A stretch of 64,000 bases of DNA from NCBI RefSeq assembly GCF_021556395.1, contig NZ_JAKGCS010000019.1, positions 62,001-126,000 on the forward strand, read 5' to 3'. Numbering within the stretch: position 1 is the first letter of the stretch; each line of letters opens with the position of its first letter. The stretch is from Acuticoccus kalidii. Its GTDB lineage: Bacteria; Pseudomonadota; Alphaproteobacteria; Rhizobiales; Amorphaceae. Shown in pieces: positions 1-64,000 of the stretch. The translations under genes and the position numbers were made by a program. The notes under the pieces are model-generated. The model ran no database searches and was not told the DNA's origin. It worked only from the letters and a program-made list of their open reading frames with translations.

Positions 1-718
1 TCATGATGTTCTCGGTGAGCGAGACGAAGCCGAGCGGCACGTTGCTGCTTCCTCCGACACAGGCGCATTTCAGCTCCCGCTTGTCGATATAGACCGCCTT
101 GAACACAGATACCGCGCCCACGGTGCCGATGAAGAGGGCGATCGGCGCGGCGACGACGGTGAGGACGCCCGCGATCATCAGGATGCCGGCGAGCGTCTCG
201 CCATAGGGGTAGAGATAGCCGTAGCGCACCCACCTGCGGGCGAGGAGGTCGTAGTTGAGGAACATCGTCGAGAAGCTCTCGACGTCCTGCAGCTTCTGGA
301 TACCGAGAAGGCACATCGCGATGGCGATGAACCACTCCGGCAGGCGGATCGTGAGGATCGTTCCGGTCGCGGCCCAGGCGACGGCGAGCGCCATCAGGAA
401 GGCGACCGCGAAGATCGCGATCACCGGGCGGTAGCTCGTCTCGGCCTTGTCGGGGCGAGCCACGCCGAAATAGGCGCGCGTCTCGTCATAGCCGCCGATC
501 CGCTCGCCATCGATATAGACCTGGGGTGTCGTCTCGACGCCCTCCCGGGCCTGGAAGGCGTCGGTCTCGGCGCGCGTCGTCAGCCAGTGATCGTCGATGC
601 GGTAGCCCTCGCGTTCGAGGAGGGCCTTCGTCTTGAGGCCGAAGGGGCAGAGATGGTCCTCCATCACCATGCGGTAAAGTGTGGCGCTCTTCTCCTTGGG
701 CGCGGTCGCAGTCGCCAT
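1..718 (-). CDS. Glutaredoxin-DoxX/MauE membrane fusion protein (3' end cut by window edge)
   Basis: The visible part is 239 codons reading off the left edge. The N-terminal third is a glutaredoxin fold: a CPFG active site at residues 24-27, the TPQVYIDG segment with its cis-proline, and a GGYDE glutathione-site motif. The rest is hydrophobic, with several membrane segments, and ends in a CACVGG motif followed by LTEN, as in MauE/DoxX-type redox membrane proteins. The predicted role is thiol-disulfide transfer coupled to a membrane partner; the substrate is unknown. The start is ATG at 718, just after an ACC context without a strong Shine-Dalgarno. The start of the divergent MFS gene lies about 150 bp away. 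Confidence 0.8.
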   Translation of the reverse strand, partial: MATATAPKEKSATLYRMVMEDHLCPFGLKTKALLEREGYRIDDHWLTTRAETDAFQAREGVETTPQVYIDGERIGGYDETRAYFGVARPDKAETSYRPVIAIFAVAFLMALAVAWAATGTILTIRLPEWFIAIAMCLLGIQKLQDVESFSTMFLNYDLLARRWVRYGYLYPYGETLAGILMIAGVLTVVAAPIALFIGTVGAVSVFKAVYIDKRELKCACVGGSSNVPLGFVSLTENIM

Positions 719-866
719 GGTACTCGCTCCATTGATGAAAAGGCGCATCGCCGTGGTGCGCGGTGTATGAGGCCAACGCCGTGCGGCGGTGTGGGTTCGG
801 GGCGGGGCGCCATTGTGTTTTGCGCCGCGCTCGGGTTCCGTGCCCGCAGTCCTGCGCCCAAAGGCA

Positions 867-2036
867 ATGTCTTTCCCTATGTCCAGCTCCCGTATCCTGG
901 CGGCGCTCGCGTTCATCGCCTTCGTCAGTCTCGGCCTTCCGGACGGTCTTCTCGGCGTCGCGTGGCCTTCGATCCGGACGGATTTCACGCGGCCGCTCGA
1001 TTCGCTCGGCACGCTCGTCGCGCTGACGACGATCGGCTATCTCGTGTCGAGCTTCATGAGCGGCGCGGTCATGCGCGTCCTGTCGATCGGCCTCGTTCTC
1101 GCTTTATCGACGGGGGCGGCGGCGACTGCGCTCCTCGGCTTCGCGTTCGCGCCGGCCTGGCCGGTCCTTCTCGCGTGCGGCCTTCTCGCCGGGCTCGGCG
1201 GCGGGGCGGTGGACGCCGCGCTCAACGCCTATGCCGCCCGCCATTTCGATGCGCGTTCGCTGAACTGGATGCACGCCTTTTATGGGGTCGGCGCGACCCT
1301 CGGGCCGATCATCGTGACGGCCGTGCTCGAAATGGGTCTTCAGTGGCAACGGGCCTATCTCGTCGTCGGGTCGGCTCAGCTGGCGCTCGCGATCACCTTC
1401 TTCCTGACTCGTGCGCGGTGGGGCGCCGCGCCGATGACGGTCGCGCATCAGCCGAAATCGGAACGGCTCGTTCACACGCTGAGCCGGCCGATCGTCTGGG
1501 CGGGCATGGCGGTCTTCTTCGTCTATGCAGGTGCGGAGGTCGCGACCGCGCAGTGGAGTTATTCGCTGCTCACCCTCGGGCGCGGGGTGGACGAGACGGC
1601 GGCCGGGCTCTTCGTGACGCTCTATTGGGCGAGCCTTGTCGCGGGCCGCGTCCTGTTCGGCATCGTGGCGCACCGGATCGCGCTCGTGCCGGCGCTGCGG
1701 GTCGCGATCATCGGCTCGATCGTCGGCGCGCTGCTCTTCTGGCTGGAGCCGACGCGGACACTGTCCCTCGTCGGCCTCATGACGATGGGGTTCCTGTTCG
1801 CGCCGGTGTTCGCTTCGCTGATCAGCCTCACGCCGGCCCGTGTCGGGCTCGCGCACGCCGACACGGCGATCGGCTTCCAGATCGCCGCCGCCGGCCTCGG
1901 CGCGGCGTGCCTGACGGGGCTGGTCGGCATCGGGGCGCAGGCCTTCGGGCTCGGGGCGATCGGCGTGTCGATCTTCCTCCTGACGCTCGTTTTATGGACG
2001 GCGTTCGAGCTCTTCATGTGGCGGCGCCCGGTCTGA
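867..2036 (+). CDS. MFS transporter
   Basis: A 389-residue, strongly hydrophobic protein with about twelve membrane segments. It carries the GLPDGLLGVAWPSIR pattern after the first segment, as in sugar-permease-like MFS members (fucose permease/YfkF type). The chosen start is ATG 867, preceded by AAAGG; the frame is open further upstream, but that stretch is Arg/Cys-rich and does not look like transporter sequence. A second Met at 879 is also possible. The substrate cannot be told from sequence. It converges on the dehydrogenase gene to the right with only 6 bp between the two stops and no hairpin terminator visible there. Confidence 0.85.
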   Translation: MSFPMSSSRILAALAFIAFVSLGLPDGLLGVAWPSIRTDFTRPLDSLGTLVALTTIGYLVSSFMSGAVMRVLSIGLVLALSTGAAATALLGFAFAPAWPVLLACGLLAGLGGGAVDAALNAYAARHFDARSLNWMHAFYGVGATLGPIIVTAVLEMGLQWQRAYLVVGSAQLALAITFFLTRARWGAAPMTVAHQPKSERLVHTLSRPIVWAGMAVFFVYAGAEVATAQWSYSLLTLGRGVDETAAGLFVTLYWASLVAGRVLFGIVAHRIALVPALRVAIIGSIVGALLFWLEPTRTLSLVGLMTMGFLFAPVFASLISLTPARVGLAHADTAIGFQIAAAGLGAACLTGLVGIGAQAFGLGAIGVSIFLLTLVLWTAFELFMWRRPV

Positions 2037-2042
2037 GCGCGG

Positions 2043-3062
2043 TCAATCGAAGGCGAGTTGGATCTTGATCGTCTTGTGCGGCTCGTTCTCGAAGAGCTCG
2101 AAGGCGGCGCGAGCATCCGCCGCGGGATAGGTCTGGGTGACCATGGCGGCAGGGGCGAGGGCGCCGGTTTCCAGCCAGTCGACCACCTTCGGCAAAAGCT
2201 TGCGATTGAGGCGGGACCCATAGACGGTCAACTCCTTGGAGTTGATCTGCTGCTGGATGATCGTTGTCGGCTGGGGCGAGAAGCCCATGATGGCGACCCG
2301 ACCGGCGGGCCCGGCGAGCCGGCAGGCGTCCTCCATCAGGGCCGGCACGCCCGCGCAGTCGATGACGAGGGTCGGGCCGAGACCGCCGTTCATCGCGCGC
2401 GCGAGGGCGTCGATATCGTCGACCCCGGTCCGGGCGGTGATGTCGGCGCCGAAGCGGGCCGCGCGTTCGAGACGGGCGCCGTCGGGATCGGCGATCATCA
2501 CCCGCGCCCCTTCGAGCTTGGCGACCTGAAGCATCGTGAGGCCGACCGTTCCGGCGCCGTAAAGGAGGACGTGATCGGTCGGGTCGCATCCGGTGCGCAG
2601 GAGCGCGTTCGCGGCGATCGAGAACGGCTCGGCGAGCGTTGCGACATCGAACGGCAGGTCGGGCGACACCTTGATCGCGTTGTCCGCCGGGAGCGTGACG
2701 AAGGGGCGGAAGCCGCCATCGCGATGAACGCCGATCACCTCGAGCCGGGCGCACACGTTCGATCGGCCGATCCGGCACGGATAGCAGACGCCGCAGCTCA
2801 CGACCGGATCGACGACCACGTGATCGCCTTCGCGCAGTCCCGTCACCCCGTCGCCGACGGTTTCGACGATGCCGCCGAACTCGTGACCGATGACGCGGGG
2901 ATAGGTCGCGTAGGGGTTCGTGCCGTGGAAAATGTGGAGGTCGGAGCCGCAAATGCCCCCGCGCACGATGCGCAGCATCACCTCACCGGGGGCGGGCGGG
3001 ATCGCCTCGCTCGGCACGAAATCGAGATGGTGGGGGGAGGTGACGGCGATCGCCATGGTCAT
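2043..3062 (-). CDS. Zinc-binding alcohol dehydrogenase (L-idonate/L-galactonate dehydrogenase-like)
   Basis: A 339-residue medium-chain dehydrogenase. Catalytic zinc ligands are Cys38 (GICGSD) and His60-Glu61 (GHEFGG). The structural zinc cysteines are at 90, 93, 96 and 104. The NAD(P) site is GAGTVG at 169-174 with an acidic residue (Asp192) ending the second strand, which favours NAD. The C-terminal ELTVYGSRLN pattern resembles the RspB/YjjN/idonate dehydrogenase group acting on polyols or sugar acids. The start ATG at 3062 has GAGGAAA upstream. It lies downstream of a short-chain dehydrogenase on the same strand but is separated by a terminator-like hairpin, so it is probably a separate unit. 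Confidence 0.9.
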   Translation of the reverse strand: MTMAIAVTSPHHLDFVPSEAIPPAPGEVMLRIVRGGICGSDLHIFHGTNPYATYPRVIGHEFGGIVETVGDGVTGLREGDHVVVDPVVSCGVCYPCRIGRSNVCARLEVIGVHRDGGFRPFVTLPADNAIKVSPDLPFDVATLAEPFSIAANALLRTGCDPTDHVLLYGAGTVGLTMLQVAKLEGARVMIADPDGARLERAARFGADITARTGVDDIDALARAMNGGLGPTLVIDCAGVPALMEDACRLAGPAGRVAIMGFSPQPTTIIQQQINSKELTVYGSRLNRKLLPKVVDWLETGALAPAAMVTQTYPAADARAAFELFENEPHKTIKIQLAFD

Positions 3063-3180
3063 GTCGGCGTTTCCTCTATCTTGGCGCACAGCGCCCGCCG
3101 ACTTTAGACGATCGGGTGAGCCGCGAAACGGGGCGCGGCACACGTGTGGGCGGGGCGGGGCGTCCCGCTGCCCCGAAACG

Positions 3181-3210
3181 AAAAAAAGCGCCGCTGGCGC
3201 GACGCTTTTT
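3181..3210 (-). terminator. Hairpin with A/T flanks downstream of the SDR gene
   Basis: AAAAAGCG at 3183-3190 pairs with CGCTTTTT at 3203-3210 around a GC-rich inner stem. Because it has an A run on one side and a T run on the other, it can act on either strand. It sits 25 bp past the stop of the short-chain dehydrogenase gene. Confidence 0.7.
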
Positions 3211-3234
3211 CCAGATCGTGTGGTCGGGGCTGGT

Positions 3235-3984
3235 TCAGCCGCGGCCGACGAACGGCATTTTCGTCGCCATGATGGTGAGGAACTGCGCGTTGGCGGAGGC
3301 GTCGATGCCGGCCATGTAGAGGACGGTGTCGGCGACCACCTGGACGTCCATCAGCGGCTCGACGCGGATTTCGCCGTCGGCCTGGGGCACGCCCTTCGCC
3401 ATGCGGGCGGCCATGTCGGTCATCGCGTTGCCGATATCGATCTGGCCGCAGGCGATGTCGAACTGGCGACCGTCGAGGCTGATCGACTTGGTGAGGCCCG
3501 TGATGCCGTGCTTGGAGGCGGTGTAGGCCGCCGAGCCGGGACGGGGGGCGTGGGCCGAGATCGAGCCGTTGTTGATGATGCGGCCGCCGCGCGGGTTCTG
3601 ATCGCGCATCATGCGGAAGGCACGGTTCGCCATCAGGAAGGCGCCGTCGAGGTCGACCGACACCACATGGCGCCACTGGTCATATTCGATATCGCCGAAA
3701 TTGGTGGTCGGGATGTTGTTGCCGGCGTTGTTGAAGAGAACGTCGATCCGGCCATAGCGCTCGCGGATTGCCGCGAAGAGGGCGTCGACCGTCGCCGGAT
3801 CGGTGGCGTCGCAGGCAAAGGGCATCACTTCGCCGCTCGCCTCGGCGGCGACCGCATCGAGCTTGTCCTGGCCACGGGCCGCGATGACCACCTTGGCGCC
3901 GTTTTTGGCGAGCGTCAGGGCGCACGCCTTGCCGATGCCTTGGCTCGCCCCGGTCACGAGAATTACTTTGCCTTCGACTCCCAC
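3235..3984 (-). CDS. SDR family oxidoreductase
   Basis: A 249-residue short-chain dehydrogenase/reductase. The cofactor motif TGASQGIG is at 11-18 and NNAG at 85-88. The catalytic set is Ser141/143, Tyr154 and Lys158 (YTASK). The start is the GTG at 3984, because GGAGGAT lies 6 bases upstream; an upstream ATG at 4044 would add 20 residues with no family resemblance. The frame and length are typical of a classical SDR acting on a hydroxyl/keto substrate. No partner gene identifies the substrate. Confidence 0.9.
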   Translation of the reverse strand: MGVEGKVILVTGASQGIGKACALTLAKNGAKVVIAARGQDKLDAVAAEASGEVMPFACDATDPATVDALFAAIRERYGRIDVLFNNAGNNIPTTNFGDIEYDQWRHVVSVDLDGAFLMANRAFRMMRDQNPRGGRIINNGSISAHAPRPGSAAYTASKHGITGLTKSISLDGRQFDIACGQIDIGNAMTDMAARMAKGVPQADGEIRVEPLMDVQVVADTVLYMAGIDASANAQFLTIMATKMPFVGRG

Positions 3985-4071
3985 GGTCGCATCCTCCAAT
4001 ATGATTCTGACCCGTGGGTTAGGCCGTTCGTCGCGGCAGATCAATCTCTGCCGCGACGTTTCAGCGAGGAT

Positions 4072-4380
4072 TTATGCGGGTTCGCCGACCGGCTGTGGCG
4101 GCACGACGGTCCACGCCTCACCCGCCCCGAGGACGCAGGATCGGCCCGATGGTAGCGTGATCAACGCGGTCCACGAGCCGTTCGGCGAGGCGTAGAGTTC
4201 GAGAATGCGCTTGTTGTTTTGCAGACCGAACGAGCGCTGCGTCTCACCGAATTTGCGCGACAGGATCTCGATGATCTCGTTGCGGTTCTTGCAGACGGTG
4301 GTGGCGGCTTGGGCCGGGATCGACGCCGTCGCCAGGATCAGGGTCGCGGCGAGGCAGGCGGATAGACGAGCTGACCGCAT
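4072..4380 (-). CDS. Small secreted hypothetical protein
   Basis: 102 residues with a clear Sec signal peptide (MRSARLSACLAATLILA..., cleavage expected after AQA near residue 25). The mature part has two cysteines, about 50 residues apart, that could form one disulfide, plus a GSWTALITLPSG segment. This resembles small periplasmic proteins of unknown function common in Rhizobiales. It reads as a single gene; the 215 bp to the glycosyltransferase stop on its upstream side hold no further gene that I can support. Confidence 0.75.
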   Translation of the reverse strand: MRSARLSACLAATLILATASIPAQAATTVCKNRNEIIEILSRKFGETQRSFGLQNNKRILELYASPNGSWTALITLPSGRSCVLGAGEAWTVVPPQPVGEPA

Positions 4381-4595
4381 GGCGGCTTCCTTTCTATCGC
4401 TGGCGGCCGTCGCTCCGCGCGCCGCCTAACGGGTCCGAGATGTCATAGGTCGTTTATCGCGTTTAAACTCTAGATTGCGCTTGGTGGCCCGAGGATAACC
4501 TGACGGACATCGCCGTGGCGGCCATCGACATCGCGCCCCGGTGGCGTGCATCGCCAACGGAAGCCTCCCTTGGATTGTTCGAGCGGAGCGGCTGC

Positions 4596-5810
4596 CTATA
4601 GCGGCGGCCGCTCACCATTCGCCACAGCCTGCATCATCGCCCATTGGCGGGGCAGAATGTGGGGCAACGCATACTCGTCCACGATCGTGCGCCGGCTTAC
4701 TTGCCCTAAGCTTGTGCAGTCGACGTCGCCGCGCAAGATCTCATCAATTCGTTCGGCGATATCGTCCACATCAAAGAAATCGGCGAGGATCCCGTTCTCG
4801 CCATGGCGGACCAATTCCTCCACCGGCGGGGTCTTCGAGCCGACGATCACCGCGCCCGTCGCCATCGCCTCCAGCATCGACCAGGACAGGACGAAGGGGA
4901 CGGTGAGGTAAACGTGCGCGCGGGTGATTCGGAACATGTCGCGCAGCGTCGGGAGCGGGACGAGACCCATGAAATGGACCCGCGAGGTGTCGAGATCGAG
5001 CGTCGCGAGGGCGTGCTCGCGGTGGGTCTTGCCGTCCTCACGGGTGCGGCCATAGGCGGTGCGGTCCTGCCCGGCGATGAGGACATGAAGGTTCGGGCGC
5101 CGCTTTTGGAGCTTTTCCACCGCCGCCATGAATTGTGGAAAGCCGCGATAGGGCTCCATGCCGCGTGCGACGTAGGTGATCACCTCGTCGTCCTCCGTGA
5201 AGGTGCGGTCGCCGACGGTGACGCGCGCGGGGCCGGGGCAGAAAAAGTCGGTGTCGACGCCCTCGTGCAGGACGCTGATATTGTGCCTCAAATGCGGAGG
5301 GAACTGACGCCGCTGCCACTCGGTCGGCGAGGTGCCCCAATCCATCGAAGCGAGGTCGAGGAGGACGGGGACATTCTTGAAATGCGCCCGCGCGGCGACG
5401 TTATGGTCGATCTCTTCGAGGAAATCGGTGTCGCTCCCCCGCGGCTGATAGTACCACTCGAACAGGCTGAGGAGCTTCGTCTGCGGCCACAATTCCTTGA
5501 TCAGCAGCGACGGTCCCCAGCCCGAATGGGCGCAGACGAGATCCGGCGTCCACCCTGATTTCTTCAGCGAATAGAGCGCCTGAAACGCGGCCTGCGCGGT
5601 GAGGACGGCACGCTCGGTGACGATGAGCATCGGATGGATCGCGGGGGTCACCTCGCGGTGCAGCGCGTAGTCGATCCGGCGAATGCCGAATTGTTGGGCA
5701 TTCGACTTCAACGTTCCGGCCAACATCTCGACCCCGTCGACGGACTTGAGGTGTTGGGCGATCCGGCGGTACTGGCCAGGGAAGTTGTTGTGCAGGAACA
5801 GGATTCGCAT
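4596..5810 (-). CDS. Glycosyltransferase family 4 protein
   Basis: 404 residues. The N-terminus MRILFLHNNFPGQYRRIA is the signature of the family-4 group-3 donor/acceptor domain (Glyco_trans_4_3). The C-terminal GT-B half carries the sugar-nucleotide region: YVARGMEPYRG, HFMGLVPLPTLRDMF and a Glu-bearing SMLEAMATGA stretch. It is probably a retaining transferase building a cell-surface or exopolysaccharide glycan. The start ATG at 5810 is chosen because the frame's upstream extension lacks homology-like sequence. It is divergent from pdhC with about 180 bp between them. Confidence 0.85.
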   Translation of the reverse strand: MRILFLHNNFPGQYRRIAQHLKSVDGVEMLAGTLKSNAQQFGIRRIDYALHREVTPAIHPMLIVTERAVLTAQAAFQALYSLKKSGWTPDLVCAHSGWGPSLLIKELWPQTKLLSLFEWYYQPRGSDTDFLEEIDHNVAARAHFKNVPVLLDLASMDWGTSPTEWQRRQFPPHLRHNISVLHEGVDTDFFCPGPARVTVGDRTFTEDDEVITYVARGMEPYRGFPQFMAAVEKLQKRRPNLHVLIAGQDRTAYGRTREDGKTHREHALATLDLDTSRVHFMGLVPLPTLRDMFRITRAHVYLTVPFVLSWSMLEAMATGAVIVGSKTPPVEELVRHGENGILADFFDVDDIAERIDEILRGDVDCTSLGQVSRRTIVDEYALPHILPRQWAMMQAVANGERPPL

Positions 5811-5991
5811 GAGGGCGATCTCTAACAGGGCTGGTCGAGCTCGGTCGATTCGGGGTGGTCGCGACGATGATGCATAAGAGCACGTCGTTTGCGCCATCTT
5901 GCAATCAGAGACGCCTTCTAGGACAGTCCAACCGGCGCACGGCCCCTAAGGGTGCGCGGTCTTGCACCCAAGGACACATGCGAGGACGTCC

Positions 5992-7368
5992 ATGCCTACC
6001 CCGATTCTGATGCCTGCTCTGTCGCCGACCATGGAGGCCGGTACGCTGGCCAAATGGCTCGTGAAGGAGGGCGACACGGTCTCCTCCGGCGACGTGATCG
6101 CAGAGATCGAGACCGACAAGGCCACCATGGAGGTCGAAGCCGTCGACGAGGGCGTCGTCGGCAAGATTCTCGTCGGCGAAGGCACGGCGGACGTTCCGGT
6201 GAACGAGCCGATCGCGCTGCTTCTCGGAGAAGGCGAGGACGCGAAGGATCTCGACGGTGCCGCCGCGTCGAAGCCGGCCAAGGCCGAGGCGCCGAAAGAG
6301 AGCGCGGCGAAGGAAGAGACCGCACCCGGTGGCGCGGCCGACGCGACGCGCACCTCCGCGAATGGTGCCGCCGCCCCGGCGTCCGCGCCGTCCCCGGCAA
6401 AATCCTCCGGTGAGCGCGTGTTCGCTTCCCCGCTCGCCAAACGGATTGCCGAAGAGGCGGGGCTCGACATCTCGGCGATCGATGGTACCGGCCCGCACGG
6501 CCGTATCGTGAAGCGCGACGTCGAAGAGGCGAAGGCGTCGGGTGGGGCGAAAGCCGCCAAGCCCGAGGCCGCGCCCGCCGCCGCCGGGAAGGCTCCGGCC
6601 GCCGCAGCCGCCGCGCCCGCCGGCATGTCGGACGATCAGATCCGCGCCATGTACGAGGCGGGCACCTATCGCGAGATCCCGCACGACGGGATGCGCAAGA
6701 CGATTGCCCGCCGCCTGACCGAATCGAAGCAGACCGTCCCCCATTTCTACCTGACGGTCGATGTCGAGCTCGACGCCCTCCTCAAGGTCCGGGGCGAATT
6801 GAACGCCGCCGCGCCGACCGACGAGAACGGCAAGCCGGCCTACAAGCTTTCGGTCAACGACTTCGTCATCAAGGCGATGGGCCTCGCGCTGAAGGCCGTG
6901 CCGATGGCGAACGCGACCTACACCTCCACCGCGCGCCTCGTCCATGAAGGCGGGGTCGATGTCGGCGTCGCCGTCGCGATCCCCGACGGGCTCATCACCC
7001 CGGTCGTGCGCAAGGCCGACCAGAAGACGCTCTCCACCATCTCCAACGAGATGAAGGATCTTGCCAAGCGCGCGCGGGACAAGAAGTTGCAGCCGTCCGA
7101 ATATCAGGGCGGCGCGACGGCGGTGTCCAATCTCGGCATGTTCGGCATCAAGGACTTCGCCGCCGTCATCAATCCGCCGCACGGCTCGATCCTCGCGGTC
7201 GGCGAAGGCTCGCCGCGTCCGGTGGTGAAGGATGGCGCGCTCGCGATCGCAACGGTGATGACCGTGACGCTCTCCGTCGATCACCGCGTGGTCGATGGCG
7301 CGCTCGGCGCGGAAGTTCTCCAGTCCTTCAAGGCGCTGATCGAATCGCCGATGCGCCTCTTCGTCTGA
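5992..7368 (+). CDS. pdhC: Pyruvate dehydrogenase E2, dihydrolipoamide acetyltransferase
   Basis: 458 residues in the classic order. A lipoyl domain with the lipoylated Lys43 (ETDKA) is followed by an Ala/Pro/Lys linker (about 85-140), a peripheral E1/E3-binding domain (about 143-178, [16 protein letters not shown]...), a second Ala/Pro linker and the catalytic acetyltransferase core. The core active site DHRVVDG starts at residue 430 (His431). [11 protein letters not shown] at the N-terminus marks pyruvate rather than 2-oxoglutarate specificity. The start has GAGGA six bases upstream. pdhA and pdhB, normally immediately upstream in Rhizobiales, are absent here, and the E3 gene lies 4.6 kb downstream. 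Confidence 0.95.
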
Positions 7369-7420
7369 GGCTCCGGCCCGGCGCCCGTGCGCCGGGCGCC
7401 TCCATCGTCGCAAAATCAGC

Positions 7421-7451
7421 AAAGCCCGCCGCGCCCGTCGCGGCGGGCTTT
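7421..7451. terminator. Bidirectional rho-independent terminator between pdhC and glycosyltransferase
   Basis: AAAGCCCGCCGCG at 7421-7433 pairs with CGCGGCGGGCTTT up to 7451 around a short loop. It lies between two convergent genes and serves both. Confidence 0.8.
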
Positions 7452-7463
7452 CGCGTGCCGGGG

Positions 7464-8663
7464 TCAGCGCGAGGCGAGTGCGAGGAGCGTGTCCGTCACC
7501 GCCTCGAAATGCGCATCCCACCCTTGGGGCGGCACGATGGCGGCGGCCTTCTCGGCGACGAGGGCCGGATCGCGCGCATAGGCGAGGATCGCCTCGCGCC
7601 AGCCGAGTCCGTCGAGCGGTGATAGGAACAGCGTTGACGGCCCGCCGATCTCGCGGTGCGGCGCAATATCGGAGGCGATCACCGGAACGCCCATCACGTG
7701 CGCCTCGACGATCGGCAGCCCGAAGCCTTCCACGAAGGACGGCGTCAGGAGCGCCCGCGCCCCGGCGAGATGCCGCGCGACGTCGGTATCGCTGAGGCCG
7801 CCGGTCGCCGTCACGTGCGGCTGTAGCGCGTCGCACCGCTCGATGAGGTCGATCGCCGTGCCGTCGCCGCCGCGCTTGCCGATCACCATGAGATGCGGCG
7901 GATCGGGTTCACGCGCCACGATATCGCGCCAGACGTGGAGGAGCATCGCGAGATTCTTGCGCCGCTCAACACTCGACAGGTGCACGAAGGTCGGCCGGTC
8001 GGGGATGATCGGATCATCCGTCTTCACGAGCCCCGGCGCGACATGGACGACCGACGACCCGAAGTCGGCGTCGGGATAGAGCGCATGAAGCACCGACTGC
8101 GTCGCGGCCGACACGGTGAACACGTGGTCGGCGTGCGCCGCGAGGGTGTGGAGGCGCCGCTCGTGCAGCGCGCTCGCCCGCGCCGTCTCGTATTCGGGAT
8201 GGGTGATCGGGATGAGATCGTGGAGAAGGGCGGCGAAGGGGCCGGGCAGATCGGCAAAGCGCGCCGCATCGTCGAGCCCGTCATGGCTGACATTGAGCGT
8301 CACGTTGGGCGCGCCGTCGGCATCGAGCGCCTTCGCGCCGCGCAGCAGCGAGAGGTGGCGCGTGCGGCCCGCGACACGCTCGGCCCCGAAGCGGAGAGGC
8401 GAGCGCCCGGCGCGGCCGAATTGCGGCGGCCGTCCGGACGTCCAGCGCGCCTCGAGCGTCGCGAGGACATGCTCGAGCGCACCGTCTCGCAGCATCACGA
8501 GACGGTGGCTCCAGCGTGTGACCGGGCGCACGGTGAAGGCGGTTTGCGTCCCGGCCCAGCGGGCGTACATCAGATCGATGCGGTCGATACCGGTCGGCCC
8601 GCCAAAATGCTCATAGCGGCGGACGAGACGGCTGACGTCGAGGAAAAGGACCGGGCGGCGCAT
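7464..8663 (-). CDS. Glycosyltransferase family 1/GT4 (GT-B fold)
   Basis: 399 residues. The N-terminal MRRPVLFLDVSRLVRRYEH and GPTGIDRIDL segments match the acceptor half of GT4 mannosyl/glucosyltransferases. The C-terminal half carries FVHLSSVERRKNL and the EX7E donor-site motif in FVEGFGLPIVEAHVMG. It probably adds a sugar to a surface polysaccharide, but donor and acceptor are not predictable. It is separated by about 100 bp from a divergent gene for a small secreted protein. No other polysaccharide genes surround it, so this is a lone transferase like the one at 4.6-5.8 kb. Confidence 0.85.
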   Translation of the reverse strand: MRRPVLFLDVSRLVRRYEHFGGPTGIDRIDLMYARWAGTQTAFTVRPVTRWSHRLVMLRDGALEHVLATLEARWTSGRPPQFGRAGRSPLRFGAERVAGRTRHLSLLRGAKALDADGAPNVTLNVSHDGLDDAARFADLPGPFAALLHDLIPITHPEYETARASALHERRLHTLAAHADHVFTVSAATQSVLHALYPDADFGSSVVHVAPGLVKTDDPIIPDRPTFVHLSSVERRKNLAMLLHVWRDIVAREPDPPHLMVIGKRGGDGTAIDLIERCDALQPHVTATGGLSDTDVARHLAGARALLTPSFVEGFGLPIVEAHVMGVPVIASDIAPHREIGGPSTLFLSPLDGLGWREAILAYARDPALVAEKAAAIVPPQGWDAHFEAVTDTLLALASR

Positions 8664-8767
8664 GGATGTTGGAGTTGGGGCTGCCGCGAGGCGCCCGTCA
8701 AGTGAACCGTGCGCAACCGGCGCGCATTGAGGACGAAAACTGAGGACGAACGGGCAGGAGACGCGCC

Positions 8768-9109
8768 ATGAGGGTCACGACCGTTGCCCGGATCGCTCGG
8801 CAGACCGCCCGGCCGATCGCCGTCGCGCTCCTCCCGGTTATCGTCCTCGCGTTCGCTGCCGCGCCCGCCGAGGCCCGGCCGGACACGCGGACGATGACCT
8901 GCGAGGCGGTGAACGGCTTCATCCAAAAGGAGGGCGCCGTGGTGATGACAACGGGGCGCTACACCTTCCGCCGCTTCGTCGCGAATCGCGCCTATTGCGA
9001 CCCCTGGCAGTGGGCGCAGCCGGAATATGCGCCCACCCGCGACACGCCGAAATGCCCGGTCTTCGGCGTCTGCTATGATCCGCCGATCGACTTTCACACC
9101 TTCGACTGA
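8768..9109 (+). CDS. Small secreted hypothetical protein with four cysteines
   Basis: 113 residues. A basic N-terminus and a long hydrophobic stretch (about 17-35) ending AEA form a signal peptide. The mature domain of about 75 residues has four cysteines (in TCEAV, YCDPW, KCPVF, VCYDP), enough for two disulfides. An AGGAGACGCGCC ribosome site precedes the ATG. It is followed after 8 bp by a secreted serine protease gene, so the two are probably co-transcribed and co-exported. No family could be named. Confidence 0.7.
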   Translation: MRVTTVARIARQTARPIAVALLPVIVLAFAAAPAEARPDTRTMTCEAVNGFIQKEGAVVMTTGRYTFRRFVANRAYCDPWQWAQPEYAPTRDTPKCPVFGVCYDPPIDFHTFD

Positions 9110-9117
9110 GCGCAGCC

Positions 9118-9708
9118 TTGACCCCAGTCCTTCGCGCGGCCGTCGCCGCCTTCGTCACACTCGCCCCGCTCGCCACCATCGCGAAGGCGGATCCCAACCT
9201 TGCCGTCGGCCGGGCGAATCATGCCGGCTACGACCGCCAGCGTCATTGCACGATGTTCGCGATCGCCCCGCGCGTCGCAATCACCGCCTCGCATTGTCTG
9301 AGGGGCCTCGACGCGGCGCAGATGCAGCTTTTGTTCGGCTATGACCGGATGGGCTGGGCGCTCCACACCAATCCGACTCGGGCCGTCGATCTCGGCCGGG
9401 ACGTGACGGCGCTCTGCCTGGCGCAGGACGCGCCCGCGACGCTCGCGATCGGCGAGGCGGACGGGGCGGAGACGGTCGACGTGATCGGCTATGCCCGGCG
9501 CCGCCAGCACGCGCAGACCGACTCCGCGTGCCGGATCGTCTCGCGCGACCGGGACAAGCTGCTCCTCGATTGCCCGCAAGATCCCGGCACGTCGGGCGGT
9601 CCCGTCCTCGGGGCCGATGGCGGCGTGATCGCCATGATGTCGGCGACGGCGCGCGACGCGTCCTTTGCCGTGCGGCTGCCGGCGGGCGCGGCCGAGGCGT
9701 GCCGGTGA
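9118..9708 (+). CDS. Trypsin-like serine protease, secreted
   Basis: 196 residues with a signal peptide (about 1-24) and a complete chymotrypsin-type triad: His59 (ITASHC), Asp95 (GRDVTAL) and Ser159 (GTSGGP). The His and Ser motifs also carry the expected flanking cysteines. The start is TTG at 9118, eight bases after the preceding stop, suggesting coupling with the small secreted protein. It is compact for the family and has no PDZ domain, so it is not a DegP/HtrA. Expected location is the periplasm. It lies just upstream of glyS, a position with no obvious functional link. Confidence 0.8.
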
Positions 9709-9829
9709 GGAAAAGCGACTGATTCGACCGCGATTTTCGCGCGCCGGCAATGCAGCAATGCCGCGCGGGGCTTTCACCCCGCCGCGCCCAATGCTACCGA
9801 CCGCGGACGCGATCGAAACCGGCGAACCG

Positions 9830-11977
9830 ATGCCTGAACTCTTTGTCGAACTCTTGAGCGAGGAAATTCCCGCTCGGATGCAACGCCGCGCTGCGGGCGA
9901 CCTCACGAGGCTCGTCACCAATGCGCTGGTCGATGCCGGCCTCACCTATGAGGGCGCCTATGCGACGGCGACGCCGCGCCGTCTCGTCCTTGCCGTCACC
10001 GGCCTTCCGCCGCGCTCGCCCGACCGGCGCGAAGAGCGCAAGGGACCGCGCGTCGGTGCGCCGGAGAAGGCGCTCGAAGGCTTTATGCGCGCCGCGGGCC
10101 TTGCCTCGATCGACGAGGCGGAGGTGATGACCGATCCCAAAAAGGGCGACTTCTATATCGCCCGCACGACGGTTCCGGGGCGGGACACGATCACGATCGC
10201 CGCCGAGGTGATCGAGGAGACCGTTCGCCGCTTTCCCTGGCCGGTGTCGATGCGTTGGGGCGAGCGTTCGGCCGATCCGGCGCCGCTGCGCTGGGTGCGT
10301 CCGCTCACCTCCATCATCGCGACCTTCGGGCCGGACAACGAGGACCCGGAGATCGTGCCGGTCGATCTGCCGGGCGTTCCGGTGGGCGACACGACCGTCG
10401 GCCATCGGTTCCACGCACCGGGCAAGATCCGCGTGCGGCGGCTCGACGATTACAAGACATCGCTCGAAAAGGCGCGCGTGGTGGTCGATCTCGACCGGCG
10501 GCGTGACCAGATCCTGCACGACGCGAAGAATGCCTGTCACGCGCTCGGCCTCGACCTCGTGGAGGACGAGGGGCTTCTGGAGGAGGTGGCGGGCCTCGTC
10601 GAATGGCCGGTCGTCCATATCGGCCGTTTCGAGGATTGGGCGCTCGATCTTCCCGACGAGGTGATTCGCCTGACGATCCGCGAGAATCAGAAGTGTTTCG
10701 TCACCCGCGACGCGGCGACCGGTGCGCTCGCCAACGCCTTCGTGCTGACGGCGAATCTCGAAGCGCCGGACGACGGCGTTGCGATCACCGCCGGCAATGA
10801 GCGGGTGGTGAAGGCCCGGCTGTCCGACGCGCGCTTCTTCTGGGAGCAGGACCGCAAGACGCCGCTCGCGACGCACGCGAAGAAGCTCGAAGCCGTTACA
10901 TTCCACGAAAAGCTCGGCAGTCAGGCCGCGCGGGTCGAGCGGATCGCGGCGCTGGCACGCGAGATCGCGCCGGCCGTCGGCGCCGATCCCGACATCGCCG
11001 AGCGCGCGGCGCGCCTCGCGAAGGCGGACCTCGTGACCGGCATGGTCGGCGAGTTTCCCGAGCTGCAAGGCTATATGGGCCGCCGCTATGCCGAGGCGGA
11101 AGGTCTCGAAAGGGCGGTCGCGGCGGCGATCGAGGAGCATTATGCGCCGCTCGGCCCGAGCGACGCCGTGCCCGAGGCGCCGGTGTCCGTCACCGTCGCC
11201 CTCGCCGACAAGATCGACCAGCTCGTCTCCCTCTGGGCGGCGGGCGAGAAGCCGACCGGCTCCGGCGACGCGTTCGGCCTCCGCCGCGCGGCGCTCGGGA
11301 TCATCCGCCTGATCCTCGCCAACGCGCTGCGCGTGCCGCTGGCCGGTGGCGGCGCGGAGACGGTGATCGCCAAGACCTGGGCGCAGCTCCGCTCGCTCGA
11401 CGTCCACGCCGAGATGACGGCCGCGAGCGAGGCCGCGTCGGACGCATCCGGCGCGCCATGGATCGTCGATTTCATCCTCGAGCGCTTCATCGTCCAGCAG
11501 CGCGACGCCGGCGTGTCGGCGGACACGGTGCGGGCGATCATCCCGGTGCTCGCCACGATCGATCTCGTCGACATCGTGAACCGGATCGCCGCGCTCTCCG
11601 ATTTCCTCGCGAGCGAGGATGGCGCGACGCTGATGGCCGGCTACCGCCGTGCCACCAACATCCTGCGCGCCGAGGAAAAGAAAGACGGCCCCGTCTCGGG
11701 CGCGCCCGATATGGGCGTTCTCATCGAGCCGCAGGAGATTGCGCTTGCCGAGGCTGTCGCGCGGGTGAAGACCGACGTCGCCGAGGCCGTGGCGCGGGAA
11801 GACTATGCCGCCGCCATGGAGGCGCTCGCCGCGCTCCGTACGCCGGTCGACACCTTCTTCGACACCGTGCTCGTCAATGCGGAGGATGCCTCGCTGCGGT
11901 TCAACCGGCTGCGGATCTTGGCTGCTCTGCGGGAGACGACACTTCAAGTGGCGGACTTTTCCGCCATCTCCGGCTAA
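9830..11977 (+). CDS. glyS: Glycine-tRNA ligase beta subunit
   Basis: 715 residues, the usual length. It begins [18 protein letters not shown], the family hallmark, continues through [15 protein letters not shown] and the HD-like [16 protein letters not shown] region, and ends with the anticodon-binding-like C-terminal domain. With the alpha subunit (glyQ, not in this window) it charges tRNA-Gly. ATG 9830 is chosen because family homology begins exactly there; an in-frame ATG at 9791 is possible but would add non-conserved residues. glyQ normally sits close upstream in this order, so its absence is notable. lpd follows 36 bp downstream. Confidence 0.95.
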
Positions 11978-12013
11978 CCTTGCGTCATAAGGACGACCCT
12001 TCGGAGGAATATA

Positions 12014-13432
12014 ATGGCTGACAACGGCTCCGCGTACGACGTCATCATCATCGGGTCGGGGCCTGGCGGCTACGTCACGGCGATTCGTGCCGCCCAGCTC
12101 GGTCTCAAGACCGCGATCGTCGAGAAGAAGCATCTCGGCGGCATCTGCCTCAACTGGGGCTGCATCCCGACGAAGGCGCTCCTGCGCTCGGCCGAGGTCT
12201 ATGACCACGCCAAGCACGCCAAGGATTATGGCCTGACCGTCAAAGATGTGAGCTTCGACATCGCGAAGGTGGTGGAGCGCTCGCGCGGCGTCTCCAAGCA
12301 GCTCAATAACGGCGTCGGCATGCTTCTGAAGAAGAACAAGGTCGACGTGATCTGGGGCACCGCCAAGGTCGAGAAGGCGGGGACCATCACCGTCGAAGAG
12401 GCGCCCGATGCGCCGAAGGGGGCGTTGAAGGGCGGCACCTACACCGCCAAGCACATCATCATCGCGACCGGCGCCCGCCCGCGCGCTCTGCCGGGTCTCG
12501 AGCCGGACGGCGAGGCGATCTGGACCTATTTCGAGGCGATGGTCCCGAAAGAGATGCCGAAATCGCTGCTCGTCGTCGGCTCCGGCGCGATCGGTGTCGA
12601 GTTCGCGAGCTTCTTCAACTCGATGGGCGCGAAGGTCACGATCGTCGAGGTGCTCGACCAGATCCTGCCGGTCGAGGACGCCGAGATCGCGGCGCACGTC
12701 CGCAAGCGGCTCGAAAAGCAGGGGATCGAGATCCTGACGAGCGCGAAGGTCACGAAGGTCGACAAGGGCAAGACCCAGAAGGTCACCATCGAGAAGGACG
12801 GCAAGACCGAGACGCGCGAGGTCGAGAAGATCATCTCCGCCGTCGGCGTCGTCGGCAATATCGAGAATCTCAATCTCGAAAAGCTCGGCGTGAAGACCGA
12901 ACGCGGCTGCATCGTGATCGACGGCTATGGCCGCACGAACGTCGACGGGATCTATGCGATCGGCGACGTCGCCGGCCCGCCGATGCTCGCCCACAAGGCC
13001 GAGCATGAGGGCGTCGTGTGCGTCGAGGCGATCGCGGGTCTGAAGCCGCATCCGCTCGACAAGCTGAAGATTCCGGGCTGCACCTATTGTCAGCCGCAGG
13101 TCGCCTCCGTCGGCCTCACCGAGGCGAAGGCGAAAGAGGCGGGCCGCAAGGTCAAGGTCGGCCGCTTCCCCTTCATCGGCAACGGCAAGGCGATCGCGCT
13201 CGGTGAACCGGAAGGCATCGTCAAGACGGTGTTCGACGCGGAGACGGGCGAGCTTCTCGGTGCGCACATGGCGGGCGCCGAGGTGACGGAGCTCATTCAA
13301 GGTTTCGTTGTCGCGATGAATCTCGAGACGACGGAAGAAGACCTGATGCACGCCGTCTTCCCGCATCCGACCTTGTCGGAAATGATGCACGAATCGGTCC
13401 TCAACGCGTACGGCCGCGCCATTCACATCTGA
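12014..13432 (+). CDS. lpdA: Dihydrolipoyl dehydrogenase (E3)
   Basis: 472 residues. The FAD site GSGPGGY is at 14-20 and the redox-active disulfide Cys45-Cys50 is in GGICLNWGCIPTK. The NAD site is in VVGSGAIGVEF, and the C-terminal dimer domain has the catalytic HPHPTLSE-type His-Glu pair (FPHPTLSEMMHE). It reoxidises dihydrolipoamide of the pyruvate dehydrogenase complex and possibly other 2-oxo acid complexes. CGGAGGAATATA gives a strong ribosome site. It is close behind glyS on the same strand, so partial co-transcription is likely. Confidence 0.95.
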   Translation: MADNGSAYDVIIIGSGPGGYVTAIRAAQLGLKTAIVEKKHLGGICLNWGCIPTKALLRSAEVYDHAKHAKDYGLTVKDVSFDIAKVVERSRGVSKQLNNGVGMLLKKNKVDVIWGTAKVEKAGTITVEEAPDAPKGALKGGTYTAKHIIIATGARPRALPGLEPDGEAIWTYFEAMVPKEMPKSLLVVGSGAIGVEFASFFNSMGAKVTIVEVLDQILPVEDAEIAAHVRKRLEKQGIEILTSAKVTKVDKGKTQKVTIEKDGKTETREVEKIISAVGVVGNIENLNLEKLGVKTERGCIVIDGYGRTNVDGIYAIGDVAGPPMLAHKAEHEGVVCVEAIAGLKPHPLDKLKIPGCTYCQPQVASVGLTEAKAKEAGRKVKVGRFPFIGNGKAIALGEPEGIVKTVFDAETGELLGAHMAGAEVTELIQGFVVAMNLETTEEDLMHAVFPHPTLSEMMHESVLNAYGRAIHI

Positions 13433-13610
13433 TTTTCGTCATCCTCGCGTCCCATTCAGCTCGCATACATTTGCAAGCACGCAATCGTCTCCGGTCGGGC
13501 TTCGGCCCGAGCGGGACAAAAGCGCGCCCCTGGTGATTCCATCGCCCCGCCCGGTCGCCGGACGGGGAGGGAGCACTAGGTGAGAGCGTGTGAATGAAAG
13601 GAAGGACGAC

Positions 13611-13979
13611 ATGGGACAGATGACGAAACTGGGTGTGGCAGCGGTGCTCGTTGCGGGATTGACCGTGCCCGCCTTCGCCCACGTCGCAGACGGACCGCAG
13701 CGCCAGACGCGTGACAGCGCCTCGCAGGAGACGTCGCTCGTGGTCGCGCAGCTCACCGACAAGGAAAAGGCCCGCCGCCAGCGCCAGGTCGAGGCCGAGC
13801 GCAACCGCCAGGCGCGTGAGGCTGTGCGCGACAAGAACCAAGCCGCGCGTGAGGCGACGCGTGACAAGAATCAGGGTGCCCGGCAAGCCGAAGCGCAGCG
13901 TACGCAGCAGCGCAGTGTCGATCGGCTCCAGGCCGAGATCGACGCGGAGAATAAGAAGGCTTTGATGCCGTCGCAGTAA
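13611..13979 (+). CDS. Secreted Arg/Gln/Ala-rich coiled-coil protein
   Basis: 122 residues from ATG 13611, which has AAGGAAGGA upstream; a GTG at 13590 in the same frame would add seven residues. A signal peptide (MTKLGVAAVLVAGLTVPAFA) is followed by a highly charged helix rich in Arg, Gln, Ala and Glu. It contains two near copies of a nine-residue unit, REA(V/T)RDKNQ. No catalytic motif is seen. The composition resembles the stalk of the next gene's OmpA protein, which suggests a related envelope role. A terminator hairpin follows, so it is its own transcription unit. Confidence 0.7.
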   Translation: MGQMTKLGVAAVLVAGLTVPAFAHVADGPQRQTRDSASQETSLVVAQLTDKEKARRQRQVEAERNRQAREAVRDKNQAAREATRDKNQGARQAEAQRTQQRSVDRLQAEIDAENKKALMPSQ

Positions 13980-14384
13980 GCCGACCAAGGCCTTCTTTCC
14001 CCTAAGTCTGATCGATACGACCAATTGGCTCCGGGTTTACTCGGAGCCTTTTCGTATGGCGGATGGCCGCAATGCAGCGTGTCGGTCCGCGCGAAGGCCC
14101 GTCGGCGGGGACGGTCAATCTTAAGTGTCTTTTATCGATGTTCGGTGCGGTCCGAAAGCATTGGATGGTGCGGAACGGACACGTGATTCAGCGGTTCCCG
14201 TTGGGTGGTAAGTCTCCTTCTGTGTTCATGACGAACGTGGACGTCTCGGCATCTGAAACTCTACCGCGGTGTGGCAGCGCAAGACGCGGTTCACCGGGGT
14301 GAATGCAATCTGAGCGGCCCATTCAGGAAGCATACAGAACGTGGCGACTAAAGAGCACTTTGTGCAATGCGAAAGGATGGGCAA
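13980..14384. other. Intergenic region upstream of the OmpA-repeat gene
   Basis: 405 bp with no convincing gene. The left end holds a terminator. The rest should carry the promoter of the OmpA-repeat gene. A possible 79-codon frame at 14063-14302 has no ribosome site or recognisable features and is not called. AAAGGATGGG just before 14385 is a good ribosome site. Confidence 0.5.
14024..14052 (+). terminator. Rho-independent terminator after the Arg/Gln-rich protein gene
   Basis: GGCTCCG at 14027-14033 pairs with CGGAGCC at 14042-14048, followed by TTTT. It ends the 13611-13979 gene. Confidence 0.75.
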
Positions 14385-16850
14385 ATGCGTCATGTGGTGA
14401 CATGCGCGCTGGCGGGATTAATGGCCACGACGGCCATCCCGGCGTCCGCGCGCTATGTGGGCCCGGAGGTCGCGACGATCGCGGCCCCAGGCGTCACCTT
14501 GGTCCAAGACAATTCCGAGGAACGCAAGCAGCGACGCGAACAGATCCGCGAACAGCGGCAACAGCAGCGCCAGGAAAGGCGCGAGCAGCGGCAGGAACAG
14601 CGCGCCAATCAAGGACAACCCAACGAGCAGCAGCGTCAGCGTCAGGCCGAACGCCAGCAGGAGCGCCAGCAGCAGCAGCGGGCGCGACAGGCCGAGGTTC
14701 AGCGCCAACGCCAAGAGGCGCAGCAGGCCGACCGCCAGCGTCAGCGCCAAGAGGCGCAGCAGGCTGAGCGGCAGCGTCAGCGTCAAGAGGCGCAGCAGGC
14801 CGATCGGCAGCGCCAGCGGCAAGAGGCGCAGCAGGCCGATCGGCAGCGCCAGCGGCAAGAGGCGCAGCAAGCCGAGCGGCAGCGTCAGCGGCAAGAGGCT
14901 CAGCAGGCCGATCGGCAGCGTCAGCGCCAGGAGGCGCAGCAGGCCGAGCGGCAGCGTCAGCGCCAGGAGGCGCAGCAGGCCGAGCGGCAGCGTCAGCGTC
15001 AAGAGGCACAGCAGGCCGAGCGTCAGCGTCAACGCCAAGAGGCGCAGCAGAACGAGCGCCAGGCTGAGCGTCAGCGTCAGCGCCAGCGTCAAGAGGCGCA
15101 GCAGAACGAGCGCCAGGCTGAGCGTCAGCGCCAGCGGCAGGAGGCGCAGCAGAACGAGCGCCAGGCTGAGCGTCAGCGTCAACGCCAAGAGGCGCAGCAG
15201 AACGAGCGTCAGGCCGAGCGTCAGCGCCAGCGGCAGGAAGAGCGTCAGGCCGAGCGCCAGCGCCAGCGCCAGGACGCGCAGCAGAATGAGCGGCAGCGTG
15301 AGCGCCAGGAGGCCGTGCAGGCCGAGCGGCAGCGTCGCCAGGAGGCCGTCCAGGCCGAGCGCGCAGAGCGTCGCCAGGAGCTGAACCGGAGCGATCGACA
15401 GAACGCCGTTCAGGAAGAGCGCCAGCGTCGTCGTCTCGACGAGCTGCGCGAAGAGCGCCGTGCCACGCGCGAGCGTGACAATCGCCAGGGCGCCGGCCAG
15501 GACGAGCGGGAGCGTCGCCGCGAAGCGATCCGCGAGGACCGTCAGCGCGAGCGTCAGGCCGATCGCCAGCGTGATCGTAACGACCAGCGCGATCGTAACG
15601 ACCAGCGCGAGGCCAACCGCGAACAGCGTCGGCTCGATGCGCTGCGTGATGAGCGCCGCGAAGCCCGCCGCGACGCGCGTCAGGACGAGCGCCAGCGTGA
15701 AATCCGCCTGGAGCGTCGCCGTGAGGTCCAGCGTGCCCGTGCGGAAGATCTCCGCGAGGCCAACCGCCGGTCCGAGCGCCGCGCCGACGAGCTGCGCAAC
15801 CGTCGCCAGGAGCTCCGCCGCGAGTTCCGCCGTGACCAGCAGGTCGCCGAGCGTCGCCGCGAGCGCGATCGCAACCGGTATGAGCGCGTGCGGGATTGGG
15901 AGCGCCGCGAGGCCGACCGTTACCGTGATGGTGGCCGGTGGGATCGTCGCGACTGGCGGTTCTTCGACGACGCCGACATCGTGCGTCGTGGCCGTGACCG
16001 CGTCGTCTACCGCGATTATGGGCGTCCGTTCATCGTGAACGCGCACCCGAACCGCTTCCGCTGGCGGGCCGATCGCTATGACGTCTACGGCTTCAACAAT
16101 GGTTGGACCGAAACCGTCGTCGTCCGTCCGAACGGCGTGCGCGTCGTCACGATCAGCGACAGCTATGGCTTGCCGATCCGCCGCTATCGCGAGACGCCGG
16201 GCGTCGGGATCGTCACCCTGTTCAACAACATGCCGCAATGGTGGGGCGGCAATCAGGACGTCATCGTCGACGTCCGTCCGGTCACGGTGAACATTCCGCG
16301 CAACGAGTACATCGTGGAGCCGTCGCGTGCGCCGGTCGAGCAGGTCTATCAGGCGGTGACGGCCGAGCCGGTCGCCCAGCTCGACCGCTCCTATACGCTG
16401 AACCAGGTGCTCTTCAATGAGAACCTGCGGGACTACATGCCCCGCGTCGATATCGACACGATCACCTTCGCCATGGATTCGGCCGAGGTGCCTTACGAAC
16501 AGATCGACACGCTCGAAGTCATCGGCGCGGCGATCGAGGAGGCCGTCGCCGACAACCCGCAGGAAGTGTTCCTCATCGAGGGTCACACCGATGCGGTCGG
16601 CGCGGATCTCTACAACCTCGAACTCTCCGATCGCCGGGCCGAATCGGTCGCGACGATCCTGACCGAGTATTTCGAGATCCCGCCGGAGAATCTCGTCTCG
16701 CAGGGCTTCGGCGAGCAGTATCTGAAGGAGCAGACCGACGGGCCGAGCCAGGTCAATCGCCGGGTCGCGATCCGCCGGATCACGCCGCTCCTGTCGACCG
16801 ATGACGAGATCGCCGGTCTCGACCAGGACGACCTCGCCAACATCGAGTAG
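14385..16850 (+). CDS. OmpA family outer-membrane protein with long Gln/Arg tandem-repeat stalk
   Basis: 821 residues from ATG 14385, which has GGATGGG upstream. A signal peptide (about 1-22) comes first. Next is a Q/R/E stalk made of 12-residue units (QRQRQEAQQAER type) and then 16-residue units (adding NERQ) at about residues 106-307. A more irregular Arg/Glu/Asp coiled region follows to about 520, then a mixed domain with RRYRETPGVGIVTLF. The C-terminal OmpA peptidoglycan-binding domain has ITFAMDSAEV and IEGHTDAVGADLYNLELS. It probably tethers the outer membrane or a surface layer to peptidoglycan, with the repeats acting as a spacer. Strong Arg bias makes the stalk very basic. Confidence 0.85.
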   Translation: MRHVVTCALAGLMATTAIPASARYVGPEVATIAAPGVTLVQDNSEERKQRREQIREQRQQQRQERREQRQEQRANQGQPNEQQRQRQAERQQERQQQQRARQAEVQRQRQEAQQADRQRQRQEAQQAERQRQRQEAQQADRQRQRQEAQQADRQRQRQEAQQAERQRQRQEAQQADRQRQRQEAQQAERQRQRQEAQQAERQRQRQEAQQAERQRQRQEAQQNERQAERQRQRQRQEAQQNERQAERQRQRQEAQQNERQAERQRQRQEAQQNERQAERQRQRQEERQAERQRQRQDAQQNERQRERQEAVQAERQRRQEAVQAERAERRQELNRSDRQNAVQEERQRRRLDELREERRATRERDNRQGAGQDERERRREAIREDRQRERQADRQRDRNDQRDRNDQREANREQRRLDALRDERREARRDARQDERQREIRLERRREVQRARAEDLREANRRSERRADELRNRRQELRREFRRDQQVAERRRERDRNRYERVRDWERREADRYRDGGRWDRRDWRFFDDADIVRRGRDRVVYRDYGRPFIVNAHPNRFRWRADRYDVYGFNNGWTETVVVRPNGVRVVTISDSYGLPIRRYRETPGVGIVTLFNNMPQWWGGNQDVIVDVRPVTVNIPRNEYIVEPSRAPVEQVYQAVTAEPVAQLDRSYTLNQVLFNENLRDYMPRVDIDTITFAMDSAEVPYEQIDTLEVIGAAIEEAVADNPQEVFLIEGHTDAVGADLYNLELSDRRAESVATILTEYFEIPPENLVSQGFGEQYLKEQTDGPSQVNRRVAIRRITPLLSTDDEIAGLDQDDLANIE
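14700..15305 (+). repeat. In-frame coding minisatellite: 36-bp then 48-bp tandem units
   Basis: Nine head-to-tail 36-bp units (14700-15023) each encode QRQRQEAQQ(A)(D/E)R. They are followed by 48-bp units encoding QRQRQEAQQNERQAER (15024-15071, 15126-15173, 15174-15221), one 54-bp variant (15072-15125), one 36-bp variant (15222-15257) and a degenerate 48-bp unit (15258-15305). All lengths are multiples of three, so unit gain or loss keeps the frame. Synonymous differences between units show they are not all recent copies. Confidence 0.9.
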
Positions 16851-16872
16851 GCCGGGTCACCGCACAAACAAG

Positions 16873-16909
16873 AAGGGCCTGCCGTCCATGACGGCAGGCC
16901 CTTTTTTTG
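16873..16909. terminator. Strong terminator between ompA-repeat gene and amidase gene
   Basis: GGGCCTGCCGTC pairs with GACGGCAGGCCC around a short loop and is followed by seven T. The A-rich left side lets it serve the convergent amidase gene as well. Confidence 0.9.
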
Positions 16910-16925
16910 TGCGCGCGCCGCCGCG

Positions 16926-18296
16926 TCAGGCGCTGCGGAGAATGCCTTCCATGGCCAGCGCGGCGGCAAGCACCGTCTCGTCCTCTCCGGCATTGGCCGA
17001 GACGAGGAAGGAGACCGGCAGCGGCGAGGGGCTCGACATTGGCATCGCGACGCCCGGAAGGTCGAGGAAGTTGCCGACCATCGTGTTGCGCAGCGACTTG
17101 AGGTTGACCGTGTTGAAGAGGTTCGGGTCGGCGTCGAGCGGGGCGATCTCCGGTGCGACATGCGGCACGGTCGGCCCGACGAGGAGCGCGCCCTCGAGCG
17201 AGGTCTTGAGGCTCTTCGCGAGGCTGACGCTCGCCCGCATGACGGTCAGAAGATCGTGCGCGCTCATCTGCTTGCCGCGCAGGATGCGCGCGACGACGCG
17301 GCCGTCCATCTCTTCGACGTCCGCCCCCTCGACGCGATCGCGGTGATAGTCGTAGGCCTCGACCGCGGTCACGGTGCCGTAATCGGCCATGATGCGCGCG
17401 GCTTCGCCGAGTTCCGGCACGACACGGGTCGAGACCTTCGCCCCGGCGCGCTCGAGCCGTTTGATCGCGGCCTCGAAGGCGTCGATCACAGCCGGCTCGC
17501 AATCGTCGAGGAAGAGGGTTTCGGAGATCACGAGGTGGAGGCCCGCGATGTCGGCGCGTGCGATCGTCGGCGCGACCCCGCGCATCGCGGCGTCGAGGAG
17601 GACGCAATCCTCGACGGTGCGGGCGAGGGGGCCGACACTGTCCAGCGAATAAGAGAGGGGGGTGACGCCCCTTTTGTCGATGCGGCCGACGGTCGACTTC
17701 GCGCCGACGACGCCGTTGAAGGCGGCCGGCACGCGCACCGAGCCGCCGGTGTCGGAGCCGATCGCGGTCGTTGAGAGCCCGGCCGCGACGGCGACCGCGG
17801 AGCCGGACGACGATCCGCCCGGCGCACGCGGCGTCACGTCGTCATGCGGGTTGGGGCAGGTGCCATAATGCGGATTGAGGCCGAGGCCGGAATAGGCGAA
17901 CTCGGTGAGATTGGTCTTGCCGAGCGCGACCATTCCGGCGGCTGCGAGCTGGGCGACGACGGGGGCGTCGGTCTCGGCCGGGGCGGCATGGCGCAAAAGC
18001 TCCGAGCCGGCGGTCGTCACCTCGCCCGCCATGTCGAACAGATCCTTCCAGGCGACGGGGACGCCGTCGAGCGGGGAGGCGGGGCGGCCGTCTTTGTAGC
18101 GGGCTCGGGCGGCTTCGGCCTCGCGCAGCGCGCGCTCTCCGGTGACGGCGAGGAAGACCGCCGATCCCTCCGAGGCGGCGATGCGGTCGAGCAGCACCTC
18201 GGTCACGGCGACGGGATCGGCATCGCCCGTCAGATAGGCGCGCGCCAGCGGCGCGGCGGCGAGATTGGCGGCGCTATCGGAAGTCAGATCGGTCAC
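16926..18296 (-). CDS. Amidase (amidase signature family)
   Basis: 456 residues with the full Ser-cisSer-Lys triad: Lys84 (AWKDLFD), the Ser-rich GGSSSGSA at 161-167 and the nucleophile Ser186 (DTGGSVR). It hydrolyses a carboxamide. The lack of a GatB partner nearby, and its length, make it a stand-alone amidase rather than GatA. Specificity is unknown. It starts with ATG at 18296. The 214 bp to the next gene on the same strand hold no recognisable feature. It ends at a shared terminator. Confidence 0.88.
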   Translation of the reverse strand: MTDLTSDSAANLAAAPLARAYLTGDADPVAVTEVLLDRIAASEGSAVFLAVTGERALREAEAARARYKDGRPASPLDGVPVAWKDLFDMAGEVTTAGSELLRHAAPAETDAPVVAQLAAAGMVALGKTNLTEFAYSGLGLNPHYGTCPNPHDDVTPRAPGGSSSGSAVAVAAGLSTTAIGSDTGGSVRVPAAFNGVVGAKSTVGRIDKRGVTPLSYSLDSVGPLARTVEDCVLLDAAMRGVAPTIARADIAGLHLVISETLFLDDCEPAVIDAFEAAIKRLERAGAKVSTRVVPELGEAARIMADYGTVTAVEAYDYHRDRVEGADVEEMDGRVVARILRGKQMSAHDLLTVMRASVSLAKSLKTSLEGALLVGPTVPHVAPEIAPLDADPNLFNTVNLKSLRNTMVGNFLDLPGVAMPMSSPSPLPVSFLVSANAGEDETVLAAALAMEGILRSA

Positions 18297-18510
18297 TCGG
18301 GAGCCCCCTACGGATTGGCATTCTTCTTTAGCGCATCGCCGGGGCGGATTGCACGGCGCGCGGCAAAATGGGGATGGTGCGCCGCCTCGCCCCGCGCACG
18401 GCGAGCGTCACCGCGTGGCCCGCCGCGGGGAATGGTCGGCGGAGGCGGAAGGCGTCGCCGGCGATTTTGCCGGTCTCGGAGCGTGGGCGGGCCGGACTAC
18501 GGGCGGAGGC

Positions 18511-19962
18511 TCAGGCCAGGACGGCCTTCGGGGCCTCGCTGAGCACACCGGCGGCTGCCTCGGGCGCCGGGCCGCCATGGGCCCAGTCGAGCAGCTCGAT
18601 CGTGTGGACGACGGGGCGCGTCTCGCTGCCGAGCTGGGTCATGCAGCCGATATTCCCGGTCGCGACGAGCGTGGCGCCGGTCGTCTCGATATTGGCGAGC
18701 TTGCGCTCGCGCAGGCGCGCGGCGATCTCGGGCTGCATGATGTTGTAGGTGCCGGCCGAGCCGCAGCACAGATGTCCTTCCGGCACGTCCTTCACGGTGA
18801 AGCCGGCGGCGGTGAGGAGCGCCTTGGGCAGGCGGGTGATCTTCTGCCCGTGCTGCATCGAGCAGGCGCTGTGATAGGCGATCGGCGCTTCGGGCGTGCG
18901 CACCGGCGCGCCGAGATCGAGATCGCCGAGGACTTCGGTGATGTCCTTGGTGATCGCCGACAGCGCCTTCGCCTTCGCGGCATAGATCGGGTCGGTCCGC
19001 AGCATGAAGCCGTAATCCTTCACGGTCGTCCCGCAGCCGGACGCGGTGATGGCGATCGCGTCGAGCCCACCGTCTTCTTTGACGGTCCACCAGGCGTCGA
19101 TATTGGCGCGGGCGGCGGCGAGCGCGTCGTCCTCGCGTCCCATATGGTGGACGAGAGCGCCGCAGCAGCCTTCACCCTCGGGGAGCACCACCTCGACGCC
19201 GGCCCGGTTGAGAAGGCGGATCGTCGCCTCGTTGATCGACGGGGCGAGGACGCTCTGGGCGCAGCCGGTCAGCAGCGCGACGCGCTTGCGCCGCTTGCCG
19301 ATCGCCGGATAGGCGCCGCGCTTGGGCGTCGCCTTTTTGGGCATCTCGGCCGGGGCGAGGGACAGCATCGCCGACAGGCGGGTGAAGATGCTCGGGATCG
19401 GGGCCACCGTGCGCGCGCTGTTGACGACCGCCGGCGCGGCGAGGCCCTTCAAAGAACGGTTTTCGTTGTCGACCCGGCTGTTGCCGGCGGCCTCGGCGTG
19501 CGGGCGCGCCGGATTCGGCAAGAAGAGGCGGGCGAGCGGCCGGGTGAAGCGCGCCATCGCCAGCGCGGTGCGGAAGCGATCCGGGTAGGGCAGGATCTTG
19601 GCGAGCATGATGCGCAGCAAGCGATCGGTGAAGGGTCGCTTGTAGGTCGCCTCGATATGGTCCCGCGCATGGTCGACGAGGTGCATATAATGAACACCCG
19701 ACGGGCAGGTCGTCATGCAGGCGAGGCAGGACAGGCAGCGGTCGACATGGCGCACGTCCGCCTCCGTCGCCGGCCGGTTCTTCTCCAGCATGTCCTTGAT
19801 GAGATAGATGCGCCCGCGCGGACTGTCCCTCTCGTCGCCGAGGAGGACGAAAGTGGGGCACGTCGCCGTGCAGAAGCCGCAATGAACACAGGCGCGTAGC
19901 ACCTGGTCACACGTCTTGATGTGCGGATCGGCGAGCTGCTCGGCTGTGAAATGTGTCTGCAT
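18511..19962 (-). CDS. glcF: Glycolate oxidase iron-sulfur subunit
   Basis: 483 residues. Two 4Fe-4S motifs are present: Cys25-28-31-35 (CVHCGFCTATCP) and Cys76-79-82-86 (CLSCLACMTTCP). Two C-terminal CCG domains follow (EGCCGALVHHMG, HLCCGSAGTYN). It passes electrons from the GlcD/GlcE flavin to the quinone pool during glycolate to glyoxylate oxidation at the inner membrane face. The start ATG at 19962 fits the family N-terminus MQTHF...LADP. The frame continues open upstream, but that part overlaps the next gene antisense-free and has no homology. It is the last gene of the glc cluster. Confidence 0.93.
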   Translation of the reverse strand: MQTHFTAEQLADPHIKTCDQVLRACVHCGFCTATCPTFVLLGDERDSPRGRIYLIKDMLEKNRPATEADVRHVDRCLSCLACMTTCPSGVHYMHLVDHARDHIEATYKRPFTDRLLRIMLAKILPYPDRFRTALAMARFTRPLARLFLPNPARPHAEAAGNSRVDNENRSLKGLAAPAVVNSARTVAPIPSIFTRLSAMLSLAPAEMPKKATPKRGAYPAIGKRRKRVALLTGCAQSVLAPSINEATIRLLNRAGVEVVLPEGEGCCGALVHHMGREDDALAAARANIDAWWTVKEDGGLDAIAITASGCGTTVKDYGFMLRTDPIYAAKAKALSAITKDITEVLGDLDLGAPVRTPEAPIAYHSACSMQHGQKITRLPKALLTAAGFTVKDVPEGHLCCGSAGTYNIMQPEIAARLRERKLANIETTGATLVATGNIGCMTQLGSETRPVVHTIELLDWAHGGPAPEAAAGVLSEAPKAVLA

Positions 19963-20036
19963 GGTTTCGACGCTGTTGCGGAACGTATTGTTGTTCCAGT
20001 TTCTGTTTCCGCTTGGACTGAGACGGCGCGCGCCGT

Positions 20037-20726
20037 CTAGATGAAGAACCCGTACGGGTCCTCGATCTCCAGCCTTTGCGCGACATTGATCAGGCCCTTG
20101 ACCGATCGTGCCACCACCCAAACCGCGATCAGCGGATAGAGGAGGAGGCCGATACCGACAAGGGCGAGAACGCTTGCGACGATATTGGCCGCAAAGCCGA
20201 TCCAGAAGGTTCGGACCTGGTAGGTATAATGCGTTTCGAGCCACGCCGCCGGATGCGCGCGCCGTGCCTGATGGGCGAAGACGGCGCCGAGGATCGCGAC
20301 GAGCGGCAGCGCGAGGCTCGCGAGATAAGCCGCATAGATCAGCTTCACATTGACGACGCCCGGACGCACCCGGAACGGGTTCCAGGCCGACCGTTTGCCG
20401 CGGCGGCCCGCCCCGTCCCTCATCTCGTCCTTCGCCTCGTCCCGCCATGGCGCCTCGGCGCCGGCTTCGGGCCGTGCCGTGTCAGCGTCGCCGGGGATCG
20501 GGGATGCCTTTTTGCGCAGAGTGGCCGGCGAGGCGGTCGTGGCGGGCGACTGGGACGGGGTCGCGCTGCGACGCTTACGGGGCTTCTTCGCCGGCGCCTC
20601 CGCCTCGGATGCGTGCGCTCGGGCGCCGATATTCGGCACGCTGGAGCCCGGGGTCGGGCGTCGGGTTGAGCGCTCGTTCATCGCCGGGACAAGGACCGTG
20701 ACCGTATTGCGTGAGCGTCGAAGCAT
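20037..20726 (-). CDS. Membrane protein with long charged N-terminal tail (DUF4870-like)
   Basis: 229 residues. The first 125 or so are disordered and rich in Ala, Pro, Arg and Lys. The C-terminal hundred carry three hydrophobic segments (VKLIYAAYLASLALPLVAIL, WIGFAANIVASVLALVGIGL, YPLIAVWVVARSVKGL). The C-terminal part matches small DUF4870/COG3671-type membrane proteins. It starts 14 bp after the glcE stop and lies between glcE and glcF on the same strand, so it is probably expressed with them. An internal Met at 20681 is an alternative start. A role as a membrane anchor for the oxidase is only a guess. Confidence 0.7.
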   Translation of the reverse strand: MLRRSRNTVTVLVPAMNERSTRRPTPGSSVPNIGARAHASEAEAPAKKPRKRRSATPSQSPATTASPATLRKKASPIPGDADTARPEAGAEAPWRDEAKDEMRDGAGRRGKRSAWNPFRVRPGVVNVKLIYAAYLASLALPLVAILGAVFAHQARRAHPAAWLETHYTYQVRTFWIGFAANIVASVLALVGIGLLLYPLIAVWVVARSVKGLINVAQRLEIEDPYGFFI

Positions 20727-20739
20727 CGCAGGATCCTGC

Positions 20740-21924
20740 TTAGCGTGCCATACGCCCTGGGTTCAAAACCGCTTGGGGATCGAACGCGTTCCGCAATCGT
20801 TCGGAAAGCGCCTTGAGGGGGGCAGGTGAGGGATGGAAGGTCGCCACCTCGGCGCGCAATGTCGCCGGCGCGCGGATCAGCGTCGCATGGCCGCCGCCCG
20901 CCGCCGCGACCGCGCCGCGCAGCGCAGCGGCGCCCGCGTCCCCCGTGATCGGAGCCTCGACCCACAACAGGCCGCCCGCCCAGTCGAACATCACGCGGCT
21001 TCCGGCCGGCGCGGCCTTCGCGACCTCAGGCCCCGCCGTCGGCGCGACCGAGATCCGCCAGACCGCGTGTCCGGTGCCGACAAAGGGCGTCACGTCCCTG
21101 ACGGCCGACCAGAGCGCCCGCGAGGCCGCCTCGTCGAGAACCGAGAGGGAGGCGGCCGCGAACATCGTTTGAAGATGCGACAGCCGCGCCGAGACCGACG
21201 GGCCGAAGCCTTCGAGGCGGAGCGCCGTCGCCGGGCCCGTCACGCCGTTCGGCGCGACCTCCGCCGGCAGATGGGCCGCGCCCGACACATCCGCCGAGGA
21301 GCCCATCGCGCGCGACATCGCCGCGACCGCCTCATCCGCCGTGAGGCCGGCGAGGACGAGGGTCACTTCGGTTTCCGGCCGGGGAAGAACCTTGACGGTG
21401 AGCTCCGTCGCGACGGCGAGCGTGCCCCACGAGCCGCAGAGCGCGCGGGAGAGATCATAGCCCGTCACGTTTTTGACGACCTTGCCGCCTGCCTTGAAGG
21501 CCTCGCCGCGCCCCGAGATCGCGTGGACGCCGAGCATATGGTCGCGCACCGCGCCGGCCGTGAGGCGGCGCGGGCCGGCGAAGTTGGTGGCGAAGGTGCC
21601 GCCGAAGGTCGCTTCGCCCACGGCGCCGAGAAGCGGGGCGAGGTTCGGCGGCTCGAAAGCGAACATCTGACCCTTCTTGTCCATCTCGGCCGCGAGCTCG
21701 GCCATCGTGGTGCCGGGCCGCAGCGTCAAAACGAGCTCTTCCGGCTCATAGGCGACGATGCCGTCGAGACCCGACACGTCGAGCGTCGCGGCGGCCTGGG
21801 TCGGCGGACTGATGGAACGCTTCGTTCCATGGCCGACGACCTCGAACGGCTCGCCTGCGTTGATCGCCCAGACGATGGCCTCGCGCACCTCGTCCTCGGT
21901 CTGAGGGGTCAGCGTTCCGCCCAA
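20740..21924 (-). CDS. glcE: Glycolate oxidase FAD-binding subunit
   Basis: 394 residues from the TTG at 21924, which has GAGGAGAA a few bases upstream; an in-frame ATG at 21975 would add 17 residues. The PCMH-type FAD domain shows GTKRSIS near the N-terminus and GATFGGTFATNFAGP-like (ATFGGTFATN) and RDHMLGVHAI motifs. The C-terminus ends with the FDPQAVLNPGRM signature of the family. With GlcD it forms the flavin part of glycolate oxidase. It lies between glcD (123 bp upstream) and an inserted membrane-protein gene. Confidence 0.92.
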   Translation of the reverse strand: MGGTLTPQTEDEVREAIVWAINAGEPFEVVGHGTKRSISPPTQAAATLDVSGLDGIVAYEPEELVLTLRPGTTMAELAAEMDKKGQMFAFEPPNLAPLLGAVGEATFGGTFATNFAGPRRLTAGAVRDHMLGVHAISGRGEAFKAGGKVVKNVTGYDLSRALCGSWGTLAVATELTVKVLPRPETEVTLVLAGLTADEAVAAMSRAMGSSADVSGAAHLPAEVAPNGVTGPATALRLEGFGPSVSARLSHLQTMFAAASLSVLDEAASRALWSAVRDVTPFVGTGHAVWRISVAPTAGPEVAKAAPAGSRVMFDWAGGLLWVEAPITGDAGAAALRGAVAAAGGGHATLIRAPATLRAEVATFHPSPAPLKALSERLRNAFDPQAVLNPGRMAR

Positions 21925-22047
21925 CGGTTCATTCTCCTCGCAGCTTCGAACCTGATACCGGATTCGGCTGCCCATGCGTTCGGTGAAATGTCGGCTCGCG
22001 GGGCGGCGGTGGCCGTCGCCCCCGGTTTGCCTCGCCGAACCGCGTCG

Positions 22048-23544
22048 TCAAAAACGTGGAATGTCGGGGAAGGGGAGCTTGCCGTGATGAACGTGCATCC
22101 GGCCGAGCTCGGCGCAGCGGTGAAGCGTCGGGAAGACCTTGCCGGGATTGAGGAGGTGGTGCGGATCGAACGCGCACTTCACCCGCTGCTGCTGCTTGAG
22201 GTCGTCCTCGGTGAACATTTCCGGCATCAGGTCGCGCTTTTCGACGCCGACGCCATGCTCGCCGGTGAGGCAGCCGCCGACTTCGACGCACAGCCTCAGA
22301 ATATCGGCGCCGAACGCCTCGGCCCGCTCGAGCTCGCCCGGCTGATTGGCGTCGAAGAGGATGAGGGGGTGAAGGTTGCCGTCACCCGCGTGGAAGACGT
22401 TCGCAACCCGCAGGCCGTGCTTGGTCGACAGATCGGCCATCCCCTGGAGAACGCGCGCGAGCTCGCGGCGCGGGATCGTCCCGTCCATGCACATATAGTC
22501 CGGCGAGATGCGGCCGACGGCGGGGAAGGCGGCCTTGCGCCCGGCCCAGAACGTCGCCCGTTCCTCCTCCGACTGGGAGACGCGGACATGGGTTGCGCCG
22601 AATTGGTGGGCGATCTTTTCGACGCGCTCGAGGAGATGGTCGACCTCCACCTGCGGTCCGTCGAGCTCGACGATGAGGAGCGCTTCGACATCGCGGGGAT
22701 AACCGGCATGGACGAAATCCTCCGCGGCGTGGATCGCGGGCTTGTCCATCATCTCCATTCCGCCGGGGATGATGCCGGCGGCGATGATCGCGGCGACGCA
22801 GGAGCCGGCATTTTCCGTATCGGGGAAGCCGACGAGGACGGCGCGCGCCGTCTCCGGTGAGCGCAGGATCCGCACCGTCACCTCGGTGACGACACCGAGA
22901 AGGCCTTCCGAGCCGACCATGAAGGCGAGCCAGTCATAGCCTTCCTGGTCGAGATGCTTGCCCCCGACGCGCAGCACCTCGCCCTCGATGGTGACGATCT
23001 CGAGGCCGAGCACATTGTTGGTGGTGAGGCCGTATTTGAGGCAATGGACCCCGCCCGAATTCTCCGCGACATTGCCGCCGATCGAGCAGGCGATCTGCGA
23101 GGAGGGGTCGGGGGCGTAATAAAAGCCTTCGTGCGCGACGGCCTGGGTGATCGCAAGGTTGGTGACTCCGGGCTGCACCGTCGCGCTGCGGTTCGCGAAG
23201 TCGATATCGAGGATGCGGTTGAAGCGCATCATCGACAACAGGACCGCGTCGCCGAGCGGCAGGGCACCGCCGGAGAGCGAGGTTCCGGCGCCGCGCGGCA
23301 CGACGCGGATCTCGTTCTCGTGACAATATTTCAGGACGGCGGCGACCTGCTCGACCGTTTCTGGCAAGACGACGACGAACGGGAGCTGCCGATAGGCGGT
23401 GAGCCCGTCGGATTCGTAGGTTCGCATTCCGGTCTCGTCGTCGACCGTGCCTTCGCCCGGAACGATGGCCCGCAGGGCGGCCACGATTTCGGCGCGGCGT
23501 GCGAGCGTTGCCTCGTTGAGGGCCGGCATCGCCAATCCGGACAT
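22048..23544 (-). CDS. glcD: Glycolate oxidase catalytic FAD subunit
   Basis: 498 residues. It starts at ATG 23544 behind AAGGGAG. The FAD-binding PCMH domain has PRGAGTSLSGGALP and SIGGNVAENSGG. The C-terminal FAD-oxidase domain has HAGDGNLHPL and GEHGVGVEKRD, both typical of GlcD, and ends FDPHHLLNPGKVFP. It oxidises glycolate (perhaps D-lactate) to glyoxylate. It is the first gene of a glcD-glcE-membrane protein-glcF cluster. No glcC-type regulator or permease is adjacent. Confidence 0.94.
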   Translation of the reverse strand: MSGLAMPALNEATLARRAEIVAALRAIVPGEGTVDDETGMRTYESDGLTAYRQLPFVVVLPETVEQVAAVLKYCHENEIRVVPRGAGTSLSGGALPLGDAVLLSMMRFNRILDIDFANRSATVQPGVTNLAITQAVAHEGFYYAPDPSSQIACSIGGNVAENSGGVHCLKYGLTTNNVLGLEIVTIEGEVLRVGGKHLDQEGYDWLAFMVGSEGLLGVVTEVTVRILRSPETARAVLVGFPDTENAGSCVAAIIAAGIIPGGMEMMDKPAIHAAEDFVHAGYPRDVEALLIVELDGPQVEVDHLLERVEKIAHQFGATHVRVSQSEEERATFWAGRKAAFPAVGRISPDYMCMDGTIPRRELARVLQGMADLSTKHGLRVANVFHAGDGNLHPLILFDANQPGELERAEAFGADILRLCVEVGGCLTGEHGVGVEKRDLMPEMFTEDDLKQQQRVKCAFDPHHLLNPGKVFPTLHRCAELGRMHVHHGKLPFPDIPRF

Positions 23545-23884
23545 CGTCCACTCCCTTGTTCGCGTTCGGCGCAAGCTGGCGTGAACGGGCCGCGAACGCA
23601 AGCCGCGCAATCGTGCGGCGCGCGAACGAATCGGTGTTCGGGCGGGCGCGAGACTGGTGCGATGCTTGATCGCGCCCGGCGGGCGGGCAAGGACAACGCG
23701 CCTCACGCCAGCGATTAAAGCTGTGATAGATTGGGTGCGGTGCAACAAAGCGTCCGGCCGAAAACACTGATCGGAGCGATCAATTCCTGGACCGTTGAAT
23801 CTCTATGGAATTGGCCGCGCCTTTGTTGCCAGCATCCACCCTTACGACTAGAACGCACCTGACTCAGACTGGGGGAGATTTGGC
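23545..23884. other. Divergent promoter region glcD / oxidase subunit IV-pnt
   Basis: 340 bp between divergent units, with no gene supported. It must hold the promoters of glcD and of the cytochrome oxidase subunit IV-transhydrogenase cluster. I see no clear -35/-10 pair. A frame at 23805-24017 is the wrong phase over the real subunit IV gene. Confidence 0.5.
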
Positions 23885-24058
23885 GTGGCGACTGTGGCTC
23901 ATGACACGATTGACAGCACGGCCGATGCAGCGGGCGACGCTCCGCGGACCGATTTTGCCGATCATCAGCGGACGTATGAGGCCTTTTTGCGGCTCTCGAA
24001 GTGGACGATCCTCCTGATCGTGCTGCTCCTGTTCGGAATGCTGATCTTTCTCGTTTGA
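23885..24058 (+). CDS. aa3-type cytochrome c oxidase subunit IV
   Basis: A 57-residue protein from GTG 23885, with GGGGGAGA upstream. The N-terminal half is acidic and soluble and ends in DHQRTYEAFLRLSKW, the hallmark of the bacterial aa3 oxidase subunit IV family. One C-terminal membrane helix (ILLIVLLLFGMLIFLV) follows. Family members bind the side of the subunit I-III oxidase with unclear function. The 58 bp to pntAA and shared strand suggest co-transcription, an arrangement usual in Rhizobiales although the other oxidase genes are elsewhere. Confidence 0.85.
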   Translation: MATVAHDTIDSTADAAGDAPRTDFADHQRTYEAFLRLSKWTILLIVLLLFGMLIFLV

Positions 24059-24116
24059 CGCCTCCGGTTTGAGACGACCCTAAAAAGAAATTTTCTCCAA
24101 TGATTGGGGGCCGATT

Positions 24117-25265
24117 TTGAAGATCGCCGTAGCCGCTGAGGCGGAAGATACGCGCGTCGCCGCAACACCCGACGTGGTGAAGCGCTATGTGAATGCCGGT
24201 GCCGATGTCGTGATCGAGACCGGCGCCGGCGCGAAGGCGCGTGTCACCGACAGCGCCTTTCAGGACGCCGGGGCGACGATCGCGGCATCCGGTGTCGAGG
24301 CCGTGAACGGGGCCGACATCGTGTTGACCGTCCGCCGTCCCGCACCCGAGACGCTCGCCGCGATGAAACAAGGCGCGATGGTGATCGGCGCGCTCGACCC
24401 TTATGGCGACGAAGCCGGCCTCAGGGCGATGGCGAATGCCGGTGTCGCGTCCGTCGCGATGGAGCTGATGCCGCGCATCACCCGCGCCCAGTCGATGGAC
24501 ATCCTGTCGAGCCAGGCGAACCTTGCCGGCTATCAGGCCGTCATCGACGCGGCCGAGGTGTTCGACCGCGCCTTCCCGATGATGATGACCGCCGCCGGCA
24601 CGGTTCCGGCCGCGAAGGTGTTCGTGATGGGCGCGGGCGTCGCCGGCCTCCAGGCGATCGCGACCGCCCGCCGTCTCGGTGCCGCCGTCAGCGCGACCGA
24701 CGTGCGCCCCGCGGCGAAAGAGCAAGTCGCCTCGCTCGGCGCGAAGTTCATCGCGGTCGAGAACGACGAGTTCAAGCAGGCCGAGACCGCCGGCGGTTAC
24801 GCCAAGGAAATGAGCGACGATTATAAGCGCCAGCAGGCTGAACTCGTTGCAAGCCACATCGCCAAGCAGGATATCGTCATCACCACGGCGCTGATCCCCG
24901 GCCGCCCTGCGCCGAAGCTGATCAACGCCGCGATGGTGAATGCGATGGCGCCGGGTTCGGTGATCGTCGACCTCGCGGTGGAGCGCGGCGGCAATGTCGA
25001 GGGCGCGGTTCCGGGTGAGGTCGTCACCATCGGCGGGACGACGATCATCGGCCATCTCAACGTGCCGGGCCGCATCGCGACCACCGCCTCGCTGCTCTAC
25101 GCCAAGAACCTCTTCACCTTCATCGACACCTGTCTCATCGACAAGGAATCGAAGGCGTTCTCGCCCAAATGGGACGACGAACTCGTGACCGCGACGCTGC
25201 TGACCAAAGACGGCGCGCTGGTCCACGAACGCTTCGGCGGAGCCAAGCCCCAGAGCGCGGCCTGA
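24117..25265 (+). CDS. pntAA: NAD(P) transhydrogenase subunit alpha part 1
   Basis: 382 residues, the soluble NAD(H)-binding domain I. It opens KIAVAAEAEDTRVAATPDVV (alanine dehydrogenase/PNT N-domain) and has the NAD site VMGAGVAGLQAIATARRLGA. It hands hydride from NADH to NADP in domain III (PntB). The start is TTG 24117, with TGGGGG upstream; no in-frame ATG is available. A split alpha subunit (pntAA + pntAB) is normal for alphaproteobacteria. pntAB follows 12 bp later. Confidence 0.95.
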   Translation: MKIAVAAEAEDTRVAATPDVVKRYVNAGADVVIETGAGAKARVTDSAFQDAGATIAASGVEAVNGADIVLTVRRPAPETLAAMKQGAMVIGALDPYGDEAGLRAMANAGVASVAMELMPRITRAQSMDILSSQANLAGYQAVIDAAEVFDRAFPMMMTAAGTVPAAKVFVMGAGVAGLQAIATARRLGAAVSATDVRPAAKEQVASLGAKFIAVENDEFKQAETAGGYAKEMSDDYKRQQAELVASHIAKQDIVITTALIPGRPAPKLINAAMVNAMAPGSVIVDLAVERGGNVEGAVPGEVVTIGGTTIIGHLNVPGRIATTASLLYAKNLFTFIDTCLIDKESKAFSPKWDDELVTATLLTKDGALVHERFGGAKPQSAA

Positions 25266-25277
25266 TAGGGACCCACC

Positions 25278-25676
25278 ATGAAAGCCTATGCACAAGAGGC
25301 GGCCACCGGCGCCGCCGATTCCGCAGCGCAGGCGGCTGACGTCGCGGCCGAGGCCGTCGCCGCAGCGACCGGCGGTGCGATCGATCCGACCGTGTTCCGC
25401 CTGTCGATCTTCGTCCTCGCGATTTTCGTCGGCTACTATGTCGTGTGGTCGGTGACCCCCGCCCTCCACACGCCGCTGATGAGCGTGACCAACGCGATCT
25501 CCTCGGTGATCGTCGTCGGCGCCCTTCTCGCGACCGGCGTCTCCTTCATGGAGGCGGAAGGCGCGATCTGGGCGAAGGTGTTCGGGTTCATCGCCCTCGT
25601 GTTGGCGAGCGTGAACATCTTCGGCGGCTTCCTCGTCACGCAGCGCATGCTGGCGATGTACAAGAAGAAGAAATGA
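25278..25676 (+). CDS. pntAB: NAD(P) transhydrogenase subunit alpha part 2
   Basis: 132 residues with an Ala-rich N-terminus and four hydrophobic segments. They include [20 protein letters not shown] and [18 protein letters not shown], conserved in the alpha half of membrane domain II. With PntB it forms the proton channel. It starts at ATG 25278 behind AGGGACC, 12 bp after pntAA. Confidence 0.93.
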
Positions 25677-25767
25677 GCGAGCAGTCCATGCGGGCGATGC
25701 GGCCCGCCGACGGCGTCCCGGCCGTCTTCACTGCGAACGCCCCCAACGCCAACGAATCGAGAGCGCG

Positions 25768-27171
25768 ATGACCGCCAACCTCGCAGCCATCCTCTACCTC
25801 GTCTCCGGGGTTCTCTTCATCCTCGCGCTCCGGGGCCTTTCGCATCCGGAAACCTCCCGCCAGGGCAACTATTACGGCATGATCGGCATGGCGATCGCCG
25901 TCGTGACGACGCTCGCCGCCGGCGTGCCCGACGGGCTCGGCTGGGTCCTGATCGTGATCGGCATCTCGATCGGCGGCGCGATCGGCGCGATCACCGCCCG
26001 CCGCATCCCGATGACGGCGATGCCGCAGCTCGTCGCCGCCTTCCACTCGCTGGTCGGTCTCGCGGCGGTGTTCGTCGCCGCCGGGGCGCTTTATGCGCCG
26101 GAAGCGTTCGGCATCGGCCATCCAGGCCACATTCACGGTGCCTCGTTGATCGAAATGTCGATCGGCGTCGCGGTGGGCGCGCTCACCTTCACCGGCTCGG
26201 TGATCGCCTTCGCCAAGCTCGACGGGCGCATGTCCGGCAAGCCGATCATGCTGCCGGGGCGGCACATTCTGAACCTTGCGATCTTCATCCTGCTGATCGT
26301 CCTCGTCGTCTTCTTCGTGCAGACCGAATCCGTCATCGGACAGCGGTCGCTCTTCTGGGCGATCACGATCGTCGCGCTGATCCTCGGCGGGCTCATCATC
26401 ATCCCGATCGGCGGGGCGGACATGCCCGTCGTCGTGTCGATGCTGAACTCTTATTCGGGGTGGGCGGCGGCCGGCATCGGCTTCACGCTCGGCAACACGG
26501 CGCTGATCATCACCGGCGCGCTGGTCGGCTCCTCGGGCGCGATCCTGTCTTACATCATGTGTAAGGGCATGAACCGCTCCTTCATCTCCGTGATCCTCGG
26601 CGGGTTCGGCGGCGAGAGCGCGGGTCCAGCCGGCGATCTCGGCGACCGCACCGTGAAGCAGGGTTCGGCCGAAGACGCGGCCTTCATCATGAAGAATGCC
26701 GGCAAGGTCGTCATCGTGCCGGGCTACGGCATGGCGGTCGCCCAGGCCCAGCACGCGCTGCGCGAGATGGCCGACACGCTGAAGGAAGAGGGCGTCGAGG
26801 TGAAGTATGCGATCCACCCCGTCGCGGGTCGTATGCCGGGCCACATGAACGTCCTCCTCGCCGAGGCGCAGGTGCCCTATGAAGAGGTCTTCGAGCTCGA
26901 AGACATCAACTCCGAGTTCGCCCAGACCGACGTCGCCTTCGTCATCGGCGCGAACGACGTGACCAATCCCGCCGCGCGCGATGATCCGTCCTCGCCGATC
27001 TACGGGATGCCCATTCTCGACGTCGACAAGTCGAAGACGGTGCTCTTCGTGAAGCGTTCGCTGGGGTCGGGCTATGCCGGCATCGACAACACGTTGTTCT
27101 ACAAGGACAACAACATGATGCTGTTCGGCGATGCGAAGAAGATGGTCGAAGAGATCGTCAAGTCGCTCTGA
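25768..27171 (+). CDS. pntB: NAD(P) transhydrogenase subunit beta
   Basis: 467 residues. About nine membrane segments (domain II) are followed by the soluble NADP domain III, which has VIVPGYGMAVAQAQHALREM, HPVAGRMPGHMNVLLAEA and GANDVTNPAA. It uses the proton gradient to drive NADPH formation. The 91 bp between pntAB and this start contains no gene. A strong terminator closes the operon. Confidence 0.95.
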   Translation: MTANLAAILYLVSGVLFILALRGLSHPETSRQGNYYGMIGMAIAVVTTLAAGVPDGLGWVLIVIGISIGGAIGAITARRIPMTAMPQLVAAFHSLVGLAAVFVAAGALYAPEAFGIGHPGHIHGASLIEMSIGVAVGALTFTGSVIAFAKLDGRMSGKPIMLPGRHILNLAIFILLIVLVVFFVQTESVIGQRSLFWAITIVALILGGLIIIPIGGADMPVVVSMLNSYSGWAAAGIGFTLGNTALIITGALVGSSGAILSYIMCKGMNRSFISVILGGFGGESAGPAGDLGDRTVKQGSAEDAAFIMKNAGKVVIVPGYGMAVAQAQHALREMADTLKEEGVEVKYAIHPVAGRMPGHMNVLLAEAQVPYEEVFELEDINSEFAQTDVAFVIGANDVTNPAARDDPSSPIYGMPILDVDKSKTVLFVKRSLGSGYAGIDNTLFYKDNNMMLFGDAKKMVEEIVKSL

Positions 27172-27194
27172 GCGGCGCGCTCCTCACCACGACG

Positions 27195-27232
27195 AAACGG
27201 CCCCGGACGGTGCACCGTCCGGGGCCGTTTTC
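27195..27232. terminator. Terminator between pntB and the GH8 gene
   Basis: A near-perfect inverted repeat: AAACGGCCCCGGACGG pairs with CCGTCCGGGGCCGTTT around a four-base loop. It lies between convergent genes and works on both strands. Confidence 0.9.
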
Positions 27233-27244
27233 GTTCCGGCAGGC

Positions 27245-28396
27245 TCAGCGCCGGCTGCCGATCTCGACCGTGAAGCGTCCGGTGTCGAGCGATGCGACCG
27301 GCACCCCGCCGCTCGGCGTCACGCAGTGCGGGTAGGAGCTGCGGGCCGCGGCGAGCGACAGGAGATGCAGCGAGGACGCGAAGTAGGTCGTCGGACGGAA
27401 GCGCTGGATCGCCGCCGGCAGCGGCTCGGAGCGGGCGGCACAGGCGGCAAGCGCGGCGATCGCGCGGTAGCCGGGATCGCCCATGGTGGCGAGCGGGGTG
27501 TCGGCGGCGAGGTCGTAGTCGATCGGCGCACGGTTGCCGCGGACGTTCCAGGCATTGTCGAAGGGCCGGAACTCGCTCGCCGGGACCCGTCCGCCGAGCG
27601 CCATGTAAAGCGGGATGCGGACCGCGTCGTAGGAGGATTTCGGCGCGAAGCCATTGGCGGTGGCGAGAAAGCGGTCGCGCCGCAGGGTGATCCAATCCGG
27701 TGCGAGACCTTCCCGGCCGGTCAGTGCGGCGGCGGTGAGGCGCAGCCCGCTCTGCCAGGTCTCGAGCCACGGATGCCGGCTGTCGACGTGACCGAACATC
27801 AAGAACGCGCCATAGACATAATAAGAGAGGTTGACGACCGGACCGTCGGCGCTGTCCCCCTCGTCGAAGCCGAATGCGCCCGGGCGCAGGCGCACGATGC
27901 CGCCCCGCGTCTCGAGGAGGTGACGGCCGATCGCGTCGATCAGCGGCGCCGCCGCCGCGAGATAGCGCGTGTCGTCCCACTTCAAGGCCGCGAGGACGAG
28001 CGCGTAGGCGATCAGGAGGTCGCCATCGCTCGCGTTGTTGCGGTCGACGATCGAAGGAAATTGGCGCGGATCGTAGAGCCAGGAGACGAGCCCGTCTTCG
28101 CGCAACCGCATCCGGCTCCAGGTGAACGCGACGATGCGATCGAAGGTCGCCCGGTCGTCGGCATAGACGGCGAGGAGAAGCCCGTAGCCCTGGCCCTCGC
28201 TGTGCGACTTGCCACCCTTCTCGCGGTCGATCACACGGCCGTCCGCCTCGATGAAGGCGCTGCGATATGCGCGCCATTCCGCTTCATGGAGAACCGTCGG
28301 GACCACATCGACCGGCGCTGCGACGCCCCGTTCCGCCGAGACGGCGCAAGCGAGGAGAAAGAACGCGGCGAGGATCTGCAGGGCCCAACGTGGCAT
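27245..28396 (-). CDS. Glycoside hydrolase family 8 (cellulase-type, BcsZ-like)
   Basis: 383 residues. A hydrophobic N-terminus with LLAC at 14-17 could be a lipoprotein signal; otherwise cleavage near VAA at 27. The GH8 catalytic acid Glu67 lies in SEGQGYGL and the second acid is in NASDGD (Asp124/126), both as in endo-1,4-glucanases. The (alpha/alpha)6 toroid pattern runs to the end. It cuts beta-1,4-glucan in the periplasm or outside. No bcsA/bcsB cellulose synthase genes are in the window, so its substrate may be exogenous or encoded elsewhere. Confidence 0.88.
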   Translation of the reverse strand: MPRWALQILAAFFLLACAVSAERGVAAPVDVVPTVLHEAEWRAYRSAFIEADGRVIDREKGGKSHSEGQGYGLLLAVYADDRATFDRIVAFTWSRMRLREDGLVSWLYDPRQFPSIVDRNNASDGDLLIAYALVLAALKWDDTRYLAAAAPLIDAIGRHLLETRGGIVRLRPGAFGFDEGDSADGPVVNLSYYVYGAFLMFGHVDSRHPWLETWQSGLRLTAAALTGREGLAPDWITLRRDRFLATANGFAPKSSYDAVRIPLYMALGGRVPASEFRPFDNAWNVRGNRAPIDYDLAADTPLATMGDPGYRAIAALAACAARSEPLPAAIQRFRPTTYFASSLHLLSLAAARSSYPHCVTPSGGVPVASLDTGRFTVEIGSRR

Positions 28397-28772
28397 GTCA
28401 CCAACTCCATCGAGTGTTCGATAGAGCGAGAACGCGTGATCCGACCTTTGGTGCGGATCGAATTTGAAAGAACGGCGAATATCAGCATTGGGTAAAAGTA
28501 AAATCGAACGAAATGTAAGATATGAATCTCGAAAATTGATGAAGATGTTAAATAAATACTACTGACATTTTCGGGGGCTCTCGGATATGCGCCGTCGGGC
28601 GCTGGTCTGCGTCCGGGGCGCGCATCGCATCGCCGGCAGGGTGCTCTTTCGGTCCCTTGCGCGCCCCGATATAGACGGAACCGACGGCAGGCCGCGCACG
28701 CACCGCTTATAAGCGGGGCGTCGATCCTGCTCGGCGCGCACGGACCTGCGAAGAAACGAAAGCGGAGACGAC
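28397..28772. other. Divergent control region GH8 / fhs with AT-rich core
   Basis: 376 bp without a gene. The part around 28480-28565 is much richer in A and T than the surrounding chromosome and probably holds the two divergent promoters. The segment next to fhs is GC-rich and has GCGGAG before the start. No riboswitch fold was recognised. Confidence 0.5.
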
Positions 28773-30422
28773 ATGACGAGTGATCTTGCCATCGCCCAGA
28801 ACGCCACAATGCGGCCCATCGGCGAGATCGCCGCCCGTCTCGGCCTGTCCGACGACGACATCATCCCCTATGGCCGCGGCAAGGCGAAGCTCGCGCATCC
28901 TCCGGCGGGCGGCAACGGCAAGCTCATTCTCGTCACCGCGATCAGCCCGACGCCAGCGGGCGAGGGGAAGACCACCACCACCATCGGCCTCACCGACGCG
29001 CTGCGCCATGTCGGCCAGAATGCCGTCGCGTGCCTGCGCGAGCCCTCGCTCGGCCCGTGCTTCGGCGTCAAAGGCGGGGCGACCGGCGGCGGCTATGCCC
29101 AGGTGCTGCCGATGGAGGACATCAACCTCCATTTCACCGGCGACTTCCACGCGATCACTTCGGCCCACAATCTCCTCGCCGCGATGGTCGACAACCACAT
29201 CCATTGGGGCAACGAGGCCGGCATCGATCCGGGCCGCGTCACCTGGCGCCGCGTGCTCGACATGAACGACCGCGCCCTGCGCGATATCGTCGTCGGTCTC
29301 GGCGGCCGGGCGAACGGGCAGACGCGGCAGAGCGGGTTCGACATCACCGTCGCCTCCGAGGTGATGGCGATCCTCTGCCTCGCCCGGGACAAGGACGACC
29401 TTCAGCAGCGGCTCGGCGAGATCATCGTCGGCCAGCGGGCGGACGGGTCGATGGTGCGCGCCGCCGAGATCGGAGCGCAGGGGGCGATGGCCGCGCTCCT
29501 CAACGAGGCAGCGCTTCCCAATCTCGTGCAGACCCTCGAGGGGACGCCCGTCCTCATCCATGGCGGACCGTTCGCCAACATCGCGCACGGCTGCAATTCG
29601 GTGATGGCGACCAACGCCGCTCTCGGTCTCGCCGACTATGTCGTCACCGAAGCGGGCTTCGGGGCCGATCTCGGGGCGGAAAAATTCTTCGACATCAAGT
29701 GTCGCAAAGCCGGCCTTGCCCCGTCGGCCGCGGTGGTCGTCGCGACCGTCCGCGCCCTCAAGATGCACGGCGGCGTCGCGCGGGCCGACCTTCAGACGGA
29801 AAATGTCGATGCCGTCGTCGCCGGGGCGGCGAACCTCGTGCGCCATGTCGAGAACGTCAAAGGCTTCGGCGTTCCGGTCGTCGTCGCGATCAACCGCTTC
29901 ACGGCCGACAGCGAGGCCGAGCTCGCGGCCGTCGCCGAATGCGTCGAGGGGCTCGGCGTGAAGGCCGTCCTTTGCGAGCATTGGGCGAAGGGCGGGGCCG
30001 GCGCGACGGGGCTCGCCGAGGAGGTGATCCGTCTCGCCGAGGCGCCGAGCGGCTTTGAGGTGCTCTATCCCGACCGGATGCCGCTGTGGGACAAGATCGA
30101 GACCGTCGCCCGGTCGATCTACCGCGCCGGCGAGGTGATCCCTGCCGCTGGTGTGCGCGAAAAGCTCGCCCAATGGGAGGCGGCCGGGTTCGGCGCGCTG
30201 CCGATCTGCATGGCGAAGACGCAATCGTCCTTCTCGGCCGATCCCAAGCGGCTCGGCGCGCCGACGGGCTTTGCGCTGCCGATCCGCGAGGTGCGTCTTT
30301 CGGCCGGCGCGGGCTTCGTCGTCGCCCTCACCGGCGAGGTGATGACGATGCCGGGTCTTCCCCGCCATCCGGCGGCCGAACGCATCGGTGTCGTCGACGG
30401 GGCCATCACCGGGCTCTCCTGA
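28773..30422 (+). CDS. fhs: Formate-tetrahydrofolate ligase
   Basis: 549 residues, the normal bacterial length. The ATP-binding P-loop [12 protein letters not shown] is at about 59-70. Further signatures are [38 protein letters not shown] and [13 protein letters not shown]. It makes 10-formyl-THF from formate, ATP and THF, feeding purine synthesis and one-carbon assimilation. The start has GCGGAG upstream. The downstream sarcosine oxidase-like genes also belong to C1/folate metabolism, and no terminator separates them. Confidence 0.96.
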
Positions 30423-30541
30423 GGCGGATTGCGCCTTGCGGCGGGATGGCGGGATTGCCTAAACGATCCTGCCGGCCTCTCGCGCAATCAGCGATGGATG
30501 AGGCGACGAGGTGAGGTGCTCTCTGCCGTGACCGTGTTGCG

Positions 30542-33139
30542 ATGAAGAGGACGTCAAGACGCACGGAAGACGGCGGGTGGAGTGTCGACCGCAGCCGCCC
30601 GCTCGCCTTTCGCTTCGACGGGACGGCGCTGACCGGGTGTCATGGCGACACCATCGCCTCCGCGCTTCTCGCCAACGGCATTCGCAGCGTCGGAGGCGTT
30701 CCGATCGCCGCCGCCGGCCCTCGGGCCGGCGCCCCTCCGCGTGCCGCCGCCGATGCGCGAGCCAACGCTGATGCGCGAGCCGACGCTCATGAGCAAACTG
30801 GCGCCGATGCTCGGGCCGACGGCTTTGCGCAAGCCGGCGTCTATGCGCGAGCCGAGGCCTATGTGGTTTGCGGCGCGGCGATCCTTCCGGTCGCCACGAC
30901 GGCGCTGGAGGAGGGGATGGCGCTCACGCCGCCACCCGGTCCATCGCCCCGATTGGCGTCCTCGATCACCGCCGATGCGGGCCGGACCCCGGACGCGGCG
31001 GGCAGGTCGCCTGCCATGGTCCTGCCTTCGAGCCCGGCGAACAGCGTTCGCCGTGCCTGGCCCGCGCGCGTCCTCGGCTGGTTCCGAAGGCGGACGTCGC
31101 CCCCTCCCGCGCGCAGTCCGTCGGACGTGCGAAAGCCGACGTCCGACCATATCACCGCCCATGTGGATATCCTGATCGTCGGCGGCGGCGCAGCGGGGCT
31201 TGCCGCGGCGCTGACCGCCGCCCGTGGCGGCGCACGCGTCCTCCTTGCCGAGGCGATGCCGTCGGTCGGCGGCCGTCTCCTCACGCTTGCCGATACCGCC
31301 ACCATCGATGGCCGCCCGCCGGACGCCTTCCTCGCGCGGACGGTGAGCGCGCTCGACCAGCTCGGTGCGCTGATCCTCACCGATACCGTCGCGGGGGCCG
31401 ATGATGCCGGCGTCTTTCTGTATCAGCGGAGCGGCGGCGGGCACCTCTGGCGGGTCCGTGCAGGGGCCTATGTCTGGGCGGCGGGCCATGCGGCAGATGA
31501 GGCCGATCGCGAGCCGGAGGGCGTGATGTCGGCCGCGGCGGCGCTCACCTTCGTGCGCCGCTTCGGCGTCGCGCCCGGCGCGCGGGCTGTCGTGGCGGCG
31601 GAGGCTGAGGCCGATGGCGCGGCGATGGTCGCCGAGATCTTGCGCGACGCGGGCGTCGAGGTGGCCGCCATCGTGGGTGAAGGCGGCGACGAGGCGCACC
31701 GCGGTCACCGGATCGCCGCGTGCGATGGCGGCGCGCGGCTCACCCATGTCCGCATCGCGCCGGGCGCGGGCGGACGGGGCGAGCGGATCGCCTGCGATCT
31801 TCTCGTGCGGGTCGGTGCGCTTCGGCCGGTCGCTCCGCCCGACACCGGATGCCGGGCGACCTGGCGGCCGGCGGTCGGCGCGGGGCTCGCCGAGGCGCTT
31901 CAGGCGGGATCGGACGCCGGCGTCGCGGCCGCGCGCGCCGTGGGGATCGAGGCCGAACCCGTGAGCCTCCCGGTCGCCGACGGCGCGACCTTGCCCGTCG
32001 CGCGTGCGGGGAGCGTTTCGCCGGCCCCGATCGCGTTACCCGACGCGGTGCGAGACGGGCCCTATATCGGCGCGATGGCCGAGCCGGTGCGCTTCGTCCC
32101 GGCCGACCCCTGGCACCGGGAGCGCGCGGTCTATGAGGCGCTGGGCGAATGGCGCGTCCCGTCGGCCTATCCGGGGGCGGGCGAAAATGTCGAGCGAGCG
32201 GCCTACCGCGAAGCGCTCGCGGCGCGGGAGATCGGCGGCATAGCCGACATGTCCGCCGCCGAGCGGTTCGAGATCGTCGGCCCGCGCGCGCTCGCAACGA
32301 TCGACGGCATCGTCTTCGGCGGCGCGCCCCGGCTCGGCCTCGATCAGGCCGCGACCGCTCTCGCGCTCGGCGCGGATGGACGGGCGCTCGGCTTCCTCCG
32401 TGTCGACCGGGTGGCGCACGATCGCTTCGAGATCCTCGCCGACCCTCGCCTCGCGGCGGTGCGGGCCCGTTTCGCGCAATCGCCCGTCACGGTCACGGAT
32501 CTGTCCGACACCTATGCCAGCGCCGTGGTCTGCGGGCCGGAGCGCGGGCGCATCCTCGCGGCCGTCTTCGTTGAGGCGTTGCCGGCGCTGCCCAAGGGAA
32601 CGCGCGTTCTCGTGCGCCTCGACGGGGTGGAGCTTTGGCTCCTGAAAAGCTCCCAATTCGGGCATGGAAGCGTCGAGATCATCAGCCCGGCGCGCTATGG
32701 GCTCGCGCTCTGGGAGCGGCTCGTCGCCGCCGGCGCGGCGATCGGCGCGGCGCCGATCGGTCGCGCCGCGATGCGTCTGTTGTGGATGGAGGAGGGGCGG
32801 GTCGACGTCACGCCGGCACTGCGCCTCGATCCGGCGGCCCTCGGCCCCGCCTTCGCCGATCCGGCGCGCCCGCACGCGTCCCAGTCGGTGATCGGCCTCG
32901 TTCCGATGCGGCCTGTGGTGCTCGAGCCCGGCGCGCGGCTCCTGACGCGGACGAAAACGCCGCTCGGCGCGGTGCTCGCGGGCGCCGTCTCACCGTTCCT
33001 GAAGCGGCCGATCGCCCAGGCACTCGTCGACGCGAGCCCGCCGCCCGCCTTCGGCTCCAAGCTCTTCGCCGAAGGGCCCGATGGGCGGACCGTCGCGGTC
33101 CGTGTCGTTCCCGCGCGCGTCTTGGAGGAGCGGCCATGA
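30542..33139 (+). CDS. Divergent sarcosine oxidase alpha subunit-like protein
   Basis: 865 residues against the usual 970-1010. Residues 20-50 match the N-terminal Fer2-like domain (FRFDG...GDTIASALLANGI). The next segment, normally the conserved GRSFKYHRPRG stretch, is replaced by an Ala-rich part containing seven imperfect hexapeptide repeats. An NAD(P)/FAD site VGGGAAGLAAAL starts near 212. The C-terminal third still resembles an aminomethyltransferase (GCV_T) fold (DLSDTYASAVVCGPERGRILA) but weakly. It overlaps soxG by ATGA. soxB (covalent FMN subunit) and soxD are absent. It may be neofunctionalised or decaying; no stop or frameshift is present. Confidence 0.7.
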   Translation: MKRTSRRTEDGGWSVDRSRPLAFRFDGTALTGCHGDTIASALLANGIRSVGGVPIAAAGPRAGAPPRAAADARANADARADAHEQTGADARADGFAQAGVYARAEAYVVCGAAILPVATTALEEGMALTPPPGPSPRLASSITADAGRTPDAAGRSPAMVLPSSPANSVRRAWPARVLGWFRRRTSPPPARSPSDVRKPTSDHITAHVDILIVGGGAAGLAAALTAARGGARVLLAEAMPSVGGRLLTLADTATIDGRPPDAFLARTVSALDQLGALILTDTVAGADDAGVFLYQRSGGGHLWRVRAGAYVWAAGHAADEADREPEGVMSAAAALTFVRRFGVAPGARAVVAAEAEADGAAMVAEILRDAGVEVAAIVGEGGDEAHRGHRIAACDGGARLTHVRIAPGAGGRGERIACDLLVRVGALRPVAPPDTGCRATWRPAVGAGLAEALQAGSDAGVAAARAVGIEAEPVSLPVADGATLPVARAGSVSPAPIALPDAVRDGPYIGAMAEPVRFVPADPWHRERAVYEALGEWRVPSAYPGAGENVERAAYREALAAREIGGIADMSAAERFEIVGPRALATIDGIVFGGAPRLGLDQAATALALGADGRALGFLRVDRVAHDRFEILADPRLAAVRARFAQSPVTVTDLSDTYASAVVCGPERGRILAAVFVEALPALPKGTRVLVRLDGVELWLLKSSQFGHGSVEIISPARYGLALWERLVAAGAAIGAAPIGRAAMRLLWMEEGRVDVTPALRLDPAALGPAFADPARPHASQSVIGLVPMRPVVLEPGARLLTRTKTPLGAVLAGAVSPFLKRPIAQALVDASPPPAFGSKLFAEGPDGRTVAVRVVPARVLEERP
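30749..30874 (+). repeat. Seven imperfect 18-bp tandem units inside the soxA-like gene
   Basis: Units of 18 bp (GCCGATGCGCGAGCCAAC and variants) encode ADARAN, ADARAD, AHEQTG, ADARAD, GFAQAG, VYARAE and AYVVCG. They lie where the family's conserved N-terminal core should continue. Confidence 0.65.
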
Positions 33140-33744
33140 GGCGGTTGTCGTGGACGAGCGCGCTCGGCGGCCTCGATCTCGCCGCCCCGGACGGGTCGGT
33201 GACATTGCGGGAGGCGGACGCGCGCAGCCTCCTGCGGCTCGATGTGCCGGCGAGCGAGGCGGTTGCGGTCGGCCAGGCGATCGGCGCGCCGCTGCCCGAG
33301 CCGGGACGCGCGGCGTACGCGCGGGCACCGCGAGGGCCGGCGCGCGAGACGGAGGTCGCGATCCTTGCCGAGGATGGCGGCTATCTCGTGATGGCGCGCT
33401 TCGGCCTCGCCGCCGCGTTGGCTGCGGAGATTTCGAGCGTCCTCGCCGCGACGCCGCATCATCTCGTCGACCGCAGCGGGGCGCTCTCCGTGCTCGTCCT
33501 CACCGGCGGTGTCGATCATATCCTCGCCCGCATTTGCGGCGTGGATCGGTCCGCCCTCCGCCCCGACGACGTCGTGCGGACGATGGTGGCGCGGACGCCG
33601 GCCACCTTGTGGTGGCGGCAGGAGCGGTGCGAAATCATCGTAGGCGCGTCGCGCGCGGCGTTCGTCGCGTCCCATCTTGCCCAGGCGGGCCGGGCGCTCG
33701 GCTTGCCGGCGGCGGCGCTTCCCGCGCACCGGCTGGTGCCGTAA
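33136..33744 (+). CDS. Sarcosine oxidase gamma subunit-like protein
   Basis: 202 residues, beginning MRRLSWTSALGG within the ATGA overlap of the soxA-like stop. The pattern is that of SoxG/GcvT-like small subunits: hydrophobic strands (VLVLTGGVDHILARICGVD) and a C-terminal RTPATLWWRQERCEIIVGASRAAFVASHL stretch broken into the usual helices. In the complete enzyme gamma joins alpha, beta and delta. Here only an unusual alpha-like partner is present, so activity on sarcosine is doubtful. A terminator lies 15 bp past the stop. Confidence 0.7.
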   Translation: MRRLSWTSALGGLDLAAPDGSVTLREADARSLLRLDVPASEAVAVGQAIGAPLPEPGRAAYARAPRGPARETEVAILAEDGGYLVMARFGLAAALAAEISSVLAATPHHLVDRSGALSVLVLTGGVDHILARICGVDRSALRPDDVVRTMVARTPATLWWRQERCEIIVGASRAAFVASHLAQAGRALGLPAAALPAHRLVP

Positions 33745-33758
33745 GAAACGCCGAAACG

Positions 33759-33788
33759 AAAAAACCCCGCCGGCTCGGCGGGGTTTTC
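33759..33788. terminator. Terminator between soxG-like gene and opgH
   Basis: AAAACCCCGCCG at 33761-33772 pairs with CGGCGGGGTTTT at 33776-33787 around GCT. It serves the two convergent units. Confidence 0.9.
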
Positions 33789-33807
33789 GTCATCCTAGCA
33801 AACAGGC

Positions 33808-35925
33808 TCAGGCCGCTCGGATGGTCTTCTTCGCGCGCAAAGCGAGAGCGCGATCGAGAAGGCCCGTGTCCGAGAGGAGGCTGAGCCGCTCTTGCGGCTC
33901 CAGCCAATCGGCAAGCTCCTCGAGGCTTTCCGCCTCGTCGAGCTTCACGGTCGCGAGCGCGGTGGCCGCATCGAATTTGCCCCGACCGCGCTCGCCGGGT
34001 TCCAGCGAGAGACGGTGTGCCCAGCACAGCTCCTGATCGTCCGCGAGGGTGATGAGGGCGTTCCCCGGCAGAGCAGCGGGGAAATAATGGGCCAGGCGCC
34101 GTGCCGTACGCAAAACCTCCGGCGGCTCGGCTTCCTGTGGGGTGATCATCAGATAGGCGCGCCGCAGCCGCCGTCCAAGCCATGGCGAGCCCATCGCCTT
34201 GGAAATCGGCACCGCGAAGATGAGCGCCACCAGGGTCGGCGACATCCAGGCCGCGAGTTCGGGCGAGTGGAACCACGCGATCGCGGCGAGCGCGATGCCG
34301 ACGAGAACGTGCAGCATGTGATAGCGGGCGACGATCGCCCACGGCACGCTCGCCCCTTGGCGGGCCTGCGGCGTCCAGCCCACGGCACGGCCAAGCATGA
34401 TCGAGAAGACGATCTGCGTCTGCGCGAGCATCATGATCGGCGCGATCATGGTCGAGATCAGGAGCTCGACGAAGGCGCCCGCGACGAGGAAGGCGGAGCC
34501 ACCGGCGGCGCGGCGCGTCGGACCGTGCAGGATCGCGCGCATGAGGCCCAAGGCCTTCGGCAGCAGCAGGACGCCCATCGACAGGATGAAGAGCTGGATC
34601 AGCCGCTCCACGTCGAAGGCCGGCCAGTTGGGGAAGAGGGCGAAGCCGTGCGGGAAATATTCGGGCCGGATGAAGGTCGCCTGCACGGCGAGCGCCATAC
34701 CGGTGAGGATCAGAAGCAGCCAGATCGGGCTCATCAGATAGGCGAAGATGCCCATCAGGAAGTGCACGCGGCTCGCCGCGGTGAGGCCGGCCGCGCCGAC
34801 GATGCGGCCGTGCTGCAAGTTGCCCTGCGCCCAGCGCCGGTCGCGCGTGATGATGCCGAAAAGATCGGTCGGCGCGCCCTCATAGGAGCCCTTGATGTCG
34901 TTGCGCAGCGTGACGCTCCATCCGGCGCGGCGGATGAGGGCGGCCTCGACGAAATCGTGGCTGAGGATGGTCCCGCCGAAGGGCGGCTTGCCGGGAAGTT
35001 GGGGCAGGCCGGCCGCGCTCGCGAAGGCCTCCATGCGGATGATCGCGTTGTGCCCCCAATAGTTGCCGTCATCCCCCTGCCAGGCCGAGACGCCTTCGGA
35101 GACGACGGGGCCGGTGATGGTGTTGGCGAACTGCTGGGCGCGGGCAAACGGGGTGGTCCCGCCGATGAGGATCGGGCCGGTCTGGATGATGCCGGATTTC
35201 GGATCGTCGATCATCGCCTGGCGCAGCTCGGCGAGGCATTTGCCGGTCATCAGGCTGTCGGCATCGAGGACGACCATGTGGTCGTAACGGCCGCCCCAAC
35301 GGCGCACGAAGTCGGCGACGTTGCCGGCCTTGCGGTGGGTGTTGTGACGCCGGCGGCGATACCAGACGCGCGTGCCGCCCGCGAGGCGGCGCAGATTGGC
35401 GAGCGCCCGCTCTTCGGCGATCCAGGTTTCGGCGTTCGTCGTGTCGGAGAGGATGAACACCTCGAAATGGGCGCGCGCCTCGCGCGGAAGATCGTCGATC
35501 ATCGCCGCGAGGGCGCTGAACACCTCGCGCGGGTTCTCATTATAGACCGGCATCACGAGAGCGGTGAGGCCGCCTGTAGCGCCACCCGTCTTGATCCGCT
35601 TCGGATGGCGCACGGCAAAGAGCGCGCCAGCGACCGCGGTTCCGGCGCTGAAGCCGATCCAGGCGCTCGTGACGGTGAAGACGATGATGAGGAGCCACTC
35701 GAGGCTCGCCATTCCGCCGACATTTGCCGCAGCATACATCTCGTGCACCGCGAACGCGGTGACGAGGATCGTCACCAACGCCACGGTGGTCCGGGCGGCG
35801 GCGGTGCGCCAACCCGGCCAGCCGAAACCGGCGAGATGGTCCGTCGGCGACCGCGTATACCAATCGAGGTTCTGCTCGGGCATGCGCAAGGGCGCCGGAG
35901 TCGGCGTGAACGTTATGTTGTCCAT
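33808..35925 (-). CDS. mdoH: Glucan glucosyltransferase MdoH/OpgH
   Basis: 705 residues. It is a polytopic GT2 enzyme: membrane segments near 50-110, a cytoplasmic catalytic loop with VLDADSLMTG (metal-binding DxD-type) and the processive RRWAQGN motif (QxxRW-equivalent), then further membrane helices. It polymerises glucose from UDP-glucose into periplasmic glucans. The start at 35925 overlaps the end of mdoG by 13 bp, so the two are translationally coupled. The C-terminal soluble tail carries LEPQERLSLL. Confidence 0.93.
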   Translation of the reverse strand: MDNITFTPTPAPLRMPEQNLDWYTRSPTDHLAGFGWPGWRTAAARTTVALVTILVTAFAVHEMYAAANVGGMASLEWLLIIVFTVTSAWIGFSAGTAVAGALFAVRHPKRIKTGGATGGLTALVMPVYNENPREVFSALAAMIDDLPREARAHFEVFILSDTTNAETWIAEERALANLRRLAGGTRVWYRRRRHNTHRKAGNVADFVRRWGGRYDHMVVLDADSLMTGKCLAELRQAMIDDPKSGIIQTGPILIGGTTPFARAQQFANTITGPVVSEGVSAWQGDDGNYWGHNAIIRMEAFASAAGLPQLPGKPPFGGTILSHDFVEAALIRRAGWSVTLRNDIKGSYEGAPTDLFGIITRDRRWAQGNLQHGRIVGAAGLTAASRVHFLMGIFAYLMSPIWLLLILTGMALAVQATFIRPEYFPHGFALFPNWPAFDVERLIQLFILSMGVLLLPKALGLMRAILHGPTRRAAGGSAFLVAGAFVELLISTMIAPIMMLAQTQIVFSIMLGRAVGWTPQARQGASVPWAIVARYHMLHVLVGIALAAIAWFHSPELAAWMSPTLVALIFAVPISKAMGSPWLGRRLRRAYLMITPQEAEPPEVLRTARRLAHYFPAALPGNALITLADDQELCWAHRLSLEPGERGRGKFDAATALATVKLDEAESLEELADWLEPQERLSLLSDTGLLDRALALRAKKTIRAA

Positions 35926-37451
35926 CTATAGAGCCACTGCTCAGCAGGTTGGCCGTCCGCCAGCGTGAGTTGAAGTCTCAATTCCGCAAGCGTCTCGGCG
36001 TCGGAGTCGAGTTCGAATGTGATGCGGAGCGTGTCAGGCTCCGGGGTCGGGAAATGGGTGAGATTGACGATCTTGCCGGCAGAGGTCTCGACGTTCACCT
36101 CCACATCCTCAATCGAGTGCCCCTTCATCGCGTAATCAATTACGAAGAGTTCCCGAGTGGCGAATTGGTTCCGTCCGATGCGCGTATTTGACACCCGCGG
36201 CCCGTCCGGGGTCGCCGGGGCATCGGCGTTCCAGTGGATCCGGTAGGTGATTTCGTACGGTTCTCCCGCCTTGATCGGGGCGTTCGGCTGCCAGTAAGCG
36301 ACGACGTTGTCGTTGAATTCCTGGCCGCTCGGAATTTCGAATAGAACGACGGCGCCGGACTGCCAGTCGCCGATCGGCTCGACCCACGCCGAGGGGCGCG
36401 TCTCGAACCGGGCGGCGGCGTCCTCGTAGTCGTCATAGTCGCGCTTGCGCTGGATGAGGCCGAATCCGCGCGGTGTCGTGTCGACGAAGGCGGAGACCTG
36501 CAGACGCGACGGATTGGACAGGGGACGCCAGAGCCACTCGCCGTTGCCGGTGTATATGGAGAGCCCGTCCGAATCGTGCACGGCGTTGCGGTAGTCGTCG
36601 AAATTGCTGCGGTTCACGCCGCTGAAGAGGAACATCGACGAAAAGGGCGCGAAGCCGATCGTTTTGATGTCCCGGCGCGGGAAAAGCGTCAGCTCGACAT
36701 CGGTCACGGTTGCGTCACCTGGTCGCACCGTGATCCGATAGGCGCCGGTCGTCGACGGTGAATCGAGGATCGCGTTCACGACGACGGCCTTGGCGCCCTC
36801 CTGCGGTCGCTCGATCCAGAAGGACCGGAAGACCGGAAATTCCTCGCCCGTCGGCTGTCCGGTGTCGATCGCGAGACCGCGCGCGGACAGGCCGTAATTC
36901 TCCCCGGCGCCGACGGCGCGGAAATAGCTCGCCCCCTGGAAGACGGCGAACTCGTCGAGCTTGTCGGGCGAATTGATGGGGGCGCGGAGGCGGAAGCCGG
37001 AGAAGGGGATATTGCCTTCCGGCGCTTCGGTGTCGGCCGGCGGGTCGAAAATATAGGTCGACCGATCGAAGACCACGCGCTGGGCCTGATCGCCGGTCAC
37101 GAGCCACAGATCGACGGGCTGGTTGAACACGAAGCCGGCGAGCAGCGCGTCGAAGAAGAAGCGGTCGTCGGAGGAAAGGGGGATCGGCCAATCGGGCCCC
37201 GGCCGCATCGCGCTGTAGGCCTGATAGCTCATGGTCCGCAGCGCCTCGGGAATCTCGTCGCGACGGTCGACGAACGGCTTCGTCGAAAGCGCGCGCGCCG
37301 CGACGATCATCTTGTCGCGCGAGAACGGGACGGATTCACCGAAAGGCTGGGCATTTGCCAGCGTCGCGAAGGTGAGGGGCGAAACACCGAATGCGGCGGC
37401 TGATGCTCCGGCAGCCGCACCCTTGATGAGGTGCCGTCGGTCAACGGACAT
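35913..37451 (-). CDS. mdoG: Periplasmic glucan biosynthesis protein MdoG/OpgG
   Basis: 512 residues from ATG 37451, with AAGGAA upstream. A twin-arginine signal (DRRHLIKGAAAGASAAAFG) directs a folded protein to the periplasm. The mature protein shows the OpgG beta-sandwich patterns: FSRDKMIVAARALSTKPF near the start, RAVGAGENYGLSARGLAIDT and FLFSGVNRSNFDDYR in the middle, and YRIHWNADAP near the end. It is needed for branching or export of osmoregulated periplasmic glucans. It is first in a two-gene operon with mdoH. A good promoter lies about 90 bp upstream. Confidence 0.93.
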   Translation of the reverse strand: MSVDRRHLIKGAAAGASAAAFGVSPLTFATLANAQPFGESVPFSRDKMIVAARALSTKPFVDRRDEIPEALRTMSYQAYSAMRPGPDWPIPLSSDDRFFFDALLAGFVFNQPVDLWLVTGDQAQRVVFDRSTYIFDPPADTEAPEGNIPFSGFRLRAPINSPDKLDEFAVFQGASYFRAVGAGENYGLSARGLAIDTGQPTGEEFPVFRSFWIERPQEGAKAVVVNAILDSPSTTGAYRITVRPGDATVTDVELTLFPRRDIKTIGFAPFSSMFLFSGVNRSNFDDYRNAVHDSDGLSIYTGNGEWLWRPLSNPSRLQVSAFVDTTPRGFGLIQRKRDYDDYEDAAARFETRPSAWVEPIGDWQSGAVVLFEIPSGQEFNDNVVAYWQPNAPIKAGEPYEITYRIHWNADAPATPDGPRVSNTRIGRNQFATRELFVIDYAMKGHSIEDVEVNVETSAGKIVNLTHFPTPEPDTLRITFELDSDAETLAELRLQLTLADGQPAEQWLYRWTT

Positions 37452-37539
37452 CCGGGCAATTCCTTCTCGGACGAATTTCTGCAGGGGGTCTAGAAAGCGA
37501 TTTAGACACGATGATGACCGCGGACGGTTCAATGTCTGG

Positions 37540-37569
37540 ATTATATGCCTGGGACTATACGCGGGTCAG
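37540..37569 (-). promoter_or_regulatory. Predicted sigma-70-type promoter of mdoGH
   Basis: On the minus strand, CTGACC (37564-37569) is followed after 18 bp by a perfect TATAAT (37540-37545). Transcription would start near 37533, giving a leader of about 80 bases before mdoG. Confidence 0.6.
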
Positions 37570-37570
37570 C

Positions 37571-37987
37571 TTACAAAAAGGCTGCCTTCGTGAACGCGCG
37601 CTGAATTGCCGTAACGAGGGGCGCATCGGCCGCGGGCATCGGGTAATCGGCGAGCGCGTCGGCGCGGACAAATTGCACGTCGGCAACCTCTCGCGGCGTG
37701 GGCGTGCCCGTCCACGCCCGCACCGCGTAGAGCGGCATGAGGAGATGAAACGCATCATAGCGATGGCTCGCGAAGGTGAAGGGGACGAGGGTCGCCGGAT
37801 CGACATCGACGTCGATCTCTTCCTTCAATTCCCGAGCGAGGGCCGCTTCGGGCGATTCGCCCGCCTCGACCTTGCCGCCGGGAAATTCCCAGAGGCCGGC
37901 CATCGATTTGCCGGTCGGCCTTTGCGTGATGAGGATGCGGCCGTCCTCGTCGATGAGAGCGGCCGCGACAACGAGAAGAAGCCGCAT
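37571..37987 (-). CDS. mutT: Nudix hydrolase, MutT-type (8-oxo-dGTP diphosphatase-like)
   Basis: 138 residues with an intact Nudix box at about 37-59 (GGKVEAGESPEAALARELKEE). LLVVAAALIDEDGRILITQRP precedes it and a MutT-like C-terminus follows. It removes oxidised nucleotides from the pool. The start at 37987 is 9 bp from the argJ stop, so it is the distal gene of an argJ-mutT unit, common in Rhizobiales. Confidence 0.88.
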   Translation of the reverse strand: MRLLLVVAAALIDEDGRILITQRPTGKSMAGLWEFPGGKVEAGESPEAALARELKEEIDVDVDPATLVPFTFASHRYDAFHLLMPLYAVRAWTGTPTPREVADVQFVRADALADYPMPAADAPLVTAIQRAFTKAAFL

Positions 37988-37995
37988 GGCGGGCG

Positions 37996-39219
37996 TCAGG
38001 TCCGATAGTCACCGTTGATGGCGACATATTCCTTGGTGAGATCGCAGGTCCACACCGTGTCACGCCCGCCGCCGAGGCCGAGATCCACGCGGATCGCGAT
38101 TTCGGGCTGGCGCATCACGGCTGACGCCGCCGCTTCGGAATAATCCGGATCGCGTGCGCCGTCGAGTGCGACGCGTACGTCGCCGAACCAGATCGCGAGG
38201 CGGTCCCGGTCGGCCGGCTCGCCGGCTTTGCCGACGGCCATCACGATGCGGCCCCAATTGGCGTCTTCGCCGGCGATCGCGGTCTTCACCAGGGGCGAAT
38301 CGGCGATGGAGCGGGCGATCTTCGCGGCGGAGGCGTCGCTTTCGGCGCCCTCGACGGTCACCGCGACGAATTTGGTGAGACCCTCGCCGTCCTTAGTGAC
38401 GAGATGGGCAAGCTCCAGCGTGAGGCTCGCGAGCGCCTCGGCGAATGTCGCGCCGTCGGGGCTCGCCGTATCGTCGATCACGACGCCGCTCGCCCCGGTC
38501 GCGAAGGCGAGGACGGTGTCGGAGGTCGACGTGTCGGAATCGATGGTGATCTTGTTGAAGCTCTTATCCACAGCCTCCTTCAGCATCATCTGAAGGACGG
38601 GAGCGGAAATCCGCGCATCGGTCGCGATGAAGGACAGCATCGTCGCCATATTGGGCGCGATCATGCCGGCCCCCTTGGCGATTCCGTTGATGGTGACGGG
38701 ATTGCCGTCGAGCGTGACGGTGCGGGTGACGACCTTCGGAAAGGTGTCGGTCGTCATGATCGCCCGCGCGGCCTCGGCCCATCCGGCAGGCTTCAGCCCG
38801 GCGACGAGATCGTCCATCACGCCGGCGAATTTATCGGCGGACAGCGGCTCGCCGATCACGCCCGTCGACGCGAGCATGACGTGTTCGGCCGCGATCGACA
38901 GCCCATCGGCGACGAGGTCGGCGGAGCGCTGCGTCGACTCGCGCCCCTTCATGCCGGTGAAGGCGTTGGCGTTGCCCGAATTCACGAGCAAGGCCCGGCT
39001 CGCCCCGCCCGACAGGTGCGCCTTGCACCAGTCGACCGCGGCGGAGGGGCAGCGCGAGGTCGTGAAGACACCAGCGACGCTGGTGTCTTCGTCGAACGCC
39101 ATCAGGAGCACGTCCGTTCGCCCCTTGGTCTTGATGCCGGCCATGGCCGTGGCGATCCGTACACCGCCGATGACGGGCGGCTCGTCGATCTTCGTCGGGG
39201 CGAAAGGAGATGGCGTCAT
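37996..39219 (-). CDS. argJ: Bifunctional glutamate N-acetyltransferase/amino-acid acetyltransferase
   Basis: 407 residues. The autocleavage and nucleophile Thr193 lies in [16 protein letters not shown], dividing the precursor into alpha and beta chains. [10 protein letters not shown] and the C-terminal [25 protein letters not shown] are further family signatures. It recycles acetyl groups in arginine synthesis. The 11 bp gap to the upstream parvulin gene indicates a peptidylprolyl isomerase-argJ-mutT operon. Confidence 0.95.
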
Positions 39220-39230
39220 GCTCGGGTCGC

Positions 39231-40085
39231 TTACTGCTGGCTCTCTTGGGTGTCGGTCGTGTCGTCGGTGCCGGTCGCGGCGGCCTGGTCGGGCCGTTCG
39301 ATCGTCGCGTCCTGTTTTAGACGATCCAGCTCCTCGACATAGGCCTCACGAACGAGAACCTGTTGAATTTGCTCCGAGACCTGCTCGAAGCTCGGCACCT
39401 CGACGGGGCGCTTCTCGTCGACTTTGATGATGTGATAGCCGAAGCGCGACTGCACAGGCTCCTGCGTCATCTCGCCGGGTTCGAGCGCGAAGGCGGCCTC
39501 CTCGAAGGCCGGGACCATCTGGCCCTTGCCGAAGAAGCCGAGCGAACCGCCGCGGCTCTTGGAACCGGGATCGGTCGAATATTCTTCGGCGAGCGCGGCA
39601 AAATCGCCGCCGGCGTCGAGCTCTTCGATGATTCGCTTCGCCGTTTCCTCGTCCTCGACGAGAATGTGGCTCGCGCTCACCTCCTCCTCGGGTTCGATCT
39701 TGGCGACTTCCTCGTCATAGCGGGCGCGGACGGCATCGTCGGTGATGGCCTCGCCGATCACTTTTTCCATGTAGGCCTCGCGCAGCGCCTGGGTGCGCAG
39801 ATATTTCATGCGGGCCTTGAAGTCGGCATCGTCCTCGAAGCCTTGCTCTTCGGCAGCGGTGGCGAGGATTTCCATGTCGATCAGAAGGTTCAGCACCATT
39901 TCGTCGCGCTGACCTTCCGGCACGCGGTCGAGGGTCTCGCCGAGGGTGGTGTAGGCGAGGGCAACATCGGCCATCGTGATCGGTGCCCCATTGACGGTCG
40001 CGAGCACCTGGTCATCTTGAGCCATAACCGGAGTCGTGGCGAGGGCTGCGGCAATGGCCACAGTTCCGTAAATACGCTTAAACAT
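39231..40085 (-). CDS. Periplasmic parvulin-type peptidylprolyl isomerase
   Basis: 284 residues. The signal peptide ([22 protein letters not shown]) is followed by a SurA-like helical N-domain and one parvulin domain: [41 protein letters not shown], and [15 protein letters not shown]. It folds secreted and outer-membrane proteins in the periplasm. ATG 40085 is preferred over upstream in-frame starts because the signal peptide begins there. It is divergent from secA, a fitting neighbour for a secretion-pathway chaperone. Confidence 0.92.
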
Positions 40086-40235
40086 GGGTAAGGTCCCTGT
40101 GGGTGGGCCGAGGAGCGCTTGTTTGACATGCCCTCCGGCCAAACATATGTCGGATCGCGCGCGCTAGACAGCATTTTCGCCGCCCTGCGCTGGTTTCGTT
40201 GCCGCGCGCCGCTCCGCTTCGACGAAGGACATTGG

Positions 40236-43124
40236 ATGCTCGGCACCCTGACCAAACGCCTCTTCGGTTCGGCTAACGACCGCCGAGTGAAGGGCTACCG
40301 CAGCCGCGTTGATGCGATCAACGCCGCCGAACCCGAATTCCAGCGCCTATCAGACGCTGAGCTGAGGGCAAAGACGCAAGAGTTCAAGGACAAGCTGGCC
40401 GCCGGCGCCAAGCTCGACGATCTGCTTGTCCCCGCGTTCGCCACCGTTCGGGAGGCGGCCAAGCGCACGCTCGGCCAACGCCATTTCGATGTGCAGCTCA
40501 TCGGCGGCATGGTCCTCCACGAGGGCGGCATCGCCGAGATGAAGACGGGTGAGGGCAAGACGCTCGTCGCCACGCTCCCCGTCTACCTCAACGCCCTCAC
40601 CGGGCGCGGCGTCCACGTCGTCACCGTGAACGACTATCTCGCCCATCGCGACGCCGACTGGATGGGGCAGGTCTACCGCTTTCTCGGCCTCGAGGTCGGT
40701 ATCATCGTCCACGGCAAGACCGACGCCGACCGCCGCGCCGCCTATGCCGCGGACATCACCTACGGCACGAACAACGAGTTCGGCTTCGACTATCTGCGCG
40801 ACAATCTGAAATATGACATTCGCCAGATGGCCCAGCGCGAGCACAATTTCGCGATCGTCGACGAGGTCGATTCGATCCTGGTCGACGAGGCGCGTACCCC
40901 GCTGATCATCTCCGGTCCGCTCGAGGACCGCTCCGAGTTCTACAACACGATCGACGCGTTCGTGCCGAAGCTCGAGGAAGAGGATTACGAGATCGACGAG
41001 AAGATGCGCACCGCGCACTTCACCGAGATCGGCAACGAGAAGCTCGAATCGCTGCTGTCCGAAGCGGGCCTCATGAAGGGCGATTCGCTTTATGACGTGG
41101 AAAACGTCTCCGTCGTCCATCACCTTCAGCAGGGGCTGAAGGCGCACAAGCTGTTCCAGCGCGATCGCGATTATATCGTGAAGAACGGCGAGGTGATCAT
41201 CATCGACGAGTTCACCGGCCGCATGATGCCGGGCCGCCGCTATGGCGAGGGCCTGCACCAGGCGCTGGAGGCGAAGGAAAAGCAGCCGATCCAGCCGGAG
41301 AACCAGACGGTCGCCTCGATCACCTTCCAGAACTATTTCCGCATGTACAACAAGCTCGCCGGCATGACGGGCACGGCGGACACCGAGGCGGAAGAGTTCA
41401 TGGACATTTACGGGCTCGAGGTGCTCTCGATCCCGACGAACGTGCCCGTCGCCCGCGTCGACGAGGACGATCAGGTCTACCGCACGCAGGATGAGAAATA
41501 CGCCGCGATCCTCGAGGTGATCCGCGAGGCGCACGCGCGCAATCAGCCGATTCTCGTCGGCACGACCTCGATCGAGAAATCCGAGCAGCTCGCCGAGCGC
41601 CTCAAGAAAGACGGCTTCCGCCAGCGTGACGTGACCGCCCCCGACGCTGCGGTGAAGATGGGCGCGACCTCGAAGGGCGGCAAGCCGACCTTCCAGGTCC
41701 TCAACGCCCGTTATCACGAGCAGGAGGCCCGCATCATCGCGCAGGCCGGCGTTCCGGGCGCGATCACCATCGCGACCAACATGGCCGGCCGCGGCACCGA
41801 CATTCAGCTCGGCGGCAATGCCGACATGCTGATCGCCGAAGAGCTCGGCCCGCGGGTCGATGGCGGCGACACCGACGCCGAGCGCGCGGAGAAAGAGGCC
41901 GAGATCCGCGCCCGTGTCGAGGACATGAAGCAGAAGGCGCTCGAAGCCGGCGGCCTCTTCGTCCTCGCGACGGAGCGGCACGAAAGCCGCCGCATCGACA
42001 ACCAGCTCCGCGGCCGTTCCGGCCGTCAGGGCGACCCCGGCCGCTCGCGCTTCTACCTGTCCCTTCAGGACGACCTGATGCGCATTTTCGGCTCGGAGCG
42101 CATGGACGGGATGCTTCAGCGTCTCGGGCTCGAAGAGGGCGAGGCGATCGTCCACCCGTGGATCAACCGCGCCCTCGCGAAGGCGCAGCAGAAGGTCGAG
42201 GCGCGCAACTTCGACCAGCGCAAGAACGTCCTCAAATACGATGACGTGATGAACGACCAGCGTAAGGTCGTGTTCGAGCAGCGCCGCGATCTGATGCGCG
42301 ACGACAGCGTCCGCGACGCGATCAACGAGATGCGCGACGACGTCGTCGACACCCTGGTCGCCAAGCACATCCCCGAAAAAGCCTATCCCGAGCAGTGGGA
42401 CACGCAGGGCCTCCACGACGAGGTGCAGCGCGTCCTCGCCCTCGACGTTCAGGTCATCGAGTGGGCGAAGGAAGAGGGGATCGCCGACGAGGAGATCCGC
42501 GAGCGCTTGAAGAAGGCCGCCGACGAGGCCGCCGCCCGCAAGGTCGCCAAATACGGCTCCGAGATGTGGCGTCAGGTCGAAAAGTCGGTCCTTCTCCAAA
42601 CGCTCGACCATCTCTGGCGCGAGCACATCGCGGCCCTCGATCATCTGCGTTCGGTGATCGGCTTCCGCGGTTATGCCCAGCGTGACCCGCTGAACGAGTA
42701 CAAGACCGAGGCGTTCGAGCTCTTCGATGCAATGCTTCAGGAGCTTCGCATGGCCGTGACGGCCCAGCTCATGCGCATCGAGATCCAGGTGACGCCGAAC
42801 GCTCCGCCCATGCCGACGGACGACGGGGAGGTCTACGAGGGCCACCACATCGACGCCGACACGGGCGAGGACGAGTTCGCCTCTCCGGAATATACCGAGC
42901 AGAAGCCGGAGCCCGCTCCGATGGATGCCGAAGAGGGGGACCTCGCGCTCGTGGACGACACGCGGGCGGCTAGCGCTTCAGGCGCGACGGCGACGAGCCG
43001 CAAGGCGGCCGCCGGCGGTCGCGATCCGTCCGACCCGCGCACCTGGGGCAAGGTCAGCCGCAACGAAGCGTGCCCCTGCGGCTCCGGCAAGAAGTACAAG
43101 CACTGCCACGGCCGCACGGGCTGA
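40236..43124 (+). CDS. secA: Preprotein translocase ATPase SecA
   Basis: 962 residues. Motor motifs include [14 protein letters not shown] (Walker A), [30 protein letters not shown]-like ([11 protein letters not shown]) and [14 protein letters not shown]. The C-terminal [14 protein letters not shown] zinc finger binds SecB/phospholipid. The start at 40236 is set by GAAGGA six bases upstream and by the [13 protein letters not shown]-terminus. It drives Sec-dependent export through SecYEG. The 179 bp after it hold nothing recognisable. Confidence 0.97.
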
Positions 43125-43303
43125 GGCTGAGCGACGGCGCGCCGTTCCCCACGAGGGCACGGCGCGGCGCCGGGCGAAACCACGACCGGACGGGCGCCGG
43201 CGATCGCCGTGCCCGGACGGCAAGAGCGCCGGCCCCCGAACGCCCGCACGGGCCGAGCCGGCCCATCACGGGCGCGCCGGGGCGTTGAAGGCACGATGGT
43301 CCG

Positions 43304-44536
43304 ATGCTGTCGAGATTGATCGCGGAACTCGAGGAATTTCTTGCGATCAGCGCGCTCGAGGATCGCCCTTTCCGGTCCGTCTTTGCCGAGCTGTGCCGCC
43401 GCACGCGCGAAGGCGGCGTTTCGTTGAGCCGCGCCTCGATCGGCTGGCGACTCCTCGATCCGGTGTTCTTCAGCCAGAATATCGTCTGGCGGGCGCACGC
43501 GGACCTCGAGGTCGAGCGGTTCGAGTATTCGGCCGAGGGGCGGCCCGACGTCTATCTGCGCTCGCCGTTGCGCCATGTCGTCGAGAACGGGATTGCGTTC
43601 TTTCGCCGCCGGATCTGCGATCCGGACACCCCGCGCGACTTCGAGATTCTATCCGATCTGGCCGACGCCGGAATCTCCGACTACATCCTGATGCTGATCG
43701 GGTTCGGACGTAACGCGCCCGCGAACGTGCCGGGAGCGGGCGTCATCTTCGGGGCCGCCTCGGATGCGCCGGGCGGCTTCACGGACGACGAGATCGCCTT
43801 CCTGAAGCGCGTTCGTTATATGATCGCGGTCGCCGCCCGGATGCAGATGTTGCGCGAGGCGGCCGAACAGCTCGCCTCCACCTATCTCGCGACCTCGGCC
43901 GGCCGGCGCGTTCTCAATGGCGAGATCCGTCGCGGCGACGGCGAGGTCGTCGAAGGGGTGATCTGGTATTGCGATCTACGTGGCTCGACGGCGCTGTGCG
44001 AACGCCTCGGAACCGAGCGTTATATCGACCTTCTGAACGACTATTTCAGCGCCACCGCCGGCCCTGTCGCGGCGGCCGGGGGCGACGTTCTCGACTTTAT
44101 CGGTGACGCGGTGCTCGCGATCTTTCCCCATCGCGAAGACGGGGTCGCGCGCGCCATCCGGGCGAGTGAAGAGGTGCGGCTCGCGCTCGGGGCATTGCTC
44201 GAACGGCGGCGCGAGGAGCTTGCGGACCGGGCCGAAGTGGCCGATCTCGTCGGCATCGCGATCGATGTCGGGCGGGTGATGTACGGCAATATCGGCATTC
44301 CGAATCGCCTGACATTTTCCGTCATCGGCTCGACCGTCAATCAGGTGACGCGGATCGAGCGCCTCACCAAGGAACTCCACGTCCCGCTCCTCGTGACGGC
44401 GCCGATCGCGGCGATCGAGCCGGCCCGCTGGACGAGCCGCGGCACCTATGCGCTCGACGGGGTGTCGCGCCCGCTGGAGCTGTTCTCCGAGGCTGCGCCC
44501 GTGCCGGACAGCGGGTTCTCCGGATCCCAGCGATAG
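43304..44536 (+). CDS. Class III adenylate/guanylate cyclase with N-terminal regulatory domain
   Basis: 410 residues. About 200 N-terminal residues form an uncharacterised domain that may be a sensor. The cyclase homology domain follows: metal ligands Asp224 (YCDLRGST) and Asp268 (IGDAV), and transition-state Asn and Arg in GSTVNQVTRIE. The expected product is cAMP. No membrane segment is seen, so it should be cytosolic. Its last 91 bp overlap the 3' end of the moeB-like gene on the other strand, an unusual tail-to-tail arrangement. Confidence 0.85.
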   Translation: MLSRLIAELEEFLAISALEDRPFRSVFAELCRRTREGGVSLSRASIGWRLLDPVFFSQNIVWRAHADLEVERFEYSAEGRPDVYLRSPLRHVVENGIAFFRRRICDPDTPRDFEILSDLADAGISDYILMLIGFGRNAPANVPGAGVIFGAASDAPGGFTDDEIAFLKRVRYMIAVAARMQMLREAAEQLASTYLATSAGRRVLNGEIRRGDGEVVEGVIWYCDLRGSTALCERLGTERYIDLLNDYFSATAGPVAAAGGDVLDFIGDAVLAIFPHREDGVARAIRASEEVRLALGALLERRREELADRAEVADLVGIAIDVGRVMYGNIGIPNRLTFSVIGSTVNQVTRIERLTKELHVPLLVTAPIAAIEPARWTSRGTYALDGVSRPLELFSEAAPVPDSGFSGSQR

Positions 44537-45267
44537 CGGATCGTCTCGAAGCGCGAGGCGCGCGCGTCGAAGAGGAGGAGCGTTTCGAAGAGCGGCTCGC
44601 CGATCCCCAGTATGAGCTTCAACACCTCGTTCGCCTCGATCGTCCCGATGACGCCGGTGACGACGCCGAGAATGCCGTTCGCGACGCAATTGTCGACGAA
44701 GGCGTCCGGCGGGGGCTCCGGGTAGAGGCAGCGATAAGTCGGGTAGGGCGTTCCGTCCGGCGCGGTGAGGTGGGGGGCGAAGGTGGTGACCTGCCCGTCG
44801 AAGCCGGTGACGGCGGCGCTGATGAGGGGGATGCCGGCGCGGAAGGCCGCGTCGGAGAGGTCGTAGCGGGCGGCGGCGTTGTCCGTCCCGTCGACCGCGA
44901 TATCGCAACCGGCGAGGAGGGCGGCGGCGTTTTGCGCATCAAGCCGCGTCTGGTGCGTGACGACATGGACGTGCGGGTTGAGCCGCGCCACCGCCGCCGC
45001 CGCTCGCTCCACCTTCGGCGCGCCGATATCGTCGACGCCATAGAGAATCTGCCGCTGGAGGTTCGAGAGGGACACGGTGTCCTCGTCGACGAGGACGAGC
45101 GTGCCGACGCCCGCGGCCGCCAGATATTGGATGACCGGCGTGCCGAGCCCGCCCGCGCCGAGCACCAGAACACGCGCCGCCTTCAGTTTGGCCTGCCCCG
45201 GCCCGCCGACCTCGTTGAGGACGAGATGGCGCGCATAACGCTCGACCTCTTCGGGCGCGAAACTCAT
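44446..45267 (-). CDS. moeB: HesA/MoeB/ThiF family adenylyltransferase (MoeB-like)
   Basis: 273 residues. The ATP site [14 protein letters not shown] is at 37-50; [11 protein letters not shown] and [10 protein letters not shown] are family motifs, and a conserved Cys lies in [10 protein letters not shown]. The two CxxC zinc knuckles of E. coli MoeB are not preserved (TYRC and WDPENP at those places), as in many alphaproteobacterial homologues. It would adenylate the C-terminus of MoaD or a similar carrier for molybdopterin synthesis. It overlaps dut by ATGA upstream and the cyclase gene antisense at its end. Confidence 0.88.
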
Positions 45268-45710
45268 CGGCCGGTGGAGCCGAAGCCGCCCGCGCCGCGC
45301 GCCGTCTCGTCGAGCGTGTCGACGGGGACGAGGTTGGCCTGGGTCACCGGGGCGATCACCATTTGCGCGATGCGCACGCCGCGCTCGATCAAAAACGGCT
45401 CGTCGGACAGGTTGACGAGGATCACCTTCACCTCGCCGCGATAATCCGCGTCGACGGTGCCGGGCGAGTTGAGGACCGTGACGCCATGGCGGGCGGCGAG
45501 GCCGGAGCGGGGGCGCACCTGCGCCTCATATCCCGCCGGCAGCGCGATCGCGATCCCCGTCGGCACCATGGCGCGCTGCCAGGGGGCAAGGGTCATCGGC
45601 GCGTCGGCCGGAAGGGCGGCCGCGAGGTCGAGCCCGGCGGCGCCCTCGCTCGCATAATGCGGCGTGAGGCCGTCGCCATGGGGGAGGGTGAGGATGGGAA
45701 CGTCGATCAT
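45264..45710 (-). CDS. dut: dUTP diphosphatase
   Basis: 148 residues with all five dUTPase motifs: [37 protein letters not shown] and the C-terminal Phe-arm [11 protein letters not shown]. It is a homotrimer that prevents uracil entering DNA. Its stop overlaps the moeB-like start. The 147 bp beyond it to the carbamoylase gene are empty. Confidence 0.95.
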
Positions 45711-45857
45711 TCTGCCGATGTAGCACGGCCCGCGCCGTCCTTCATGTCCTCCGTGCGGGCCGTCCGTCGCGGCTTCCGCCCCGCCGGGGGCGATCGGCGG
45801 GGACGGCGCCGTTCCTTGGCGATGGTCGGAGCATCGGGCCGGCGCGGGGCGGATGGG

Positions 45858-47093
45858 CTAGCGCCCGTCGACCTCCAGGATCGTGTCGAGGAGGACTTGC
45901 GCGCCGGCGGCGCATTCGTCCTCCGTGGTGCTTTCCTCCTCGTTGTGGCTGACCCCGCCGGCGCAGGGGACGAAAATCATCCCGGTCGGACACGTCGAGG
46001 CGAGATAGAACGCGTCATGACCGGCGCCGGAGATGATGTCGCGCGCGGCATAGCCGTTTTTCTCCGCCGCCGCCGCGACCGCGCCGACGATCGCCGGATC
46101 GAACACGATCGGATCCTTGCGCCAGACCGGGGTGAGGTCGATCTCGACCTTGCGCCGGGTCGCGATCGCCGCGAGGCGGGCGTTGAGGTCGGCCTCCATC
46201 GCGGTGAGGCCGGCGGCGTCCGGGTGGCGGAAATCGGCCTTGAAGCGGGTCGTGCCGGGGATCGTGTTGCGCGAACCCGGCAGCGCGAACACCTCGCCGA
46301 CGGTGGCGCGGCCGCCCGGCGCATGGTCGAACGCGATCGCCTCGATGGCGAGGATGACCTCGGCGAGGGCCGCGAGCGCATCATGACGCATCGTCATCGG
46401 CGTTGCGCCGGCATGGCTGTCCTTGCCGGTGATCGTTCCGTCGAACCAGAGAATGCCCTGTCCGCCGGTTACGATGCCGATCGTCTTCGCCTCCTCCTCC
46501 AGGATCGGGCCCTGCTCGATATGGAGTTCGATATAAGCCCCGAAGCGGCGCGCCCCGACCGGCTCCGTCCCGCGATAGCCGATCCGATCGAGCTCGGCGC
46601 CGAAGGTCTTACCGTCATTGTCGGTGGTGGCGAGAGCCGCATCGAGGCCGATCTCGCCGGCATAGACGCCGGAACACATCATGGCGGGAGCGAAGCGGGC
46701 GCCTTCCTCGTTCGTCCAGTTGATGAGGGTGAGGGGCGCGGTGGTGCGGTAGCCGGCTGCATTGAGGGTGCGAATCGCCTCGAGGCCGGCGAGGACGCCG
46801 AGGATCCCGTCAAACTTGCCGCCGGCCGGCTGCGTGTCGAGATGGGAGCCGAAGGAGATCGGGGCGGCGTCGGGGTCGGTGCCGGGCCGGGTCGCGAACA
46901 TGTTGCCGAGCGCATCGATTTCGACGGTCATGCCCTCGGCCTCGCAGGCGGCCTTGAACCAGTCGCGCACCGCCTTGTCCTCGTCGGACAGAGTGAGGCG
47001 GCGGATCCCGCCCTTCGCGGTCGCGCCGAATTGGGCGCTGTCCATCAGGCTCGACCAGAGCCGCTCTTTGTCGATCCTCAAGTTCGTCGCCAT
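45858..47093 (-). CDS. Zn-dependent hydantoinase/carbamoylase-family amidase
   Basis: 411 residues of the M20/carbamoylase fold. Metal-binding motifs in order are GSHLDTQPAGGKFDG, TNEEGARFAP, HIEQGP and the lid-domain DSHAGATPM, with a C-terminal GAGHDAFYLA and SHNEEE. It hydrolyses an N-carbamoyl amino acid, beta-ureidopropionate or a ureido compound. The start ATG at 47093 follows GGTGGAGG; further upstream the frame is open but reads through the divergent promoter. Its divergent partner mmsA consumes malonate semialdehyde, which suggests a pyrimidine/beta-alanine pathway. Confidence 0.88.
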   Translation of the reverse strand: MATNLRIDKERLWSSLMDSAQFGATAKGGIRRLTLSDEDKAVRDWFKAACEAEGMTVEIDALGNMFATRPGTDPDAAPISFGSHLDTQPAGGKFDGILGVLAGLEAIRTLNAAGYRTTAPLTLINWTNEEGARFAPAMMCSGVYAGEIGLDAALATTDNDGKTFGAELDRIGYRGTEPVGARRFGAYIELHIEQGPILEEEAKTIGIVTGGQGILWFDGTITGKDSHAGATPMTMRHDALAALAEVILAIEAIAFDHAPGGRATVGEVFALPGSRNTIPGTTRFKADFRHPDAAGLTAMEADLNARLAAIATRRKVEIDLTPVWRKDPIVFDPAIVGAVAAAAEKNGYAARDIISGAGHDAFYLASTCPTGMIFVPCAGGVSHNEEESTTEDECAAGAQVLLDTILEVDGR

Positions 47094-47313
47094 GCGTCCT
47101 CCACCGGTTCGCCGAAAGTCTAGGCGGGCGGATGCGCGGAGAAAAGCGACGTTCCCTCTGCCTTGCGCGACCGCATCGCGAGGAGGATGGTGGCAAACCG
47201 CGTGCCGAACGGGTGGTCTTTTTGCCTCTTTCTTCGGCTCTGGTTCGCGCCGCCCCCTTTCGCCGGGGGCCGAAACGCCTGTAGTGAGACGGAAACGGTA
47301 GTTGGAGGGCGGA

Positions 47314-48810
47314 ATGCGCCAAGTCGGACACTTCATCGGGGGCAAGGTTGTTGCGGGCACGTCGGGCCGCGAGGCGGACGTATTCCGGCCCGCGACGGGA
47401 GAGGTCCAGGCCAAGGTCGCTCTCGCGACCGCGGACGAGGTGCGGGCGGCGATCGCCAACGCGGCAGAGGCCCAGCCCGCCTGGGCCGCGACCAACCCGC
47501 AGCGCCGCGCGCGGGTGATGATGCGCTTCGTCGCCCTCCTCAACGAGAACATGGACGAGCTCGCCGAGCTTCTCGCCTCCGAGCACGGCAAGACCGTGCC
47601 GGACGCCAAGGGCGACATCCAGCGCGGGCTCGAGGTCGCCGAGTTCGCGGTCGGCATTCCGCACCTCATGAAGGGTGAATATTCGGAGAGCGCCGGGCCG
47701 GGGATCGACATGTTCTCGGTGCGCCAGCCGCTCGGCGTCGTGGCCGGCATCACGCCGTTCAACTTCCCCGCGATGATCCCGATGTGGAAATTCTGTCCGG
47801 CGATCGCCTGCGGCAACGCCTTCATCCTGAAGCCGTCCGAGCGTGACCCGTCCGTGCCGAACCGCCTCGCCGAGCTGATGATCGAGGCGGGCCTTCCGGC
47901 CGGTATCCTCAACGTCGTGCACGGCGACAAGGTGGCGGTCGACACGCTGCTGACCGATCCGCGCATCATGGGCGTCGGCTTCGTCGGCTCGTCGGACATC
48001 GCGCAATATGTCTATTCGACCGCGGCCGCGCACGGTAAGCGCGTCCAGTGCTTCGGCGGCGCGAAGAACCACATGATCGTGATGCCGGATGCGGACATGG
48101 AGCAGGCCGCGAACGCGCTGATCGGCGCGGGCTACGGCTCGGCCGGCGAGCGCTGCATGGCGGTCTCCGTCGCGGTGCCGGTGGGCGACAAGGCGGCCGA
48201 TGCCCTGATGAAGACGCTGGTGCCGAAGGTCGAGGCGCTGAGGATCGGCCCGTCACACGATCCTGACGCCGATTTCGGCCCGCTCGTCACCCGCGCCGCG
48301 GTGGACAAGGTGCGCCGCTATGTGGATCTCGGCGTCGAGGAGGGGGCGAACCTCGTCGTCGACGGGCGCGGCTTCAAGATGCAGGGCTACGAAGACGGCT
48401 TCTATATGGGCGGCTGTCTGTTCGACAACGTCACGCCGGACATGACGATCTACAAGGAAGAGATTTTCGGCCCGGTCCTCTCCGTCGTCCGCGCGAAGGA
48501 CTATGAGGAGGCCGTCCGCCTTCCGACCGAGCACGAGTATGGCAACGGCGTCGCGATCTTCACCCGCGACGGGGACACGGCGCGCGATTTCGTCTCGCGG
48601 GTCGAGGTCGGCATGGTGGGCGTCAACGTGCCGATCCCGGTGCCGCTCGCTTATCACACGTTCGGCGGTTGGAAGCGGTCCGGCTTCGGCGATCTCAACC
48701 AGCACGGGCCGGATTCGATCCGCTTCTACACCCGCACGAAGACGGTCACGACCCGTTGGCCGAGCGGTGTGAAGGAAGGCGCCGAGTTCTCGATGCCGAT
48801 CATGGGCTGA
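47314..48810 (+). CDS. mmsA: CoA-acylating methylmalonate-semialdehyde dehydrogenase
   Basis: 498 residues, aldehyde dehydrogenase superfamily. GVVAGITPFNFPAMIPMWKF is the MmsA-type cofactor loop, and the catalytic Cys281 is in SAGERCMAVSVA, a variant distinctive of MmsA. It turns (methyl)malonate semialdehyde into propionyl- or acetyl-CoA with NAD, in valine, inositol and beta-alanine breakdown. ATG 47314 is preceded by TTGGAGGGCGG. A 220-bp divergent region separates it from the carbamoylase gene. A terminator follows. Confidence 0.94.
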   Translation: MRQVGHFIGGKVVAGTSGREADVFRPATGEVQAKVALATADEVRAAIANAAEAQPAWAATNPQRRARVMMRFVALLNENMDELAELLASEHGKTVPDAKGDIQRGLEVAEFAVGIPHLMKGEYSESAGPGIDMFSVRQPLGVVAGITPFNFPAMIPMWKFCPAIACGNAFILKPSERDPSVPNRLAELMIEAGLPAGILNVVHGDKVAVDTLLTDPRIMGVGFVGSSDIAQYVYSTAAAHGKRVQCFGGAKNHMIVMPDADMEQAANALIGAGYGSAGERCMAVSVAVPVGDKAADALMKTLVPKVEALRIGPSHDPDADFGPLVTRAAVDKVRRYVDLGVEEGANLVVDGRGFKMQGYEDGFYMGGCLFDNVTPDMTIYKEEIFGPVLSVVRAKDYEEAVRLPTEHEYGNGVAIFTRDGDTARDFVSRVEVGMVGVNVPIPVPLAYHTFGGWKRSGFGDLNQHGPDSIRFYTRTKTVTTRWPSGVKEGAEFSMPIMG

Positions 48811-48815
48811 TGCCG

Positions 48816-48842
48816 AAGGGGCCGTTTCGGCGGCCCCTTTTT
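48816..48842. terminator. Terminator after mmsA
   Basis: AAGGGGCCG pairs with CGGCCCCTTT around TTTCGG, followed by more T. It also lies just beyond the 3' end of the convergent regulator-like gene. Confidence 0.85.
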
Positions 48843-48877
48843 CATCGACGGCCGGTTGAGGCCGGTCGGTGGCGCGA

Positions 48878-49801
48878 TCAGACGTTCCCGCTGGGGGCGG
48901 AAATGTACATCACCCCGGCGGGCTCATAGACGTCGATGAACTCGGTCACGAGGGCATTGTTCGCCTCGCGCCGCTGCATCGGGACGAAATGCGCGACGAC
49001 GGTCATGCCGTCGCTGCCTCTGAGGCCGAGCGTCGAGGCGCGGCGTTGGGACAATGTGGCGCGGATCGCGTTGTCGATCGCGCTCGCATTGAGGTGTGAG
49101 GGCGAGGTCACGGTGCCGCCTTCGCCGAGACGGACGGTGGTGTTCGTGGCCATGAAGGCCTCCGCCGCGCTATTGACGCGGATGATGCGGCCCGCATCGT
49201 CGAACACCAGCGCCGGCACGGCGAGGTTCATGATCGCGCCGTCGATGCGCTGCTGGTTGAGCAGCGCCGTCCCCCGAATGGCGAGGCTGAAGGCGCGATT
49301 GGCGTGCGGCGCGATGGCACGATGGAGCTGCATGCCGCTCGGGATCGTCGTCGTCTGCTCCCGGTAGGCGTAATGGAAGGCGAGGATCGCGTAGTGGTTT
49401 CGCGAGCGCGCCAGAAAATTGTTCGACGTTGCCCGGATGTCGTCGCATTTAGACAGAAGCTCATTCCAAAATACGGTGCGCACCAACTCGTCCTGAGGAA
49501 CAAAATCCGTGGACAGCCACACATCGTGCCTTTTCGCACTCTCGGTCGCGACCCGGAAGGCGTTCATTTTCGAGTAGGTCTGCATGTATTGGCGGACCAA
49601 GTCATGGTCTAGATTGGCAAATCGAACGATTTGCGCCCGCTGGGGCGACCATGTTTCGATGTTGAGTGTCGGGCGCAGCTCGGGAATATTTTGTGCGATC
49701 GTTTCGATGACCCGATCCCACGCCAGGGGGTCGAAGATCCCATCGTAGAGTTCCGTAATCACATCGGCCTGCGTGTCCGCGATGACCTGGGGTGATATCA
49801 T
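48878..49801 (-). CDS. LuxR-type regulator sensor portion lacking the HTH domain
   Basis: 307 residues. The N-terminal part, beginning MISPQVIADTQADVITELYDGIFDP, matches a family of LuxR-type regulators of about 370 residues with a PAS-like middle (PALVFDDAGRIIRVNSAAEAFM). Those proteins end in a helix-turn-helix; here the frame stops after EPAGVMYISAPSGNV and a terminator lies close behind, so there is no room for one. It could be a truncated regulator, or a ligand sensor acting on a partner. The start is ATG 49801; an upstream extension to 49885 is Arg/Pro-rich and unlikely. Confidence 0.7.
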   Translation of the reverse strand: MISPQVIADTQADVITELYDGIFDPLAWDRVIETIAQNIPELRPTLNIETWSPQRAQIVRFANLDHDLVRQYMQTYSKMNAFRVATESAKRHDVWLSTDFVPQDELVRTVFWNELLSKCDDIRATSNNFLARSRNHYAILAFHYAYREQTTTIPSGMQLHRAIAPHANRAFSLAIRGTALLNQQRIDGAIMNLAVPALVFDDAGRIIRVNSAAEAFMATNTTVRLGEGGTVTSPSHLNASAIDNAIRATLSQRRASTLGLRGSDGMTVVAHFVPMQRREANNALVTEFIDVYEPAGVMYISAPSGNV

Positions 49802-50171
49802 GGTCTGCACATCGGTCCGCCTGGGCCGGGGGCGGTCCGTCTCCCTGCCAGGCAGAACCCTCCGGACAATTTCTCGATGTGGCAATAAAGAGGGAAATCT
49901 TAGGCTTATGCAACATTCTTCAGGCGTATTATTTATTCAGAATGCCATGCGGTCAGATAATCTAGATTGAATAGGGCGCATTTCTGTCGGTTTGTGACGC
50001 TTTTTTGTCAGGAAACCGACGTCTGAGGCCTCCGTTCGGTATCAATGTTGCGGCGCCGCGGGCCAACCCGCTCGTCCGTCGCCCGTCCCGTGCGCATCAG
50101 CCCGAGCGGCAATCGATTGCCTGAGGTTGTGCCGACCCTGGCTGCTGGCGCGTGGCCGTCGCGCCGCTCTT
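49802..50171. other. AT-richer intergenic region with hairpin
   Basis: 370 bp without a supported gene. It holds the promoter of the LuxR-type gene, the 10-bp palindrome AATCTAGATT at 49959-49968 and a 35-bp hairpin at 49986-50020. It is richer in A and T than neighbouring DNA near 49880-50010. Confidence 0.5.
49986..50020. other. Long-stem hairpin of unknown role
   Basis: GTCGGTTT at 49986-49993 pairs with AAACCGAC at 50013-50020. Inside, TGAC at 49995-49998 pairs with GTCA at 50007-50010, leaving a T-rich loop. It lies in a gene-free stretch and lacks a T run after the stem, so it is not a standard terminator. Confidence 0.5.
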
Positions 50172-50819
50172 TTATTGGGGGCGCGGCGCGGGCTGGGGCG
50201 TATCACGGTGCGGGCGGGCGCGGTGATTGCCGCGTGCGGTGTCGCTCGCAGCGCCGCGGGGGAGGAGATTCGCGCGAATCAGCGGCCAGTTGATCGCCAG
50301 GAAGACGAGATTGAGAACCGGCGACACCGCCTTGAACACGGCCCAGATCTCGGTCGAAAAGGCCCGCCGGACAATCTCGTTGAGGATCGCCATCAGCGCC
50401 AGATAAAGGGCCATCCGCCAGGTGAGCGTCCGCCACGCCGAGTCGGTGAGGCGAAAGCCGGACTGCAGCGCGTTCTTGAGGAAAAGATGCCCGGTGAAGA
50501 GCCCGGCGGTGAGTGCGGCCGCGCCGCCGGCATTCACCAGCGTTGCTCGAAACTCGATATAAAAGGCATTCCCGAAGGCGATGGTCGCGGCACCGAACAC
50601 CGCGGCCATGAGAACCATGCCGGCGGGGATGTAAGGAAAGTGCCCGGTCTGATACCAGGAATAGGTTGCCGTCGCCGCACACGCCACCACGAACAGGATC
50701 GTCGCCACATTCAGGTTTACGATGAGAAGAGCGGCGACGAAGAGCAATGCCGGCCCTATCTCGATCGCGAAACGCTCCAGGAGTTTCCCTTTGTCGACTT
50801 CATCCCAAGCGCTCGCCAT
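50172..50819 (-). CDS. yciB: YciB/IspZ family inner-membrane protein
   Basis: 215 residues. It opens MASAWDEVDKGKLLERFAIEIGPALLFVA and has about six membrane helices with the family pattern around FKNALQSGFRLTD (here LKNALQSGFRL) and NEIVRRAFSTEIWAVFK. It is an inner-membrane protein linked to septation and envelope synthesis. The start ATG 50819 follows AGGAGA. The basic C-terminal tail (about the last 25 residues) is longer than usual. It is divergent from the clpP-like gene. Confidence 0.88.
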   Translation of the reverse strand: MASAWDEVDKGKLLERFAIEIGPALLFVAALLIVNLNVATILFVVACAATATYSWYQTGHFPYIPAGMVLMAAVFGAATIAFGNAFYIEFRATLVNAGGAAALTAGLFTGHLFLKNALQSGFRLTDSAWRTLTWRMALYLALMAILNEIVRRAFSTEIWAVFKAVSPVLNLVFLAINWPLIRANLLPRGAASDTARGNHRARPHRDTPQPAPRPQ

Positions 50820-50875
50820 GATCTCTCCTTCGTGCGACGAAGAGGACAACGTGCGAGGCGAGCGCAGGATCCCGT

Positions 50876-50904
50876 TTGCGTTTCGCGTCACACCTTCATA
50901 GATA
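50876..50904 (+). promoter_or_regulatory. Predicted promoter of the clpP-like gene
   Basis: TTGCGT at 50876-50881 and TAGATA at 50899-50904 are separated by 17 bp. The start codon is 27 bp further on. Confidence 0.55.
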
Positions 50905-50931
50905 GCGGCCTCAGGACTAGGACAGGACGCG

Positions 50932-51537
50932 ATGCCGATTCTCCCCCGCTTCGACGACGAAGACGACGACGACGAGAAGCTGAAGGCGCAGCAGTCGATA
51001 CCCGTCGACAAGCACCTCTTCGAGGCGCGCCAGGTCATGATCGTCGGTCAGATATCGATGGATCTCGCACGAGACGTGTGTCAGCGCCTTCTCGCGCTCG
51101 CCCACGTTTCCGACGACCCGATCACCGTGATCGTGTCTTCACCCGGCGGCCACGTCGAATCGGGTGACATGATCCACGACACGATCGGACTGATCCGCCC
51201 CAAAGTGAACATTCTCGGTATGGGCTGGGTCGCCTCCGCCGGGGCACTGATCTACATTTCGGTGCCCAAGGAGCGGCGCTATTGCACGCCGAACACCCGC
51301 TTCCTCCTCCACCAACCCTCCGGTGGTGCGGGCGGTGCGGCCTCCGATATCGAGATTCAGGCCCGCGAGATCATCAAGATGCGCGAGCGCCTCAACGTCC
51401 TTTTCGCCAATGCGACCGGCCAGCCGATCGAGCGGATCGAGAAGGACACCGATCGCGACTATTGGATGAGCGCTGAAGACGCTGTCTCCTATGGTCTCGT
51501 CGGCAAGGTCGTCAAACAGACGACGGAACTTTCCTGA
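50932..51537 (+). CDS. ClpP-family protease subunit with acidic N-terminus
   Basis: 201 residues. The catalytic triad is Ser102 (GWVASAGAL), His127 (LLHQPSGG) and an Asp near 176 ([11 protein letters not shown]). Instead of the usual N-terminal axial loop it begins with a run of acidic residues ([10 protein letters not shown]). The core is shorter and more diverged than housekeeping ClpP, and clpX is not adjacent, so it is probably a second ClpP paralogue, perhaps forming mixed rings or working with ClpA. AGGACAGGA lies before the ATG. Confidence 0.88.
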
Positions 51538-51601
51538 TCGTGACGGCGCGGGCCGCCCCGGCGGTGGCCCGGTCGTCTCACTCCAACCGAGGACATGACG
51601 A

Positions 51602-52426
51602 GTGGCGGCAACGTTCAACGTAGCAGGCGTGTCGATCCCCAAGCTCGGGATCGGCACCTTCGAGCTCCACGACGAGGTTTGCATCAAAGCCGTCTCGTCC
51701 GGTCTTCAGGCGGGTTACCGCCATGTGGATACGGCCGAGCGGTACGAGAACGAATATGCGGTCGGTGAGGGCGTGCGCGCCTCCGGCCTTCCGCGCGACG
51801 AGGTCTTCATCACCTCCAAGGTCTGGCACGATCATCTCGCCGAACGCGACATGATGGCCGCGGCCGAGGCCTCGCTCGAGCGGCTCGGTATCAGCCAGTT
51901 CGACCTTTATCTCATCCATTGGCCGAGCCGGGACGTGTCGGCCGCCGACGCGGTGCGCTCGCTCTGCAAGGTGCAGGAGAGGGGCCTCACCCGTCTGATC
52001 GGGATCTCGAACTTCCCGGTCGCGCTCATCGAGGAGGCCGTCGCCGCCTCGACGGTGCCGCTCGCGGTGAACCAGGTCGAATATCACCCCTTCCTCGACC
52101 AGGACAAAGTCCTCGAAGCGGTGCGCAAGCACGGCATGGGCCTCACCGCCTATTGCCCGCTCGCGCGCGGCAAGGTGCTCGACGATCCGGTGATCACCGG
52201 TATCGCCGAGAAGCTCGGCTCGACGCCGGCCGCCGTCACCGTCGCGTGGCTCCTCGGTCAGGACAATGTCCTCGCGATCCCGCGCAGCCGTTCCCCCGAG
52301 CGCCTCGTCGACAATCTGAACGGCGAACGCCTCACCCTCTCGGCCGAGGATCGTGCGGCGATCGACGCGCTGCGCTCGCCCTCCGGCCGGCTGATCTCGC
52401 CGGATTTCGGTCCGGATTGGGACTAG
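51602..52426 (+). CDS. Aldo/keto reductase (2,5-diketogluconate reductase-like)
   Basis: 274 residues with the AKR tetrad Asp43, Tyr48, Lys73 and His78. It also has the NADPH-site IPRSRSPERLVDNL and the FDLYLIHWPS strand typical of DkgB-type enzymes. It reduces aldehydes or ketones such as methylglyoxal with NADPH. The start is GTG 51602 with GAGGA upstream. It lies 64 bp after the clpP-like gene and 7 bp before the YdcF-like gene, heading a tightly packed row of genes. Confidence 0.9.
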   Translation: MAATFNVAGVSIPKLGIGTFELHDEVCIKAVSSGLQAGYRHVDTAERYENEYAVGEGVRASGLPRDEVFITSKVWHDHLAERDMMAAAEASLERLGISQFDLYLIHWPSRDVSAADAVRSLCKVQERGLTRLIGISNFPVALIEEAVAASTVPLAVNQVEYHPFLDQDKVLEAVRKHGMGLTAYCPLARGKVLDDPVITGIAEKLGSTPAAVTVAWLLGQDNVLAIPRSRSPERLVDNLNGERLTLSAEDRAAIDALRSPSGRLISPDFGPDWD

Positions 52427-52433
52427 CCGAAGC

Positions 52434-53228
52434 GTGAGCGGTCCGGAGCTTCTGTTCGCGGCGCTTCAGCCGTCGAATCTGCTCCTGTTCCTGTTCGTCA
52501 TCGGCCTCGTTTTGTCGATCTGGTATCGGCGGGCGGGGCTGGTGCTTCTGGGCATCGGAACGGCGCTCTATACGGTCCTCGGCTTCCTGCCGACGGGCCG
52601 CATCATGATGGCCCCGCTCGAAGCGCAGTTCGATTTCGCCGGCGTCACCGAGGCGCCGGACGGGATCATCGTCCTCGGCGGCTATCTCGCGCCGTCCCGC
52701 TCGGCGACGCAGCATCATGTCGTGTTCAACGAGAATGCCTCGCGCTTTACCGAGGGTGCGGCGCTCGCGGTGCGCTTTCCGGATGCGAAGATCATCCTCA
52801 CCGACGGCGCGGAGATCGATGGCGGACCCTCCGGGGCCGAACTCGCGGCGGCGAAGATGCGCGAGCTCGGGATCGATCCGGCGCGAATGATCGTCGAATC
52901 GCGCTCGCGCTCCACTTACGAAAACGCGCTCTTCAGCCACGATCTCGTCGAGCCGAAGCCGGGCGAGCGCTATATCCTCGTCACGAGCGACGCCCACATG
53001 CCGCGCGCCATCGCGACATTCGCGCAGCTCGGATGGCCGGGCCTCGTCGCCTGGCCGGTCGCGGGGCTCGATGACGGGGGCGCGCTTTGGCAAAAGGTCG
53101 GCGGCCCGGCGGCCACCAATCTGAAACTCGTCGACGATGCGACGCGCGAATATATGGCGCTCCTCCTCTACCGGATCCTCGGGCGCACGGATGCCCTGCT
53201 TCCCGGCAAAGAGCTTCTCTCGAAATGA
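52434..53228 (+). CDS. YdcF/SanA-like DUF218 membrane-anchored protein
   Basis: 264 residues from GTG 52434. Two membrane helices come first (LLLFLFVIGLVLSIWYR and GLVLLGIGTALYTVLGF). A DUF218 domain follows with IIVLGGY, VESRSRSTYENALFS and VTSDAHMPRA. Family members act in envelope or peptidoglycan metabolism. Its stop overlaps the GST start (ATGA), so the two are coupled. Confidence 0.85.
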   Translation: MSGPELLFAALQPSNLLLFLFVIGLVLSIWYRRAGLVLLGIGTALYTVLGFLPTGRIMMAPLEAQFDFAGVTEAPDGIIVLGGYLAPSRSATQHHVVFNENASRFTEGAALAVRFPDAKIILTDGAEIDGGPSGAELAAAKMRELGIDPARMIVESRSRSTYENALFSHDLVEPKPGERYILVTSDAHMPRAIATFAQLGWPGLVAWPVAGLDDGGALWQKVGGPAATNLKLVDDATREYMALLLYRILGRTDALLPGKELLSK

Positions 53229-53872
53229 GCCTCCGCCTCGTCATCGGGAACAAGAATTATTCGTCCTGGTCGATGCGGCCGTGGCTGGTGCTCGATCATT
53301 TCGGCTTCGCCTTCGAGGAGACGCTGATCCCGCTCGATATGCCGGAGACGGCGGACGCGATCCGGGCCCATTCGCCGGCGGGCCGCGTGCCGGTGCTGAT
53401 CGATGGCGGGCTCACTTTGTGGGAAAGCCTCGCGATCATCGAATATCTTGCCGAAAAGGCGCCGGACCGAGCTATCTGGCCCGCCGATCCGGCGGCGCGG
53501 GCGATGGCGCGGTGTCTCGCATCGGAAATGCATGCCGGTTTCATGGGACTGCGCGCCGCCTGTCCGATGAACATACGGGCGAGGCGGAGCCACCGGCCGC
53601 GCGGCGAGGCGGAGACGGCCGATGTCGCGCGCTTCGAGGCGCTCGTCGCCGATGCGCTCGGCACGCATGGCGGACCGTTCCTCTTCGGCGATTGGTGCGC
53701 GGCGGATGCGATGTTCGCCCCGCTGGTGTCGCGCCTGTCGACCTATGGCTGGCCGATCGCCGAGACGACGCGCGCCTATGTCGATGCGGTGGAGAGCGAA
53801 GCGAGCTTCCACCGTTGGCGCGAGGCCGCGCTTGCGGAAGAATGGGTGCTGCCTCGCGAAGAGGTGGAGTGA
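53225..53872 (+). CDS. Glutathione S-transferase family protein
   Basis: 215 residues. The thioredoxin-like N-domain has NKNYSSWSMRPWLVLDHFG with a candidate catalytic Ser (about 13-16), the cis-Pro in GRVPVLIDGG and the glutathione-binding ESLAIIEYL. An all-helical C-domain follows. It conjugates or reduces using glutathione; the substrate is unknown. The start ATG 53225 sits in the stop of the YdcF-like gene. Confidence 0.9.
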   Translation: MSLRLVIGNKNYSSWSMRPWLVLDHFGFAFEETLIPLDMPETADAIRAHSPAGRVPVLIDGGLTLWESLAIIEYLAEKAPDRAIWPADPAARAMARCLASEMHAGFMGLRAACPMNIRARRSHRPRGEAETADVARFEALVADALGTHGGPFLFGDWCAADAMFAPLVSRLSTYGWPIAETTRAYVDAVESEASFHRWREAALAEEWVLPREEVE

Positions 53873-53897
53873 GGCGAACGGGAAGGGAGACGGGCCG

Positions 53898-55172
53898 GTG
53901 AACGACATTCGACATGACAAAGAGGGTGTCGCCATCGATCCGCCGATGTTCGACCCCACCGCCTTCCGTCTCACCGATTTCGAGGCGGAGTGGACCGCGA
54001 AGGCCCGCGCTTTGGGGCCGACCTTTGCCGGACGCGCCTTCGAGATCGATCGGGACGCGCGCTTTCCGACCGAGAATTATCAAGACCTTCGCGAGGCTGG
54101 CCTTCTCGGCATCTGTGTGCCGGAGCGCTTTGGCGGGCAGGGGGCGGACTATCGCGCCTATTCGCTCGTCGCGGCGGAGATCGGTCGCTATTGCGGCGCG
54201 ACTGCGCTCACCTGGAACATGCACGTCTGCTCGACGCTGTGGTCCGGCCTGCTCGCCGACGATCTCGACATGGACGAGGCGACCCGCGCCGCGCACGAAG
54301 CGCGCCGCGCCCGGCATTATGCCCGCATCGTCGAGGACGGTGCGATCTACGCGCAACCCTTCTCGGAAGGCGGCGCCGCGGCGGCGGGCGCCGTCGCCTT
54401 CTCGACCGAGGCGGTGCCGGTGGAGGGGGGCTGGCTGGTGCGCGGCAAGAAGATCTTCGCCTCGCTCTCCGGCAATGCCGACTATTATGGCGTCCTCTGC
54501 ACCGAGACTGACGGTTCGGGCAAAAAGAGCCGGCGCAACACGCTCTATCTCGCGGTCCCGGCCGATGCGGACGGCGTGTCGGTCGTCGGCGATTGGGATC
54601 CGCTCGGAATGCGCGGGACCGTCTCGCGCACGCTCCTTTTCGACGACGTCTTCGTCGGCAAGGACGAGGCGCTGATGCCGCCGGGGGTCTATTTCCAGGC
54701 CGCCTCGAACTGGCCGCACATGTTCATGACCTTGTCGCCGACTTATATGGGGCTTGCCCAGGCCGCCTACGATTTCGTCGTCACCTACCTCCGGGGCGAG
54801 ATGCCGGGCACGCCGCCGGTCAAGCGGCGCCAATATCCGACCAAGCAGCTCGCGGTGGCGGAGATGAAGATCAAGCTCGAGCAGGCGAAGGCGCTGTGGT
54901 TCCAGGCGATCAGCGAGGCGTGCCCGCGACCGTCCAAGGATCAGGTGATGCGCGCCTGGGCTGCCCAATATACCGTGATGGAATATGCGAACGATCTCGC
55001 GCGGCTCGCGATTCGAACCTGTGGCGGGCAGTCGATGCTGAAGTCTCTCCCGCTCGAGCGCATCTATCGCGACAGCCGCTGCGGGGCGCTGATGCTGCCA
55101 TGGACCGCGGAGCTCTGCCTCGACCGGATCGGCAAGGCGGCCCTCTACGAAGATGGCGAGGGAGACGATTGA
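53898..55172 (+). CDS. Acyl-CoA dehydrogenase family protein
   Basis: 424 residues from GTG 53898, with AAGGGAGA upstream. FAD and substrate motifs are present: LLGICVPERFGGQGADY, ALTWNMHVCSTLWSG, YAQPFSEGG and the NTLYLAVPADADGV strand. Near the C-terminus YRDSRCGALMLPWTAE replaces the IYEGT-type segment that carries the catalytic base in many members. It may therefore be a flavin oxidase or monooxygenase-like member of the family. The next gene, an acyl-CoA ligase, starts within its stop codon (TTGA), so the two are coupled. Confidence 0.88.
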   Translation: MNDIRHDKEGVAIDPPMFDPTAFRLTDFEAEWTAKARALGPTFAGRAFEIDRDARFPTENYQDLREAGLLGICVPERFGGQGADYRAYSLVAAEIGRYCGATALTWNMHVCSTLWSGLLADDLDMDEATRAAHEARRARHYARIVEDGAIYAQPFSEGGAAAAGAVAFSTEAVPVEGGWLVRGKKIFASLSGNADYYGVLCTETDGSGKKSRRNTLYLAVPADADGVSVVGDWDPLGMRGTVSRTLLFDDVFVGKDEALMPPGVYFQAASNWPHMFMTLSPTYMGLAQAAYDFVVTYLRGEMPGTPPVKRRQYPTKQLAVAEMKIKLEQAKALWFQAISEACPRPSKDQVMRAWAAQYTVMEYANDLARLAIRTCGGQSMLKSLPLERIYRDSRCGALMLPWTAELCLDRIGKAALYEDGEGDD

Positions 55173-56653
55173 TCGACCTGTTCGCGCCGATCGAACGCCA
55201 TGCGGTGTTCGATCCCGGCAAGATCGCGATCCGCTTCGAGGGGGAGGCGACCACCTACGCGGGCTTCGCCGCTCGCGTTCGGGCGATCGCGGAGGCCTTC
55301 GCCGCGTCCGGGGTGGCGGCGGGCGACCGGATCGCCGTCCTTGCGGAGAACCATCCCGACACGCTCGCGATCCTCTACGCCGCCGCGCGGCTCGGCGCGA
55401 TCATGGCCCCGCTCAACTGGCGCCTCGCCGATGACGAACTCGCTTATACGCTCGCCGATGCCGCTCCCAGGATCCTCGCCTATGGGCCGGGCTACCGGGA
55501 GCGCGCCGAGGCGCTCGCCGCCCGGTCGGCCGGCCTCGCGCTGCGCGCCATGGGGCGCGGGGGCGACCTCGTGTCGGCGCCCGACGGTGCGCCGCCACGG
55601 CGAGGGCATCCGGGGGCCGAGTGCCTCCTCGTCTACACCTCCGGCACGACGGGGCGGCCGAAGGGGGCGTTGATCTCGCAAGGTGCGCTGCGGGGCAACG
55701 CGGTCCAGTCGCATCATATGCACCAGATGACGGCGGCCGATCATATTCTGACGGTGCTGCCGATGTTCCATGTCGGCGGCCTCAACATCCAGACGACGCC
55801 GGCGCTGATGGCCGGGGCGACGGTGACGATCCATCCCCGTTTCGATCCCGAGGCGACCTTGCGGGCGATCGTCGAGGACCGGCCGACATTGACGCTCCTC
55901 GTGCCGACGACGATGCAGGCGCTCCTTGCGCTGCCGGGGTTCGCCGCCGCCGATCTCTCCGCCCTGCGGGCGCTGTCGACGGGATCCACCATCGTCCCGG
56001 AGGCGCTGATCGAAGCGTTCGAGGCGCGCGGCCTTCCGGTCCTCTCAGTCTATGGCGCGACGGAGACGTGCCCGATCGCCGCCTATGACCGGCTCGGCCT
56101 TCCGCGCCGCGTCGGCGGCACGGGCCAGGCGGGTCTTTTCTCCGATATCGCGATCTTCGACGATGCGGGAAAGGTGCTTCCGACGGGCGGACATGGCGAG
56201 ATCGGCGTCAAGGGGGCGATCTTCTCGGGTTATCTCGACAATCCGGCCGCGACGCGCGAAGCCTTCCGCGATGGTTATGTGATGACTGGGGATATCGGCA
56301 GCCTTGCGGCGGACGGAACGCTCACCGTTCACGACCGCAAGAAGAACATGATCGTTTCGGGCGGGGAGAACATCTACCCGGCAGAGATCGAGCGTGTCCT
56401 TTCCGCTCACCCGGCAGTCGCCGAATGCGCGGTCGTCGGCTGGCCCGATCCGCGCTGGCAGGAGACGCCGGTCGCCTATGTCCGCCTCGCCGCGCCGGCG
56501 ACGCCCGAGGCGCTCGTCGCCCACATGAAGGGGCTCCTCGCCTCCTTCAAGGTCGCGCGTGACGTGCGGATCGTCGACGATTTCCCCCGCACCGCGCTCG
56601 GGAAGATCCGCCACGACGTGTTGCGCCAGATGGCGCGCGAAGGCGGGGTCTGA
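55169..56653 (+). CDS. AMP-binding acyl-CoA ligase
   Basis: 494 residues from TTG 55169, which overlaps the preceding stop and has GAGGGAGA upstream. ANL-family motifs are YTSGTTGRPKGALIS (about 156), SVYGATETCP, DGYVMTGDIGSL, DRKKNMIVSGGENIYPAEIE and the catalytic Lys in TALGKIRHDVL. It activates a carboxylic acid to its CoA ester, probably the substrate of the coupled dehydrogenase. No thioesterase or hydratase genes follow; the next feature is tRNA-Val. Confidence 0.92.
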   Translation: MIDLFAPIERHAVFDPGKIAIRFEGEATTYAGFAARVRAIAEAFAASGVAAGDRIAVLAENHPDTLAILYAAARLGAIMAPLNWRLADDELAYTLADAAPRILAYGPGYRERAEALAARSAGLALRAMGRGGDLVSAPDGAPPRRGHPGAECLLVYTSGTTGRPKGALISQGALRGNAVQSHHMHQMTAADHILTVLPMFHVGGLNIQTTPALMAGATVTIHPRFDPEATLRAIVEDRPTLTLLVPTTMQALLALPGFAAADLSALRALSTGSTIVPEALIEAFEARGLPVLSVYGATETCPIAAYDRLGLPRRVGGTGQAGLFSDIAIFDDAGKVLPTGGHGEIGVKGAIFSGYLDNPAATREAFRDGYVMTGDIGSLAADGTLTVHDRKKNMIVSGGENIYPAEIERVLSAHPAVAECAVVGWPDPRWQETPVAYVRLAAPATPEALVAHMKGLLASFKVARDVRIVDDFPRTALGKIRHDVLRQMAREGGV

Positions 56654-56715
56654 GCCGGCCGCCGGGCAAACTTTGGATAGCCGGCCCTCAATCGCGAAGA
56701 AGCGGCGAGAAGGCC

Positions 56716-56744
56716 TTGCCACTCCGGCTCAAGCGTCGTATGTG
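56716..56744 (+). promoter_or_regulatory. Predicted promoter of tRNA-Val
   Basis: TTGCCA at 56716-56721 and TATGTG at 56739-56744 are separated by 17 bp. The tRNA begins 13 bp after the -10. Confidence 0.6.
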
Positions 56745-56756
56745 ACCCGCCTCTGG

Positions 56757-56831
56757 GGGCGCGTAGCTCAGCGGGAGAGCACCTCGTTCACACCGAGGGG
56801 GTCACAGGTTCAATCCCTGTCGCGCCCACCA
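56757..56831 (+). tRNA. tRNA-Val(CAC)
   Basis: A full cloverleaf: acceptor GGGCGCG pairs with CGCGCCC, the anticodon arm CCTCG/CGAGG encloses TTCACAC (anticodon CAC), the T arm is CAGGTTCAATCCCTG, and CCA is encoded. It reads GTG codons. It is directly followed by a tyrosine integrase gene, so its 3' half is the likely bacterial half of the prophage attachment site. Confidence 0.97.
56790..56831. other. Presumed attL core within the 3' half of tRNA-Val
   Basis: Integrases next to a tRNA usually recombine within the tRNA 3' half and restore it. The exact core cannot be fixed because the other attachment site lies outside the window. Confidence 0.45.
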
Positions 56832-56879
56832 CAGTTTTCTTGACGTTTTCCAAAATCACCTAGACCCATAGTACCGGCT

Positions 56880-58004
56880 TTAGTCCCGTTTCGCAGGCCG
56901 ACCAATGGCCCGGTGCACGGTCGACTGGTGATTTTCGCTGTGATGGCCATAGACCCGCTCGACGACGGGAAGGCTCACACCGAAGAAGCCGGACACCTCC
57001 CACTTGTCTGCCCCGTTCTGCATCGCCCAGGTGATCGCCGTGTGCCGCAGGGTGTGCTGCGTAACATCCGATCCAAGTCTTGCTGCCGTGCGGGCACGGG
57101 CGAAGGCCTGCTTCGTCGACTTCACCGGCTGGCCGTTCCACTCGACCACGTATCTCATCGGCCGGCCCCGCCGCTGGGCGGAGACGACCCAGGACCGGAT
57201 GTGAGCAATCAGGGGTGCCGGAAGGCGGATGGTCGGCTTCCTCTTGTTGGTCGGCTTCTCCATGGCGGATGCGCGGTAGAAAACACCGTTGGTCAGGTCG
57301 ACCCACCCGCGGCCCGTCTCCGGCCAGAGGGAGGCGTTGCAGATCGCGCTCGCGCGCGTACCGGTGTATCGGGCCATCAGAATGAACCTCGCGACGTGGC
57401 GACGCGTGTGACGCCCTGGCGTGCCCTTCTGGTCCTCGCGATACCTCCAGCAAGCCCAGAGCAGGGTAGCCATCTCATCGCGCGTCAGCCACCGCTCGCG
57501 AGCGGCGCCGCGCTTCGGCAGCGTCACCGGCACGAGCTGGGAGATGCGGCGATGAGTGAACGCGTGGCCCACGGCGGCGCGTAAGTCTTCCAGTTCTCGC
57601 CGGGCGCCGGCCTCCGAACCTCGCGAGGCGACATAGCTCGCGCATTGGTCCGGGTTGATGTCGTTGACGCTCCAATCGCCCCACCATTTCGTCAGACGGT
57701 GCAGGCGCGCCCTCAGCTCGTGCGGTCGAGCGGTGAGATCCTGCTTCGCCTGCCAGTAGCCGAGCAAGATGTCCGCGATAGGCACTTCGTCGATCGGGGC
57801 GTCACGACGGTCGCGCGCCTGGCGGGCGTGCTTCGTGGCCACATACCGGGCTAGCGCTTGTTCAGCGCCCCGAAGATCGTCAGGGCCGCATCCCGTGCTC
57901 TCGCGGTGGTCTCCGTCCTTGATGTAGTAGAGCGATCGCGCGCCGCGCTGCCGCCTGAGCCACAATCTGGAGCCTTTCGATCGCTGCGACACCGCTGTCT
58001 CCAT
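56880..58004 (-). CDS. int: Phage tyrosine-type integrase
   Basis: 374 residues. The catalytic residues are Arg217 (YTGTR), His317-Arg320 (HTLRHTAITWAMQNG) and Tyr352 (RVYGHH), with a core-binding SAM-like domain at about 75-155. It inserts and excises the prophage at the adjacent tRNA-Val. ATG 58004 lies inside the upstream excisionase-like gene (154-bp overlap). No clear ribosome site is seen before it, so a start further down cannot be excluded, although the N-terminal residues look like a real arm-type domain. Confidence 0.92.
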   Translation of the reverse strand: METAVSQRSKGSRLWLRRQRGARSLYYIKDGDHRESTGCGPDDLRGAEQALARYVATKHARQARDRRDAPIDEVPIADILLGYWQAKQDLTARPHELRARLHRLTKWWGDWSVNDINPDQCASYVASRGSEAGARRELEDLRAAVGHAFTHRRISQLVPVTLPKRGAARERWLTRDEMATLLWACWRYREDQKGTPGRHTRRHVARFILMARYTGTRASAICNASLWPETGRGWVDLTNGVFYRASAMEKPTNKRKPTIRLPAPLIAHIRSWVVSAQRRGRPMRYVVEWNGQPVKSTKQAFARARTAARLGSDVTQHTLRHTAITWAMQNGADKWEVSGFFGVSLPVVERVYGHHSENHQSTVHRAIGRPAKRD

Positions 58005-58192
58005 GCGCGGATTTCGGAGGGTGTGACATACAAGCGCCTTCCGAGACGCTCGACAATGAGGTCTCCCCGCCGAGCAGCTTCCCGAAGCGTTCGTTCCGAC
58101 ACGCGGCCGCGCAGGACGATCTGGCTCGCCTCGGTGAGCGTCAGCGCCTCGTCGTCGGGGAGATCGGCGGTACGGTCAGCGCGGCCAGTCAT
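57851..58192 (-). CDS. Excisionase-like HTH protein
   Basis: 113 residues. A winged helix of the MerR/excisionase type spans about residues 18-68 (LTLTEASQIVLRG...SERTLREAARRGDL...RRLYVTPSEIRAW), followed by a basic tail that overlaps the integrase gene. Its start sits in the stop of the preceding small gene (ATGA). Position and fold suggest it controls the direction of recombination. Confidence 0.75.
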   Translation of the reverse strand: MTGRADRTADLPDDEALTLTEASQIVLRGRVSERTLREAARRGDLIVERLGRRLYVTPSEIRAWRQRCRSDRKAPDCGSGGSAARDRSTTSRTETTARARDAALTIFGALNKR

Positions 58193-58452
58193 AAATGCCC
58201 GCCGTAACCTCTGCGAATCATGGCATCGGCGTGGGCATAAGCCTCTCCCGCAATCCCTTGATCCCAGACATTGTTCTCCCCGCCATGGTGGGCGAGTAGC
58301 CCAGCAAGAGCCTGACCCGCGAACCAATCGCGCAGATCCATACCGCCTGGGCCGGACAGAGTCGGCGTCACGCGATTGTGGCTCTCACCCGTCATCGATT
58401 CCGCGACCAAGTGGCGAAGAGGGGGCGTGTAGTCGGGAGGGAATCCAGTCAT
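58189..58452 (-). CDS. Small phage protein of unknown function
   Basis: 87 residues with DWFAGQALAGLLA and AYAHADAMIRRG, a pattern seen in many phage early genes of unknown role. It overlaps its neighbours by ATGA at both ends. Confidence 0.7.
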   Translation of the reverse strand: MTGFPPDYTPPLRHLVAESMTGESHNRVTPTLSGPGGMDLRDWFAGQALAGLLAHHGGENNVWDQGIAGEAYAHADAMIRRGYGGHL

Positions 58453-58568
58453 GAGAACCCCGCTGATTTGAAGATGAGGAGCCCGGCGTAGACCGTGAGG
58501 AAAGCGATGCTCGCAAGGGCGGCGACGGTGCCGGAATGATCCGAGTCGCGCTCGCGACGCTCATGCAT
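58449..58568 (-). CDS. 39-residue single-span membrane protein (phage)
   Basis: A short gene starting at ATG 58568 behind a purine-rich GGGAGAGGGAGAAGG ribosome site. A charged head (MHERRERDSDHS) is followed by one hydrophobic helix (VAALASIAFLTVYAGLLIF). It overlaps the preceding gene by 8 bp and shares an ATGA with the next. The function is unknown; size and topology recall small phage membrane peptides. Confidence 0.65.
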   Translation of the reverse strand: MHERRERDSDHSGTVAALASIAFLTVYAGLLIFKSAGFS

Positions 58569-58839
58569 CAACCTTCTCCCTCTCCCTTAAGATGATGCGG
58601 AGATGTGCCATCCCCCTAGGCTTTCGGATGCGATATCGCAGGATAACCCCGCATTGCCTCGACGGATCGGTATTCATCCAGGCTGGGTGGCCGATTGTCG
58701 CTCGGATCACGCGGCCTTCCAGAGTGCAGTGCGAGCCTCCGTATCTGATCCCAGAAACCTGCGCCCACTCACCTAGGCGCAACGGACATGGGCCGTGGTC
58801 ATGCGAGACCCACGGCCCCCATTTATCGGGATCGATCAT
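58561..58839 (-). CDS. Hypothetical phage protein, 92 residues
   Basis: It starts at ATG 58839 (GAGGT upstream) with MIDPDKWGPWVSHDHGPCPL. The middle LRLGEWAQVSGIRYGGSH and basic C-terminus give no family. It overlaps the upstream gene by 17 bp and the 39-residue gene by 8 bp. Confidence 0.6.
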   Translation of the reverse strand: MIDPDKWGPWVSHDHGPCPLRLGEWAQVSGIRYGGSHCTLEGRVIRATIGHPAWMNTDPSRQCGVILRYRIRKPRGMAHLRIILREREKVDA

Positions 58840-59146
58840 TCTGCACCTCGTCGAATGCAGGGTCGGCATAGCCTTCCCACCGCGTCGCCCGGCAATATGC
58901 TTCGTCCTCGCCGAGCGCGGTTGCATTCGCGATCCGGTCAAAGATGGTCCAAGGCTCGCGGCTCGGGTTGCCGTGCGAGTAGGTGATGCCGAAACCGATC
59001 GGGCCGATTGCGATCGTGCGCCGGCCGCCGAAGACGTCCTCGGTTCGGTCGATGCCGAGCCGCCACGGCCAGACGAAGAACGCGACGTCGATCTCGAATT
59101 CGCGGCAGTTGCGCCAGTGCCAACGGGGATCGGGGACGGGCATCAT
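58823..59146 (-). CDS. Hypothetical phage protein, 107 residues
   Basis: It starts at ATG 59146 in an ATGA overlap with the upstream stop. It is aromatic-rich (HWRNCREFEIDVAFFVWPWR) and ends with a polar tail. No family is recognised. A longer start at 59200 would run into the preceding gene. Confidence 0.6.
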   Translation of the reverse strand: MMPVPDPRWHWRNCREFEIDVAFFVWPWRLGIDRTEDVFGGRRTIAIGPIGFGITYSHGNPSREPWTIFDRIANATALGEDEAYCRATRWEGYADPAFDEVQNDRSR

Positions 59147-59361
59147 CCGCACCACCGCGGAAAGCTGATCTGGTCCGAGGTGAGGGCAATCCGGGCACAT
59201 CCCGCAGGGTCTTCGGCCGTTCCTTCAGCGATGGCCAAGAGGACTCGGGAGCGCAACTGATCTTCTAGGCTGTGCGCCGCCTCCGGATCGTCAGTGAACC
59301 TGCGGATCTCTTGGACCTCTTCCGCGACAATGGCGGGCGTCAGCTGGGTTGGGTGCGTCAT
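59143..59361 (-). CDS. Hypothetical phage protein, 72 residues
   Basis: It starts at ATG 59361 (MTHPTQLTPAIVAEEVQEIR), with GGAAGCGGA upstream and an ATGA overlap with the preceding gene. It is an acidic, mostly helical small protein of unknown role. Confidence 0.6.
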   Translation of the reverse strand: MTHPTQLTPAIVAEEVQEIRRFTDDPEAAHSLEDQLRSRVLLAIAEGTAEDPAGCARIALTSDQISFPRWCG

Positions 59362-59711
59362 CGTTGATCCGCTTCCGCAAGAAGTTCGGAGAGGCGCACC
59401 CACACAGTTTCATGAGCGCGTCGATACCGCGCTTCGGCGCAACGACGATCTGTGAGCGGTGTGGCCATCTTGGCCGCGAGATCCACGCGAAACGCCTCGA
59501 GCTCGTCCATAGGTCCGACGCGGATCACGCGGAACTCGTCCGATAGTTCGCGCGGCCGGGCAAAGATCGTCCCAGCGCCGCCATACCTCAGAACATCGAT
59601 CGAATCAGGATTCCCGACCAGGACGATGCGCCAGTCGTTGGGATCGTCGCTCCAGCCGATCAAGCAATATTCGCCGGCTTTCGGCAGCTCCTCCGTAGGC
59701 CGTCGCATCAT
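59358..59711 (-). CDS. Hypothetical phage protein, 117 residues
   Basis: It starts at ATG 59711 behind AGGAGGT, in an ATGA overlap. The first half is beta-rich (GEYCLIGWSDDPNDWRIVLV); the second is helical (MDELEAFRVDLAAKMATPL). No family is known to me. Confidence 0.6.
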   Translation of the reverse strand: MMRRPTEELPKAGEYCLIGWSDDPNDWRIVLVGNPDSIDVLRYGGAGTIFARPRELSDEFRVIRVGPMDELEAFRVDLAAKMATPLTDRRCAEARYRRAHETVWVRLSELLAEADQR

Positions 59712-60085
59712 GCCACCTCCTGCGTGGTGTTGCCCCACGCGTTCGGAATGGCACGGAGCTCGAATGACTTCTTCGCGACCGCCTCTAGCGCTTCAATCCT
59801 CGCTGCGATGGCTTTGGAGGCCTTTGCATCGACGAGCTCGAACCACGCGATTTCGGTGGCCATTGATTGGCGCCGCATTCGTCGCCCTTCGTGGCAGGTC
59901 TCGAGCGTTCCACGGGCGATCACCTCGCTCGCGAGGATCACATACTGCCGCGAGTGGTTCTCCATGCACGAAACTGTCATACGGCCGTCGGCGTCTGGCG
60001 CCGGCGTCAGGAGTTCCATAATTCGCCATTTGTCCGGAAAGATCTCATCGAACGCGACGAGAACGAATTCACGGGTGGGGGTCAT
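59708..60085 (-). CDS. Hypothetical phage protein, 125 residues
   Basis: It starts at ATG 60085 in an ATGA overlap. A beta-rich first half (REFVLVAFDEIFPDKWRIME) is followed by a helical C-terminus (DAKASKAIAARIEALEAVAK). No recognised family. Confidence 0.6.
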   Translation of the reverse strand: MTPTREFVLVAFDEIFPDKWRIMELLTPAPDADGRMTVSCMENHSRQYVILASEVIARGTLETCHEGRRMRRQSMATEIAWFELVDAKASKAIAARIEALEAVAKKSFELRAIPNAWGNTTQEVA

Positions 60086-60324
60086 GCTGCCACCTCGAGG
60101 GAAAGATCTGCGGCTATCGCATCGGCGATCACCGCTTCGTGCCGCCTCACGCTTTCCTCGAGCGCGAGTTGCCGCGACAGGTCATAGGTCCAGTGCATGA
60201 TCCGAGCGCGGGCCTTCTCTCTCCGAAGTGCCTTCCTGAGGCGCTCGAGGTTTCGCCGAGTGAGGGCGAGGGAGGTGGAGTTGGTGACGAGAGGGTAGGC
60301 CGGCGTCGAGGCGAGGGCGCTCAT
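60082..60324 (-). CDS. Hypothetical phage protein, helical, 80 residues
   Basis: It starts at ATG 60324 in an ATGA overlap. It is almost all helix, with a basic stretch RRNLERLRKALRREKARAR, and could form a coiled coil. Function unknown. Confidence 0.6.
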   Translation of the reverse strand: MSALASTPAYPLVTNSTSLALTRRNLERLRKALRREKARARIMHWTYDLSRQLALEESVRRHEAVIADAIAADLSLEVAA

Positions 60325-60713
60325 GACGGGATCTCGGCAGATCCGAAATTGCGGACAGCGCGCTCAAACGCAGCCGCCATGATCGCATAATCTGCAGTGG
60401 CGACCGCATCCTCGATCGCCTCGACCTCGCGCATGATGGGAGCGAGCTGCGTCGGGCAGTTGCTGGACGACAAGACGAAGGACGGCTTCTCGTCGGCCCT
60501 AGCGATCGCTCCGGCCTTCGCGTTGAAAGCGCGGTATTCCTCCACGGGCCAGCCCATGGCTTGCACCGTGTTCTCGCGTCGAATCTGTCGATGGACCTTC
60601 AGGGCGATCGTTGCAGGATCGAAGCCGCTTTCCGGAGCGTAGAGGACGGGCATGATCGCGGAGCCCGTGCCGAGAATGGTGTTGTTTGTCGTGAGCACTG
60701 TATGGCCTCCCAT
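60321..60713 (-). CDS. First gene of the leftward phage operon, hypothetical
   Basis: 130 residues from ATG 60713. The start is uncertain: no ribosome site is seen there, and Met at 60653 is an alternative. The central KVHRQIRRENTVQAMGWP and the Cys in SSNCPTQLA give no family. It lies 22 bp downstream of an operator-like site, so it is first in the transcript. Confidence 0.55.
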   Translation of the reverse strand: MGGHTVLTTNNTILGTGSAIMPVLYAPESGFDPATIALKVHRQIRRENTVQAMGWPVEEYRAFNAKAGAIARADEKPSFVLSSSNCPTQLAPIMREVEAIEDAVATADYAIMAAAFERAVRNFGSAEIPS

Positions 60714-60734
60714 CGTTGGTGATGGGGGATAGAA

Positions 60735-60782
60735 TGACAATTTAATTGGTAATTGCAAGGAGATATGACAAAAAATTTGTCA
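60735..60782. promoter_or_regulatory. Two 17-bp operator-like sites at the head of the leftward operon
   Basis: Site A (60735-60751, TGACAATTTAATTGGTA) shares 13 of 17 positions with the perfect operator near the CI/Cro pair. Site B (60766-60782, TGACAAAAAATTTGTCA) is a near-perfect palindrome of the same length. Their centres are 31 bp apart. A TTGACA hexamer on the minus strand overlaps site B. Confidence 0.55.
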
Positions 60783-60841
60783 AATGTGTCTGGCGGTGGT
60801 GCTTTGCAGATTCCACAAATCATACAAACTGGACACGCGAG

Positions 60842-61303
60842 TTACGGCTTGTCGGACTTTTTGGCCTTGTTGGGGGTAGCCGCAGCCAGCTCGTCATAAT
60901 CCGCATCGTCGAAGTTGACCGGCGGAATGTGTTCAACGAGCCGGTTAAGGTAGTAATCGATCAGCTCTTTCAGCTCGTCGGGTGTAAGATGGTAGTCGAC
61001 CCCTTCTTCAAGCTTGACGCCACCCCTTCGCGTAGCGCGTTCCTCAGCCCTGTCTGCTCTAATCTTTTCGTCTCGCACCGCCTCCTTAAGGCGATCGATT
61101 TCAGTGTTTAAGTGCAGGGCGCCTTGCTTGAGGTGGTCGACCTCATCAAGAAGGCGATGCCATCCTTCGAGTCGGGCCACGACCTCCGCATTCATCGTCC
61201 GCTGATTTGCCTTCGCCGCGGCCTTCAATTCGTCGCGCATCCCCTCAGGAAGGCGGACGACGAATTTATCTTGGTTTTGCGGAGATTTACGGCTTCCCGT
61301 CAA
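60842..61303 (-). CDS. Arc-type ribbon-helix-helix DNA-binding protein with coiled-coil tail
   Basis: 153 residues from TTG 61303, chosen because AAAGGGG lies six bases upstream and the Arc-like fold starts right after it; upstream Met codons fall inside the operator boxes. Residues about 10-45 (QDKFVVRLPEGMRDELKAAAKANQRTMNAEVVARL) are an Arc/MetJ-type domain. A heptad-rich helix follows, then a C-terminal LTPDELKELIDYYLNRL. It is probably an autoregulated repressor. It is divergent from a second, smaller Arc-type gene. Confidence 0.8.
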   Translation of the reverse strand: MTGSRKSPQNQDKFVVRLPEGMRDELKAAAKANQRTMNAEVVARLEGWHRLLDEVDHLKQGALHLNTEIDRLKEAVRDEKIRADRAEERATRRGGVKLEEGVDYHLTPDELKELIDYYLNRLVEHIPPVNFDDADYDELAAATPNKAKKSDKP

Positions 61304-61321
61304 TTCCAGCCCCTTTAAAAA

Positions 61322-61370
61322 GTGGCTCTGAGCCATTTTTTGCATTGACGCCGCTGTGGCTCTGAGCCAT
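61322..61370. promoter_or_regulatory. Duplicated palindromic operator between divergent Arc-type genes
   Basis: GTGGCTCTGAGCCAT occurs at 61322-61336 and again at 61356-61370, 34 bp apart. Its core TGGCTCTGAGCCA is a perfect palindrome. The right copy falls between TTGACG (61345-61350) and CATGTT (61368-61373), a plausible rightward promoter. Confidence 0.75.
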
Positions 61371-61401
61371 GTTTGCTCTTGCCTACACCGCAGGAGCGCA
61401 A

Positions 61402-61596
61402 ATGTCACCACCCTCTGCTGCAATCCCGACCGAGGAACGGATCACGATCCGCGCACCTCGTGGCTTGCGATCTCAGTTGAAAATCCGTGCGATCCACAAT
61501 GGTCGCTCGCTAAATGACGAAGTTCTGGACCTTATAGGCGCCGGCCTTCGCACCAACGAAAAAGCGGCCGACGAGCGCCAACTCGCCGACCGCTGA
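61402..61596 (+). CDS. Small Arc-type ribbon-helix-helix regulator
   Basis: 64 residues from ATG 61402, with GCAGGAG upstream; an in-frame ATG at 61369 lies inside the operator and is less likely. The body EERITIRAPRGLRSQLKIRA...GRSLNDEVLDLIGAGL is an Arc-family strand-helix-helix with no extra domain. Paired with the larger Arc-type gene, it looks like one half of a two-repressor switch. Confidence 0.78.
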   Translation: MSPPSAAIPTEERITIRAPRGLRSQLKIRAIHNGRSLNDEVLDLIGAGLRTNEKAADERQLADR

Positions 61597-61658
61597 TCTT
61601 CGACCCGCTGTTGAAGCAGCGGGATCAATGACAACCACATCCAAAAAGGACTGTCACA

Positions 61659-61838
61659 GTGACAGATAGCGAATTTGCGCCCAATTGCCAACCCTTTTTG
61701 TTGGCCTCGCTCATCCGTGATCCGATGGTGCGTGCCGCCTTCGAGCGCGCCGATCGCGACAACGGCGCCGCGCCCATATTCGTCCCCGCCAACCCCAAGG
61801 CCCCGGTCCTCACCGGCGGCGAGCTGGTGGAGGCGTGA
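61659..61838 (+). CDS. Hypothetical phage protein, 59 residues
   Basis: It starts at GTG 61659 behind AAAAAGGA and ends two bases before the Rha gene. It contains FLLASLIRDPMVRAAFERAD and a Pro-rich C-terminal half. No family. Confidence 0.6.
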   Translation: MTDSEFAPNCQPFLLASLIRDPMVRAAFERADRDNGAAPIFVPANPKAPVLTGGELVEA

Positions 61839-61840
61839 AC

Positions 61841-62629
61841 ATGGCAGTCGCCGATCCCATCAAATCGTCCGTCACCATGTCGAGCCTCGAGATCGCGGAG
61901 CAGACGGGTAAGCGGCACGACAACGTTATGCGGGATATCCGCAGCATCCTTGTCGAACTGCATGGTGAGGCAGATGCCCTCACTTTTGAGGGCATCTATC
62001 TGGACGCCTACGGGCGCGAAAAGCCCTGCTACCAGCTACCCGAGCGGGAGCTGATGATCCTCCTCACCGGCTACAGCATTCCGCTTCGGGCAAAAGTCAT
62101 TGACCGATGGAAGGAGCTGGAAGAGGCGGCCAACAATTCGGAGCGATCTAAGTTGAACTTAGACCGCTCGTCTGGGTCGGGTTCGTTATCCGTCGCTGAG
62201 TCTCTTCAGATTGTCCGCGAGGCGAAGGACGTCGGCGGCGCTCAAGCTGCGAAAGAGGCATGGCTGGCGCTCGACAATCTTCCGAAGATTCCGTCGTTCG
62301 CAAATGCGTCGGAGCCGGAAGCGGCAAGGCGGTATCCTCAGATCGGAGGACACCCCCTGAAGGCCGGCCAGGGAGTGACCACGACCCGGTTGCGGCATCC
62401 GATCCGGTTCCCGGACGTGCCGTCGTTCGTCGCCAGCGTGATCCGTGACGCCGGAGGGATCGCACGATCCGATCTTATGGCGAAAACCGGCAACTATCTC
62501 CGCAAAGACGATCTGGATGTCGCGATCGACAGGCTCTCGTCCGACGGGGTTGTCATCGCCACGGCCGAGCCGCCGGTGGGCATGATCGGCCGCGCCCGAA
62601 CCGTCTACCATTGGAAAGGCGGCAGGTGA
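61841..62629 (+). CDS. Rha-family phage regulatory protein
   Basis: 262 residues from ATG 61841. Residues about 13-90 (SSLEIAEQTGKRHDNVMRDI...YQLPERELMILLTGYS) match the Phage_pRha domain of P22-type Rha, involved in phage development and host range. The C-terminal part has a separate winged-helix-like segment (SDLMAKTGNYLRKDDLDVAIDRLS). It follows the 59-residue gene directly and is followed by a Tat-signal gene with a one-base overlap. Confidence 0.85.
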   Translation: MAVADPIKSSVTMSSLEIAEQTGKRHDNVMRDIRSILVELHGEADALTFEGIYLDAYGREKPCYQLPERELMILLTGYSIPLRAKVIDRWKELEEAANNSERSKLNLDRSSGSGSLSVAESLQIVREAKDVGGAQAAKEAWLALDNLPKIPSFANASEPEAARRYPQIGGHPLKAGQGVTTTRLRHPIRFPDVPSFVASVIRDAGGIARSDLMAKTGNYLRKDDLDVAIDRLSSDGVVIATAEPPVGMIGRARTVYHWKGGR

Positions 62630-62964
62630 TGACTTCCTCCGCTCTTTCCCGTCGGTCCTTCATTGCCGGCACAGCCATCGTCGCTTCTGTCCCTATCGCC
62701 GCTGAGGCAGTCGGGGATGGGCCTATCATCCAGCTCTATCAAGAGTTCCGGCGGCGCGAAGCCGCTATCGACAACTTGCCTAGGGACGCGACACAGGCCG
62801 AGTCCGACTGGATGCGCGCCCCGCTGGACGAGGCGATGGCGACCACCCCGGACGGCAACGCCGAGTGGGCCGCCATCATCACGATGGCCATGTGGGCCAC
62901 CGGTGCTGATGCGGATCCAGGGTGGAGCGAAGTGGCAGAACACTGCCGCGCGAGGGTCGTCTAA
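62629..62964 (+). CDS. Small phage-encoded protein with Tat-like signal
   Basis: 111 residues. It begins MTSSALSRRSFIAGTAIVAS, a twin-arginine motif plus hydrophobic stretch, ending near AEA. The rest is a soluble helical domain with several Trp. No family is known. It overlaps the Rha stop by one base and the CI-like gene's 3' end by four bases on the opposite strand. Confidence 0.65.
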   Translation: MTSSALSRRSFIAGTAIVASVPIAAEAVGDGPIIQLYQEFRRREAAIDNLPRDATQAESDWMRAPLDEAMATTPDGNAEWAAIITMAMWATGADADPGWSEVAEHCRARVV

Positions 62965-63302
62965 GCCTGATCCTCGACGTGGTTGGTCTTGGAGGTGTGC
63001 GCATCCTCCTGCTCGCGCTTCCACTCCAGCCACGCCTGACGCAGGGCCATCGGCAGATTGTTGGTGTCCCCAAGGTACAGGAAGTCGAGGCTCAGCCCGA
63101 AAGCTCTATTCAGCGCAATTGCGCCATCGAGCGACAGGCGATGCGTGCCAGTCTCCCAATTCGAGAGCTGCGAGCGCTTCGCGTTCAGGATCTCGCCGTA
63201 GCGGTCCTGGTTCATCTGCTCCACGACTTTGCGGTGCCAGGTGACCCGTTCCGCGACGTCCGCCCAGGGGCGTTCGACGTTCTCTGACTTGGTTCTTGCC
63301 AT
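62961..63302 (-). CDS. XRE-family (CI-like) repressor
   Basis: 113 residues with a helix-turn-helix at about 30-65 (YGEILNAKRSQLSNWETGTHRLSLDGAIALNRAFGL). It has no LexA-type cleavage domain, so induction would not be by autocleavage. No ribosome site is seen, and a TAAATT box ends seven bases before the ATG, so the message is probably leaderless. It is divergent from a Cro-like gene with palindromic sites between. Confidence 0.8.
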   Translation of the reverse strand: MARTKSENVERPWADVAERVTWHRKVVEQMNQDRYGEILNAKRSQLSNWETGTHRLSLDGAIALNRAFGLSLDFLYLGDTNNLPMALRQAWLEWKREQEDAHTSKTNHVEDQA

Positions 63303-63309
63303 GCCAGAA

Positions 63310-63383
63310 AATTTAGATCGCCAAATTGATTGGTAATACCCTCTATCGTGTGGCTTGATCGATACCAAATTATTTGGTAATGA
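63310..63383. promoter_or_regulatory. CI/Cro-type control region with two operator-like sites
   Basis: A perfect 17-bp palindrome TACCAAATTATTTGGTA lies at 63363-63379, and a degenerate copy (CGCCAAATTGATTGGTA) at 63319-63335. A rightward promoter TTGATC (63355-63360), 17 bp, TAATGA (63378-63383) brackets the perfect site. A leftward -10, TAAATT, is at 63310-63315. Confidence 0.75.
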
Positions 63384-63389
63384 TCGTCC

Positions 63390-63620
63390 ATGTCCAAGGC
63401 TCAAGTTGTTCATGTGATCGACACTCTCGGGAGCGAGTTGATCCAACAAGCCGTCTGCGTCGGGCCTCATGCTGTCCGATACGCCCGCAATGACGGAGCG
63501 TTCCCGGCGGCATGGTTCGACCAACTCGACAAATTGTGCGCGACCGCCGGCATCGAATGCCCGCGATCGGCCTTCAATTGGAAAGCGCCGAAGCGGCTCT
63601 CTTCCGAACAAACGGTGTGA
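63390..63620 (+). CDS. Cro-like protein (carph-isopro/YdaS-like)
   Basis: 76 residues. The compact helical fold VVHVIDTLGSELIQQAV...AVRYARNDGAFPAAWFDQLDKL...IECPRSAFNWK matches small Cro/YdaS-like proteins. There is no ribosome site, and the start codon lies seven bases after the -10, so it is probably leaderless. It is the first gene on the rightward transcript. Confidence 0.75.
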   Translation: MSKAQVVHVIDTLGSELIQQAVCVGPHAVRYARNDGAFPAAWFDQLDKLCATAGIECPRSAFNWKAPKRLSSEQTV

Positions 63621-63636
63621 AGGTTCATTGCGGCTC

Positions 63637-63732
63637 ATGTGGATAGAAAATCTCGCATCGGCAAGTGACGAGTTCAGCTCTCCGCGCAGAACGTCGCCTG
63701 AAGTGTCTGCGTCGGCCGGGGAGCCCGCATGA
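63637..63732 (+). CDS. Possible 31-residue peptide downstream of the Cro-like gene
   Basis: A short open frame (MWIENLASASDEFSSPRR...) in the 120 bp after the Cro-like gene. It has no ribosome site, so it is a weak call. Confidence 0.2.
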   Translation: MWIENLASASDEFSSPRRTSPEVSASAGEPA

Positions 63733-63740
63733 TGGGCTGG

Positions 63741-63989
63741 TCAGTTCTTTTGGCCGCCGTCTGCCGGCGGCTCCGCAAGCAGGATGCTCTTGTCGAGCGT
63801 ATCGCGAAGCCCCTTGGCCGCCTGCAGGTTCATCCGCAAAGAAACGACGGGGTGAAGCGAGTTCTTCAGCATGTCACCGGAAACGGTGAACGAGAGCTGA
63901 CCCATAGTGACGTGAACGATGCCGTTGTAGTGGCCGGCCGAGATCACCTCGTCGATGAACACCAACGGAACTGCGCTGCTGGCGCCCAA
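63741..63989 (-). CDS. Hypothetical phage protein near the right edge
   Basis: 82 residues if it starts at TTG 63989; the frame is still open toward the window end, so the true start may lie outside. A beta-rich N-terminal half (GIVHVTMGQLSFTVSGDML) is followed by VVSLRMNLQAAKGLRDTLDK, a pattern of small proteins of unknown function. The opposite strand also has an open frame here, but it looks less protein-like. Confidence 0.5.
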   Translation of the reverse strand: MGASSAVPLVFIDEVISAGHYNGIVHVTMGQLSFTVSGDMLKNSLHPVVSLRMNLQAAKGLRDTLDKSILLAEPPADGGQKN

Positions 63990-64000
63990 TGCCCCAGGAG

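Follow-up and report, generated by a model that had tools for sequence, protein, structure and literature searches.

A divergent pair of Arc-type genes in a prophage

The window analysed here, a stretch of 64,000 nucleotides from Acuticoccus kalidii, contains two divergent genes for RHH proteins. P1 (60842–61303, minus strand) encodes a long Arc/Mnt-type protein of 153 residues with a helical tail and begins at TTG; P2 (61402–61596, plus strand) encodes a short Arc-type protein of 64 residues. Both open reading frames had been taken as Arc-type in the initial annotation and each indeed exceeds the 20.4-bit cut-off of the Pfam Arc family (PF03869), P1 with 48.9 bits (E = 5.9e-13) and P2 with 30 bits (E = 4.8e-7). 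The nearest solved structure to P2 is Mnt (1mnt, E = 7.7e-4). The TTG start of P1 aligns with the ATG starts of its relatives and has the Shine-Dalgarno sequence AAAGGGG (61310–61316, minus strand), and a second in-frame ATG falls within the left of the two boxes described below. The Shine-Dalgarno sequence of P2 is AGGAG (61392–61396, plus strand). The long tail earlier ascribed to one partner only is modelled in P1 as a single long helix spanning residues 20–92 (single-sequence structure model, pLDDT approximately 80–90). A second Arc-type protein, 33% identical to P1, is encoded in the same genome (contig C8, 7739–7978).

Behind P2 lie a 59-residue open reading frame (61659–61838, plus strand) that matches no family and a gene of the Rha/Ant antirepressor type (61841–62629, plus strand), which matches Phage_pRha (PF09669) at 4.1e-18 and the PHROG anti-repressor Ant at 4.2e-21, antirepressor being here a family name only. 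Further right, and transcribed towards these genes, is the CI-like gene that the pair had been said to neighbour, encoding an HTH repressor of about 112 residues (62964–63302, minus strand). No peptidase domain was found in this protein by family search, so that SOS self-cleavage is unlikely and prophage induction through the antirepressor is plausible. An integrase gene adjoins tRNA-Val at 56757–56831, and beyond the window there are helicase, primase, terminase, portal, tape-measure and tail-fibre genes. The region is the immunity region of an integrated prophage. A toxin–antitoxin interpretation of the pair was dropped, since neither gene adjoins a toxin and the antirepressor gene comes next.

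Repeated boxes and their recurrence in phages

The 98 bp between P1 and P2 hold two identical 15-mers, GTGGCTCTGAGCCAT, of the form GGC-N5-GCC, at 61322–61336 (box 1) and 61356–61370 (box 2). Their start-to-start distance is 34 bp, as first described, and the palindromic 13-mer core, TGGCTCNGAGCCA, has no copy in the 5.59-Mb genome apart from these two. The right-hand box had also been placed between a −35 and a −10 element, and this arrangement stands: TTGACG (61345–61350, plus strand) and the presumed −10 CATGTT (61368–61373, plus strand) flank box 2 with a spacer of 17, and the −35 precedes the 13-mer core by 12 nt, as in relatives. The −10 is weak, fitting at three of six positions, although its register equals exactly that of the CAYNNT of relatives, and a stringent sigma-70 promoter scan reported nothing in the P1–P2 intergenic region, this promoter included; nor was a promoter identifiable for P1. 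No second class of palindrome was found between P1 and P2, the window has no third box of the kind present in many relatives, and the LexA-like box GTTC-N7-GTTC shows no excess and has no exact copy in the switch.

Is the arrangement found elsewhere? The initial annotation had proposed looking for the box in related prophages. Among 385 genomes of the class the exact pair is confined to its own, and a pattern scan yielded no viral contig and one actinobacterial metagenome-assembled genome, where a profile search gave no Arc match. A generic double-box pattern (TGGCTNNNAGCCA twice) matched 22 viral contigs, many of them with Arc open reading frames on both sides. As that sample had been selected by the box, viral contigs were next searched by protein only, using an alignment of long-partner RHH domains, which gave 80 loci chosen blind to the boxes; in all, more than 100 phage loci were compared. 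A divergent short Arc-type partner is present at 51 of these 80, and 34 of 52 distinct pairs carry two to four copies of their own near-palindromic 13-mer. The latter count comes from fixed thresholds, some single-box calls showing imperfect repeats by eye, and from viral contigs that are unevenly sampled and interrelated. In dinucleotide shuffles of 59 intergenic regions, at least two matching palindromes arose 0.11 times in all.

Box sequence varies among the phages, but geometry is preserved. Boxes 1 and 2 are often about 36 bp apart and boxes 2 and 3 about 24 bp; in 18 of 23 cases TTGAC precedes the following box by 12 nt, and it is always directed towards the short partner; and box copies outside the intergenic region were found in none of 40 relatives. 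The window, with its boxes 34 bp apart and 12 nt from TTGAC to box, matches this geometry. At ten loci the ATG of the long gene lies exactly 2 nt past box 1 with no visible Shine-Dalgarno sequence, and the same is seen at an eleventh if the first of several candidate starts is counted, hinting that the Mnt-type repressor may be translated leaderless there. The window differs from these loci, having either TTG with a Shine-Dalgarno sequence or ATG within the box.

These regularities bear on whether the boxes, instead of being operators, could form hairpins that are followed by runs of T and terminate or attenuate transcription. A pattern scan does list both as terminator-like, with stems of five to seven pairs. 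However, such stems are weak, and neither the fixed TTGAC spacing nor the way in which box sequence tracks the β-strand of the long protein (see below) would be needed for hairpins; we regard a terminator function as very improbable indeed.

The two partners have fared differently. The long partner is conserved and the short partners are very heterogeneous. With P2 as seed no relative was found in viral contigs, and its best matches among 199 genomes of the order reach 37–38% identity; lacking close homologues, P2 is assigned its role by position. Behind the short gene, matches to antirepressor families are frequent: phrog_63 accounts for 25 of 104 open reading frames, and the Pfam families Rha, KilAC and ORF6N for 13, 12 and 7, tallies that count open reading frames and not loci, since these were picked greedily without a gene caller. 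Of the 25 families met most often behind the long gene, none is an antirepressor family.

The 3′ end of P2 is overlain by a terminator-like hairpin in antisense orientation (61563–61594, minus strand), with 14 pairs followed by TTTTCGTT. At 16 of 58 loci a similar antisense hairpin is found close to where the short gene ends, against one of 58 in sense orientation (p = 2.7e-4), with control frequencies of 19 in 290 shuffles and six of 58 for antisense hairpins behind the long gene. This enrichment suggests that sar-like antisense RNAs exist beyond P22-like phages. We offer the hairpin in the window as a candidate end of such an RNA, a lead to which the predicted fold of the transcript (z = −5.6) also belongs. 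An antisense promoter is not claimed, the signal being not significant among the 16 loci (median shuffle p of 0.28, two of 16 below 0.1).

Which protein reads the boxes

The nearest solved structure to P1 is AmrZ of Pseudomonas aeruginosa (3qoq), with which it is identical over the 12-residue stretch DKFVVRLPEGMR. In AmrZ, residues K18, V20 and R22 contact two 5′-GGC half-sites 5 bp apart, in TGGC-AAAAC-GCC, and affinity falls approximately 10-fold when GGC is changed to GTC (PMC3325190). The box of the window, TGGC-TCTGA-GCCA, has the same GGC-N5-GCC geometry, and AmrZ likewise has two sites, which lie at its own promoter. AmrZ differs in being a chromosomal regulator without a divergent partner or antirepressor. 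Combining a K-x-V-x-R β-strand with a GGC-N5-GCC site, P1 has what would be expected of an AmrZ-type reader of GGC.

Covariation among the phage loci points the same way. In the box-blind sample, distances between long partners over the arm and β-strand correlate with distances between their boxes (Mantel r = 0.455, p = 2e-4), in contrast to those over their helices (r = 0.065, p = 0.31), the protein's own helices being the only control for ancestry. For the arm and β-strand of the short partners the correlation is weak (r = 0.13, p = 0.047). At the contact triad, Arc positions 9, 11 and 13, a long partner with K-[V/I]-R is accompanied by GGC half-sites at 20 of 20 loci, and one with K-M-R by GTC at six of six. 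This rule was written down before new loci were fetched with a K-M-R-seeded query, whose tails consist partly of generic letters and which served as a search seed only. It held in the new box-bearing pairs, with K-[V/I]-R beside GGC in five of five and K-M-R beside GTC in seven of seven, leaving out of the count one further locus with GGC that was parsed as F-V-R, probably by a slip. P1 has the triad K-V-R. Taken with the likeness to AmrZ, the covariation makes P1 most likely the protein whose operators the repeated boxes are. The rule further predicts that P1 with V15 replaced by methionine would come to prefer TGTCNNNNNGACA boxes.

The initial annotation had instead seen operators shared by both proteins, with P1 and P2 binding the same two boxes and repressing each other in a second bistable toggle like that of CI and Cro. 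Two RHH proteins do flank the boxes, and the control region of each gene is overlapped by a box; the correlation for short partners is marginally significant; and Arc of phage P22 acts on both promoters (PMC11016777). Sharing is nevertheless not supported by the triads: short partners follow no triad–box rule, the single triad K-M-R being met beside GGC, GTC and TGCCA boxes alike, and P2 lacks the GGC-reading K-V-R, its own R-T-R being seen elsewhere beside GTC boxes. The boxes track the DNA-contact residues of the long partner and not those of the short one, and a shared-operator toggle now seems to us rather unlikely.

A variant in which P1 and P2 would form hetero-oligomers on the boxes, P2 for example poisoning or modifying P1, has in our estimation an outside chance of being right. 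The proteins belong to one family with a dimeric fold, and in a genome of the same genus two Arc-type domains are joined in one polypeptide, the second of them with the R-T-R of P2; on the other hand, the short partners are very heterogeneous next to a conserved long one. The two-domain protein (locus L005 of genome G002, 1147–1644, minus strand), whose tandem RHH domains contain QDQFVVRFP and ETRLTVRIP, resembles a natural single-chain Arc.

The locus also has a perfect 15-bp palindrome, CTGTCACAGTGACAG, at 61651–61665, overlapping the GTG start of the 59-residue open reading frame. The genome has no second copy of its core, TGTCACNGTGACA, and this core is similar to the GTC-class boxes that other phages carry. 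It may possibly be an operator of P2 or of another RHH protein.

A probable immI-type control module

We consider it highly probable that the locus is a prophage control module of the immI type (mnt-arc-ant), in which P1 owns the repeated boxes and box 2 serves to repress the promoter of P2 and the antirepressor gene. The sequence itself shows what the genes are and how they are arranged, the boxes and their uniqueness in the genome, the register of the promoter, the recurrence among phages and the β-strand/box rule. From this we infer, along the following lines, that the boxes are bound and the promoter repressed, that P1 regulates itself, how the antirepressor acts and what P2 does. P1 would stand in the place of Mnt, as a tailed RHH repressor divergent from an antirepressor operon, and would bind the GGC-N5-GCC boxes as dimers of dimers. 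At box 2 it would block the promoter of P2 and the Rha-type antirepressor gene, so that the antirepressor would stay switched off in a lysogen; through box 1, just upstream of P1, it would regulate its own synthesis. P2 would take the place of Arc, on the same transcript as the antirepressor, and probably damps the antirepressor promoter, that of P1 or both, limiting the burst as Arc does, through contacts that the sequence does not reveal. Were P1 absent or depleted, antirepressor would be made and would inactivate the adjacent CI-like repressor with its lack of a peptidase domain. By analogy, the module would serve to control an antirepressor and would not be a toggle in its own right.

On balance, we are inclined to extend this to temperate phages, as a widespread class of immI-type modules in which the long RHH partner owns all two to four boxes; specificity comes largely from one β-strand residue behind the lysine, V or I reading GGC and M reading GTC; and extra layers of control over the antirepressor come from the short partner, which changes fast, and from an antisense RNA like sar. 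If specificity does depend largely on that residue, a single substitution together with coordinated rewriting of the boxes could yield a new immunity specificity. The rule is falsifiable, concerns recognition by RHH repressors, ties the specificity of phage immunity to a solved structure, that of AmrZ, and makes operator prediction possible for unannotated prophages.

In P22, Mnt represses ant, and Ant inactivates the prime repressor. The genes mnt, arc, sar and ant make up its immunity I region, or ‘ant moron’ (PMC2629481, PMC11016777). In the P22 genome (NC_002371), mnt (minus strand) and arc (plus strand) are themselves divergent, 90 bp apart and with ant behind arc. A face-to-face pair is therefore the classic arrangement, and the contrast with P22 initially drawn was mistaken. 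The likeness is in fact close: a tailed Mnt-type and a short Arc-type RHH gene diverge from an interval of some 90–98 bp; an antirepressor gene follows the short one; an operator lies inside the −35/−10 spacer of the promoter for the short gene and antirepressor (Oarc within Pant in P22, box 2 here); and a terminator-like hairpin in antisense lies close to where the short gene ends, at a place equivalent to that where sar of P22 ends. Differences are that the antirepressor of the window is of Rha type and not P22_AR, that a 59-residue open reading frame intervenes, that the tail of P1 is longer and that P22 has two unlike operators, Oarc and Omnt (GGTCCACGGTGGACC), where the window repeats one sequence.

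According to their deposited annotation, Paracoccus phage Pyei1, Edwardsiella phage GF-2, Salmonella phage SPN3UB and Klebsiella phage ST11-VIM1phi8.1 also have opposed long and short Arc genes, the short one followed by an antirepressor-type gene, as in the window, although their box sequences are different and their proteins distant from P1 and P2. The open-access literature returned only papers on P22-type immI when searched for a divergent Arc pair with repeated operators. The immI region of P22 is the model antirepressor switch, with its two unlike operators; our results suggest that temperate phages commonly have a simpler and more general form, in which the tailed RHH partner reads a single operator that is repeated at a fixed distance.
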